Shown: positions 1 through 42,819 of the stretch, one piece after another | How positions within the stretch are numbered: the first letter of the stretch is position 1 | Layout of the letters: each line of letters starts with the position of its first letter | From: Thermodesulfobacteriota bacterium | Lineage (GTDB): Bacteria > Desulfobacterota > BSN033 > UBA1163 | Reading direction: 5' to 3' | DNA: 42,819 nucleotides | Assembly (NCBI GenBank): GCA_030017685.1 | Contig: JASEHH010000022.1 | Location: forward strand, 1 to 42,819 | Translations under genes and position numbers: made by a program | The notes under the pieces: model-generated | The model's database searches: none | Seen by the model: only the letters and a program-made list of their open reading frames with translations | Told to the model about the DNA's origin: nothing

Positions 1-603
1 GATATCCCCGGGATGACAGAACTCTATGGGCCCGGAACCGGACTGGATTGTGTTTATCATGAAGGGATCCACTACTGGGCAGACTACTATATACTTGAAC
101 TTCTGAATCCGGAAACCCTTGAACCGGTTGCTCCGGGAGAAACCGGAGAAATGGTGGTCACAACCCTGCGGAAAGAAGCCGCCCCTCTGGTCCGCTACCG
201 CACCCGCGATCTCACCCGCCTCATCCCCAAGAGGTGTTCCTGCGGCTCTGTTTTACCCATGCATGACAGGCTTCTGGGCCGTTCGGACGATATGTTTATC
301 ATCAGGGCAGTCAACATCTATCCTGGTCAGATCGATTACATCCTTTCAAACTCAAAGGGTATGGGGAGTGAATATCAGATTCATCTCAAGCGGAAAGAGG
401 ATGGCAAAGACTATATGACCGTTATTGTTGAGAGGGAGGAAGGAGGTGATCCGGCAGGGGATACGATCCATGCCAGCGCCATCGAAGAAGAGATCAAAAA
501 ACAGATTCTGGTGAGCGGGAAGGTGGAAATTGTCGATTACGGTTCGCTTCCGAGGTCGGAACGGAAGAGCAAGCGGGTCTTCGACCACCGGGAAGAGTCG
601 TGA
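1..603 (+). CDS. paaK-like: Phenylacetate-CoA ligase family protein, C-terminal part (5' end outside window)
   Basis: The reading frame is open from base 1 and the upstream part is missing. The visible part begins with DIPGMTELYGPG, which matches the adenylate-forming-enzyme motif Y-G-x-T-E region of PaaK-type ligases. It then shows the hinge-region YRTRDLTRL and the C-terminal mobile domain (GRSDDMFIIRAVNIYP), ending in a typical Lys-containing tail (ERKSKRVFD). PaaK-type enzymes activate aryl or aryl-acetic acids with ATP and CoA in the cytoplasm. A Cys pair (KRCSCGS) near the hinge is common in this family. The gene sits directly before an ABC uptake system of the Liv type, which suggests import followed by CoA activation of an organic acid. 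The substrate cannot be told from sequence; other acyl/aryl-CoA ligases of the same fold are possible. Confidence 0.88.
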   Translation, partial: DIPGMTELYGPGTGLDCVYHEGIHYWADYYILELLNPETLEPVAPGETGEMVVTTLRKEAAPLVRYRTRDLTRLIPKRCSCGSVLPMHDRLLGRSDDMFIIRAVNIYPGQIDYILSNSKGMGSEYQIHLKRKEDGKDYMTVIVEREEGGDPAGDTIHASAIEEEIKKQILVSGKVEIVDYGSLPRSERKSKRVFDHREES

Positions 604-646
604 TGAGTTAGAAAAAAGAAAGGAGGTGGAGCGTCGCATAAAAAGC

Positions 647-675
647 TTGACAATTTTCCTATCACTGTATACAGT
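647..675 (+). promoter_or_regulatory. Candidate sigma70 promoter with an overlapping palindromic operator
   Basis: TTGACA lies at 647-652. A weak -10 (TACAGT, 670-675, 17-bp spacer, or TATACA at 668-673) follows. The -10 overlaps a perfect 12-bp palindrome ACTGTATACAGT at 664-675. Palindromes with a GTATAC core are typical of GntR/FadR-type repressors, but no such regulator is in the window. It lies in the 221-bp gap before the transporter genes, so it probably controls them. This is an inference from sequence alone. Confidence 0.45.
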
Positions 676-824
676 ATCCAGTAATTTCAAGGAGCCGCAT
701 AACAGTAACAATGGAGTAGAAACCATCACAAAGGGGGGATGCCCGTCGTTAAATCTTAAGGAAGAGGAAGAAGAAGGAAGTTTCAGGTTCGTTTTACTAT
801 CCATTATTCCGGAGGTGATAAGAT

Positions 825-1964
825 ATGAAAAGAGGATTATTGATTATTCTTGTTTTGGGATTCTGCATGTTCTCTTCAGGTGTCAGCTATGGAGCCGAAC
901 CCATCAAGATCGGAGCGATCTTTTCCCTGACCGGCCCCGGAGCGCACATCGGGGTGGCGCAGAGAAATTCCGTTCTGATCGCCATCGATGAATTTAACAA
1001 AAAAGGGGGGGTGGGAGGCCGACCGGTCGAGATGGTAGTCGGTGACGATGAAAGCGATCCCACCAAGGCCGTCATGGCCCTTAGAAAGATGGTCGAGACG
1101 CAACCGATCGTCGCCTTGATCGGACCAACCCGGACCGATACGGGAATGGCCATGATCCCCACACTCGAAAAAGAAGGAATTCCCACCTTCATGCATGCCG
1201 GTGGAGATGTCATCATCACACCCGTAAGAAAATGGATCTTCAAATCACCCTACCGGGCCGCCGATGCTATGGAACGAATTGCTCTCTATCTGAAGAAACA
1301 TAACCTTACCAAGGTTGGCTTTCTCCATGCCTCTGACGGCTTTGGAAAGGATGGGGCGGCCATTGTGGACCGGCTGGCCGCCAAGCATGGATTTGAGGTT
1401 GTGGCAAAAGAAACCTTCGACATGAAAGATGTGGACATGACCGCTCAATTGACCCGCATCAATGCCAGAGGCCCTCGGGCCATCATTATATGGACCATTG
1501 GTCCGCCGATGGGTATTACTACTAAGAATGCCCGCGCCCTTGGCATTACGGTCCCCCTCTTTCAGTGCCACGGCGGTGCTGAGCCCATCTTCTTTAGACT
1601 CGCAGGCGATGCCGCAGAAGGGGTGATGATGCCTTCGACCAAAATCGTTGTGGCGGATAAGCTTCCTGACACCGATGTTCAAAAGAAGAAACTCGTAGAT
1701 TACATCAAAGAATATGAAACACGTTTCAAAGACGTGCCGGGAACGATGGTGGCTTACGGAGCGGATGCCGCCTACCTTCTCCTCGAAGCGATTAAGCAAG
1801 CAGGACCTGACCGGGCCAAGATACGGGATGCCCTCGAAGGGATGAAGGGCTATGTTGGCCTCAGCGGGATTTACAACCTCTCACCCGAAGACCACACCGG
1901 AACAACGGCGAAAGATATCGCTCTGGTGAAAGCGGAGAAGGGAAGATTTATACTGGTCGAATAG
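825..1964 (+). CDS. livK-like: Branched-chain amino acid-type ABC transporter substrate-binding protein
   Basis: The product is 379 residues with a Sec signal peptide (about residues 1-24, hydrophobic core LLIILVLGFCMF, cleavage near VSYGA). The mature protein begins EPIKIGAIFSLTGPGA, the standard opening of periplasmic Leu/Ile/Val-binding (Peripla_BP_6) proteins. Conserved stretches include FNKKGGVGGRPVE, the DDESDP loop and LIGPTRTDTG. The start is supported by GGAGGTG ten bases upstream. It binds its ligand in the periplasm and delivers it to the LivHM permease. In Deltaproteobacteria such proteins often bind aromatic or short organic acids rather than amino acids, and the neighbouring CoA ligase fits that, but the ligand is not determinable here. 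Confidence 0.9.
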   Translation: MKRGLLIILVLGFCMFSSGVSYGAEPIKIGAIFSLTGPGAHIGVAQRNSVLIAIDEFNKKGGVGGRPVEMVVGDDESDPTKAVMALRKMVETQPIVALIGPTRTDTGMAMIPTLEKEGIPTFMHAGGDVIITPVRKWIFKSPYRAADAMERIALYLKKHNLTKVGFLHASDGFGKDGAAIVDRLAAKHGFEVVAKETFDMKDVDMTAQLTRINARGPRAIIIWTIGPPMGITTKNARALGITVPLFQCHGGAEPIFFRLAGDAAEGVMMPSTKIVVADKLPDTDVQKKKLVDYIKEYETRFKDVPGTMVAYGADAAYLLLEAIKQAGPDRAKIRDALEGMKGYVGLSGIYNLSPEDHTGTTAKDIALVKAEKGRFILVE

Positions 1965-1971
1965 AAACAGC

Positions 1972-2001
1972 GGCCGAAGTCCCTGACAGGGGGCTTCGGC
2001 C
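1972..2001 (+). terminator. Stem-loop between livK-like and livH-like genes (terminator/attenuator)
   Basis: GGCCGAAG (1972-1979) pairs with CTTCGGCC (1994-2001), and an inner CCC/GGG extends the stem. It is followed by GTTTTATA, a weak U tract. Position directly after the binding-protein gene suggests partial termination that makes more binding protein than permease. Confidence 0.55.
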
Positions 2002-2051
2002 AGTTTTATACGGTCAATCGCAACTCTTTTCACAATCAGAGATGCCTCGTC

Positions 2052-2936
2052 ATGGGATTTTACGAGCAGATACTGCAATTTGTCCTTACCGGCCTCACCA
2101 TAGGGGCCATCTATGCCCTGGTGGCCCTTGGTTTTAATATCATCCACAACGCCACGGGAATCGTCAACTTTGTCCAGTGTGAGTTTGTCACCCTGGGCGG
2201 AATGATGATGTATACCTATTATTCGCTTCTGGGAATTCCTCTCATCCTCTCCTTCTTTCTCTCCATGACAACAATTATCCTTTTGGGCGCTCTGATCGAA
2301 AGAGGACCCATCCGGGTCGCCAGATCGAAGGCCATCATCGTCCTCGTCTTCATCACAATCGGCCTCTCCTCAACTATCCGGGGAACGGCGCTTCTGGCAT
2401 GGGGCCCTGATAATGTCCCCCTTCCCTCCTTCTCCGGGGAGAATGTGATCCGTATTTTAGGGGCGGCCATCCTTCCGCAACACCTCTGGATCTTTGGCAT
2501 TACGATCGGGGTCGTCATCTTTCTCCAATACTTTTTTCATCGAACCCTGATCGGAAAGGCGATGAGAGCCACGGCAGTCAATCGAAAGGCCGCCTCCCTC
2601 ATGGGGATCAGCGTCAACCGGATGGTTTTACTCTCCTTTGCCATGAGCGGAGGAATCGGCGCCGTGGGAGGAATGATCATCGCGCCCATCACCACCACCT
2701 CCTATGACACTGGAATCATGCTGGCCCTTAAGGGGTTCTCAGCCGCCATCCTGGGCGGCTATGGAAACAATGCAGGTGCCATTGCCGGAGGACTGATCCT
2801 GGGGGTGCTGGAATCCCTCGGCGCCGGACTGATCTCTTCCAAGTTTAAGAATGCTTTTGCCTTTTTGATCCTTCTGCTCGTTCTCTTTTTCAAACCGACA
2901 GGATTATTAGGTTATGGTGAGTCAGAGCGGGTGTAA
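2052..2936 (+). CDS. livH-like: Branched-chain amino acid-type ABC transporter permease (LivH family)
   Basis: The product is 294 residues, the usual LivH length, and almost wholly hydrophobic with about eight membrane spans. It shows the family opening (FVLTGLTIGAIYALVALGFNIIHNATG) and the cytoplasmic coupling-loop region TLIGKAMRATAVNRKAASLMGI that contacts the ATPases. The C-terminal part ALKGFSAAILGGYGNNAG is also typical. It would form the transmembrane channel with the LivM-like protein. The start has only a weak ribosome-binding site (CAGAGAT, spaced by 7). The gene follows an apparent attenuator hairpin. Confidence 0.9.
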   Translation: MGFYEQILQFVLTGLTIGAIYALVALGFNIIHNATGIVNFVQCEFVTLGGMMMYTYYSLLGIPLILSFFLSMTTIILLGALIERGPIRVARSKAIIVLVFITIGLSSTIRGTALLAWGPDNVPLPSFSGENVIRILGAAILPQHLWIFGITIGVVIFLQYFFHRTLIGKAMRATAVNRKAASLMGISVNRMVLLSFAMSGGIGAVGGMIIAPITTTSYDTGIMLALKGFSAAILGGYGNNAGAIAGGLILGVLESLGAGLISSKFKNAFAFLILLLVLFFKPTGLLGYGESERV

Positions 2937-2945
2937 AAACGATCA

Positions 2946-3140
2946 TTGAAAAATGCAAATTTAACAATGATAATCTCGTAAAAAGTCGAATTTCCGTCAC
3001 TCCGGCGAAAGCCGGAGTCCAGAACCCTTTGAAATAACTGGATTCCTGTTTTCACAGGAATGACAAACCGGAGAAAAAATGACTTCTTACGGCTTTATCA
3101 ACAATGAAAAATGTTAAATTTGCAATGCTAATTTTGCAAT
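2946..3140. repeat. Degenerate inverted word array interrupted by MITE copy A
   Basis: Outside the MITE (2969-3099) the flanks are related inverted sequences: TGCAAATTTAACA at 2954-2966 and its exact reverse complement at 3112-3124, each next to AATGAAAAATG-type words. With the MITE and its 6-bp duplication (AACAAT) removed, the site reads as a continuous array of ATGAAAAATG/TTAAATTTG words. The array supplies the sequence just before the livM-like start. Confidence 0.6.
2969..3099. mobile_element. MITE copy A, 131 bp
   Basis: The ends are imperfect terminal inverted repeats, GATAATCTCGTAAAAAGTC on the left and GACTTCTTACGGCTTTATC on the right. Inside are two hairpins of the widespread type: CTCCGGCGAAAGCCGGAG and TTCCTGTTTTCACAGGAA. 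AACAAT occurs immediately on both sides (2963-2968 and 3100-3105), a 6-bp target duplication. There is no coding capacity. Confidence 0.8.
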
Positions 3141-4137
3141 GAGAAATCGATTTAAATTTATGGCCCCGTTCACCCAAAAGAAAGAGACCTTATTTTTAAT
3201 TATATTTGCCCTGGGCATTGTTCTCATCCCCTTGTTCGTAAAGAATAAATACTACTTCATGGTGATGAATATCGTCGGCCTCAATACCATCGTGGTCATC
3301 GGCCTCAATCTGCTTATCGGTTTTACAGGACAGATCTCCCTGGGCCATGCCGCCTTCTACGGGATGGGAGCCTATCTCTCTGCAATTTTCACCACCACCT
3401 ACGGATTCCCCCCCTGGCCGACGATCGCCCTGGCCATGATCATCACCGGGATGGTCGCCTACTTCGTCGGCTACCCTTCCCTTAAATTGAAGGGCCACTA
3501 CTTGGTGATGGCCACGCTCGGATTCAGTATCATTGTTCACATCTTCATGGTCGAGCTGGACCAAATCACCGGCGGCCCCTCCGGATTCCCAGGAATCCCA
3601 CATCTCTCCATTGGCAAACTCGTCTTCCATGATGATCTTAAGAACTTCTACCTCATCTGGACTTTTGCCTTCCTCTGCATTCTCGTCTCGCTTAACCTGG
3701 TCAACTCCCGTGTGGGGAGGGCGCTCAAGGCCATTCACGGCAGTGAAGTGGCCGCTAACACCTTGGGAATTGATACGGATAAATACAAGGCCAAGGTCTT
3801 TGTCCTGAGCGCCATCTTCGCCTCCCTTGCAGGAAGCCTCTATGCGCACTACATCACCTTCATCAGCCCCCGGAGCTTCGACTTCTACTACTCCATCCAG
3901 GTGGTCACCATGGTCATCGTGGGAGGGATGGGAAGTGTCTGGGGCGCTTTTTTCGGAGCAGGCCTTCTGACCGTTCTTTCGGAGATTCTCCATGTTACAG
4001 AAAAATTTAATATCATTATCTATGGCGCCATCCTCACCCTTGTCCTCGTCTTTCTTCCGGAAGGGATGGTGGTCGGCTTCTACAGCTTCTACCGAAGGCG
4101 AAAGGTGAAAACCCTGATTGAAAAGGAAGGGAATTAG
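3139..4137 (+). CDS. livM-like: Branched-chain amino acid-type ABC transporter permease (LivM family)
   Basis: The product is 332 residues, the typical LivM size, with about eight to ten hydrophobic segments. Family signatures are NLLIGFTGQISLGHAAFYGMGAY and, near the C-terminus, VVTMVIVGGMGSVWGAFFGA. The loop NSRVGRALKAIHGSEVAANTLGI is the expected ATPase-coupling region. It pairs with the LivH-like permease. The chosen ATG has no convincing ribosome-binding site because the preceding sequence is a repeat/MITE. A second ATG at 3163 is possible. The MITE lies between the two permease genes, which should be cotranscribed, so the insertion seems tolerated. Confidence 0.9.
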   Translation: MRNRFKFMAPFTQKKETLFLIIFALGIVLIPLFVKNKYYFMVMNIVGLNTIVVIGLNLLIGFTGQISLGHAAFYGMGAYLSAIFTTTYGFPPWPTIALAMIITGMVAYFVGYPSLKLKGHYLVMATLGFSIIVHIFMVELDQITGGPSGFPGIPHLSIGKLVFHDDLKNFYLIWTFAFLCILVSLNLVNSRVGRALKAIHGSEVAANTLGIDTDKYKAKVFVLSAIFASLAGSLYAHYITFISPRSFDFYYSIQVVTMVIVGGMGSVWGAFFGAGLLTVLSEILHVTEKFNIIIYGAILTLVLVFLPEGMVVGFYSFYRRRKVKTLIEKEGN

Positions 4138-4187
4138 CCCCCTCACCCTTCCCCTCTCCCCGCCGGGTAGTGGGATGGAGTGAGGAG
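4136..4187. repeat. CCCTCACCC...CTCTCCCC-type palindromic repeat, copy 1
   Basis: The stretch after the livM-like stop reads CCCCTCACCCTTCCCCTC then CCCCGCCGGG and returns towards GAGTGAGGAG, an imperfect hairpin. The same repeat type occurs at 24931, 35068 and 36219. It supplies a spurious upstream GTG start for the next gene. Confidence 0.65.
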
Positions 4188-4212
4188 AATTTTTAAATAT
4201 CTTTCATTTACA

Positions 4213-4983
4213 ATGGGAATTTCTGAAGTCATACTGAAGGTGGATCATGTCCGGAAATTTTTTGGCGGGGTCGCCGCCCTCAACGACGTTTCGTTTGAGG
4301 TCAACCGGAATGAGATCACGGCGATCATCGGTCCTAACGGCGCCGGCAAGACCACTCTGATCAACCTGATCACAGGCATTTATCCTCCCACCTCCGGGAA
4401 GATCGTTTTTGAAAGGAAGACGATTTCCAGGCTCAAACCATTCCATATCGCCTACCAGGGGATCACTCGGACTTTCCAGAACATTCAGGTCTTTCACAAC
4501 ATGACCGTCCTCGAAAATGTCATGGTCGGCCTTCATACTCAGACCGAATCAGAATTTCTAAACTGTCTCCTCCATCTTCCGAAGGTTAAAAGGGAGGAGA
4601 GGCAGGTGGCCGAAGAGGGGGCCTCCCTGCTCCGCTTCTTCCATCTCGAAAGCAAGTCAGACTGGCTCAGCTCAAGCCTTCCCTACGGAGAGCAAAAGCG
4701 CCTCGAGATCGCCCGGGCCCTTGCTGGAAAACCAAAACTCCTTCTCCTTGACGAACCTGTTGCAGGTCTCAACATCAGGGAGACGGAGGAGATGGCCGAA
4801 CTGATATTGAAGATCAAGAAGATGGGAATCACGATCATCCTGGTTGAACATGATATGAACCTGGTGATGGGAATCTCCGATAAAATTACAGTCCTCAACT
4901 ATGGGCAGAAGATCTCAGGGGGAACCCCCGAGGAGGTCCAGAAGGATCCAAAAGTGATTCAGGCTTACCTGGGAGAGGAATGA
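4213..4983 (+). CDS. livG-like: ABC transporter ATP-binding protein (LivG family)
   Basis: From the ATG at 4213 the product is 256 residues. An upstream in-frame GTG at 4180 lies in a palindromic repeat and would add an unlikely MRRIFKYLSFT. Walker A is GPNGAGKTT (residues 40-48), the signature region LPYGEQKRLEIARAL, Walker B LLLLDEPVAGL, and the switch His LVEHDM. The signature PYGEQ in place of LSGGQ, and the C-terminal GQKISGGTPEEV, are typical of LivG. It is one of two cytoplasmic ATPases powering import. The livF-like gene follows after 3 bp, so they are cotranscribed. Confidence 0.92.
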   Translation: MGISEVILKVDHVRKFFGGVAALNDVSFEVNRNEITAIIGPNGAGKTTLINLITGIYPPTSGKIVFERKTISRLKPFHIAYQGITRTFQNIQVFHNMTVLENVMVGLHTQTESEFLNCLLHLPKVKREERQVAEEGASLLRFFHLESKSDWLSSSLPYGEQKRLEIARALAGKPKLLLLDEPVAGLNIRETEEMAELILKIKKMGITIILVEHDMNLVMGISDKITVLNYGQKISGGTPEEVQKDPKVIQAYLGEE

Positions 4984-4986
4984 GGT

Positions 4987-5727
4987 ATGCTCAACATTGA
5001 CCTCATCAATACTTACTATGGTCAGATCCATGCCCTGAAAGACCTCTCCCTCCATATCGAAAAGGAGGAGATCGTTGCCCTGATCGGCTCGAATGGCGCG
5101 GGGAAATCAACTCTTCTAAACACAATCTCAGGCATTACCCCTCCCCGCACAGGTTCGATCCGTTTTAATGGGGTCGAGATTTCACGGATCTCTCCGGAGA
5201 AGATCGTCTCACAGAGAATTGTGCAGGTGCCGGAGGGACGGCAACTCTTCAGCCCCCTTACCGTCCTCGAAAATCTGGAACTGGGGGCATTTCTCCGGTT
5301 CTCCGGAGAATCGAGGAAAAATATTGAAAAAGATCTCCACTATGTGATGGAACTCTTCCCCATCCTCAAGGAAAGAAGGGAACAGAAAGCAGGAACATTG
5401 AGCGGCGGGGAGCAGCAGATGCTCTCCATTGGCCGGGGCATCATGGGAAGACCCATGTTGATGCTCCTGGATGAACCCTCTCTGGGTTTAGCTCCCCTGA
5501 TCGTTACGGAAATTTTTAATGTTATCCGAAAATTGCAGGAGGATAAAACGACGATCCTTCTTGTTGAACAGAATGCAAAGGCCGCCCTCCGAATCGCCGA
5601 TCGTGCCTATGTGATCGAAACCGGTAGAATCACCCTGAAAGGGGAGGCGAAGGTTTTAATGGAGAACGAAGAAGTCAAAAAGGCTTATCTCGGCAAGGAT
5701 TATCGTGAGAAACGGAGGCAGATATGA
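4987..5727 (+). CDS. livF-like: ABC transporter ATP-binding protein (LivF family)
   Basis: The product is 246 residues, near the normal length for LivF. Walker A GSNGAGKST is at residues 34-42, the signature LSGGEQQMLSIGRG, Walker B MLLDEPSLGL and switch LVEQNAKAAL. The VPEGRQLFSPLTVLENLELGA stretch is diagnostic of LivF. It forms the ATPase pair with LivG. The ribosome-binding site GAGGAATGAGGT overlaps the livG-like stop. Its own end overlaps the start of the next gene by 4 bp (ATGA), tying the transporter translationally to the molybdenum-hydroxylase genes. Confidence 0.92.
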   Translation: MLNIDLINTYYGQIHALKDLSLHIEKEEIVALIGSNGAGKSTLLNTISGITPPRTGSIRFNGVEISRISPEKIVSQRIVQVPEGRQLFSPLTVLENLELGAFLRFSGESRKNIEKDLHYVMELFPILKERREQKAGTLSGGEQQMLSIGRGIMGRPMLMLLDEPSLGLAPLIVTEIFNVIRKLQEDKTTILLVEQNAKAALRIADRAYVIETGRITLKGEAKVLMENEEVKKAYLGKDYREKRRQI

Positions 5728-6695
5728 AAAAGTTTGACTACCTCAAACCCCATACCCTCGATGAGGCTCTCTCCCTTCTAAATCAATACGGCAACAGAGC
5801 ACAGCTCATAGCGGGGGGCACGGATGTCATCGTCATGATCAAGCAGAAGAAACTGTTTCCGGATGTCCTCATCTCCCTTCAAGGGATCCCGGGATTGGGT
5901 CAAATTGATTATAACGGAATGCTCAGGATTGGCCCGATGGTGACTCATCGAGCTATTGAAAAGTCCGAATTAATCCGGAAGGAATTTTCTGCCCTGACCG
6001 ATTCGGCGGATGTCCTCGGGTCTGTTCAGATCCGCAACGTGGCGACGATCGGAGGCAATATCGTTACGGCCGCTCCCTCAGCCGACACAGCCGCCCCGCT
6101 CCTTGCTCTGGGCGCGCAGGTCAAATTGAAGAGTATGCAAACTGAAAGGACCATTCCCATCGAGCAATTCTTCACCGGCCCAGGTGAAACGGTTTTAGAG
6201 AAGGGCCAGATTCTGACAGAGATTTTAATTCCAAAGCCCCTTCCCAACACAGGCTCTGCTTACTGGAAACTTCAGAGAAGGGGGGCCCTCGACCTTCCAA
6301 TCCTCGGAGTTGCCGTCCTTCTCTCTCTTGATAAGGCGACAGTGACCTGCTCAGATCTTCTTTGCACCGCCTCCCCTATCTCAACAGTGCTCCATTCCCT
6401 TGAAGGCGATGAGGTATTCTGTAAAGAGGTCAGAATCGCCTTGGGGGTCGCCGCCCCCACGCCGATGAGGGCAACTAAGGCTGAAAATCTTTTAAGGGGC
6501 AAGAAGATCAGTGACGAGCTTTTGAAGGAGGTAGCGGAGACCGCTGCCAAAGAAGCTCAGCCAAGGGATAGCCTTCGCGGGGAAGCCTGGTACCGTAGGG
6601 ATATGATCGAGGTCCTGGTGAAGCGCATGGCAATGAGATGTATCGAGAGGATATTAAGACCGGAAGAAACGATCTTCCCTGTGAGGCTATGGTAA
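5724..6695 (+). CDS. Molybdenum hydroxylase, FAD-binding medium subunit (XdhB/CoxM family)
   Basis: The product is 323 residues. It carries the FAD-binding PCMH-type motifs AGGTDV (residues 30-35) and QIRNVATIGGNIVTAAPSAD (102-121) and the C-terminal CO_deh_flav_C-type domain. In xanthine-dehydrogenase-family enzymes this subunit passes electrons between the 2Fe-2S subunit and an external carrier. An unusual segment of about 20 residues around 204-235 carries three cysteines (C209, C214, C233) where relatives usually have a short loop. This could bind an extra metal centre, as the 4Fe-4S loop of 4-hydroxybenzoyl-CoA reductase does at a different place, but the spacing differs. The start overlaps the livF-like stop, so the gene belongs to the same operon. 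Confidence 0.9.
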   Translation: MKKFDYLKPHTLDEALSLLNQYGNRAQLIAGGTDVIVMIKQKKLFPDVLISLQGIPGLGQIDYNGMLRIGPMVTHRAIEKSELIRKEFSALTDSADVLGSVQIRNVATIGGNIVTAAPSADTAAPLLALGAQVKLKSMQTERTIPIEQFFTGPGETVLEKGQILTEILIPKPLPNTGSAYWKLQRRGALDLPILGVAVLLSLDKATVTCSDLLCTASPISTVLHSLEGDEVFCKEVRIALGVAAPTPMRATKAENLLRGKKISDELLKEVAETAAKEAQPRDSLRGEAWYRRDMIEVLVKRMAMRCIERILRPEETIFPVRLW

Positions 6696-6718
6696 CCCTT
6701 GATAGAGGCGGGAGGATC

Positions 6719-6773
6719 GTCTCGCAAAGCGAGACTTGAGGGAAGAGGCAAAACCTTTTGCCTCCAACCTCAA
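6719..6773 (+). promoter_or_regulatory. Two strong stem-loops between the FAD and 2Fe-2S subunit genes
   Basis: GTCTCGCAAAGCGAGAC (6719-6735) is a perfect 7-bp stem with a 3-base loop. Next, GAGGCAAAACCTTTTGCCTC (6745-6764) is a perfect 9-bp stem, extended by TTGAGG (6736-6741) pairing with CCTCAA (6768-6773). No U tract follows. They may be mRNA-stabilising or processing structures, or a further repeat element. Confidence 0.6.
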
Positions 6774-6832
6774 ACGGAGTGCTCCTCAAGCGAAGCGATC
6801 ATCAAACATAGCGATCTTGAAAGGAGTATTTC

Positions 6833-7300
6833 ATGGGTAAACAAACACTTAGTTTTACATTAAATGGCGAACCCATCCAAATTGAGGTCGAACCTCATCT
6901 GACCCTATTGCAAGTTTTGAGGGATAAACTCGAATTCACCGGGACAAAAGAAGGGTGCGGTATGGGGGAGTGCGGCGCCTGTACTGTCCTCCTCAATGGG
7001 AAGACGGTCAACTCCTGTATCTTTCCTGCGCTCGAAGTCGAGGGGAAAAGCGTTACAACGATCGAGGGCCTGACCGATGGTCAGGGAAACCTCCATTCCA
7101 TCCAGAAAGCCTTCATTGAATACGGAGCCATCCAGTGTGGCTTCTGTACGCCCGGGATGGTCCTTTCTGCGAAAGCTCTTCTCGATGAGAACACGAAACC
7201 TACGGAGGAAGAGATTCGCCACGGAATTGCCGGAAACTTATGCCGCTGCACCGGGTATCTTCAGATCATCCAGGCGATCAAAGAAGCCAGTGAACAATAA
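6833..7300 (+). CDS. Molybdenum hydroxylase, 2Fe-2S small subunit (XdhC/CoxS family iron-sulfur subunit)
   Basis: The product is 155 residues, the usual length. The plant-type 2Fe-2S cluster ligands are C42, C47, C50 and C62 (GCGMGECGACTVLLNG). The second cluster ligands are C102, C105, C137 and C139 (QCGFCTPGM and CRCTGY). It transfers electrons from the molybdenum centre to the FAD subunit. The start has a clear AAAGGAG ribosome-binding site spaced by 7. The Mo-binding subunit should follow directly, but an S23-type gene cassette has been inserted in between. Confidence 0.95.
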   Translation: MGKQTLSFTLNGEPIQIEVEPHLTLLQVLRDKLEFTGTKEGCGMGECGACTVLLNGKTVNSCIFPALEVEGKSVTTIEGLTDGQGNLHSIQKAFIEYGAIQCGFCTPGMVLSAKALLDENTKPTEEEIRHGIAGNLCRCTGYLQIIQAIKEASEQ

Positions 7301-7310
7301 CAAGGGAATA

Positions 7311-7762
7311 CCCAATAACCAAATGACAATAATCAAATAATAACCAATGACTGAATCACCAATAATCAAACATTGCTTTGATCTCGAAAAGAGAACTTTA
7401 GAATTTGCTAAAAATGTAATCAAGCTTTGTAAACAGTTACCACAAAATGTGATCAATAGAGAACTCATCGCCCAGTTGGTCAATGCAAGCGGTTCGGTTG
7501 GCGCAAACTATCGCGAAGCAAATGATGCCTTAAGTAAAAAAGACTTTAAGCATCGTATCAAAATTACTCGAAAAGAAGCTAAAGAAACTCATTACTGGCT
7601 CGAACTTTTAATCGAAGCAAATCCAGAATTTAAAGAAAATATTGACATATTATTAAAGGAAGCGCTCGAATTAAAGAAGATATTTTCGTCAATCGCTAAC
7701 AGGTCTACTTAATTGGAAAATTGGTTATTATTTGGTGTTTGGTTATTGGTGATTGGTTATTA
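7311..7762. mobile_element. S23 cassette 1: four-helix-bundle gene with inverted word arrays
   Basis: The left array (7311-7349) is built from words such as CAATAACCAAATGACAATAA and CAATAATCAAAT. The right array (7710-7762) is the reverse-complement style, GGTTATTATTTGG, GGTTATTGGTGATTGG. The reverse complement of the right array closely follows the left one, giving imperfect inverted repeats around the gene at 7347-7712. The cassette separates two subunit genes of one enzyme. Confidence 0.75.
7347..7712 (+). CDS. Four-helix bundle protein (S23 / 23S rRNA intervening-sequence protein family), copy 1
   Basis: The product is 121 residues and predicted all-helical. It has the family's core motif QLVNASGSVGANYREANDA around residues 43-61 and a second amphipathic pair (KEAKETHYWLELLIEA). 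The family was first noted in intervening sequences of 23S rRNA genes. It is structurally related to the Avd accessory protein of diversity-generating retroelements; its function as a free-standing gene is unknown. It is more A+T-rich than its neighbours, and both ends lie in inverted word arrays, so it looks like an inserted cassette. No good ribosome-binding site is visible before the ATG. It belongs to a different subfamily from copies 2 and 4, which have the LxVWQKA opening. Confidence 0.85.
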   Translation: MTESPIIKHCFDLEKRTLEFAKNVIKLCKQLPQNVINRELIAQLVNASGSVGANYREANDALSKKDFKHRIKITRKEAKETHYWLELLIEANPEFKENIDILLKEALELKKIFSSIANRST

Positions 7763-7777
7763 GAAAAGGGAGGTTTT

Positions 7778-10069
7778 ATGCAAGACTTCATCAATATTGG
7801 AAAGCGAATTCCCAAGATGGATGCAGAGGAGAAGGTCACCGGCAAAGCGATCTATATTCATGACCTCAAGGTTCCCGGAATGCTTTACGGGAAAATCCTC
7901 TACAGCCCTCATCCCCACGCAAAAATATTGAGGATCGACACCTCTGAGGCGGAAAGGCTTCCGGGGGTGAGGGCCGTTTTAACGGGCTATAACACGCCTC
8001 CTATTAAATTCGGATTCTATAAGGATAACCCCCCGCTCAAAGCCAATAAGGTCCGATCCTACCGCGATGAGGTTGCCGCTGTGGCTGCGATTGATCCGGA
8101 CATCGCTGAGGATGCCCTCAACCTCATCAGGGTCGAATACGAAATCCTTCCTGCCATCTTCGATCCGGAAGAGGCAATGAAAGAAGGGGCGCCCCTCATC
8201 CATGAAGAGCATTTGGGCGGAAAGGAGAAGAAACCGACCAATGTGCTCAATCTCCCCTGGAGATTGATAGCGGGAGACGTGGATGAGGCGCGAAAGAATT
8301 CGGACTATGTGGCGGAAGACCGTTTCAAAGTGACCTGGGTTGCTCACTGTTGTCTGGGAACGAGCGGATGCGTGGCACAGTTTGACCTGAAAAATAATCT
8401 CACAATGTATAGCAATACGCAGATCCCCTCCCTGGCACAGAAAGACTATCTCGATGCCCTCTCCGCCATGGGATTGCAGGGCAAGAAGGCCCGCGTGATC
8501 AAAGCCATGATTGGTGGGGGGTTTGGAAGCAAGCTCGACACCTACGCCTATGAATATATCGCCATCCTTTTAGCCCACAAGACCCGCAAACCCGTCAAGA
8601 TCATCTTCAGCCGTGAAGAAGAGTTTTTTGCCACTTCGCCCAGACAGCCAGCCATCATTCATATTGCTCAGGGTTGTACAAAAGATGGGAAACTGACTTT
8701 TCGCGACATCCGGATGACGCTCGACAATGGCGCCTATACCTCCTGGGGAGCAACTACGCCTTCGGTCATGATGATGCCCATCTCCTCCCTTTACAAAGTT
8801 CCCAATGTCCGCTATGTGGCGAAGTGCGTCTATACCAACAATACCTGGTCACAGGCCATGAGGGGATATGGAAATCCTCAGGCCACCTTTGCCATCGACT
8901 CCCAGATCGATATCCTTGCTGAAATGGCCGGAATCGATCCCCTGGACTTCAGAATGAGAAATGCCAATACGCCCGGAGAAGTCACCCCTCAGAATTTCAG
9001 GATCAACACCTGCGGCCTGAGGGAATGCATCGATGTGGTGGCTCAAAAGTTAGACTGGCGGCAGAACCGGGGGAGAAGAGATGGAAGAGGCATTGGGATG
9101 GCATCGATGATCCATGTGGGCGGAGGCGCCCGGGTCTATAAATCAGACGGTTGCGGGACGATTATCAAGATCGATGATTTCGGAACGGTCAATGTCATCA
9201 CCGGCGCCACCGATATGGGACAGGGAGCCGATACGGTCATTGCCCAGATCGTCGCCGAAGAACTCGGAGTGAGAGTAGAGGATGTGGTTGTCACCCATAC
9301 CGATACGGATATCTGCCCATGGGATGTGGGAGCCCATGCCAGCCGGACGACCTTTGTGGCCGGAAATTCAGCCAGGGGCGCCGCAAAAAAAGTGAAGGAA
9401 CAGCTTCTCGAGGTGGCGGCCAAATCCCTTGGCGAAAACCCTGAAAATCTGGATATCCGTGATCGGACCATCTTCTCAAAGAACGATCCGGAGAAGAAAT
9501 CCCCCTTAGGAAAAATATTGAGGGCCGCCCACTATGCCGCAGGCGGGAAAATGGTGATGGCTGAACATTTCTACGATCCTCCCAATGAAAACCTCGATAA
9601 GGAATTCAAGGGAAATCTTTCGGTCACCTATGCCTACGGGACACACGGTGTTGAGGTTGAGGTGGACAAAGAGACAGGTCAGGTTAAGATCCTGAAATAT
9701 ATTGCCGCTCACGATGTGGGCAGGGCGATCAACCCCATGCTTCTTGAAGGTCAGGTTTACGGAGGAGCAACGATGGGAATCGGCTATGCCCTGACCGAGA
9801 GGCTCATCTTACAGGATGGTAAGGTGATGAATCCGAACTTCCTCGACTATAAGATGCTAACGGCGAAGGATGTCCCCAATATCGAGCCCATCGTAGTCGA
9901 AACAGATGATCAATTCGGACCTTTCGGCGCCAAAGGCATTGGGGAGCCAGGCCTGGTCCCCACAGCGCCCGCCATTGCTAATGCTATTTATGATGCGGTA
10001 GGGGTGAGAATTAAAGACCTCCCCATCACTCCTGAAAAGGTGCTGGCCGCGTTGAAAGAGAAGAAATAG
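7778..10069 (+). CDS. Molybdenum hydroxylase, molybdopterin-binding large subunit (xanthine dehydrogenase family)
   Basis: From the ATG at 7778 (GGGAGG six bases upstream) the product is 763 residues. An upstream extension would only translate the S23 array. The substrate-binding/Mo-cofactor motifs are IGGGFGSK (245-252), RGYGNPQ (362-368), GATDMGQGAD (477-485), and the catalytic base region GAKGIGEPG with E723. The C-terminus GVRIKDLPITPEKVL is typical of xanthine-dehydrogenase/hydroxybenzoyl-CoA-reductase-like enzymes. The CO-dehydrogenase AYRCSFR loop is absent, so it is not a CO oxidiser. Where relatives have a LEP motif after the AH pair, it reads AHCCLGTSGCVA (189-200). It probably hydroxylates or reduces an aromatic or heterocyclic substrate; which one is unknown. 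Confidence 0.93.
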   Translation: MQDFINIGKRIPKMDAEEKVTGKAIYIHDLKVPGMLYGKILYSPHPHAKILRIDTSEAERLPGVRAVLTGYNTPPIKFGFYKDNPPLKANKVRSYRDEVAAVAAIDPDIAEDALNLIRVEYEILPAIFDPEEAMKEGAPLIHEEHLGGKEKKPTNVLNLPWRLIAGDVDEARKNSDYVAEDRFKVTWVAHCCLGTSGCVAQFDLKNNLTMYSNTQIPSLAQKDYLDALSAMGLQGKKARVIKAMIGGGFGSKLDTYAYEYIAILLAHKTRKPVKIIFSREEEFFATSPRQPAIIHIAQGCTKDGKLTFRDIRMTLDNGAYTSWGATTPSVMMMPISSLYKVPNVRYVAKCVYTNNTWSQAMRGYGNPQATFAIDSQIDILAEMAGIDPLDFRMRNANTPGEVTPQNFRINTCGLRECIDVVAQKLDWRQNRGRRDGRGIGMASMIHVGGGARVYKSDGCGTIIKIDDFGTVNVITGATDMGQGADTVIAQIVAEELGVRVEDVVVTHTDTDICPWDVGAHASRTTFVAGNSARGAAKKVKEQLLEVAAKSLGENPENLDIRDRTIFSKNDPEKKSPLGKILRAAHYAAGGKMVMAEHFYDPPNENLDKEFKGNLSVTYAYGTHGVEVEVDKETGQVKILKYIAAHDVGRAINPMLLEGQVYGGATMGIGYALTERLILQDGKVMNPNFLDYKMLTAKDVPNIEPIVVETDDQFGPFGAKGIGEPGLVPTAPAIANAIYDAVGVRIKDLPITPEKVLAALKEKK

Positions 10070-10554
10070 AAGAAGTCAGGAGTCAGAATTCAGAAGGCAG
10101 AATGAAAAGATCTCCGGCCAAGTCATTTCAAGATTTGATCGTTTGGCAAAAAGCGCATCACTTTATATTATCTATTTACAAATTCACTGAAAATTTTCCA
10201 AAAAGTGAAACATATGGATTAACATTGCAATTAAAGAGAGCAGCCATTTCCATTCCCGCTAATATCGCAGAAGGCTTCAAAAAAAAGACGAAACCAGATA
10301 AGGCTCGTTTTATGAATATTGCACAGGGTTCTCTTGAAGAATGCCGGTATTATTTGATTCTTGCCAAAGACCTCGGGTATGGTGATACAGAAGCCTTAGT
10401 GTCCCAGATTGAAGAAGTCAGCAAAATCTTGGAGTCTTATTCTTCCGTCATTCTGTCTTCCAGCTCTTGACTACTATCTCCTGACTCCTGACTTCTGGCT
10501 CCTGTCTTGTGGCTCCTGCCTCCTGTCTTCTGACTCCTGTCTCCTGACTTCTTC
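10069..10554. mobile_element. S23 cassette 2: four-helix-bundle gene with inverted word arrays
   Basis: The left array (10069-10101) reads AGAAGTCAGGAGTCAGAATT-like words. The right array (about 10440-10554) is a long series of CTCCTGACTCCTGACTTC, CTCCTGTCTTGTGG and CTCCTGCCTCCTG words ending GACTTCTTC. Its reverse complement begins GAAGAAGTCAGGAG, the same as the left end. The unit is about 7-8 bp and degenerate. It starts immediately at the stop codon of the Mo-hydroxylase large subunit. Confidence 0.78.
10102..10470 (+). CDS. Four-helix bundle protein (S23 family), copy 2
   Basis: The product is 122 residues with the classical S23 opening SFQDLIVWQKAHHFILSIY and central motif RAAISIPANIAEGF (about residues 46-59), followed by GSLEECRYYLILAKDLGY. 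These are the hallmark helices of the family. The last residues (SSVILSSSS) are encoded by the right-hand word array, so the true ancestral C-terminus may be shorter. The start overlaps the left array (GGCAGAATG) with no strong ribosome-binding site. It lies downstream of the enzyme operon and upstream of a kinase, with no functional link visible. Function is unknown. Confidence 0.88.
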   Translation: MKRSPAKSFQDLIVWQKAHHFILSIYKFTENFPKSETYGLTLQLKRAAISIPANIAEGFKKKTKPDKARFMNIAQGSLEECRYYLILAKDLGYGDTEALVSQIEEVSKILESYSSVILSSSS

Positions 10555-10851
10555 TTTCCCATCTTTGTGCAAAATTGTCATTTTTTTGGCAAAATTGTCA
10601 TAAATTATCCACTTTTAGGCGCATCAACCCTGCCAAACAATCTATTCACCCTGCTCCTCTAAAATCTTAAAACATATTTAATATCAAATAGATAGAAATA
10701 ATATCTGATATTTTATGAAAATTTGGAGCAATTTGGAACAAAACTTGCTGTTTTACTACTTCTTAGGAAATTCTATGGTCTCGGTAAGGTAAATTACGAT
10801 GGGGAAAAAACCGAACAGAGTCACTTACAGAAACCAGAAGGGGAAAGAAAT
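10471..10851. promoter_or_regulatory. Intergenic region before the hybrid kinase: word array, direct repeat and A+T-rich stretch
   Basis: The first 85 bases are the right array of S23 cassette 2. Then GCAAAATTGTCAT occurs twice in direct orientation (10569-10581 and 10589-10601), exactly 20 bp apart, about two helical turns. This suggests paired regulator sites. From 10660 to 10740 the DNA is very A+T-rich with an imperfect AATATC/GATATT dyad, and probably contains the kinase promoter, but I see no clean -35/-10. An in-frame TTG at 10723 exists but is a poor start. Confidence 0.4.
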
Positions 10852-13800
10852 ATGTCAACCCAAAATTTTAAAAGAAAAAAGATGAAAATCCATTTGTTAG
10901 ATCAGAAAAAAACACTATCGTCCAAAAACTCGGCCATCACCCTCCCCCTACCCACCGAACAGACCAGCAAGCAGGAGGAGGATGCACTGCGGGAAGCCGA
11001 ACGTTTTCTAACCAATATCTTTACAAGTATACAGGACGGTATCAGTATCCTTGATAATGATATGAACATTATTCGTGTCAACCAGGCAATGGAACAGTGG
11101 TATTCACACACCATGCCACTCATCGGAAAGAAATGCTATGAAGCCTACCACGGTCGAACCGAACGGTGTGAAATTTGTCCAACACACCAAACGATTAGCA
11201 CAGGGAAACCTGCTTACGAGATTGTTCCAAAGACGGGATCAGGTGGAGAAATTGTTGGATGGCTTGATCTCTATAGTTTCCCCCTCATCGACAAAGCAAC
11301 TGAGAAAATGACAGGTGTAATTGAATATGTCCGGGATATCACCGAGCGGAAGCAAGCGGAGGATGAACTCCTAAGGAGTGAGGAGGAGGCGAAACGGCTG
11401 GCTCAAGAGAATGCGATTATGGCAGAAATTGGGCGAATCATTAGTTCAACATTGAACATCGAAGAGATTTACGAGCGGTTCTCCGAAGAGGTGCGCAAGT
11501 TCATCCCTTTCGAACGGATTGCAATCAATACCATCAATCCAAAGGATAATACTTTCAACATTGCCTATGCTATGGGTCTCGAGATTCCGGAACGACGCCA
11601 AGGGGCCATCATTCCAATACAGGGTACACTTACTGAAGAAATCATAAACACAAAATCGAGCCTCCTCATTAAAACAGAAAATCGTGCTGAGGTGGCAGAA
11701 CTTTTCCCCAAGCTTTTACCTGCATTTGATGTTGGATTTCGATCTATGATATCCGCCCCCTTGATTTCTAAAGATCGAGTCATTGGCGTCCTTCATCTTC
11801 GTTCAAAAAAACCAAATGCCTACACAGAAAAAGATCTCGCTCTTGCCGAGAGAGTAGGCAACCATATCTCCGGCGCCATTGCAAACTCACTTCTCTTCAA
11901 TGAAATAATGCAGGCAGAGGAGGCACTGCGTGAAAGCGAAGAGAAATACAGAACTATCCTCGAGAACATTGCAGACGGTTATTATGAAGTTGATATTGCC
12001 GGCAATTTTACCCTTTTTAATGTTTCAATCTGCCATCTTCTCGGATACTCAAAAGATGAATTGTTGGGAATGAATAACCGTGAATATATGGATCAAGAAA
12101 ATGCGAAAAAATTGTATCAGGCCTTTAATAGAGTCTATAGAACAGGGGTCCCCTCTAAAGTATTCGATTGGGAGATCATCAGAAAAGATGGGACAAAACG
12201 ATATATCGAATCCTCTATATCCTTAATAAAGAATCCAAATGCTCAACCGAATGGCTTTCGTGGCATTGTTCGGGACATCACCGAACGTAAGAAATTTGAA
12301 GAAACCCTTGCCCGAAGTGAAGAACGTTATCGAACACTGGTTGAAGAGAGTTTCGACGGCATTTTCATTCAAAAGGGGTTTAATATCATCTTTGCAAACC
12401 GTCGCCTGCATGAAATGCTTGGTTATGGCGAAGGCGAATTGGAAGGTCTTGATCATTGGCTTGTTTACCATCCTGACTATCAGGCTCTTACGCGGGAAAG
12501 AGCGCGTGCGCGTATGCGAGGAGAGTCAGTCCCCTCCACCTATGAAGTAAAATTTCTTCGGAAAGATGGTTCGTCATTCTGGGGAGAGATACATGCCAAA
12601 GTTATCAAATATTTAGGAGAACCAGGCATCCAGGTCTGGGCCAGAGATATCAGCGAACGCAAACAAGCCGAGGAGACTCTGCATGCTGAGAAGGAAAGAT
12701 TGCGTTCTTTATCAGAAAGTGCCCCCTTTGGAATGGCGATGATCGATAAGGATGGCGCCTTCAAATATATTAACTCCAAATTTAAAGAGCTGTTTGGATA
12801 CGATCTAAACGATGTCCCGGATGGTAAAACCTGGTTCAGGAAAGCATACCCTGCCCCCGACTATAGACATCATGTCATTTCTACATGGCTGAACGATTTA
12901 GCAAGTTCAAAGTCAGGAGAAAAGAGGCCCAGAGTCTTTACCGCCAGATGCAAAGATGGATCTGAAAAGATCGTCAATTTCATATCTGTTCAATTGGAGG
13001 CGGGCGAAAATCTATTGACCTGTGAGGATATTACCGAAAAGGTGAAGGCGGATGAGGCTATAAAAAAACTATCTCAAGAAAACGCCATAGTGGCGGAGAT
13101 TGGTCGTATCATCAGCTCTTCATTAAACATCGAGGAAATTTACGACCGCTTCGCTGAAGAAGTGCAAAGTCTCATCCCTTTCGACAGGATTGCAATTAAT
13201 ATTACCAATTTCAAGAACAATACTGTTACGGTTGTTTATGCACTTGGACTCGATGTGCCAGACCGTCGCATTGGGGATATCTTTCCTTTAGCCGGGTCGG
13301 TTAATGACTATCTCATGCAAACCCGGTCAAGTCTTCTCATCCTCATCAAAGATGATAACGATATTCAAAAAGTTACAGCTACGTTGCCTAATCTTCTCCC
13401 CCATTTTCAATCAGGAATTCGATCGTTGATTTCAGTCCCATTGCTTGCAAAAGATACTGTAATTGGGGTTCTTCATCTTCGATCATTACAGGAGAACGCT
13501 TATTCCGAAGTAGATCTGAGGTTGGCGGAAAGGGTGGGCAATCAGATCGCTGGCGCTATTGCCAATGTCCAATTGTTTAAAGAGCTTATGCAAGCAGAAG
13601 AGGATAAAATTGCCATTCAGGAGCAGCTTCGGCAGTCCCAGAAGATGGAGGCCATCGGAGGGCTGGCCGGGGGCATTGCCCATGATTTTAACAACCTCCT
13701 CACCGTCATCAAGGGTTATGCAGAACTTTCCTGCCTTGTATTAGATACAAGCGATCCATTGCGGGGGAATATCGAAGAAATTTTGAAGGCGTCGGAACGC

Positions 13801-14784
13801 GCCACCAATCTCACACGCCAGCTTCTGGCTTTCAGCCGCCGCCAGATTCTCGACTTCAAGGTCATCAATCTCAATACCCTGTTGAAAGACTTGGATAGGA
13901 TGCTTCACCGTATTCTGGGTGAGGACATTGATCTGGTCTATCACTTTTCCGAAGACATTGGAAAGGTGAAGACCGATCCGGGTCAGATCGAGCAGGTGAT
14001 CCTCAATCTCGCGGTCAATGCAAGGGATGCCATGCCATCCGGGGGAAAACTGACCATTGAAACATTAAATATAAAACTTTCGGAAGCTTATGCTCAAACC
14101 CATATGGAAGTAACCCCCGACAATTATGTGATGCTTTCGGTGAGCGATAGTGGCGCCGGAATAACCCCCGAGGTCAGAGAACGAATATTTGAACCATTCT
14201 TCACCACCAAAGAGAAAGGGAAAGGAACAGGGTTGGGGTTATCGACTGTCTATGGGATTGTGAAGCAGAGCGGTGGAAATATATATTGCTACAGTGAACC
14301 AGGTTTTGGAACGACATTCAAAATCTACCTCCCGAGAGTGGAAGAGGAAGAAGATAATCTGCAACGGAAAGACCTCGACATTTCCCTTTTAACAGGAAAC
14401 GAAACCATCCTCCTTGCAGAAGATGAGCAATCGGTTCGTGAGCTGGCGGCTCGAATTCTGCGCGATAGGGGATATCAAGTATATGAAGCCCCTGATGGAA
14501 AAGAAGCTTTAAATATGGCCCAAGGCCATCCTGAGAGAAAATTTCATCTTTTGCTTACCGATGTGGTGATGCCCGGGATGAGCGGTAAGGAGTTAGCAGA
14601 TCGTTTAAAACTTTCAACGCCTGATATCAAGGTTCTCTTTATCTCGGGTTATACGGATAATTTCATTGTGCACCATGGCGTGCTGGATAAAGGAGTCAAT
14701 TTCATTCAAAAACCTTTCTCCACGGAAAGCCTCACACGCAAAGTCAGAGAGGTGCTGGACCGGCAGCCCAAGATGGGGAGGTAG
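10852..14784 (+). CDS. Hybrid sensor histidine kinase with four PAS, two GAF and a receiver domain
   Basis: From the ATG at 10852 (GGGGAAAG upstream) the product is 1310 residues and has no membrane segment, so it is cytoplasmic. Order: PAS1 (about 46-164, with a C-x-x-C-type motif RCEICPTH), GAF1 (183-349), PAS2 (360-483), PAS3 (486-603), PAS4 (613-729), GAF2 (736-906), HisKA (926-1000, phospho-acceptor H944 in AHDFNNLL), HATPase (1041-1160, [34 protein letters not shown]) and REC (1183-1306, D1237 in [12 protein letters not shown]). GAF1 and GAF2 are clear internal duplicates, sharing the core [20 protein letters not shown]. The last residues are encoded by the S23 cassette 3 left array. 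The ligand is unknown. Confidence 0.93.
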
Positions 14785-15344
14785 GGGGATGGGGAAATAA
14801 GGAGATAAGGAGTTGGGGAGATGGGGTGATGAAAAGAAAGATGGGAAGATTGGGAGATAAGGAGATGGGGGGATAAAAATAATGGAAAAGAAATTGGTTC
14901 GAACGCATCATGATTTGGAAGTTTACCAAATGGCTTTTGAAGCAGCCATGAAAATATTTCAGGAAAGTAAGTCTTTCCCCAGCGAAGAAAGATATTCGTT
15001 GACTGACCAGGTTCGCAGGTCATCAAGGTCCGTTTGTGCTAACCTATCAGAAGCCTGGAGAAAAAGAAGGTATGAAGCCTCCTTCGTAAGCAAACTAAGT
15101 GACGCTGAAGCAGAAGCCGCTGAAACCCAGGTTTGGTTGGAGTTTGCTTTAAAATGTGGTTATCTCAGTGAAAATATCATGCAAGAATTATCAGTCGATT
15201 ACGACAATATTCTGGGGAAGATTGTTAGTTTGATTAATAATCCTCAACAATGGTTGCTACCAGGGGCTAAACGACGTTGAATGGTTTGATGGGATGGGGT
15301 GGACGGCTCCCTATCTTCCTATCTCCCCATCACCCCATTTTTAA
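14769..15344. mobile_element. S23 cassette 3: four-helix-bundle gene with inverted word arrays
   Basis: The left array (14769-14880) consists of GGGGAGATGGGGTGATG, GGAGATAAGGAGTTGGGG and similar words. The right array (15289-15344) includes CTTCCTATCTCCCCATC and CACCCC, the same words inverted. The left array overlaps the end of the kinase gene, whose last codons and stop (GGGGAGGTAG) look array-derived. Confidence 0.75.
14882..15280 (+). CDS. Four-helix bundle protein (S23 family), copy 3
   Basis: The product is 132 residues. It opens THHDLEVYQMAFEAAMKIF, which is the family's helix 1, followed by ERYSLTDQVRRSSRSVCANLSEAW, helix 2 with the S-V-x-A-N-x-x-E-A-W core. The third helix AEAEAAETQVWLEFALKCGYL is diagnostic of the 'DLEVY...ANLSEAWRKRRY' subfamily. 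No catalytic motif is known. It lies between a kinase and a small DNA-binding gene, inside its own inverted array. It is clearly diverged from copies 1, 2 and 4, so these are not recent tandem duplicates. Confidence 0.88.
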   Translation: MEKKLVRTHHDLEVYQMAFEAAMKIFQESKSFPSEERYSLTDQVRRSSRSVCANLSEAWRKRRYEASFVSKLSDAEAEAAETQVWLEFALKCGYLSENIMQELSVDYDNILGKIVSLINNPQQWLLPGAKRR

Positions 15345-15369
15345 AGAAAGGCAAGGTGAAGCAAAAATG

Positions 15370-15417
15370 AATAAACATTCCGCATTCCGCAATCCGCATT
15401 CCGCAATCCAAACGAGG
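15370..15417. repeat. ATTCCGC word array without an S23 gene
   Basis: The stretch contains CATTCCGCATTCCGCAATCC and CGCATTCCGCAATCCAAACG, direct degenerate words of 7-8 bp in the same style as the S23 arrays. It precedes the helix-turn-helix gene and would be translated if the upstream ATG at 15367 were used. Confidence 0.6.
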
Positions 15418-15423
15418 GAAATC

Positions 15424-15594
15424 ATGACCCCTCGGGAAGCGGCTGAATATCTGAGCATTCATGTACGGACCATCTATCGCCTAGTAAAAAACGGAGAGAT
15501 CCCGTGCCGCAAGGTTGGAGGAAGCTGGCGATTCAAGAAGGATGCCTTGGATGAATGGCTGTCGGGGAGAGAAAATCTAAAGGAAAAACAATAA
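15424..15594 (+). CDS. Helix-turn-helix DNA-binding protein, excisionase/MerR-like family
   Basis: From the ATG at 15424 (GAGGGA five bases upstream) the product is 56 residues. It begins MTPREAAEYLSIHVRTIYRL, then GEIPCRKVGGSWRFKKDALDEWL, the complete excisionase-type winged-helix motif. An ATG at 15367 would add residues encoded by an ATTCCGC word array and is less likely. Such small proteins bind DNA; in environmental genomes they often sit next to kinases and response regulators and need not be phage excisionases. There is no integrase in the window, so the role may be transcriptional. It could regulate the adjacent signalling genes or recognise a repeat; this is speculation. Confidence 0.82.
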   Translation: MTPREAAEYLSIHVRTIYRLVKNGEIPCRKVGGSWRFKKDALDEWLSGRENLKEKQ

Positions 15595-15600
15595 AAAAAA

Positions 15601-16040
15601 GGGGCCAAGGGTTCGAGGTCTCAAGGTTTCAAGGAAGGTAAAAGATGCTTAAAAATTATAAAGAATTAAAGGTATGGCAGAAAGCTTATCAACTTTGCTT
15701 AGAAATATACAGGATGACAAAGGTTTTTCCTAAAGAAGAGAGGTATGGACTGACTTCTCAAATTAGAAGAGCTGCCGTATCGGTTCCCTCTAATATCGCG
15801 GAGGGGTATGGAAGGAAAACAATAGGAGAATATGTCCATGCATTGTATATTGCCTACGGTTCTAACTGCGAATTGGAGACACAAATTTTATTATCAGCTG
15901 ATTTGGGATTTATCGATTCTGATCATTTTAAAAACCTTCAAAATAATGTGGGAGAGGTTGAAAGAATGCTTAAAGGGCTCATTAAATCTCTGGGTAATAA
16001 AACTTGAACCCATGAACCCTTGAAACCTTGGACCCTTAAA
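15601..16040. mobile_element. S23 cassette 4: four-helix-bundle gene with inverted word arrays
   Basis: The left array (15601-15640) reads AAGGGTTCGAGG, TCTCAAGGTTTCAAGG. The right array (16003-16040) reads CTTGAACCCATGAACCC, TTGAAACCTTGGACCC, the inverse words. The right array also supplies the stop codon of the gene. The same word family forms the gene-less array at 18479-18569. Confidence 0.8.
15645..16007 (+). CDS. Four-helix bundle protein (S23 family), copy 4
   Basis: The product is 120 residues with the canonical sequence pattern: NYKELKVWQKAYQLCLEIYR, then RYGLTSQIRRAAVSVPSNIA with EGYGR, and the C-terminal EVERMLKGLIKSL. It is the most typical family member here. A GGAAGG sequence lies 8 bases before the ATG. 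It lies directly before a REC-kinase gene, but the inverted word arrays on either side indicate an independent cassette. No biochemical function is established for free-standing members. Confidence 0.92.
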   Translation: MLKNYKELKVWQKAYQLCLEIYRMTKVFPKEERYGLTSQIRRAAVSVPSNIAEGYGRKTIGEYVHALYIAYGSNCELETQILLSADLGFIDSDHFKNLQNNVGEVERMLKGLIKSLGNKT

Positions 16041-16083
16041 TCGCTGTTACTTATTGGGCGACTCTTAGGAATGAGGCGTGCAG

Positions 16084-17643
16084 ATGGAAAACCGTATTTT
16101 AGTTGTGGATGACGAAAAGGAGATCAGGGACTTTCTATTCAAAGCCCTAACCCGGATTGCCGGGTTCCAGGTGGAGTTGGCGGAAAACGGCCAGGAAGCC
16201 CTGAAGAAAATGGAAAAGGAGAAGTTTGATCTCGTATTGACTGACCTCAAAATGCCGGAGGTAGATGGTCTCCATCTAATAACGGAAATTTCCAGGTCTA
16301 AGCCCGAAGTCCTTACCGTTCTGATGACCGGCCATGGAACCATCGATTCGGCGATAGAGGCGATGAAGAATGGGGCAAGCGACTACCTTACCAAACCCCT
16401 CAATCTGGACGAAACTATCCTACGTTTGAAAAAGGTTCTTGAGGAAAAACAGCGGTTTGTGAGACTGAAAGACTATGCCGATCAACTGGAAAAAGCCAAT
16501 CAGGAACTGAAAAATATCGATGCGATGAAATCCGAATTTGTCTCGGTTGCCTCCCATGAGTTAAGAACACCCCTGGCCGCCATTAAAAATTCGATTCAGC
16601 TCATCCTTTCTGGAAAGACAGGCGAGATCAATGAAAATCAGACAAAATTTCTCTCCATGGCTGAGAGAAACATCAACCGGCTGACCAATATTTTGAACAA
16701 CCTGCTCAATCTTTCAAAGATTGAGTCCGGGAAGGTCGATCTGAAGTTTGAGGATGTAGCGTTGAAAAGCCTCATTGAATTAACCGCATCCTCATTGCGA
16801 CCCCAGGCCGATGGAAAGTCTATTGCGATTGAGGTGGAGGTCCCTGAAGACCTTCCGGCCGCCTTTGCGGACAAAGATAAAATCGAACAGGTTCTGGTTA
16901 ATCTGATCGGCAATGCCGTCAAATTCACGCCTGAAAGGGGGAAAATTTTTGTGTTGGCAAAAGCCTTCTCCGAAGAGAGGGAGGGAGGGATCGTCAACAA
17001 GATTTTCGTATCCGTCAAAGATACCGGGATTGGAATTCCGGCTGAGCACCTCAGCTCCGTCTTTGAAAAATTTCATCAGGTGGAAGATTCGCTTCACCGG
17101 TCGACGGGCGGGACGGGATTAGGTCTGGCTATCACCAAAGGACTGGTGGAAGCCCATCAAGGGAAGATCTGGGTGGAGAGTGAGGTGGAAAAAGGGAGCG
17201 CCTTCACCTTCACCCTGCCTGTGTCAGAAGGGGAGCGAAGAGAACCTCATTTCCGCTTTGTTCTGGACAGGGAATTTCATCAGGCGCAGAAAAATGATTC
17301 ACCTCTTTCCCTTTTTCTGATAGAATTGGCCGAACAGAAGAAAGAGATAGAGGATGACTTGCTTGAGGAGCTCGAGATGAGAATAAGACAATCCCTCTGT
17401 AGAAAGGGGGATATTCTGTTGAGGAGGAAACAGGAGAAATTACTGGTGGCTCTTTGTGAAGCGGATCTGAAAGGAGCACAGGCGGTCCGTCAACGAATGG
17501 AGGAGGATATTCAAAAATATCTGATTCAGGGACCCGATAGGGCTCTGGTCATTAAAATCGGGGGGGCGACTTTTCCTGAAGAGGCTCTCTCAAAAAAGGA
17601 ACTCTTCAGAAAGGCAAAAGAACAATTGAGGAGGGCTCTGTGA
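16084..17643 (+). CDS. Response regulator-histidine kinase hybrid with degenerate C-terminal GGDEF-like domain
   Basis: From the ATG at 16084 the product is 519 residues; a GTG at 16078 is an alternative. Order: receiver (1-125, D54 in LVLTDLKMPEVDG), a helical linker (125-148), HisKA (H158 in SVASHELRTPL), HATPase (NLIGNAVKF, DTGIGIP, GTGLGLAITKGL, to about 375). The final region (about 385-519) has the fold pattern of a GGDEF domain (FHQAQKNDSPLSLFLIEL ... VIKIGGATFPEEALSKKELF) but the GG(D/E)EF signature is replaced by RRKQEKL, so it cannot be a diguanylate cyclase. It probably senses or scaffolds. No membrane segment is seen. It may pair with the single-domain regulator downstream. Confidence 0.88.
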   Translation: MENRILVVDDEKEIRDFLFKALTRIAGFQVELAENGQEALKKMEKEKFDLVLTDLKMPEVDGLHLITEISRSKPEVLTVLMTGHGTIDSAIEAMKNGASDYLTKPLNLDETILRLKKVLEEKQRFVRLKDYADQLEKANQELKNIDAMKSEFVSVASHELRTPLAAIKNSIQLILSGKTGEINENQTKFLSMAERNINRLTNILNNLLNLSKIESGKVDLKFEDVALKSLIELTASSLRPQADGKSIAIEVEVPEDLPAAFADKDKIEQVLVNLIGNAVKFTPERGKIFVLAKAFSEEREGGIVNKIFVSVKDTGIGIPAEHLSSVFEKFHQVEDSLHRSTGGTGLGLAITKGLVEAHQGKIWVESEVEKGSAFTFTLPVSEGERREPHFRFVLDREFHQAQKNDSPLSLFLIELAEQKKEIEDDLLEELEMRIRQSLCRKGDILLRRKQEKLLVALCEADLKGAQAVRQRMEEDIQKYLIQGPDRALVIKIGGATFPEEALSKKELFRKAKEQLRRAL

Positions 17644-17719
17644 TTCAGACATTAGACCATAGACTGCACGCCGCGCAAGCGCTGGCGCTGCGGGCAGACA
17701 ATAGACTGAAAGGGAGGAA

Positions 17720-18079
17720 ATGGCCAGAGATTACACAAAGATAAAGGCATGGCAGTTGGCAGATCAATTGGCGCTTTCGGTATATCGGTATATAAGATGA
17801 AAACCGTAAAAAGTCGTCATTCTCGTGAAAACGGGAATCCAGAGAATTTTAACTACTTGAAAATACTGGATTCCTGTTGGAGTTTATCCCGTACTTTGAT
17901 ACGGGACAGGAATGACTGATGATGGGCTTTTCAGACTTTTACGAGACCATCAATATGATGAATTATGGGCAAAATCTCAAGAAAGTTTGAGAAAACTTCA
18001 GGGGTTAATTTCTTATATCGAAAAGTCTGGTGTCTCAAGTCCCCGCAGCGCCAGCGCTTGCGCGGCGTGTGAAGTCCAG
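17720..18079 (+). pseudogene. S23-family gene interrupted and internally deleted by MITE copy B
   Basis: After GGGAGG an ATG at 17720 encodes RDYTKIKAWQLADQLALSVY, the family's first helix, then hits TGA at the MITE border (17798). Past the MITE, another frame segment (about 17950-18040) encodes QYDELWAKSQESLRKLQGLI and SYIEKSG, the family's last helix. The roughly 60 central residues, including the SVPANIAEG core, are gone. The 222-bp open frame at 17912-18133 is therefore not a gene. No target duplication flanks this MITE copy, consistent with a deletion after or during insertion. Confidence 0.85.
17796..17951. mobile_element. MITE copy B, inverted, inside the S23 pseudogene
   Basis: The right end GACTTTTACGAGACCATC is the inverse of the GATGGTCTCGTAAAAGTC terminal repeat. 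The left end is GATGAAAACCGTAAAAAGTC. The interior contains TTCTCGTGAAAACGGGAA and, on the other side, a longer hairpin, TTTATCCCGTACTTTGATAC followed by GGGACAGG. It is about 156 bp and closely resembles copy D in reverse orientation. Confidence 0.8.
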
Positions 18080-18104
18080 TGTCTGAATTGCAAAGGAGGG
18101 AAGG

Positions 18105-18476
18105 ATGAGCAAAAAGAGGATTCTGGTTGTTGATGACGAAATGGATCTGGTGGAAACGGTTCGTTTTTCTCTCGAACTGGAAGGGTATGATGTGCTTGTC
18201 GCTTACAATGGTGAAGAGGCATTGAATCAGGCCCGGAAAGAGAATCCGGACCTGATCCTTCTTGACCTCATGTTGCCAAAACTGGATGGATACAAGGTCT
18301 GCCGGTTATTAAAATTCGACGAGAGATATAAACACATCCCCATCCTGATGCTGACCGCTAAAATCCAGGAGAAGGACAAAGCGACTGGAATGGAGACAGG
18401 GGCAAACGAATACATCACCAAACCCTTCGAGATGGACGAATTGATGAAGAAAGTGAAGGGGTACATTAGTAAATAA
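18105..18476 (+). CDS. Single-domain response regulator (CheY-like receiver)
   Basis: The product is 123 residues, a receiver domain only. The acidic pair D10-D11, phospho-acceptor D54 (ILLDLMLPKLDG), the switch Thr in LMLTAK and the Lys in ITKPF are all present. There is no output domain, so it signals by protein-protein interaction. A strong AAAGGAGGG precedes the ATG. It stands between the REC-kinase and the pilus operon, suggesting that kinase and regulator together may control pilus function; that link is inferred from position only. Confidence 0.93.
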   Translation: MSKKRILVVDDEMDLVETVRFSLELEGYDVLVAYNGEEALNQARKENPDLILLDLMLPKLDGYKVCRLLKFDERYKHIPILMLTAKIQEKDKATGMETGANEYITKPFEMDELMKKVKGYISK

Positions 18477-18478
18477 AA

Positions 18479-18569
18479 AGGATTCAAGGAGTCCAGGATT
18501 CAAGGGGTCAAGGGAAGATCTCAAAAAACACTTGAACCCATGAACCCTCGAATCCTTGAACCCTTAAGG
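18479..18569. repeat. Gene-less S23-type inverted word array
   Basis: The left arm reads GGATTCAAGGAGTCCAGG, ATTCAAGGGGTCAAGGG. After a 16-base spacer the right arm reads CTTGAACCCATGAACCC, TCGAATCCTTGAACCC, the inverse. The words match those of S23 cassette 4. It looks like an internally deleted derivative of such a cassette. Confidence 0.78.
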
Positions 18570-18578
18570 AATGAATTC

Positions 18579-19796
18579 ATGTCCACTTTCAAATACAGAG
18601 CTCGAGATAGGACCGGCAAGGCAATTAACGGGAAGGTTCAATCCCCTACCCTCCAATCGGCAGGGGATGAGCTCTACCGTCTCGGATATCTTCCGATCTC
18701 GATAGAAGAAACGGATGAGGCCACTCTGTTTAACCTTTCGGATTTGATGAGCAGGTTTAAAAAGGTTAGCCTGGAGGAAATCGTCGTTTTCAGCCAGCAA
18801 CTTTCAACATTATATAAAGCAGGGCTACCCCTTCTCACAGGTTTATCCAATTTAAAGGATCAGACAGAGAACAAGAATCTGAAAAATGTTCTGGGTGAGG
18901 TTTGCAAAAATGTTGAGGGCGGGAATCCGCTTTTCGCATCCATGGCAAAGCATCCCGATGTTTTTTCACTGATCTATATCAATATGATTCGGGCGGGCGA
19001 AACTTCCGGACGGTTGGGCGAATCGCTGGATCGATTTGTCACCCTGGCAGACCGGGAACTACAAACCCGTCAGAGACTTAAAGAGGCAACACGGTATCCC
19101 AAGATTGTTATCTTTTCAGTAGTCATTGCCTTCGGAGTCCTGCTTGCCTTTGTCATTCCCAGGTTTGCCGCAACCTTTGCGCAGTTCAATATGCCACTGC
19201 CCCTGCCCACCCGCATGATGATCGGGATTAACAAATTATTTCAAACCTACTGGTATCTGATTCTGGGGGCGCTTCTGGTGATCTCCATCTTCATTAAACG
19301 CTACCTTAAGACAGAAAATGGAAGATACTTCTGGGATAAATTTAAAACCCGGATTCCAGTATTAGGACCGCTTTTTTTAAAAATTGGTCTCTCTCGTTTT
19401 TCCAATACCTTTGGGATGTTGAACCGAAGCGGGATACCCATTTTACAGGCCCTCGAAATCACTTCCACCACGGTGGACAATGTTCTTCTCTCCCAATCCA
19501 TTGAAAGCGTCCAGCAGAAGGTGAGAGAGGGAAGCAGTTTGACCGACGCACTGAAGGAGAGCAAAAGGTTCACCCCTCTTGTCATCCAGATGATCTCCGT
19601 GGGAGAATCCTCCGGAACTCTGGATGAGATGTTGACGAGGGTAACGGACTATTATGATGTTGAAGTCGATAACGCCCTGAAGAAGCTCCCCACTTATATT
19701 GAGCCAGTTCTGACGCTGGTTCTGGGTGGGGTGGTTCTGCTCCTTGCCCTGGCCGTATTTCTCCCGTGGTGGAATATGGCCTCGTTGTTCAGGTAA
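18579..19796 (+). CDS. mshG-like: Type II secretion/type IV pilus inner-membrane platform protein (GspF/PilC/MshG family)
   Basis: From the ATG at 18579 (TTAAGGA eight bases upstream) the product is 405 residues, the normal length. It shows FKYRARDRTGKAINGKVQS at the start, two T2SSF domains (about 60-185 and 265-390), each with the pattern F.RQL.TL..AGLPLL / F...L..L...G.PI, and three membrane segments (around 185-205, 225-250, 375-400). It anchors the assembly ATPase to the inner membrane and helps extract pilins. The upstream in-frame ATG at 18540 lies in a word array and is less likely. It opens the pilus operon. Confidence 0.93.
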   Translation: MSTFKYRARDRTGKAINGKVQSPTLQSAGDELYRLGYLPISIEETDEATLFNLSDLMSRFKKVSLEEIVVFSQQLSTLYKAGLPLLTGLSNLKDQTENKNLKNVLGEVCKNVEGGNPLFASMAKHPDVFSLIYINMIRAGETSGRLGESLDRFVTLADRELQTRQRLKEATRYPKIVIFSVVIAFGVLLAFVIPRFAATFAQFNMPLPLPTRMMIGINKLFQTYWYLILGALLVISIFIKRYLKTENGRYFWDKFKTRIPVLGPLFLKIGLSRFSNTFGMLNRSGIPILQALEITSTTVDNVLLSQSIESVQQKVREGSSLTDALKESKRFTPLVIQMISVGESSGTLDEMLTRVTDYYDVEVDNALKKLPTYIEPVLTLVLGGVVLLLALAVFLPWWNMASLFR

Positions 19797-19905
19797 TTCA
19801 CAATGAACGATGGACGATGAACCATAAACCTTTGAATTTCGAATTTCGCCTGCCCGCCGAACAGGCAGGGATTGCGGGTTGCGGAATTAAAACTCCGAAC
19901 TCTAA
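19796..19905. repeat. Word array with embedded GCCTGCC...GGCAGG palindrome
   Basis: ACAATGAACGATGGACGATG and AACTCCGAACTCTAAG are S23-style words. Between them CGCCTGCCCGCCGAACAGGC forms a hairpin. The same palindrome type appears at about 27700. This sequence encodes the putative leader of the first pseudopilin. Confidence 0.5.
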
Positions 19906-20314
19906 GGGCATCTCCCTCATCGAAGTCATTCTCGTTTTGGTCATCATTGCCATACTGGCCGCCGTGGTCATCCCGAGGGCAGGCTTCGATGTTTCCCCGA
20001 GGGCTTCTGTTGAAGGGGCCGCTTACATGATCGCTTCTGATATCCGTTACGCGCAGGAATGTGCCATGGCAAATCGTGTCTCGAAGGAAATTCGATTTAC
20101 TTCAAATTCCAATTCCTATAGCTTCTTTCCTACCAGCAGTTTTGATCCCTCGGGCCAGCTGCAGGGGGCAACGATTGGCACCACTGTAATATTTACCTTC
20201 AATTCTCTGGGAGAGCCAACAACATCGGCGGGTTGGACGGTGACAGTTTCAACAGGTGGAGTGTCAAAAACGATCAGCGTCGCGAATTATACAGGAAAGG
20301 TGAGTATTAATTGA
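19817..20314 (+). CDS. Type IV prepilin-like protein (GspH/FimT-like minor pseudopilin)
   Basis: The prepilin peptidase site is SKG|ISLIE followed by the hydrophobic helix VILVLVIIAILAAVVIPRAG, with Glu5 present. After it comes the GspH-like pattern ASVEGAAYMIASDIRYAQECAMANRVSKEIRF. The mature protein is about 134 residues. The start is uncertain: the ATG at 19817 gives a leader of about 32 residues encoded by repeat words, longer than the usual 6-20 and without a ribosome-binding site. It would be a minor component initiating pilus assembly in the inner membrane. Confidence 0.8.
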   Translation: MNHKPLNFEFRLPAEQAGIAGCGIKTPNSKGISLIEVILVLVIIAILAAVVIPRAGFDVSPRASVEGAAYMIASDIRYAQECAMANRVSKEIRFTSNSNSYSFFPTSSFDPSGQLQGATIGTTVIFTFNSLGEPTTSAGWTVTVSTGGVSKTISVANYTGKVSIN

Positions 20315-20443
20315 TAGTTTGGAGTAATGAGTTCGAAGTTAGGAGAAAATGATAAGGATGAGGAAAAAAATTAAATCTTTAAAGAATAATTTCAAAAGAC
20401 TCGGAATTAAAAACTCCGAACTCCGAACTCCGAACTCCGAACT
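20311..20443. repeat. Inverted CTCCGAA word array spanning the start of a pseudopilin gene
   Basis: The left arm reads GTTTGGAGTAATGAGTTCGA, AGTTAGGAG. The right arm has four CTCCGAA words in a row (20414-20443). The arms are inverse to each other with about 65 bp between them. The right arm is translated as repeated NSELRTP residues in the leader of the next protein. Confidence 0.65.
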
Positions 20444-20855
20444 TTTAGTAAAAAACAAAGGTTTCACCCTTATTGAGGTTATCGTTCTCATTGTGATGGC
20501 GGGGATTCTTCTGCCGGCCATCATCGTTCCTTTTGTCACAAGCATTAAGGGAAGCCAAAAACCGGAGATGGTAACCACGGCAATGTATCTCGTCCACCAG
20601 AGAATGGAGGAGATGATGAAATGTAATTATGGTAGGTCAATCCTTAATCCTATTGTTCTCACTCCATATACTGATATAGATGCAGTTAATTTCCCTGGCT
20701 ATCAATGGCAATGGGAGATTAAGCGAGTTCAACCAAACGCCACTAACGGTTTTAGTGATTCTACCCTTGAAGGATATAAACAGATTTTGGTTCGTGTGAG
20801 AGACCCTGCGCTCATTGCTTATGAGGTTTACTCAGTGGTCACGTTTTTCCCGTAA
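20349..20855 (+). CDS. Type IV prepilin-like protein (GspI/MshC-like minor pseudopilin)
   Basis: The prepilin motif NKG|FTLIEVIVLIVMAGILLPA is preceded by a 44-residue leader that contains NSELRTPNSELL from a CTCCGAA word array. The ATG at 20349 is preceded by TAGGAG with short spacing; ATG at 20358 is an alternative. The mature part (about 125 residues) has YLVHQRMEEMMKCNYGRS and ends VTFFP. It resembles minor pilins of the GspI/PilV type. The unusually long leader suggests a repeat inserted in frame upstream of the cleavage site. Confidence 0.8.
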   Translation: MIRMRKKIKSLKNNFKRLGIKNSELRTPNSELLVKNKGFTLIEVIVLIVMAGILLPAIIVPFVTSIKGSQKPEMVTTAMYLVHQRMEEMMKCNYGRSILNPIVLTPYTDIDAVNFPGYQWQWEIKRVQPNATNGFSDSTLEGYKQILVRVRDPALIAYEVYSVVTFFP

Positions 20856-20870
20856 TTGAAAGGATAACAA

Positions 20871-21650
20871 ATGCGGAATAAAAAATCCAAATTGATAAAA
20901 TCGAGTGTAGTGAATTTAACATTTCTTAACAGTGGTCTAAGAACTGTCATTCCCGCGAAAGCGGGAATCCAGATTGAAAAGACTGGATTCCGGATCAAGT
21001 CCGGAATGACAAAATATGTGAAGTCATATCTGAATAAGCACATTAAAATGCGGAAGCATAACTCCGAACTACGAACTCTGAACTCCGAACTTCAAAAGGG
21101 TTTCACCCTCATCGAAATCATCATTGTGATTGTCATTTTATCCATTGTCTCGGGTATTACTATTAAGTTCTTGATTGACAGCCTGAAAATCTATACAATG
21201 ACCGTCAATCAAAAGACGCTCTTTGATGAAGGGAAGCTGGCGATGGAGAGGATGTGCAGGGATATTCGGGATGCAAATGGCATCACAGGAACCACAGCAT
21301 CTTCGATCACCTTCACAAGAGCCCATACAACAGTTCAGGACGTTGCCGGTGAAACTATCATATTTCAACTGAACGCAGGCACAGGCACTCTGCAAAAGGA
21401 TAAGTCATTACCTCTTCCTGACCCTCCTCCTGTAGATATGGCTAGCAATGTCACAGGGTTTGTTGTAACGAATGCGACAAACGAGATCCAACTTCGATTA
21501 ACACTCCAATTGACAAGTGGCGAAAGTGTGAGGTTACAGACAAAGGTGTATCCAAAAAACCTTCCACCAGATGTAACTCCACTAACTGCAACATATAATA
21601 AGCACTTTGGCGGGAATTGGAAGGAGGTTAAAAGTCCGGACGCGTCATAG
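20871..21650 (+). CDS. Type IV prepilin-like protein (GspJ/PilW-like) with an 80-residue repeat-encoded leader
   Basis: The prepilin motif QKG|FTLIEIIIVIVILSIVSG lies about 75-95 residues after the ATG at 20871, which has AAAGGATA upstream. The intervening leader is encoded by a MITE-type core (VIPAKAGIQ, typical of its translation) and by AACTCCGAAC words. The in-frame ATG at 21048 would give a 27-residue leader but has no ribosome-binding site. The mature part carries GKLAMERMCRDIRDANGI, typical of PilW/GspJ minor pilins. Either the protein has a very long leader or translation starts inside; the sequence cannot decide. Confidence 0.75.
   Translation: MRNKKSKLIKSSVVNLTFLNSGLRTVIPAKAGIQIEKTGFRIKSGMTKYVKSYLNKHIKMRKHNSELRTLNSELQKGFTLIEIIIVIVILSIVSGITIKFLIDSLKIYTMTVNQKTLFDEGKLAMERMCRDIRDANGITGTTASSITFTRAHTTVQDVAGETIIFQLNAGTGTLQKDKSLPLPDPPPVDMASNVTGFVVTNATNEIQLRLTLQLTSGESVRLQTKVYPKNLPPDVTPLTATYNKHFGGNWKEVKSPDAS
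20946..21009. repeat. MITE-like core (copy C) without terminal repeats
   Basis: GTCATTCCCGCGAAAGCGGG starts a hairpin that is followed by GACTGGATTCC and the second hairpin TCCGGATCAAGTCCGGAATG. The internal layout equals that of the full MITEs, but the TCGTAAAAAGTC ends and a target duplication are not visible. It lies in frame in a pseudopilin leader. Confidence 0.7.
21056..21093. repeat. AACTCCGAAC word array, single arm
   Basis: The stretch AACTCCGAACTACGAACTC continues with TGAACTCCGAACTTC. Inverse words (GAGTTCTGAGTTGTGAG) occur at 22545-22590, about 1.5 kb away. It is translated as NSELRTLNSEL just before a prepilin cleavage site. Confidence 0.55.
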
Positions 21651-21712
21651 CCAAGACCGATCGGCTTTTGAGTAAAAACTTCTACAGGAATTGGGGGGGA
21701 GGTTAGAAACAA

Positions 21713-22543
21713 TTGAAAAGGTTTCATTTGATGAACTCCAAAGGAATATCGGTTCTTTTTCTGGTTATTGCCATGATGCTGATGATCACAATCGGCTATG
21801 TCTTCTCTTATTTGATCCCTTCAAAACAGAAATCTGTGATCTTTCCCATTCAATCGACGCAAGCCTTCTTCCTGGCACAATCTGGAGTTGAGTACGCTAT
21901 CCGTTACGCAACGGTCCAAGGCTGGTTGACGTCTGCTCTCCTCGCTAATCTGAATGGCGCGGCAGTCCGCCAGAGAAACCTTGGCAGTGGAAGGTTCACC
22001 ATAACATATACCAATACTGCTCCCGACCTTGATACTCTTTTTTCTGTTGGAGAGGTCCCCAGCGGCACTGAAAAAAGGAGGATCACTGTTACCAATTTCT
22101 CCAGCTTTTTACGCCAGTTGGTTCTCTGGATAGATCCCAATGCTACTCCTGCGCGTCCGGCCCCTTGTTTGTTCGATACTACGGGTGGTTATTATTATGA
22201 GGCACGTTTCTGGATAATGAATGTCGGCTCAACCTCTCTAACCCTAAATTCTTTTCGTGCCACTTGGGATCCCCGTCCGGTAACCGATCCACCTATCAAT
22301 AGAGTGAGATTTGGAGGAACTACTAGATATAACCAATCCTATAGTAATGGGGGTGTGCGAACCTATTTCAATGTTAGTAACCAAACTATTACCGCTGGAA
22401 CCACTATCCAAGTGCGAATACGATTTGCTGATCTACCTTCAGCATACAATTTTAGCAGTCTCGTCGTTTATCTCTATGATACAAATAACAATATGTACAC
22501 CTTTATTTTAGATCCAGATCATGATGGGCTGCCAAGTTGCTAA
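21713..22543 (+). CDS. PilX/GspK-like pilus assembly protein with N-terminal pilin-type helix
   Basis: From the TTG at 21713 (GGGGAGG about 10 bases upstream) the product is 276 residues; the ATG at 21731 is an alternative without a good ribosome-binding site. The N-terminus MNSKGISVLFLVIAMMLMIT resembles a class III signal, but position +5 is Phe rather than Glu, as in GspK/PilX tip pilins. QSTQAFFLAQSGVEYAIRYA is typical of PilX_N-type proteins. The C-terminal two thirds is a beta-rich periplasmic domain with many Thr/Asn, possibly a pilus-tip or adhesin part. The protein is the fourth prepilin-like member of the cluster. Confidence 0.75.
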   Translation: MKRFHLMNSKGISVLFLVIAMMLMITIGYVFSYLIPSKQKSVIFPIQSTQAFFLAQSGVEYAIRYATVQGWLTSALLANLNGAAVRQRNLGSGRFTITYTNTAPDLDTLFSVGEVPSGTEKRRITVTNFSSFLRQLVLWIDPNATPARPAPCLFDTTGGYYYEARFWIMNVGSTSLTLNSFRATWDPRPVTDPPINRVRFGGTTRYNQSYSNGGVRTYFNVSNQTITAGTTIQVRIRFADLPSAYNFSSLVVYLYDTNNNMYTFILDPDHDGLPSC

Positions 22544-22544
22544 T

Positions 22545-22590
22545 TTGAGTTCTGAGTTGTGAGTTTAGAATTATGAGTCTAATTGGTAGA
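22545..22590. repeat. GAGTTnTGAG word array
   Basis: The words TTGAGTTCTGAGTTGTGAG and TTTAGAATTATGAGTC are inverse in style to AACTCCGAAC words at 21056-21093. It fills most of the gap before the PilM-PilN gene. Confidence 0.5.
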
Positions 22591-22622
22591 TTTTGTATTT
22601 GTTTCGGATTTAGGAGATAGAT

Positions 22623-24335
22623 ATGCCAGAGATGATCGGATTGGATATTGGTTCTCATTCCATTAAATTGGTGGGGCTGAAAAAGACCTCCAAGGGGCCT
22701 TTCCTGACCTGTTTCGGGATGAAGAAGATTCCCCAGGGCATTGACAAAGAGGATATCAGCTCTATTTCCATCCTTCTCAAAGATCTATCCGAGGAAACCG
22801 GCATTAAAACGAAGAAGGTAATGCTTACGGTTTCCGGTTCGGGAATCCATATTCGACGGATGACCATGCCTTCCATCCCCAAAAAGGAGTTGAACCAGGC
22901 CCTGCGCTGGGAAATAAAAGAACACCTCCCCTTCCCTGTCGAAACAGCCCGGATTCAATATCACATCCTTGGAGAATTCGTCGAGGATGGGGCAAAAAAA
23001 CTGGACTTGCTAACCGTGGTCTGTCCGAATGACCTCGTTGACCGAACGCTCTCCATCGCCAACAGCGCCGGGCTTCAGGTCACTCATCTCGATGTGAGCG
23101 CTTTTGCCCTCTGGAATACGCTTTTCACCTATGATCGATTGAAAATCGGGGAGACCATCGGTCTGATCGACCTTGGATCGGAGAAGATGAGCCTCTACCT
23201 TTTTAAGGATGAAATTCTCCAATTCGGCCGGGAGATTACACCGGCCGGGGATGACCTCACCCGGGCCATTACAGAAGGAATTCCCTTCGAAAGAGACCTC
23301 ATTTTCCTCCATGAAAAGGCTGAGAGGATAAAGGAGGGAGTGGGAATCCCCTCCGGGCATTCTGAAGAAAAAGAGATAGATGAACCGATCGACCTGTCGA
23401 AGATCTCCTTTCTGATGAGGCCTGTTCTCGAAAGATGGGCAGGAGAAATAGGACGCTCCCTCGATTACTACCGAAACCAGTTCTATGGGGAGAAAATTGA
23501 CAGAATTCTTCTCACGGGAGGAGGCGCCCATTTGAAGAATTTCGCCTCCTACCTCGAAGGCGAACTCCGGCTTCCTGTCGAGTGTTTTAACCCGTTGAAA
23601 GAGACGCTTTATGATGCGAAGACGATCGATGCCGGAGCACTGGATCAGGTGGGTTCCATGTTCACCAATGCTGTTGGCGTGGCGCTCTCTGAACCGAAAC
23701 AGATCGAATTCCTTCCAGTCAAAGAGCCATTCTGGTATAAGTTTCAAAACGAGAAATGGATTTTTATAACGGCTTTTTCAGTTACCGCCCTTGTCTTCCT
23801 CGGGATCATCTATCACACCACTTCACAGGTGACCACTCTTGAAAGGGAGCGGGCCGAGAAGATGGCGAAGGTAACAAAGCTGGAAGACCTCCGGTCCAAA
23901 CTGACGACACTGAAGGAGAAAGAGTTAAGGATGAAACAGGACCTTTCTCTCTTTCCATCTTCCACGATCACTGCCGGACCTTACCGCGAGGTATTGAAAG
24001 AAGTGATCAAAATGATTCCGGCAAATGTTACCCTGACGCACCTCGAAGTTCAGTCCGGAGCAAAACCTTTGGGAAAGACCCCGCAGGCTTCAAAACCCCA
24101 GGAGGGAGAATCACGGGAGAATGGAAAGAAGGTTCTTCATCTCACCGGCCTTGCCTTCGGAAATGATATTCACTGCCTTACAGCCATCGCCCAGATCATT
24201 GAAGGACTCGAGAGGTCACCACTGTTCAGCCATGTGAAATTAATTTCCACAGATGAAAATAAATTGTATAATCAGTTGGCCGTTGAATTCGATATCGCTT
24301 GTGACATCGATATTCCCAATAAGGGAAAGGATTGA
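22623..24335 (+). CDS. pilM-pilN fusion: PilM-PilN fusion protein of the type IV/MSHA pilus alignment complex
   Basis: The product is 570 residues. Residues 1 to about 355 are PilM, an actin-like ATPase fold (MIGLDIGSHSIKLVGL, SIPKKELNQALRWEIKEHLPF, IGLIDLGSEKMSLYLF, ILLTGGGAHLKNF). The chain continues into IEFLPVKEPFW, the counterpart of the INLLP cytoplasmic peptide with which PilN docks onto PilM. A single membrane span follows (about 377-397, WIFITAFSVTALVFLGIIYH), then a coiled coil and a periplasmic PilN domain. PilM and PilN are normally separate proteins that bind each other. AGGAGAT lies seven bases before the ATG. It links the cytoplasmic motor with the periplasmic PilOP complex. 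Confidence 0.92.
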   Translation: MPEMIGLDIGSHSIKLVGLKKTSKGPFLTCFGMKKIPQGIDKEDISSISILLKDLSEETGIKTKKVMLTVSGSGIHIRRMTMPSIPKKELNQALRWEIKEHLPFPVETARIQYHILGEFVEDGAKKLDLLTVVCPNDLVDRTLSIANSAGLQVTHLDVSAFALWNTLFTYDRLKIGETIGLIDLGSEKMSLYLFKDEILQFGREITPAGDDLTRAITEGIPFERDLIFLHEKAERIKEGVGIPSGHSEEKEIDEPIDLSKISFLMRPVLERWAGEIGRSLDYYRNQFYGEKIDRILLTGGGAHLKNFASYLEGELRLPVECFNPLKETLYDAKTIDAGALDQVGSMFTNAVGVALSEPKQIEFLPVKEPFWYKFQNEKWIFITAFSVTALVFLGIIYHTTSQVTTLERERAEKMAKVTKLEDLRSKLTTLKEKELRMKQDLSLFPSSTITAGPYREVLKEVIKMIPANVTLTHLEVQSGAKPLGKTPQASKPQEGESRENGKKVLHLTGLAFGNDIHCLTAIAQIIEGLERSPLFSHVKLISTDENKLYNQLAVEFDIACDIDIPNKGKD

Positions 24336-24355
24336 AAGAGGAGAAACCTTAACCC

Positions 24356-24922
24356 ATGGCACTGAAAAGCAGAGAAAAGATACTATTCTTTCTGGTCATC
24401 ATCGCCGCCGCCATCTTTCTATTCGATCGTCTCTATTACACACCTCAGAATCGCAAGGTTCTGAGTCTAAAAGGGGAAGTCAAGGCGGCAGACTTGAAGC
24501 TGAGCGAACTCTCTCTACTGACCCAGGGTCTCGAAACAACAGAAACCATGATCGCTCAGATGGAAAAAGAGCTCACAAGTTTAGGTGAGCGGACGCTCAG
24601 GGGGGAGGAGTTCAAGGCCTTCTTAAAACATCTGGCCAGGGAGAGCGACCCTCTGCAGATGAAGGTCATCTCTCTTGCACCTTCAGAGGAAAAGATTTCT
24701 CCGCACGAAGAGAAAAAAGGATTAGTCCCCACAGATTCAAGAAAGGTGACTGTTCAGGTTATCCTCCATTCCACCTTTGCCAAATTAGAGGCTTATTTGA
24801 AGGGAATTGAGGAGCTTCCATTTCTAATCCAGATTGATAGCCTTCAAATTCAGAGAAATGACGAGGCTCACCCCCTCTTAAAAGTGACACTGGGTCTGAA
24901 GATGTATATTATTACGTTGTAA
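24356..24922 (+). CDS. pilO-like: PilO-like type IV pilus inner-membrane alignment protein
   Basis: The product is 188 residues with a short cytoplasmic start, one membrane span (REKILFFLVIIAAAIFLFDRLYY, about 6-28), a coiled-coil stretch (28-80) and a periplasmic ferredoxin-like domain (KVTVQVILHSTFAKLEAYLK, then ELPFLIQIDSLQIQ). This architecture and its position between PilN and PilP identify it as PilO or the related GspM/MshJ. PilO forms a heterodimer with PilN. The gene follows 20 bp after the fusion gene. Confidence 0.88.
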   Translation: MALKSREKILFFLVIIAAAIFLFDRLYYTPQNRKVLSLKGEVKAADLKLSELSLLTQGLETTETMIAQMEKELTSLGERTLRGEEFKAFLKHLARESDPLQMKVISLAPSEEKISPHEEKKGLVPTDSRKVTVQVILHSTFAKLEAYLKGIEELPFLIQIDSLQIQRNDEAHPLLKVTLGLKMYIITL

Positions 24923-24930
24923 TTCTCCTT

Positions 24931-24973
24931 TCACCTCCCTCTCCCCGCCGGGGAGAGGGGAAGGGTGAGGGGA
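24931..24973. repeat. CCCTCACCC...CTCTCCCC-type palindromic repeat, copy 2
   Basis: CCCTCTCCCC (24937-24946) pairs perfectly with GGGGAGAGGG (24950-24959) around a GCC loop; flanks CACCTCC and GGGTGAGGGG complete the motif. No U tract follows, so it is not an intrinsic terminator. Confidence 0.75.
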
Positions 24974-24987
24974 CTGGAGGGAATTTC

Positions 24988-25428
24988 GTGGCTCGACATC
25001 AAAGCATCATTCTTATTTTAGTGACCGTCTTTGTTTCTATGACCCCTTTGATGGAGACAGGAGAGGTTCACGCACAATTGAAGAAAAAACCTTCCCTGTT
25101 CCAGGAGACCCGAAAAGACCCGTTCTCTCTTCCCCCTGGAGTCCGTCTCTTTTCAAAGGAGATCCCTGTTCAGGAGAACAAAAGGATTCTTCAAGCAACG
25201 GAAGAAGTGAAACCTGTTGAAGTCCCGTTAAAGCTAAAGGCTATTTTAATCGGCGACCATGTCCGGCTCGCATCGATTGACCGATCGATCGTGACCGTCG
25301 GAGATTTGGTCAATGATGAGAAGGTTCTCGAAATACGGCCCGATCGGGTCATTCTCGGAAAAGAAGGCAAAAAGAGGACAATCTTGTTGGAACAGAGTCC
25401 AGTGAAATTAAAGGTTGAAGAGAGATAA
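24988..25428 (+). CDS. pilP-like: PilP-like type IV pilus periplasmic protein
   Basis: The start is GTG with GGAGGG upstream. The product is 146 residues with a signal sequence (about residues 6-31, ending VHAQ) that may serve as signal or anchor. It has the PilP/GspC-type beginning of the folded part, ETRKDPFSLPPGV, and a compact beta domain (LKAILIGDHVRLASIDRSIV, VGDLVNDEKVLEIRPDRVIL). PilP links the inner-membrane PilNO complex to the secretin; the secretin gene is next in the pathway but is separated here by a GIY-YIG cassette. Confidence 0.87.
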   Translation: MARHQSIILILVTVFVSMTPLMETGEVHAQLKKKPSLFQETRKDPFSLPPGVRLFSKEIPVQENKRILQATEEVKPVEVPLKLKAILIGDHVRLASIDRSIVTVGDLVNDEKVLEIRPDRVILGKEGKKRTILLEQSPVKLKVEER

Positions 25429-25439
25429 CCTCATTCCCT

Positions 25440-25885
25440 CTGAGCCCTTCGACTCACCGTTCGCCCTGAGGCTCTCGAAGGGTGAACCTATTGAGGGGCA
25501 AAGGACGAGTAGATCGATATTATTAATGGCTGAAAGAAGCAAGAGGTAATAGGAACATGAGTTTTTGGGTTTACATTTTGTGCTGTGCCGACAACTCCTA
25601 CTACACCGGTCATACGGATAATCTTGAGGAGCGCATAGCAAAACATCAATCTGGTGAAATCGAAGGCTATACTTCGACTCGTCTTCCGATTAGACTGCTG
25701 TTTTCAGAGGAATTCCCCACTCGAGAGGAAGCATTATCATGTGAGCGACAGATTAAAGGTTGGAGTCGGAGGAAAAAAGAAGCAATGATGCGGGAAAATT
25801 GGGCGGAGGTATCCCAATTGGCTCGCCGATATCACCCGGTTCGACAAGCTCACCACAGGCTTCGAGAGCCTCAGGGTGAACGGCC
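25440..25885. mobile_element. GIY-YIG cassette 1: nuclease gene bounded by TTCGAC/GTGAACGG repeats
   Basis: The left repeat (25440-25500) holds GAGCCCTTCGACTCACCG, TTCGCCCTGAGGCTCTCG and AAGGGTGAACC. The right repeat (25833-25885) holds GGTTCGACAAGCTCACC and CTTCGAGAGCCTCAGGGTGA, the same elements. Roughly 60 bases of the left repeat are nearly identical at 30080-30140. The cassette splits the pilP-like and secretin genes. Confidence 0.75.
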
Positions 25886-25913
25886 TATCATTACCTCTGC
25901 TAAAGTCGGTTGA
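25557..25913 (+). CDS. GIY-YIG nuclease domain protein (UPF0213/YhbQ-like), copy 1
   Basis: The product is 118 residues. Residues 1-85 are a complete small GIY-YIG domain: WVYILCCADNSYYTGHTDNL (GIY and YIG replaced by VYI and YTG, as usual in this branch), the catalytic Arg in LEERIAKH, and the metal-binding Glu in CERQIKGWSRRKKEAM. The remaining residues are encoded by the flanking repeat (HPVRQAHHRLREPQGE), so the C-terminus is probably not functional sequence. AATAGGAAC precedes the ATG. Stand-alone GIY-YIG proteins of this type have unclear biological roles. Its linkage to repeats that also occur alone suggests it may be involved in their spread. Confidence 0.88.
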   Translation: MSFWVYILCCADNSYYTGHTDNLEERIAKHQSGEIEGYTSTRLPIRLLFSEEFPTREEALSCERQIKGWSRRKKEAMMRENWAEVSQLARRYHPVRQAHHRLREPQGERPIITSAKVG

Positions 25914-25940
25914 ACCTTATTAAAAATAAGGAGAAAAAAT

Positions 25941-27596
25941 ATGAAAGCCAAAATGCTATTTATATCTTTTCTATGTCTCTTATGGGCTGTAGGGTGTGCG
26001 GCCCCTCCGAAAAAGGAGCGGACTCAATTGCCTTCTCAGAAGGTGGAGCCCTCGAAACCCCAGCCGCCTCCTGAAGAGAAATTGAAGGAACTGGTCATTC
26101 CCCAGAGAGAGGAAGCCAAAAAGGTGCCTGAAAAACTCTACTCCTTCTTTGCACGGGACTCAAATATTCAGGATATCCTTTTAGCCTTCTCAAAAGAGAG
26201 TGATTACAATATCGTCATCGATCCCGAGCTGAGCGGCAAGGTGACTATCGATCTAAAGCGGGTAACCCTGAAGGAGGCTCTCGATGCCATTCTCTTTCCA
26301 CTGGGATGGATCTATCGGATCGAAGGAAAATTTATCAAGATCATGCGACCCCAGCTGGAGTCACGGTTTTTCACGCTCAATTATCTCGCCACCAAACGTA
26401 GCGGAAAAAGGGAGATCTACGCCAGCACAGGAGGAGGGTTACAAACCGGCGCCCTTCCAGGAACGCAGGCGTCCACCAGTTCATCCGGCACCAGAACAGG
26501 GTTCAGCGACCTCGTGAGTGTGGATGAAATGGACCTCTGGAGAGACATCCAGAAAGGTTTGGAAGCCATTGTTTTTGGTTCGGTTGAGGAAAAAACTGCA
26601 TCAGATGCCGAGAAAGTAGCCTGGACGCGGGTGGATGGAAAAGGGAAAAAATTGATCATCAATAAGTCGACCGGTGTCATACTGGTGACTGATTACCCGA
26701 TTAACCTGAACAAGATCGCCTCCTATCTGGAAACAGTCGAGGGAAGTTCACAGAGACAGGTCACCATACAGGCCAAGATTTTCGAAGTCATCCTCTCCGA
26801 TGAGAATAAGGAGGGCATCAACTGGAAGGTGATCGAGGGGCTTCCCCGTTCCGTTAACCTCGCCTGGGGGCTTACCGATAAAATAGGAACAACGGGATTT
26901 CCTGGAGGCTCCACCACTACTTCCACCATTACTGCCTTGGGGACAACAACCGCAGGGACGATTCAGGCTCCGGGGACTTTTAAAATAAAACCTTTCGGAG
27001 GCACCCTTGCCATTGGCGCTGGTGATGTTGCCCTTTCAGACATCATGCAGGCAATAGCCGAGCAGGGAGATGTCAAGGTTCTCTCCAGCCCGATGATTTC
27101 CACGCTCAATAATCAGAAGGCCATCATCCGGGTTGGAAACCAGGATGTCTTCTTCATTACAGGCGCCGTGGCGACCCAGACGACAGTGACCCAGATTATT
27201 CAGCCTATGACGATCGATGTCGGAATCATTCTTGATGTGACCCCCCAGATTGCGGAGGACGGAACAATTATTATGAACATCCACCCCAGCATCACGGAAA
27301 AGACAGGAGAGAAGGTGACTCCGGATGGAAGAACTACTTTTCCGCTACTGAGCGTAAGAGAGACCGATACGACGGTGAGGGTGAAGGATGGCCAGACGAT
27401 CATCATCGCAGGCCTGATGCAGGAGAAGAACGAGGAGTCCTATATCGGCGTTCCCGTTCTTCATTCCATCCCGTTGCTGGGAGGGTTATTCCGCTACAGG
27501 ACCGAAAAGAAAAGGATCGCAGAGCTGGTAATCATGATCACCCCCACCCTTCAAGTAGGAAAGAAAGTGGAGGATTTTACTAATAAAAGTCGCTAA
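25941..27596 (+). CDS. mshL-like: MSHA/type IV pilus lipoprotein secretin (MshL/PilQ/GspD family)
   Basis: The product is 551 residues with a lipoprotein signal (LLWAVGC, modified Cys about residue 19). The N-terminal STN/N0-like domain is FARDSNIQDILLAFSKESDY to KEALDAIL. The secretin core is at about 270-545: VKVLSSPMISTLNNQKAIIR, VGIILDVTPQIAEDGTIIM, and VRVKDGQTIIIAGLMQEK followed by VPVLHSIPLLGGLFRY. It forms the outer-membrane gate for the pilus. The lipidated N-terminus and the next two genes favour the MSHA (MshL) subtype over PilQ. AAGGAG lies 9 bases before the ATG. Confidence 0.92.
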   Translation: MKAKMLFISFLCLLWAVGCAAPPKKERTQLPSQKVEPSKPQPPPEEKLKELVIPQREEAKKVPEKLYSFFARDSNIQDILLAFSKESDYNIVIDPELSGKVTIDLKRVTLKEALDAILFPLGWIYRIEGKFIKIMRPQLESRFFTLNYLATKRSGKREIYASTGGGLQTGALPGTQASTSSSGTRTGFSDLVSVDEMDLWRDIQKGLEAIVFGSVEEKTASDAEKVAWTRVDGKGKKLIINKSTGVILVTDYPINLNKIASYLETVEGSSQRQVTIQAKIFEVILSDENKEGINWKVIEGLPRSVNLAWGLTDKIGTTGFPGGSTTTSTITALGTTTAGTIQAPGTFKIKPFGGTLAIGAGDVALSDIMQAIAEQGDVKVLSSPMISTLNNQKAIIRVGNQDVFFITGAVATQTTVTQIIQPMTIDVGIILDVTPQIAEDGTIIMNIHPSITEKTGEKVTPDGRTTFPLLSVRETDTTVRVKDGQTIIIAGLMQEKNEESYIGVPVLHSIPLLGGLFRYRTEKKRIAELVIMITPTLQVGKKVEDFTNKSR

Positions 27597-27599
27597 TTT

Positions 27600-27745
27600 A
27601 AAGGTTAGGGTAACGATGCCCGTATCGTCATTCGGTTACGATGTTCGTCTCCTAAATCTTTAACCGTAACCATTTGACGATATACGAAACGCCTGCCTGC
27701 CGGTAGGCAGGGGCTTCGTAACCACTACCGAAACCAAGGATTATC
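27600..27745. repeat. Inverted word array with GCCTGCC...GGCAGG palindrome before mshM-like gene
   Basis: CGTATCGTCATTCGGTTACG (27622-27641) is similar to the reverse complement of CGTAACCATTTGACGATATA (27664-27683). Then CGCCTGCCTGCCGGTAGGCA forms a strong hairpin. It occupies nearly the whole 165-bp gap in the pilus operon. Confidence 0.5.
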
Positions 27746-27761
27746 TGGGGTCTTAAAAGAG

Positions 27762-28853
27762 ATGTATCTCGAATTTTATGGCTTAAAAGAAAAACCCTTT
27801 TCGCTGACGCCGGATCCGCAGTTTCTCTATATGAGTGAGAGCCACCGGACAGCGATCGATTCCCTCCTCTACGGAATTCGGCAAAGGGAGGGATTCATGG
27901 TCGTCACCGGTGATATTGGAACCGGAAAAACGACCATTTGCCGGAGCCTTCTCGATAAATTGGACAGAAATGTGAAAACAGCGGTCATCTTCAACTCCTT
28001 CCTCACAGAAGGAGAACTGCTGCGGGCGATCCTTCAGGACCTTGGATTTGCTTCCATTGGAAGATCAAAAACAGAACGGATTGATGCCCTGAATCGATTT
28101 CTCCTTGAACAATTGTCCCAGGAGGAACATGTGCTCCTCATCATTGATGAAGCGCAAAACCTTTCCATCCCGGTCCTGGAACAGATCCGGATGCTCTCCA
28201 ATCTGGAGACGACCAAAGAGAAAATGCTTCAGATCATCCTGTTCGGTCAATTAGAATTGAACCAGAAACTTCGGTCCGTCAAATTAAAACAATTGAACCA
28301 GCGGATTGCCATCCGTCACCACATCCTTCCCCTCAACCGGGAGGAGACCGAATCATACATTTACCAGCGCCTCACCGTGGCGGGGTCGCACGGGAGCGTC
28401 ACCTTCTCAAAATCTGCGTTGAATGAAATCTACCGTTTTTCGCAGGGGATTCCCAGACTGATTAATCTTCTCTGTGATCGCACCCTCATCGGGGGCTTCG
28501 TTGATGAAACCTATCATATCGACAAGGGGGTGGTTAGTAAGGCGATAAAGGATCTTGGAGGAAAGGAAGTGATTACTCCGACCTATCCATCATTCGCCTG
28601 GTCAAGATATTTTCCCCCCCTTCGCATCTTTCTTCTAATCATCCTGTGTCTTCTATTGACGGGCATGATACTGCTGAATTATGATCCTCCCCCTTCCCTT
28701 CAGAGGACCCAAAATCTGATTCGTGATCAGTTTGAAAAGGTCTATCTCAAAATAGCAGGTGAAACCCCGCCTTCCCCCACCACGAATCCATCGGGCCATA
28801 GGATAGAACCTTCAAAAGAAACGGTGAGGACCTCCCTGGAGGAAACAAGATGA
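27762..28853 (+). CDS. mshM-like: AAA ATPase of the MSHA pilus/ExeA family (MshM-like)
   Basis: The product is 363 residues. It starts MYLEFYGLKEKPFSLTPDP, the near-invariant opening of ExeA/GspA/MshM proteins. Walker A is GDIGTGKTT (50-58), Walker B HVLLIIDEAQNL, and a sensor region FGQLELNQKLRSVKLKQLNQ follows. A membrane span lies at about 287-307, with a short periplasmic tail lacking the peptidoglycan-binding domain of ExeA. Such ATPases help secretin assembly or insertion through peptidoglycan. The stop overlaps the next start (ATGA). Confidence 0.9.
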   Translation: MYLEFYGLKEKPFSLTPDPQFLYMSESHRTAIDSLLYGIRQREGFMVVTGDIGTGKTTICRSLLDKLDRNVKTAVIFNSFLTEGELLRAILQDLGFASIGRSKTERIDALNRFLLEQLSQEEHVLLIIDEAQNLSIPVLEQIRMLSNLETTKEKMLQIILFGQLELNQKLRSVKLKQLNQRIAIRHHILPLNREETESYIYQRLTVAGSHGSVTFSKSALNEIYRFSQGIPRLINLLCDRTLIGGFVDETYHIDKGVVSKAIKDLGGKEVITPTYPSFAWSRYFPPLRIFLLIILCLLLTGMILLNYDPPPSLQRTQNLIRDQFEKVYLKIAGETPPSPTTNPSGHRIEPSKETVRTSLEETR

Positions 28854-30016
28854 GTCTGATCATGGATGCCCTTAAGAAGGCCCAGCAGCATCGATCGAAA
28901 GAATCTAAAGGGGGACCATTCTTTAAGCAAGGCCGGGGCAATAGGGGGCCTGATAAAAGGGGCTGGATCATCATTGGTGGTTCAGTCGCAGGCATTCTCG
29001 TTCTCCTGCTGGTCTTCTGGTGGGTTTTTCTAATGGACTCGACTCCCCCACCCCAGCAAACCGTCAGGCTCGTCGAGATGAAGCCCACGCTCCCGGAAGC
29101 CGAAAAAATTTCTCCGGAGGTCAGAAAAGAAGCGGAGAAGCCGGCGCCAATGGAAGAACCGAAACTATCTCCTCCTGAAGTCCAACCATCTCCCCCGCAA
29201 ATCCTCAAAGAAAATGAGCCTGCCGTCGAAAAGAGAAAGGAAGAAAAAATATCGATCAAACCGATCCCTGAAAAGAGGATAACCAGAGCTGCTAAACAGG
29301 AAAAAAAGGCGACAGTTGAAGAAAAGTCACCATCGCCATCGCCTCCTCCGCCTCCCCAAAAAGAGGAGGCTACCCCTCCATCTGTCAGGACAGGACAGGA
29401 AGGCGGAAAGGATCATCTTCTAACCACAGAAATCATTCACTATTTCAATTTGGGAGTCTCTTTCCACAATCGGGGAGAGATGGCCAAAGCGATCCAAGCC
29501 TACCAGAAGGTGATTGAGATGGACCCCGCCTATGTTGAGGCTTATAACAATCTCGGAATTATCTATCAGGAGTTGGGTGATTTTGAAAGCGCGCTAAAAA
29601 CCTATCGGAGGGCCATCGAAATCAGTCCTAAATATGAGAAGGGGCTTAATAACATCGGGATACTTCTCCATCTCAAGGGAGAGGATGAAAAAGCGCTGGA
29701 GGCGTTCAACAAAGTCCTTGCCATCAACCCAAATCATATTGAAAGCCACATCAATCTCGGGACGCTCTATAAGAAGAAAGGGCAATCTGAGAAAGGGATC
29801 GAATCATACCAGAAAGCCCTTGCCATCAACCCCCATCATGTGGAGACGCATTACAACCTGGGGCTCCTCTATGAACAGATGGGGAAGACTGACCTGGCCA
29901 TCCATCACTATCAGCAATTTGTCCTCTTGTCTTCAGGTTCCTATCCGGAACTGGTTTCGAGGGTCAAGAGGCATCTTAGAGAACTGATGAAATTAAGAAA
30001 CAAAAATGGTAAATAA
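28850..30016 (+). CDS. mshN-like: MshN-like TPR protein of the MSHA pilus system
   Basis: The product is 388 residues. The N-terminus MSLIMDALKKAQQHRS is shared with GspB/MshN-type partners of ExeA-like ATPases. One membrane span (about 39-62) is followed by a long Pro/Glu/Lys-rich periplasmic linker (65-185) and then about four TPR units (190-330: YFNLGVSFHNRGEMAKAIQA, AYNNLGIIYQELGDFESALK, GLNNIGILLHLKGEDEKALE, HYNLGLLYEQMGKTDLAIHH). It probably bridges the MshM ATPase and the secretin across the periplasm. It overlaps the preceding gene by 4 bp. Confidence 0.87.
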   Translation: MSLIMDALKKAQQHRSKESKGGPFFKQGRGNRGPDKRGWIIIGGSVAGILVLLLVFWWVFLMDSTPPPQQTVRLVEMKPTLPEAEKISPEVRKEAEKPAPMEEPKLSPPEVQPSPPQILKENEPAVEKRKEEKISIKPIPEKRITRAAKQEKKATVEEKSPSPSPPPPPQKEEATPPSVRTGQEGGKDHLLTTEIIHYFNLGVSFHNRGEMAKAIQAYQKVIEMDPAYVEAYNNLGIIYQELGDFESALKTYRRAIEISPKYEKGLNNIGILLHLKGEDEKALEAFNKVLAINPNHIESHINLGTLYKKKGQSEKGIESYQKALAINPHHVETHYNLGLLYEQMGKTDLAIHHYQQFVLLSSGSYPELVSRVKRHLRELMKLRNKNGK

Positions 30017-30072
30017 CCACGTTGGTTCTTTGAAGCTTGCGGTGGGCAAAGGTGGCTCCTCAGATATAACTA

Positions 30073-30543
30073 ACCGTTCACCCTGAGCCCTTCGACTCAC
30101 CGTTCGCCCTGAGGCTCTCGAAGGGTGAACCTATTGAAGGGCAAATGGCAGGCCCTTCGACTGCCGTTCGTCCTGAGCTTGTCGAAGGAGAACGGCGGTT
30201 CAGGACACGCAGGTTGAGCTTCTGGAGATTGAATGAACATGAGTTTTTGGGTATACATTCTACGATGCGCCGATAGCTCCTACTATACCGGCCATACAGA
30301 TAATCTCGAGGAGCGAATAGCAAAACATCAAACGGGTGAAATTGAAGGTTATACTTCAACCCGACTTCCGGTAAAACTACTCTTTTCAGAGGAATTTCCT
30401 ACTCGGGATGAGGCATTTGCCTGTGAGCAACAGATTAAAGGTTGGAGCCGGAGAAAAAAGGAAGCAATGATGCGAGGGGATTGGGCCGGGGTGTCTCGAT
30501 TAGCTCGTCAACGTCACCCTTCGAGAACCTCAGGGTGATCGGT
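30073..30543. mobile_element. GIY-YIG cassette 2: nuclease gene bounded by TTCGAC/GTGAACGG repeats
   Basis: The left flank (30073-30204) has two tandem repeat units: one nearly identical to the left repeat of cassette 1, and a second with CTTCGACTGCCGTTCGTCC and TGAGCTTGTCGAAGGAGAAC. The right flank (30514-30543) is short: CACCCTTCGAGAACCTCAGG. It separates the mshN-like and mshE-like genes of one operon. Confidence 0.75.
30233..30538 (+). CDS. GIY-YIG nuclease domain protein (UPF0213/YhbQ-like), copy 2
   Basis: The product is 101 residues (from 30233; the second Met at 30239 aligns with the start of copy 1). It aligns without gaps to copy 1 over residues 3-92 with roughly 85 % identity by eye. 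The VYI/YTG core, the Arg in LEERIAKHQTGE and the Glu in CEQQIKGWSRRKKEA are all intact. The C-terminal HPSRTSG is repeat-encoded. The two copies differ mainly by conservative changes, so both appear to have been under selection after duplication or came from separate insertions. Role unknown. Confidence 0.88.
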   Translation: MNMSFWVYILRCADSSYYTGHTDNLEERIAKHQTGEIEGYTSTRLPVKLLFSEEFPTRDEAFACEQQIKGWSRRKKEAMMRGDWAGVSRLARQRHPSRTSG

Positions 30544-30661
30544 GTAGCATTTTCGCGCTAAGACCGGAAGAACCCACTAAGTATGATTTTGTTCTTGAGA
30601 TTATTGGTTTCTTATCTGATGTTTGGTCATGAGTGACCGGCAATTGTCCTCCGGAGGAAAT

Positions 30662-32407
30662 ATGGCAACAGAGAAGAAGAGTTTCGGGGAATTTCTGGTT
30701 GATCTTGGGGTAGTTACCCCTGAACAGTTAAAAAAGGCCACTCAGGAGCAAAGACAGGGGGGCGAAAGGCTGGAGCAGACACTCACCCGTAGGGGATATG
30801 CCAAGGAGGAGGTCATTTATCAGTGTCTTGCCGATTATTTCAATCTTCCCTATGTGGATCTTGACACTTATCTGATCGATGATCAGATCGTAAAGATGAT
30901 TCCGGAAGAACTGGCCCGGCGTCATACAGTGATCCCTCTTTTCAAAATCGGAACGACATTGACCGTTGCAATGGACAACCCCCTCAATATCCTTGCCCTC
31001 GATGAGGTTCGAAACAGGGTAAAGACAGATGTTGAGATAGCTATCAGCACGGAGAAGAAGATCAAAAAAGCGATTGAACAGTATTACGGGGTTGGAGCGA
31101 CTGTGATGGAAAGCACCCTACGGCAGATCACCGCTCAAAATTCAACCGAAACCTCAAAAGAGCCAGTCGAATACCGAAAGACCTACGATCTGCATGGAAA
31201 AGAACCCCTGGTGGGGCCCGTGGAAGGGGCTCCGGCCGCCCGGATGTTCGACCTGGTAATGATGCAGGCCATTCGCGATCGTGCCAGCGACATCCACTTC
31301 GAACCCGATGAGAAGTCACTGCGGGTTCGATTCAGGATCGATGGTTTTCTCTTTGAAAGCCTGACCCTACCCAAAGCCGCACATCCTGCTATTACCGCGC
31401 GCACAAAAATACTGGCAGAAATGGACATCACGGAGACCAGGCTTCCCCAGGATGGAAACTTCAACGTCAGGATGGAGAACAGGGGTTTTGAGATCAGGGT
31501 CTCCACCTTTCCCACGATTTACGGAGAGAATGTGGTTCTCCGAATTCTCGATCAGACGAGCCCCCTTCTCACACTGGAGGATCTGGGTTTCTCAGAGGAG
31601 ATGTTAGCCCAATTTAAGCAGCTTCTTCGGAAGACAACGGGGATGATTCTGGTCACAGGTCCCACAGGAAGCGGAAAAACGACTACCCTTTACGGTTCCC
31701 TCAATTTGATCAACTCCGTGGACAAGAATATCATCACCATTGAAGATCCTGTAGAATACCGGCTCTCCTTAATCCGTCAGACCCAGATCAACCCCAAGGC
31801 AGGAATCAATTTCGCGGCCGGTCTGAGGTCGATTCTCCGGCAGGACCCGGATGTGATTATGGTGGGTGAAATCAGAGACCTCGATACCTCTGAAATCGCC
31901 ATTCAGGCCGCCCTCACCGGCCATCTTGTGCTCAGCACCCTCCATACGAATGATGCGCCGGAGGCCATCACCCGGCTTCTCGATATCGGTGTCGAACCCT
32001 ATCTCATCTCATCCTCTGTGATCGGCGTTCTGGCACAACGACTGGTCAGGGCCATCTGTCCTCATTGCAAAACTCCCTCTCCGGTCGATGAGATAACGCT
32101 GAAGGAACTGGAAGAGGCTATCCCAAAATCGAAAGAACCTCCGACTTTCTACCGTGGAAAAGGGTGCAAACAGTGCAAACAGTCAGGCTATCTGGGCAGG
32201 ACTGGAATTTATGAACTTCTCACTGTAAATGAGAAAATCAAACGGCTGATCGCAGAAAAGGCTTCTTCTCAGGAGATACGCCAAGTCGCGCGTGAGGCCA
32301 CGGGAATGAAATCTCTCCGAGAGGATGGATTGTTAAAGGTCTTGAAAGGAGTCACCACGCGGGACGAAGTGGACCGGGTAGCCTATGAGATGACTTTTCA
32401 AGCCTGA
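30662..32407 (+). CDS. mshE-like: Type IV/MSHA pilus assembly ATPase (GspE/PilB/MshE family)
   Basis: From the ATG at 30662 (CCGGAGGAA upstream) the product is 581 residues. It has an MshEN/GspE N-terminal domain (FGEFLVDLGVVTPEQLKKAT and ALDEVRNRVKTDVEIAISTE), the N2 domain (RASDIHFEPDEKSLRVRFRI), Walker A GPTGSGKTT (333-341), Asp box and Walker B (DPDVIMVGEIRD), His box GHLVLSTLHTN, and the tetracysteine zinc site (CPHC near 465 and CKQC near 501). It powers pilus extension from the cytoplasm. No PilT retraction ATPase and no prepilin peptidase gene is in the window. Confidence 0.94.
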   Translation: MATEKKSFGEFLVDLGVVTPEQLKKATQEQRQGGERLEQTLTRRGYAKEEVIYQCLADYFNLPYVDLDTYLIDDQIVKMIPEELARRHTVIPLFKIGTTLTVAMDNPLNILALDEVRNRVKTDVEIAISTEKKIKKAIEQYYGVGATVMESTLRQITAQNSTETSKEPVEYRKTYDLHGKEPLVGPVEGAPAARMFDLVMMQAIRDRASDIHFEPDEKSLRVRFRIDGFLFESLTLPKAAHPAITARTKILAEMDITETRLPQDGNFNVRMENRGFEIRVSTFPTIYGENVVLRILDQTSPLLTLEDLGFSEEMLAQFKQLLRKTTGMILVTGPTGSGKTTTLYGSLNLINSVDKNIITIEDPVEYRLSLIRQTQINPKAGINFAAGLRSILRQDPDVIMVGEIRDLDTSEIAIQAALTGHLVLSTLHTNDAPEAITRLLDIGVEPYLISSSVIGVLAQRLVRAICPHCKTPSPVDEITLKELEEAIPKSKEPPTFYRGKGCKQCKQSGYLGRTGIYELLTVNEKIKRLIAEKASSQEIRQVAREATGMKSLREDGLLKVLKGVTTRDEVDRVAYEMTFQA

Positions 32408-32452
32408 GAATCACAGGTCAACGAATACAAGCGCTAACTTAATTAATCTGAT

Positions 32453-33092
32453 GCCCCAGAGGGGGATACATGACAATAGCCCAGCGATTCATCGCTGGGG
32501 AGAAAAGATAATATAAGAGTCCCATCGGGACGATTGAATCCTACCCCCAAACATACCGTTCATCGTAATCGATTTCGTGTCGTCTCAAAAACTCAATATA
32601 TTCTTCCTGAAATGTCTTCCGCTTGTGATGCTCAGCCTGATTTTCAATATACCGGATCGTATCCTCCAACAGGGAAACATTGACGCTGAAGGCCCCATAT
32701 CCCTCCTGCCATGCAAATTTCTGTAAGCCCGCAAAGGTGTCATGAACCCATTTTGATGAACCACCTTTAATGAGTTGCACCGCTTTTGCCACTGGAAGGG
32801 TTGTGGGAAGCGACAGAAGGACATGAGCGTGATCCTGCATTCCGCCGATGGACAATGCCTTCATGTGGTTTTCTCGTGCGATCCCACCCATGTAAGCCCA
32901 CAATCGATTCTGCAAATCGGGAGTGATCATGGCCTGGCGTTCCTTTGTACTGAAAACGATGTGGACATAAAGGCTGATGTACGAATTAGCCATTTTCAGC
33001 CTCCTTTTTCAATCGTCCCCATGGGACTTCTTTTTTCATTCACATCAACGGCGATAAATCGCCGGTCTATTATCGAATATCCCTATTGGGAT
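32453..33092 (-). mobile_element. IS200/RAYT-like element with three-hairpin inverted ends
   Basis: Both ends of the transposase gene carry the same three palindromes in inverted orientation. Left: CCCC-AGA-GGGG (32454-32464), CCCAGCGA...TCGCTGGG (32480-32499), GTCCC-ATC-GGGAC (32519-32531) followed by GATTGAA. Right, read inward on the minus strand: TCCC-AATA-GGGA (33080-33091), CGGCGAT-TT-ATCGCCG (33049-33064), GTCCC-ATG-GGGAC (33015-33027) and GATTGAA. The sequences between hairpins also match (for example ATA...GA.AATAG). Total about 640 bp. Confidence 0.82.
32541..32993 (-). CDS. tnpA-like: Y1 (HUH) transposase, IS200/REP-associated tyrosine transposase-like
   Basis: The product is 150 residues. 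It has ISLYVHIVFSTKERQ (strand 1 of the Y1_Tnp fold), the HUH pair in QDHAHVLLSLP, and the catalytic Tyr region DTIRYIENQAEHHKRKTF. The length and FQEEYIEFLRRHEIDYDERY tail are typical of IS200-type or RAYT proteins. GGAGG lies 8 bases before the ATG. These enzymes cut single-stranded DNA at hairpins, and the hairpin-rich ends here would be the substrate. It appears intact. It lies between the pilus operon and a divergent polysaccharide-type cluster. Confidence 0.93.
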   Translation of the reverse strand: MANSYISLYVHIVFSTKERQAMITPDLQNRLWAYMGGIARENHMKALSIGGMQDHAHVLLSLPTTLPVAKAVQLIKGGSSKWVHDTFAGLQKFAWQEGYGAFSVNVSLLEDTIRYIENQAEHHKRKTFQEEYIEFLRRHEIDYDERYVWG

Positions 33093-33216
33093 TTTTTCCC
33101 GAACTCCCACTCTTCTTAAGTTAAGGGTAATGTCCCACGAGGAAGTGTGGAGGGCGAGGGGTCAACATTCGTAAAATATTTTTTGTATCATTTAAATAGC
33201 GTCTGTATTCAATCTT

Positions 33217-33348
33217 GATGGTCTCGTAAAAAGTCTGAAAAGGCTATTGTCTGTCATTCCTGCGCAAGCAGGAATCCAGTATTTTCATATAGTTAGAATT
33301 CTCTGGATTCCCGTTTTCACGGGAATGACGACTTTTTACGAATTCATC
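33217..33348. mobile_element. MITE copy D, 132 bp, with 6-bp target duplication
   Basis: The left end is GATGGTCTCGTAAAAAGTC, the right end GACTTTTTACGAATTCATC. AATCTT is found directly on both sides (33211-33216 and 33349-33354). Internal hairpins are ATTCCTGCGCAAGCAGGAAT and ATTCCCGTTTTCACGGGAAT. It ends 10 bp from the stop codon of the GT2 gene. Together with the right end of the IS200-like element it accounts for most of the 365-bp gap 32994-33358; the rest (33092-33216) shows nothing recognisable. Confidence 0.88.
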
Positions 33349-33358
33349 AATCTTTATC

Positions 33359-34036
33359 CTACCGAAAAATATTGAACTTGATGATCCAGTATATGGCTGC
33401 CAGTCCGTCCTTCCAGTTGATTTTCTTTCCTTCCGAATAGTCCCTTCCCCAGTAGGAGATGGGAACCTCATAAATCCGGCAACCCATTTTGGCAACCTTA
33501 GCCGTAATCTCCGGTTCAAAACCGAACCGGTTGCTCTCAATCTTTATCTTCTTCAGGACCTCGGAGCGAAAGACCTTGTAGCCTGTTTCCATATCCGACA
33601 GGTTGAGATCAGTCAGCATATTGGATAGGGTCGTTATAATTTGATTTCCAACGGAATGCCAGAAATAGAGCACACGATGCGTTCCTCCCTGGAATCGTGA
33701 GCCATAGACGACATCCGCCACTCCATTTAGAATCGGGCTGATCAGGTGGGGATATTCAGAGGGATGATATTCCAGATCGGCATCCTGAATGATAGCTATC
33801 TCTCCGGTAATGTGAGGAAGAGCTGTCCGAATGGCGGCGCCTTTACCCTTATTCCTGTCATGAAAGAGTGCCTTAATCCCTTCGCTATTTTCCTTAAGAA
33901 GGTGGGCCGTCCCATCGTTGGAACTGTCGTCAACAACAATAATCTCCTTCTCAAATGGAGCCTCCTTTACCCTTTGGATGATTTCGAGAATGGTCCCCGC
34001 CTCATTATAAACGGGGATGACGACAGATAGTTTCAT
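33359..34036 (-). CDS. Family 2 glycosyltransferase (dolichyl-phosphate mannose synthase-like)
   Basis: The product is 225 residues, a GT-A domain alone. It shows MKLSVVIPVYNEAGTILEII, VVDDSSNDGT, NKGKGAAIRTAL and the metal-binding DAD at 85-87 (IQDADLEYHP). Then VVYGSRFQGG and the acceptor-loop motif METGYKVFRSEVL follow, both typical of the polyprenyl-phosphate sugar transferases. No membrane segment is present, so a partner or peripheral association is likely. It overlaps the methyltransferase gene by 4 bp. It would make lipid-linked sugar used by GT39- or YfhO-type membrane enzymes nearby; the sugar is unknown. Confidence 0.92.
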   Translation of the reverse strand: MKLSVVIPVYNEAGTILEIIQRVKEAPFEKEIIVVDDSSNDGTAHLLKENSEGIKALFHDRNKGKGAAIRTALPHITGEIAIIQDADLEYHPSEYPHLISPILNGVADVVYGSRFQGGTHRVLYFWHSVGNQIITTLSNMLTDLNLSDMETGYKVFRSEVLKKIKIESNRFGFEPEITAKVAKMGCRIYEVPISYWGRDYSEGKKINWKDGLAAIYWIIKFNIFR

Positions 34037-34737
34037 GACTTCTCCCCTATGGCAATCAAGGATTGACCAACCCAGTTCGGAGTGATTTTCTCAAGAGATA
34101 TGAAAAGGGGAACCATCCTATTAAATACCTTCACCTGATTCTGTGGCAAAATGCGCCTTCTCAAAATCGAGCCATTAAAAAACCATCCCAATATACCAAA
34201 GGAATTGAAATATGTTAAGTGTAAAATTCGGAAACCGTTCTGTTCGATCTTCGAGACCAACTCCTTCTTGCTGTAACGCCGGAAATGGCCAAGATCCTTA
34301 TCAAGTTGATTGTAAAGGCATTTCAAGGCAGGAACTAAAAGGATGAGCCTACCCTCTCCGGAGAGCAACTGATGAAAATGTCTTAAGACAGAAACGTCAT
34401 CCCCAATATGTTCAAGGACATTGGAGCAAACAATGGTATCAAAAGAGGCAAGAAGTTCTCTCGTGGGTTCCTGCTGGATATCCCAGATGAAAACCCCCTT
34501 CAGGTTGGAATGATCTTGATACTTCTCTTCAACGAGCTGAAGGTAGTTTTCGTTCATATCGGAGACTACGACCTTTCCCCAACCAAGTAACCAGCCTGTC
34601 AGATTGCCGGTTCCACAACCCACTTCCAGAATATTCCCCTTGAGATAGGGCTTGATCTTCTCAAAGATCCACCGATGATAAGAGGTTGCCTCTTCTAAAA
34701 TAGAAAGGGTGATGGTATTGGTTCTCTCTATATCCAT
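34033..34737 (-). CDS. Class I SAM-dependent methyltransferase
   Basis: The product is 234 residues with the Rossmann motif I ILEVGCGTGNLTGWLLGWG (37-55), motif II acid in VVSDMNENYL, and motif III FDTIVCSNVLEHIGDDVSVL. The C-terminal half includes LRHFHQLLSGEGRLILLVPA, usual for Methyltransf_11/12 enzymes that act on sugars, lipids or quinones. It overlaps the downstream GT2 gene (ATGA), so the two are translated together. The operon context suggests a glycan or lipid substrate, but this is inference. Confidence 0.88.
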   Translation of the reverse strand: MDIERTNTITLSILEEATSYHRWIFEKIKPYLKGNILEVGCGTGNLTGWLLGWGKVVVSDMNENYLQLVEEKYQDHSNLKGVFIWDIQQEPTRELLASFDTIVCSNVLEHIGDDVSVLRHFHQLLSGEGRLILLVPALKCLYNQLDKDLGHFRRYSKKELVSKIEQNGFRILHLTYFNSFGILGWFFNGSILRRRILPQNQVKVFNRMVPLFISLEKITPNWVGQSLIAIGEKS

Positions 34738-34757
34738 GGTTATTTCTGGTTATTGCA

Positions 34758-37256
34758 CTAATTTTTTCTGCGTCGAGACGACCATCCAATAATGGCACAA
34801 CTGATTACTCCAATGATGCTTAAGCCAGCCCCAAGCTTAAAACTCAGGGGAGCATAGACAAACTCCACCCGATGGACTCCTCTGCTTAAAGACACTGCCC
34901 GGAAATTATAATTGGCGCGAAGAATCTTTTCTTCCTTTCCATTCACAAACACCTTCCAGCCCGGGTAGTGGGTATCGCTCAATATTAGAATACACCCCTC
35001 CTTTGCTTCAACCTTGAGGGATAGTCTGTTATTGCTTTCGGAAATAAATTCAACTTCCCCATTTCTCCTCGCCCTATCCCTCGCCCTATCCCTCGCCCCC
35101 CGTCCTCGCTCCACGAAGCGGGGGAGAGGATCAACGTGAGGGGGCCCCTCTTCCAGAAGCACTTCTCTATCCGGTCGAAAATCTTTACCTATCACCATCA
35201 AAAGTATCTCCTTTGAATCCATCACCTTGAATTCTCTCACAAGCCAGGCCCTTGGGAGGGGGCTCTTGTTTCTGTATAATTTGATCGTATTCTGTTTGAG
35301 TAGGTTTTCCTGATTGCCCTCGAGGCCTTCCAGTCTGGCATAAATCAATTCAAAACGGGGGTCTTCTTCAAGAGGAGTAACGGAAATGACATACTTCACT
35401 CCATAAACGTCGATAAGATAGCTTGAGGAGATGGATGGGAGGCTTATAAACTTTTTATAAAGATCATCATTCTTTTTTAACCGGACCACATCAACTCCCC
35501 AGATATCATGGACATGAAAGATCATGTTCAATGAAGGCAGATGCTTCTCTTTAATGAGATCGAAGGGAATAGCATTTCCGACCAGGATGGGGTTATCCAA
35601 TGCGATAGTCTTCCCTGTTGAAAAGGTCCGGAAAATTTCTCTGTCCGAAGTGATGATCTCCAATATCTTGGTCTTCTTGAAATAATCGGGAGATTTCTCT
35701 TTTCCATAGAAACCCATATTTCCGAAGAGGTCTGCCGTCAGGAAAAAGACCAGCAACACCTTGGTCCATCCTTTCCATTTTACCTCGTAGCCGACCCTGA
35801 GGAGAAGAAAAAAGAGGGTGAGGTAGAAGAAGAATCTCTTGGTGTGATGGAGGTTTGTAGAAAGGTGGTTGAACTGAGGGAAATCGATCTCTTTTAATTT
35901 GAGAAAATGTTCAACCTCTTTATGGCCCAGGGCGAGGAAAAGGAGAATAAACCCTGAGATAAGGGAGAAGGCGATGAGGAGATGCTTCAACCCCTTGCCA
36001 TTCCTTTCTTTTGAAAATTGCATCAACCTCTCAAAGCCCAGGCCTGCTGTGATAGCAAGGGCGAGAATGAAGATATAAAGAAACTTGACGGGGTATCTGA
36101 TTCCATTGAAAAAGGGGACATACTTAAATACGAGGGGATAGAGGGGATTATATTGCCCGAGGGATAAGAAAAGGGAGAAGAGCATTAGGGAGAGGAAGAG
36201 CATTCGGCCTCTCCCAATCCCCCTCACCCTCCCCTCTCCCCCATAGGGGAGAGGGGCAGGGAGAGGGTCGGGGTGAGGGACAAGAAAGAATATCAAGCTC
36301 AATATAAAAGGCAGTCCTCCCGTGTACATTGTTTTGAGCCAGCACTGGGTGATCCAGTACTTCTTCATATCTAAAAAATACCCGTAGGCATCTGGCAAAA
36401 AGAAGAGAAGGATGTCCTTTGGAGCAAAGCTCCATACCGTTGCCTCCTGATAGGAAATCCCGGTTCCCCGAATGGAATGAATCCAGAGTTCGAGGAAAGG
36501 AAGGAGTTGAATTGCGGAAAGAATGAGGAAGGAGAAAGAGATGGTCAAGAGGGACCGAATCATCAATATGTAGCGTCGGGGTTTATCCCCGACGTAGGAT
36601 TTATTGGGTAACATTGATAAAAACATCATGACTAAAAGCACAAAGAAATTCCCATAAACAATTTCAATCCCGCCCCCTAAAAAAGAGATGGTCATGAAAA
36701 CAGCAGTCAAAATCTCGTTTTTAATTCCTGGACGTTCCATTGCCCTTCTGAAAAACATCATGATTAGAGGAGTCCAGATGACAGAAAGAAGGATAGTCAG
36801 AAGGCTATGAACAGAGAGGAGGTAACCGCTGAGCATCAATATGAGACCTGAGATAAGCGAACCTGTCGAACTGACCTTAAGATCCCTCAGAAAGAGATAG
36901 ACAAATAACCCGGCCAAGGAGAAATGGAGGATGATGATGGCATTGAAAGCAATATCAAAAGGAAGGAGAAAGAAGAGGCTGTTCAGAGGGTAGAGGACGG
37001 CGTGTTGAGGGTTGGCAAAGAAAGGCTGTCCTGAGAATTGATAAGGATTCCATAAGGGGAAATCCCACCCTCTAAGGCTCTCCACCCAGAAGAATCTTGG
37101 GGGAATAAAATAAGGGGCAAGATCCCTTTCGGTGAGAAGGTATCTCTCTCCAAAGAGATCATAAAAGAAGAGGAGGGAGGAAATGAAAAGGGCCGGAACA
37201 GCCCAAAAATCGGCTGTTCTGACCCATCTGATGACCCTTTTTATCCGTTCGATCAC
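34758..37256 (-). CDS. YfhO-family multi-spanning membrane protein, with three repeats embedded in frame
   Basis: The product is 832 residues. The N-terminal two thirds has about 12-14 membrane spans (for example FYDLFGERYLLTERDLAPYF, with the WNPYQFSGQPFFANPQ motif typical of YfhO/GT-C proteins). A C-terminal periplasmic beta domain ends HYPGWKVFVNGKEEKILRAN, and a last membrane span follows. YfhO-like proteins are GT-C-type membrane proteins tied to glycosylation of cell-surface polymers. Unusually the frame runs through three palindromic repeats: 36571-36596 (SYVGDKPRRYI), 36219-36280 (HPDPLPAPLPYGGEGRVRG) and 35068-35146 (HVDPLPRFVERGRG and RDRARDRARR). All are predicted in loops and keep the frame. 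Function of the inserts is unknown. Confidence 0.85.
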   Translation of the reverse strand: MIERIKRVIRWVRTADFWAVPALFISSLLFFYDLFGERYLLTERDLAPYFIPPRFFWVESLRGWDFPLWNPYQFSGQPFFANPQHAVLYPLNSLFFLLPFDIAFNAIIILHFSLAGLFVYLFLRDLKVSSTGSLISGLILMLSGYLLSVHSLLTILLSVIWTPLIMMFFRRAMERPGIKNEILTAVFMTISFLGGGIEIVYGNFFVLLVMMFLSMLPNKSYVGDKPRRYILMIRSLLTISFSFLILSAIQLLPFLELWIHSIRGTGISYQEATVWSFAPKDILLFFLPDAYGYFLDMKKYWITQCWLKTMYTGGLPFILSLIFFLVPHPDPLPAPLPYGGEGRVRGIGRGRMLFLSLMLFSLFLSLGQYNPLYPLVFKYVPFFNGIRYPVKFLYIFILALAITAGLGFERLMQFSKERNGKGLKHLLIAFSLISGFILLFLALGHKEVEHFLKLKEIDFPQFNHLSTNLHHTKRFFFYLTLFFLLLRVGYEVKWKGWTKVLLVFFLTADLFGNMGFYGKEKSPDYFKKTKILEIITSDREIFRTFSTGKTIALDNPILVGNAIPFDLIKEKHLPSLNMIFHVHDIWGVDVVRLKKNDDLYKKFISLPSISSSYLIDVYGVKYVISVTPLEEDPRFELIYARLEGLEGNQENLLKQNTIKLYRNKSPLPRAWLVREFKVMDSKEILLMVIGKDFRPDREVLLEEGPPHVDPLPRFVERGRGARDRARDRARRNGEVEFISESNNRLSLKVEAKEGCILILSDTHYPGWKVFVNGKEEKILRANYNFRAVSLSRGVHRVEFVYAPLSFKLGAGLSIIGVISCAIIGWSSRRRKN
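35068..35146. repeat. CCCTCACCC-type repeat copy 3 with a CTCGCCCTATCC tandem, inside yfhO-like gene
   Basis: CTCGCCCTATCC is repeated twice in tandem with a third partial unit, then the GCTCCACGAAGCGGGGGAG hairpin and CAACGTGAGGGGG follow. It is translated on the minus strand as HVDPLPRFVERGRGARDR-type sequence. Confidence 0.6.
36219..36280. repeat. CCCTCACCC...CTCTCCCC-type palindromic repeat, copy 4, inside yfhO-like gene
   Basis: CCCCTCACCCTCCCCTCTCC is followed by CCATAGGGG and GAGAGGGGCAGGGAGAGGG, a long hairpin. On the minus strand it encodes PHPDPLPAPLPYGGEG, the typical translation of this repeat. Confidence 0.75.
36571..36596. repeat. GTCGGGGTTTATCCCCGAC palindrome inside yfhO-like gene
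   Basis: CGTCGGGG (36574-36581) pairs with CCCCGACG (36587-36594) around TTTAT. It is an 8-bp perfect stem in frame in the coding region, translated around VGDKPRR. Confidence 0.65.
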
Positions 37257-37275
37257 AAAGGAATGTGACTACCTT

Positions 37276-37659
37276 TCACCATGTCGCTGTGGCGGCCGCA
37301 TATGTCCCGTAGGTCGTTGGCGCCTGGAGATTTGTTGGCGAAATAGTAAAAAGGAATGTATACCCCCCAGCCGTAAGAGTAAAATTTGTAGCATTATAGG
37401 CGTAGGTTGCTCCCTGAATATTTGCATTATTAACAATCTGGTCCATCGTATAGGATGCGATTGTCCCTTTTAACAGACGGTCGGCAAAGACGAGGGAATT
37501 CGCGCTTCTCAAAGCTCCCAGTATACCCCTTGCTGTCCCATTGGCAGCATCCCGGGTTAGGTCGAGGTATCTCGGAATGGCAACAGCAGCCAGGATACCA
37601 ATAATGACAATAATGACGATCAGCTCGATAAGGGTAAAACCCTTCTGGTTTCTTAACAT
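37276..37659 (-). CDS. Type IV major pilin-like protein (MshA/PilA family), paralogue 2
   Basis: The product is 127 residues. The prepilin site is NQKG|FTLIELIVIIVIIGILAAVAIPRYLDL with a six-residue leader and Glu5. The globular part starts ARGILGALRSANSLVFADRL and ends QAPTTYGTYAAATATW. There is no C-terminal disulfide pair. It is about 75-80 % identical by eye to the gene just upstream, so it is a tandem duplicate. AGGAGGG precedes the ATG by 6. It is probably the fibre subunit of the MSHA-type pilus whose assembly genes lie on the other strand. Confidence 0.92.
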   Translation of the reverse strand: MLRNQKGFTLIELIVIIVIIGILAAVAIPRYLDLTRDAANGTARGILGALRSANSLVFADRLLKGTIASYTMDQIVNNANIQGATYAYNATNFTLTAGGYTFLFTISPTNLQAPTTYGTYAAATATW

Positions 37660-37693
37660 CTTTCCCTCCTGTTTTTATTTAAGTATAGGCGCC

Positions 37694-38077
37694 TCACCAT
37701 GTTGCTGTGGCGGCCGCAATCGTCCCATAGGTCGTTGGCGCCTGGATTTGTGTCGGGGCAAGCGTAAAAAGATAAGTAAACGCCCCTGCTGTTACCGTAA
37801 CATTCGTAGCATTATAAGCGTAGGTTACTCCTTGAATATTCGCATTGTTAATAATTTGGTCCATTGTATAGGATGCGACTGTCCCCTTTACAAGACGGTT
37901 TGCAAAGACAATCGAATTTGCACTTCTCAACCCTGCCAATACCCCTCTTGCAGTGGCATTGGCCGCATCCTGGGTTAAATCGAGGTATCTCGGAATGGCC
38001 ACCGCCGCCAGAATTCCAATAATGACAATGATGATGATCAGCTCAATTAATGTAAAACCCCTCTCTTTTCTCAGCAT
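37694..38077 (-). CDS. Type IV major pilin-like protein (MshA/PilA family), paralogue 1
   Basis: The product is 127 residues, with the class III signal ERG|FTLIELIIIIVIIGILAAVA and the pilin helix continuing to IPRYLDLTQDAANATARGVL. The C-terminal beta region (TVTAGAFTYLFTLAPTQIQ) is the more variable part relative to the second copy. GAGGTGA lies 7 bases upstream. It is the promoter-proximal gene of the pair. The identical lengths and shared NNANIQG.TYAYNATN block show a recent duplication with preserved function in both. Confidence 0.92.
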   Translation of the reverse strand: MLRKERGFTLIELIIIIVIIGILAAVAIPRYLDLTQDAANATARGVLAGLRSANSIVFANRLVKGTVASYTMDQIINNANIQGVTYAYNATNVTVTAGAFTYLFTLAPTQIQAPTTYGTIAAATATW

Positions 38078-38116
38078 TATGTCACCTCAATTTTCAACCC
38101 ATTGATTTTTGAAGTA

Positions 38117-38145
38117 TTTTTACAGAAACATAACATCTTTGTCAA
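38117..38145 (-). promoter_or_regulatory. Candidate sigma70 promoter for the pilin pair
   Basis: On the minus strand TTGACA (38145-38140) is followed after exactly 17 bp by TAAAAA (38122-38117). The distance to the first pilin ATG is about 40 bp. The -35 is a perfect match; the -10 is moderate. Confidence 0.55.
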
Positions 38146-38154
38146 GTTTTTTTT

Positions 38155-38184
38155 AGAGATTTCTGAAAAAGTCCAGAAATCTCT
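38155..38184. promoter_or_regulatory. Inverted repeat just upstream of the pilin promoter
   Basis: AGAGATTTCTG (38155-38165) and CAGAAATCTCT (38174-38184) form a perfect 11-bp inverted repeat with an 8-base centre. On the minus strand it is followed by a run of A, not T, so it is not a rho-independent terminator for xdhC. Its place beside the -35 fits an operator. The rest of 38186-38308 holds GATTACA-like words but no gene. Confidence 0.5.
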
Positions 38185-38308
38185 GATTACATTGATTAAG
38201 TACCGATTACACAGATAAGAAATTCATGGGGAATCAATAAAATCTGCGCAATCAAGAGAGCGTATAGTCGTTTTTCAAAGTTCTCTATTTTAGCAATTTT
38301 AGCAATAT

Positions 38309-39388
38309 TTATGCCAACCTCTCTCTTCTTTTCATAATAAGTTGAGCTACTATACTTACTGCAATCTCTTCGGGTGTTTCGGAGTTAATGTCGAGTCCGA
38401 TCGGGGCATGGACTTTATCCAGAGCCTCCTTCGGAATCCCCTTATTCAACAAAATTTGGTAAAGAGTCTGAATCTTTTTCTTAGAGCCAATCATCCCAAT
38501 GTAATGAGCCTCCGTTTTGACCGCCATCTCCAGAATTAGCCCATCGTAGAGGTGGCCCCGCGTGACAATGACAATATAGCTGGAGTTATCGATTGTGATT
38601 TGTTCGAAAGATTTCTTAAAATCTGAAACGATGATCTCATCCGCCTCAGGAAATCGATCCCGATTGGCAAACATCTCCCGGTCATCAATGACTACCGTTT
38701 TGAAATGAACCTTTTTTACAAGGGGAACCAACTGCTGAGAAATATGGCCTGCCCCAAAGATATAGACCGTCGGTTCGGAATAGATGGGTTCCAGCAGAAT
38801 TTCTACCTTCTTCCAGTGATTAGCTGTCTCTGCAGAACTTACGGTCATTACCTCTATCTTCTTAACTCTCAACAACCTCTCTGCCTCTCCCAAAATCCTT
38901 CTTTCCAATTCTTCTCCCGCAAAAAGTGAGCCAGTCTTTTCCCCGGACGCCTTTATGAACACCTTGACACCTTCTCTTTTTTGAGAAGCACTATCCACAG
39001 AGATCACTGTTGCCAGAATGCCTGCTCCCCCCTGTTGTCTAACTCTTAGCACCTCTCGATAGATATTTAAGGAGTCCTCTCTGAGAGGTTCCAAAAAGAT
39101 ATCAATATTCCCACCGCAGATGAGTCCCCCATCTGCCAGTTGCTCGGATGTCAATTTAAAATGGAGAATGCTTCCTTCTCCTCTTTCTATCACCTTCCTG
39201 GCTTCCTGCCATACATCGGCCTCAACACATCCTCCTCCTATTGAGCCGACTGCAGTTCCATCCTTCTTAACCAGGTATTTCGCACCCGCTTCCCTCGGGG
39301 CGGAACCCACACGGTTGATAATGGTGGCCAGAGCTAACTGCTCTTTTGCCCCAAGCGCATTTATTATTTCGGTATAGATATCTTTCAT
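38309..39388 (-). CDS. xdhC-like: XdhC/CoxI-family molybdenum hydroxylase maturation protein
   Basis: The product is 359 residues, full length. The N-terminal XdhC_CoxI domain has NRVGSAPREAGAKYLV (25-40) and VGSIGGGCVEADVW (47-60). The C-terminal Rossmann domain has YIFGAGHISQQL (209-220) and HYIGMIGSKKK. XdhC proteins bind molybdenum cofactor, promote its sulfuration and insert it into xanthine-dehydrogenase-type enzymes in the cytoplasm. The likely client is the three-subunit hydroxylase at 5724-10069, about 28 kb away on the other strand. A related group is part of the selenium-dependent molybdenum hydroxylase (YqeB) system; the presence of yqeC nearby makes that relevant. Confidence 0.92.
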   Translation of the reverse strand: MKDIYTEIINALGAKEQLALATIINRVGSAPREAGAKYLVKKDGTAVGSIGGGCVEADVWQEARKVIERGEGSILHFKLTSEQLADGGLICGGNIDIFLEPLREDSLNIYREVLRVRQQGGAGILATVISVDSASQKREGVKVFIKASGEKTGSLFAGEELERRILGEAERLLRVKKIEVMTVSSAETANHWKKVEILLEPIYSEPTVYIFGAGHISQQLVPLVKKVHFKTVVIDDREMFANRDRFPEADEIIVSDFKKSFEQITIDNSSYIVIVTRGHLYDGLILEMAVKTEAHYIGMIGSKKKIQTLYQILLNKGIPKEALDKVHAPIGLDINSETPEEIAVSIVAQLIMKRRERLA

Positions 39389-39413
39389 AGGCTTTATGAT
39401 TTAATACTTTACC

Positions 39414-39470
39414 GATCACCTTGAGGCTCTCGAAGGGTGAAAGCCCTTCGACAAGCTCAGGGCGAACGGA
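39414..39470. repeat. Gene-less TTCGAC/GTGAACGG repeat (GIY-YIG cassette type)
   Basis: CCTTGAGGCTCTCGAAGGG and CCCTTCGACAAGCTCAGGG form a hairpin around TGAAAG, then CGAACGG follows. The sequence matches the ends of both GIY-YIG cassettes but contains no nuclease gene. The remainder of the gap to 39587 shows nothing else. Confidence 0.75.
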
Positions 39471-39587
39471 ATTTAGTTATTTCTGAGAACCCTCCTGTCC
39501 GCTCCAAACCCTGAATAACCTTTATTTTAAATCATGACATCCGTCTTGTAAACATCCTTTAACAATCATTCCGGGGTGCCCCAAGCA

Positions 39588-41186
39588 TCAGGTCTTCCTC
39601 CGGTATAGATTTATTCTAAAAGGTGTTCCGGGGACTTCTATATTCATCTCGATCTGATAATAATCTCTAACAAAACCTTGTAGCTCTTGAAAGTCTTCAA
39701 GACGGAATATCTGAACAATGTAGGCAGGGGGAAATCTCCTTATCTCCTCCATTGCCACAGGAGCATAAACCCGAAGTTCCTTTGCCGGGTTATCAGTAAC
39801 ATTCAGACTGATGTTAAAGTTGTTTCGGTATCGGGTTGCGGCTCTTCGCTGGGATAAATAGTAGAGCTGCGGAGAAACCCCCCAGACATAGATCGTATCA
39901 GCCGGATCGGTGTGGTCGCGGATATGAGAGGCGATTTCCTGCTGAACGACACTAAATACTCCATACCCGTATTGATCAATAATGCCATCAAGTCCTTTAT
40001 ATTGGAAGACGGTCTGCTCGACAGGGTTATACGAAAAGAAATATTTATAGTCTGTTTTGGCAAAGAGAATGACCGTAATCATTAAAGTGGCCGCCCATGC
40101 TCCCTGGGCAACAAACCTCGGCAGGGAAGAGAGAGTTTTTGCTAATTTCCAGGTTGTTCTCACCCCATAGGCGGCTAACAAGGAGAAAGGGGCGATGATT
40201 TGAAGAAAATAGTGGGCATAGAAGGTTCCGGAGACCCATAGAACCCCAAAAGACCAGAAAGACCACCAGAGCAGTATCCGGTCAGCCAGCTCGTCTCTTC
40301 CACGCACCATTCGTGAGACGAGGTAGACTGTGGAAAAAATGGCCCCGACCCAGAGCAAGCTATTCTCAAGAAGAATGGTCTTCACACTTGAAAAAAAATA
40401 GACGAATATACTCCTGTATTCATATCCTCTCTGAAGATACCGAAAATTGCTTCCAAAGATGGAGTCATATAATTCATTTAAAGTATAACCATGAAAGGAA
40501 TAAAAAAGGATGACGCCGATGACCGGACCCAGGGCCCCTGCTCCCAGGAGGCTGTAACGGAAAAACCATTCCTTTTTTCTCCATCCTCTATGAATCTCAC
40601 TACAGAGAAATACAAATAAGAGCACCCCTCCCACCTGTTTGACGAGTGCAACCATGGCCCCACAAAGCCCGGCAAGGAAGTACCATTTTAACCGGCCCGT
40701 TGTTGAGGCGTTGAGAAAAAAGCCGATTGCAAGGATAGAAGGAAAATGCAAAAGTGTCTCGAGATTTACTGTCCCGCCTTCAACCATGGGGCCGGAGGAA
40801 AAAACTCCGAAAAGCAGGGCCGATAAGAGTCCAACCCCTTTCCCGTATGCTTTATCTCCCAACCAATAGATCGCAATGACAGCCATGAGGACAAAGAGTG
40901 CTCCAAACATCTTGAGTCCAAGGACAGAGGGACCAAAGAACCAGACGAAAAGACCATAAAGCATGTAATAGAGCGGAGGCTTTCCCGGTCCTTCCAGATC
41001 GATCAGGACCTCTCCTTCGGCCATCCGCCAGCCCATGTAAGCTATGTTACCCACATCTGCATCGATAATCTGTCCGAAGAAGAGGAGACGGAGGTAGAAG
41101 GTGAGGGCAAGAATGGCCACAAGGGCGGCGGATGTCATCGTCGTAGGCCGCAAGGCCTTAAAAAGATTCAGGTGTATATTCCCCAT
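39588..41186 (-). CDS. GT39/ArnT-like membrane glycosyltransferase
   Basis: The product is 532 residues with about 11-13 membrane spans and a C-terminal periplasmic segment. The first loop DADVGNIAYMGWRMAEGE carries the acidic residue expected for the catalytic Asp of GT-C enzymes. It is followed by GKPPLYYMLYGLFVWFFGP, the PMT_2 family motif. Members transfer sugars from polyprenyl-phosphate donors on the periplasmic face. The GT2 protein at 33359-34036 could supply such a donor. It follows the hypothetical gene by 13 bp and shares its operon. Acceptor unknown. Confidence 0.87.
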   Translation of the reverse strand: MGNIHLNLFKALRPTTMTSAALVAILALTFYLRLLFFGQIIDADVGNIAYMGWRMAEGEVLIDLEGPGKPPLYYMLYGLFVWFFGPSVLGLKMFGALFVLMAVIAIYWLGDKAYGKGVGLLSALLFGVFSSGPMVEGGTVNLETLLHFPSILAIGFFLNASTTGRLKWYFLAGLCGAMVALVKQVGGVLLFVFLCSEIHRGWRKKEWFFRYSLLGAGALGPVIGVILFYSFHGYTLNELYDSIFGSNFRYLQRGYEYRSIFVYFFSSVKTILLENSLLWVGAIFSTVYLVSRMVRGRDELADRILLWWSFWSFGVLWVSGTFYAHYFLQIIAPFSLLAAYGVRTTWKLAKTLSSLPRFVAQGAWAATLMITVILFAKTDYKYFFSYNPVEQTVFQYKGLDGIIDQYGYGVFSVVQQEIASHIRDHTDPADTIYVWGVSPQLYYLSQRRAATRYRNNFNISLNVTDNPAKELRVYAPVAMEEIRRFPPAYIVQIFRLEDFQELQGFVRDYYQIEMNIEVPGTPFRINLYRRKT

Positions 41187-41199
41187 AAAAGTCTTTTCT

Positions 41200-41778
41200 T
41201 CAAGGTTTCTTAACTGCTGGGGTTGGTTTCTTCTCCTTCGGGGGAGGTCCTTTTTCTACATCCTTTAAACGGGCGAGCGGTAAAAGGTAAAGTTGGTAAA
41301 AAACCGGATCGGCCCATAACTCCAGCTCCGGAGCTAAATCGCCTACAAAGGCGGAGAAAGAAGGCATATTATTGTAAGCGTTAAAATTGACCGAGAGGTC
41401 TTTAAGGGATTTATAGAGCCCGATTGACGCCACCAGATTGCCAGGCTTTGTCTTCAATAATTTAACCTGCTCCATTCCGGCTTCGATTGATTTCCGATCC
41501 TCTTTCAGTTTCGATATCCAGAAATCACCCTCCTGATACCGGATGTCAATCTCTCCTGTCTGGATGTCACGGGTCACTTGACCGTGGGCCTGCAGGGTCT
41601 GCTCCAGCAGTCTCTCAATCTGGTTCAGCAATTCGACTTTCTCCTTTTTGGAGAGGGCGTCAGGTTTCGAGGTAACTTTGGTTAAAAAGTGCTGAAGAGA
41701 ATAATCCTCTGCAAAGGCAAAAGGAATCAGACCTAAAAATATCAGGAGTCCCGCTGCAATGATCTTACGATATTCCAT
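41200..41778 (-). CDS. Exported hypothetical protein
   Basis: The product is 192 residues. It has a clear Sec signal peptide (residues 1-23, IIAAGLLIFLGLIPFAFA then ED) and a predicted helical body (VELLNQIERLLEQTLQAHGQ, KEDRKSIEAGMEQVKLLKTK), ending in a Lys/Pro-rich tail (PPPKEKKPTPAVKKP). I recognise no family. GGGAGAAG lies close before the ATG. It sits between yqeC and the GT39 gene in one minus-strand operon. A periplasmic structural or accessory role is plausible but unsupported. Confidence 0.75.
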   Translation of the reverse strand: MEYRKIIAAGLLIFLGLIPFAFAEDYSLQHFLTKVTSKPDALSKKEKVELLNQIERLLEQTLQAHGQVTRDIQTGEIDIRYQEGDFWISKLKEDRKSIEAGMEQVKLLKTKPGNLVASIGLYKSLKDLSVNFNAYNNMPSFSAFVGDLAPELELWADPVFYQLYLLPLARLKDVEKGPPPKEKKPTPAVKKP

Positions 41779-41804
41779 CTTCTTCTCCCACTTTGCTCCC
41801 GAGC

Positions 41805-42581
41805 TTACGGAAAGATGACCTCTACCACGGGCGGTTCGTTTTTTAACTGTCCTAAAATGACTCTATCGATTTTGACATCTTTCTTCTCAAAGATATGCCG
41901 GGTGATCTTTTTTGCTTTGGCCACGCCATCCGGAATATCCACCTTATTGAGAAAGGCGGCCAATCTTGACGAATTGGGGGCACCTTTAAAAAGGCCTTCG
42001 GGATGGGTCATCAGGAGAGCCATTCCCTCTTCCGTCATTTTCTCATCTTCAGGGATTCCTGTCAATTTTGAAACCCGGTTTGCCTGAAAGACATTTTGAT
42101 CATTCAGCTCCTTTCCCACACCATCCAGGCCTATAACGGCCACCACCAGTGTAGTGTTCGATGGGATGACAGGCTCTCCCTCCCTGGGGGCTTTCACAGG
42201 ACGGCCGGCTGCCCCATCGGCTTCTATGATCAAAACATCGATATCATATAAATTCCAGAGGCTATCTGCAAGTTCTGGCAAGATCCCTCTCAACTTTTCT
42301 CCCCCAACTTCTTCTTTGGCAAGGGTAATATGTCTGTATTCATCGAGATGGCGGTCCACAAATTCCTTGATCCTTTCTTCGTCTCCGGACACAAAAAGAT
42401 GAGAGGTTTCATCCTCGCAAGGTTTCAATATCTTCGTCGTCGTGGTGGTGATAACTTTCTTTCCTTCGATGGATAACTCCCGGGCAAGTCGGAACATCAG
42501 GGTCGTCTTTCCCCCTGCTCCGGTCAGGCTGATCATCTCCCTTGCCTTGAGCCCCAACGCCTCTGAAAGAGACCCCTTCAT
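41805..42581 (-). CDS. yqeC: YqeC: selenium-dependent molybdenum hydroxylase accessory protein
   Basis: From the ATG at 42581 the product is 258 residues. An upstream frame to 42647 runs into MITE copy E and a word array and is unlikely; ATG 42605 is another choice. It has a P-loop MISLTGAGGKTTLMF (residues 16-30), VITTTTTKIL, and the diagnostic VLIIEADGAAGRPVKAPREG. YqeC is established as a marker of selenium-dependent molybdenum hydroxylases together with SelD and YqeB, although its biochemical step is not settled. Here it suggests that the hydroxylase of this genome may carry labile selenium. No selD is in the window. Confidence 0.9.
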   Translation of the reverse strand: MKGSLSEALGLKAREMISLTGAGGKTTLMFRLARELSIEGKKVITTTTTKILKPCEDETSHLFVSGDEERIKEFVDRHLDEYRHITLAKEEVGGEKLRGILPELADSLWNLYDIDVLIIEADGAAGRPVKAPREGEPVIPSNTTLVVAVIGLDGVGKELNDQNVFQANRVSKLTGIPEDEKMTEEGMALLMTHPEGLFKGAPNSSRLAAFLNKVDIPDGVAKAKKITRHIFEKKDVKIDRVILGQLKNEPPVVEVIFP

Positions 42582-42587
42582 ACTTAC

Positions 42588-42757
42588 TTGTTGTTCATTG
42601 TTCATAGTTGATAGTCTCGTAAAAAGTGAAAAAGAGATTTTTGTCATTCCTGCGCAAGCAGGAATCCAGTATTTTTAAATGGTTAGAATTCCCTGGATTC
42701 CCGTTTTCACGGGAATGACGACTTTTTGCGAGAACATCATAGTTCATTGTTGGTCGC
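42588..42757. repeat. GTTCATTGTTCATAG word array interrupted by MITE copy E
   Basis: TTGTTGTTCATTGTTCATAG precedes and ATAGTTCATTGTTGG follows the MITE. Without the MITE and one copy of the 6-bp duplication the words run on continuously. It lies just upstream of yqeC. The last 62 bases of the window show nothing recognisable. Confidence 0.55.
42610..42738. mobile_element. MITE copy E, 129 bp, with 6-bp target duplication
   Basis: The left end is GATAGTCTCGTAAAAAGTG, the right end GACTTTTTGCGAGAACATC. ATAGTT lies directly on both sides (42604-42609 and 42739-42744). Hairpins are identical to those of copy D (ATTCCTGCGCAAGCAGGAAT and ATTCCCGTTTTCACGGGAAT). The two copies differ at few positions. 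Confidence 0.88.
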
Positions 42758-42819
42758 TCATTTATTGGTAACGTTCAAAAGGTGAGGCATCACATTATTT
42801 CAACCGATAGGACGTGGAT

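Follow-up and report, generated by a model that had tools for sequence, protein, structure and literature searches.

What kind of element places a single Y1 transposase gene between two mirror-image sets of hairpins, three in each, with the same order and the inverse orientation? The locus that raises this question lies in the window, by which we mean the whole stretch of DNA analysed, 42,819 nucleotides from a Thermodesulfobacteriota bacterium (contig JASEHH010000022.1). The original prediction likened it to a RAYT lying at the centre of a REPIN that is built of triple hairpins and split in two. We treat the two parts of that reading separately: how the locus is built, and the family to which its transposase belongs. 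The features are as follows.

32429–32442, plus strand: left terminal inverted repeat AAGCGCTAACTTAA, of IS186/IS421 type (CATAAGCGCTAACTTAA in better-kept copies), from a genome count and a match to IS186A.
32451–32467, plus strand: left outer hairpin ATGCCCCAGAGGGGGAT, from the DNA fold.
32480–32499, plus strand: left middle hairpin CCCAGCGATTCATCGCTGGG, with ATAG at its 5' foot, from the DNA fold, the hairpin family and covariation.
32519–32531, plus strand: left inner hairpin GTCCCATCGGGAC, from the DNA fold; 32519–32538 with the conserved tail GATTGAA (GTCCCATCGGGACGATTGAA).
32541–32993, minus strand: Y1 (HUH) transposase gene, 150 aa, from Pfam, NCBIfam, alignment, tree and fold.
33015–33027, minus strand: right inner hairpin GTCCCATGGGGAC; 33027–33008 with the tail GATTGAA (GTCCCATGGGGACGATTGAA).
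33064–33049, minus-strand reading: right middle hairpin CGGCGATTTATCGCCG.
33092–33079, minus-strand reading: right outer hairpin ATCCCAATAGGGAT.
33116–33132, minus strand: right terminal inverted repeat, degenerate TTAAGTTAAGGGTAATG (TTAGGTTAGCGCTTATG in intact copies), from comparison with the copies L084, L108, L109 and L116.

The left and right halves form a 76-nt inverted repeat of 71–74% identity, and this inverted match is the best non-self match anywhere in the 3.96-Mb genome (BLASTN E = 5e-5). Aligned locally it scores 74, and the highest score at 5000 random places in the window is 39. When both ends were folded, as the original prediction had suggested, each proved more stable than shuffled sequence, with z scores of -3.6 and -2.7. 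The folds and the inverted repeat together bear out the triple hairpins, their order and their orientation. The inner block, GTCCCATsGGGACGATTGAA, occurs at two places only in the assembly, and both flank the Y1 gene. The first description needs two corrections: the conserved structure reaches past the coordinates given there, out to the terminal inverted repeats at either side, and the position of the gene is 32541–32993 on the minus strand. Rfam matched no known RNA structure in the window. Two other readings of the hairpins were set aside. As terminators, they would leave the mirror symmetry around the gene and the dispersed inverted pairs described below unexplained. A link to the CGTC-tagged REPs (PMC3733652), prompted by CGTCCC in the inner hairpins, was not adopted because the tag is unpaired in those REPs and lies in the stem here.

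The window holds further repeats of other kinds. A second, unrelated MITE-like insertion at 33205–33355 consists of a 27-nt inverted repeat (GTCATTCC...GGAATGAC) enclosed by inverted arms of 21 nt (TCGTAAAAAGTC type); it is flanked by TCAATCTT twice, and is absent at the orthologous site in G003, a genome of the same genus. A tandem duplication occupies 37276–38071 (418-bp unit, 1.9 copies, 81% matches), and arrays of 7-bp tandem repeats (CTCCTGA, CATTCCG and AACTCCG) occur at 10478–10549, 15376–15409, 20412–20443 and 21060–21091.

The architecture is shared by relatives of the transposase. The same inverse triple layout, in different sequences, occurs in Terriglobia (L016), Prosthecobacter (L017) and Thermoanaerobaculia (L025), and inverted hairpin flanks of one form or another are seen in relatives from Acidobacteriota, Verrucomicrobiota, Bacteroidota and KSB1. 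Within 220-nt flanks of 28 relatives there are 80 strong hairpins, where 4.6 are expected; about 10 of the 28 have none or almost none, and when flanks were tested against mismatched controls, 11 of the 28 loci came out above the 95% level. The layouts vary, being triple, double or, in many rumen Bacteroidales, arrays of short hairpins. The stems of the middle hairpins covary: among 49 distinct 23-mers, 4.37 of the 5 free pairs are formed on average, against 1.95 after shuffling, and 25 distinct perfect stems are represented. The foot of this hairpin reads GTAG in the L016, L025 and G060 (Prosthecobacter) copies, and ATAG in those of the window, G065 (KSB1) and G069 (Bacteroidetes).

Copies of the hairpins that lack the gene would be expected of a REPIN-like system. 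None was found in the window's own assembly, where they could have been lost at contig ends broken by insertion sequences. The same genus holds at least six, one of them at the orthologous site. Genome G003 contributes one broken gene copy and five further copies that are gene-less or partial; G006 and G007 contribute a single gene-less copy apiece. Three copies (L109, L116 and L120) share an internal deletion junction, ATCGC followed by CCCCCTTTT, so the gene-less form itself has moved. A fourth, L112, occupies the orthologous pilB/glycosyltransferase site with the gene deleted. The element is absent from that site in four other species, although the empty-site junction is unreadable in these four relatives because the intergenic sequence is too diverged. 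One gene-bearing copy of G003 (L021/L047, positions 76–589) is disrupted by an insertion as well as a stop, and the left-type hairpin half beside it is intact.

What moved these copies is a separate matter. The better-kept copies in the genus start and finish with inverse CATAAGCGCTAACTTAA-type repeats, which are degenerate in the window copy and are equal, at 17 of 17 bases, to the end of E. coli IS186A. An exact target duplication of 11 bp (CCCTCTCCCCG, twice) lies on the two sides of L109, comparable to the 10-bp duplication that flanks E. coli IS186A; 9 of the 11 bases agree in L084, and the duplication is not preserved in other copies. The left terminal repeat occurs 18 times in the window's genome, against one control occurrence, and 17 of the 18 are no more than ~50 nt from a contig end; just two interior continuations are seen. 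This pattern is what one multicopy insertion sequence breaking the assembly would give. An IS186-type element of ~9 copies, with both ends seen, lies at contig ends of this genome (G000; e.g. C1, C21, C29, C199 and C295); its body is missing from the assembly, and repeat counts there are therefore lower bounds. A search of the genus with E. coli InsL found no IS186-type transposase at 1e-5, possibly because the body of the element is missing from the assemblies. The original prediction overlooked these ends. In this genus the mobile unit is bounded by terminal repeats of a DDE-type element that lie outside the hairpins, and dispersal here is therefore not to be ascribed straightforwardly to the Y1 enzyme. 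To judge from these ends, it looks MITE-like and DDE-driven.

The strongest rival explanation starts from the same ends. It treats the Y1 gene, together with the hairpins, as a mere passenger of a MITE, of IS186 type here and of IS5 type in Prosthecobacter, moved by DDE transposases alone. The IS186 ends on both sides and the 11-bp duplication speak for it, and so does Prosthecobacter, in which the gene-less pairs carry the ends AGGCCGTGTTTGAAAACCT. These are nearly identical to the ends of a resident IS5-family insertion sequence (L253; DDE_Tnp_1, DUF4096), whose type of end is present in about 45 copies, mostly at contig ends. Yet the Prosthecobacter copy that bears the gene has no such ends, and hairpins flank the gene across phyla without common terminal repeats. 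Capture by a DDE element and amplification of hairpin pairs as MITEs probably took place in Prosthecobacter too, but we think it unlikely that the DDE transposases account for the whole.

The gene-less pairs of other genomes also bear on this. We searched with a middle-hairpin pattern that leaves five positions of the stem free on either side; it was chosen after the data were seen, and gave 56 matches against 0 in the control for G069, 44 against 0 for G065 and 20 against 1 for G060. The matches are largely inverted pairs, ~100–160 bp apart, and several genomes of relatives hold about 10–30 gene-less inverted pairs each. The aligned copies of G069 (16 pairs) and of G065 have a common order: an RTAG hairpin, an inner hairpin, the centre, and then the mirror image. 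In Prosthecobacter the gene-less units have the layout of the gene-bearing copy with the gene missing. The pairs and arrays of G065 showed no short terminal repeat around them, and one and the same G069 core occurs in differing outer contexts; both count against the passenger explanation. The G069 pairs (L171–L186) have CATAGCCGTCAGGTTAAG-like repeats at their borders and often lie beside palindromes of the GGGGCGTTGCCCC type. The CATAGCCGTCAGGTTAAG repeat is IS186-like in look, and no insertion sequence was identified for it. No convincing target duplications were found for the Prosthecobacter or G069 pairs.

Hairpins and gene also tend to occur together. Among 148 Bacteroidota genomes, the gene is present in 15 of the 16 with at least three hairpin matches and in 53 of the other 132 (Fisher p = 6e-5, with relatedness among the genomes ignored). 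One Bacteroidota genome, G207, has 95 middle-hairpin matches and no gene of subclass 1.2 (discussed below) at E 1e-10. In several genomes the dispersed type of hairpin flanks the gene as well (e.g. CCCCGGACTTCAGTCCGGGG on both sides in G111). Gene-less inverted hairpin pairs in genomes that carry the transposase, the mark of a REPIN, are found in the same genus and in other phyla. As a description of architecture, the split REPIN of triple hairpins is well supported, with gene-less double- or triple-hairpin pairs in the genus and in other gene-carrying genomes, and none in the window's own.

The family assignment fared otherwise. The protein matches Y1_Tnp of Pfam at 96.9 bits and has intact catalytic motifs (H55/H57, W95-Q96, Y115, Q119 and H122-H123), with the signature DHAH, WQ and YIENQAEHH (115–123). 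In an alignment of 22 relatives, 11 columns are invariant, including H55, H57, W95, Q96, Y115, Q119 and H123; H122 is nearly so. A 2018 survey (Quentin et al., PMC6006769) described, under TnpA_Y1 subclass 1.2, proteins of ~150 aa with Y---Q--HH and WQ, sister to the IS200 transposases, which occur at low copy number in divergent copies, mainly in Cyanobacteria and Bacteroidetes, without REPs, insertion-sequence properties or terminal structures. The subclass had been split from ordinary IS200 because neither insertion-sequence properties nor REPs had been shown for it. The window protein agrees with that description in its length, in Y---Q--HH and in WQ. Its gene is single in its own genome and present in 1–12 divergent copies in relatives, and in a tree of 90 proteins, 74 sequences of subclass 1.2 type lie on one side of a branch with support 89/84, which adjoins IS200 (98/96), with the RAYTs apart on long branches. 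The one departure in its motifs is alanine in DHAH, where the subclass lists DH[IV]H. From sequence and tree, the window transposase belongs with the proteins of subclass 1.2 type and is not a RAYT.

A conventional RAYT/REPIN system (TnpA class 2 with GTAG REPs) would account for the inverse hairpin flanks, the single or low copy number, the gene-less inverted pairs, and the tetranucleotide (GTAG or ATAG) that several members have at the base of the middle hairpin. The protein speaks against it. It scores 27.6 bits with the REP-associated transposase model NF047646 of NCBIfam, for which the cut-off is 80; the RAYT motif Y---NP is absent, with YIENQ in its place; and the phylogeny, proposed at the outset as a check, groups it with IS200. 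Its nearest matches among solved structures, whether sequences or folds are compared, are the IS608 and ISDra2 TnpA proteins, and the RAYT of E. coli is undetected by sequence and the weakest of 30 significant fold matches. We regard this explanation as very improbable. No better placed is the alternative of an autonomous insertion sequence of the ordinary IS200 type, with short subterminal hairpins as its true ends and the other palindromes accidental: the NCBIfam IS200 model is passed (66 against a cut-off of 55), but the near-identical multiple copies with subterminal hairpins that mark IS200/IS605 elements are lacking, with one copy here and divergent copies elsewhere, and the long inverse symmetry kept across phyla and the subclass 1.2 signature make the idea scarcely tenable.

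The reading that we consider likely is that of a REPtron-like locus of subclass 1.2, in which the halves are the enzyme's predicted single-stranded DNA sites, the gene-less pairs are REPIN-like, and the whole was captured by a DDE element in this genus. The inverse multi-hairpin halves would be recognized, and presumably bound and cleaved, as single strands by the encoded HUH transposase, and the pairs of halves without the gene would be the non-autonomous, REPIN-like elements that belong to it. Halves and gene may, in this genus, have become enclosed by the terminal repeats of an IS186-type DDE element, after which gene-deleted versions would have spread as MITEs by the IS186-type transposase; outside the genus, the Y1 enzyme itself may move or maintain the gene-less pairs. 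A wider proposal, that subclass 1.2 makes up a third, independent REPIN-making system, that its multi-hairpin REPINs are spread over several phyla, and that these have repeatedly been domesticated inside DDE-type MITEs, we put forward tentatively, as a possibility somewhat short of even.

We see the locus as a variant of the REPtron kind rather than a separate kind, and it can be set beside several known systems. With the RAYT/REPtron and its REPINs (Bertels and Rainey 2011, PMC3116915; e.g. E. coli RayT) it shares the single Y1 gene, the inverted hairpin flanks and the dispersed gene-less pairs; it differs in the class of its transposase, in having two to three hairpins per half and a conserved inner tail by the gene, and in often being wrapped in DDE-type ends. 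From subclass 1.2 as surveyed (PMC6006769), which is common in Bacteroidetes, it differs in DHAH, in the inverse hairpin flanks, in the gene-less pairs and in extending to further phyla. No REPs or REPINs for the subclass are described in the literature searched, subscription papers lying outside the search. The TIRYT/TIRtron (Di Nocera et al. 2013, PMC3733652) likewise has a Y1 gene between terminal inverted repeats, some of them ‘double palindromic’ and some repeated; its proteins, however, are mostly of class 2.1 with extra C-terminal domains, and its CGTC and GGGGWSAS motifs are not established here. IS608 and ISDra2 (IS200/IS605) have the same catalytic fold and HUH/Y residues, but each of their ends has a single subterminal hairpin, and the two hairpins face the same way on one strand, in place of long inverse triple hairpins. 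IS186/IS421 (IS4 family) and its MITEs resemble the locus in the terminal repeat, in the 10–11-bp target duplication and in insertion at G/C-rich palindromes; here a Y1 gene with hairpins takes the place of the DDE gene.

Inverse multi-hairpin halves, with strong covariation and with hosts that include cultured species, are accordingly proposed as a candidate DNA substrate for subclass 1.2. They would represent another origin for the abundant palindromic repeats of bacteria. Their presence inside the ends of DDE transposons in two lineages bears on the origin of bacterial MITEs, and, if the wider proposal is true, one repeat would be movable by two mechanistically unrelated transposases.
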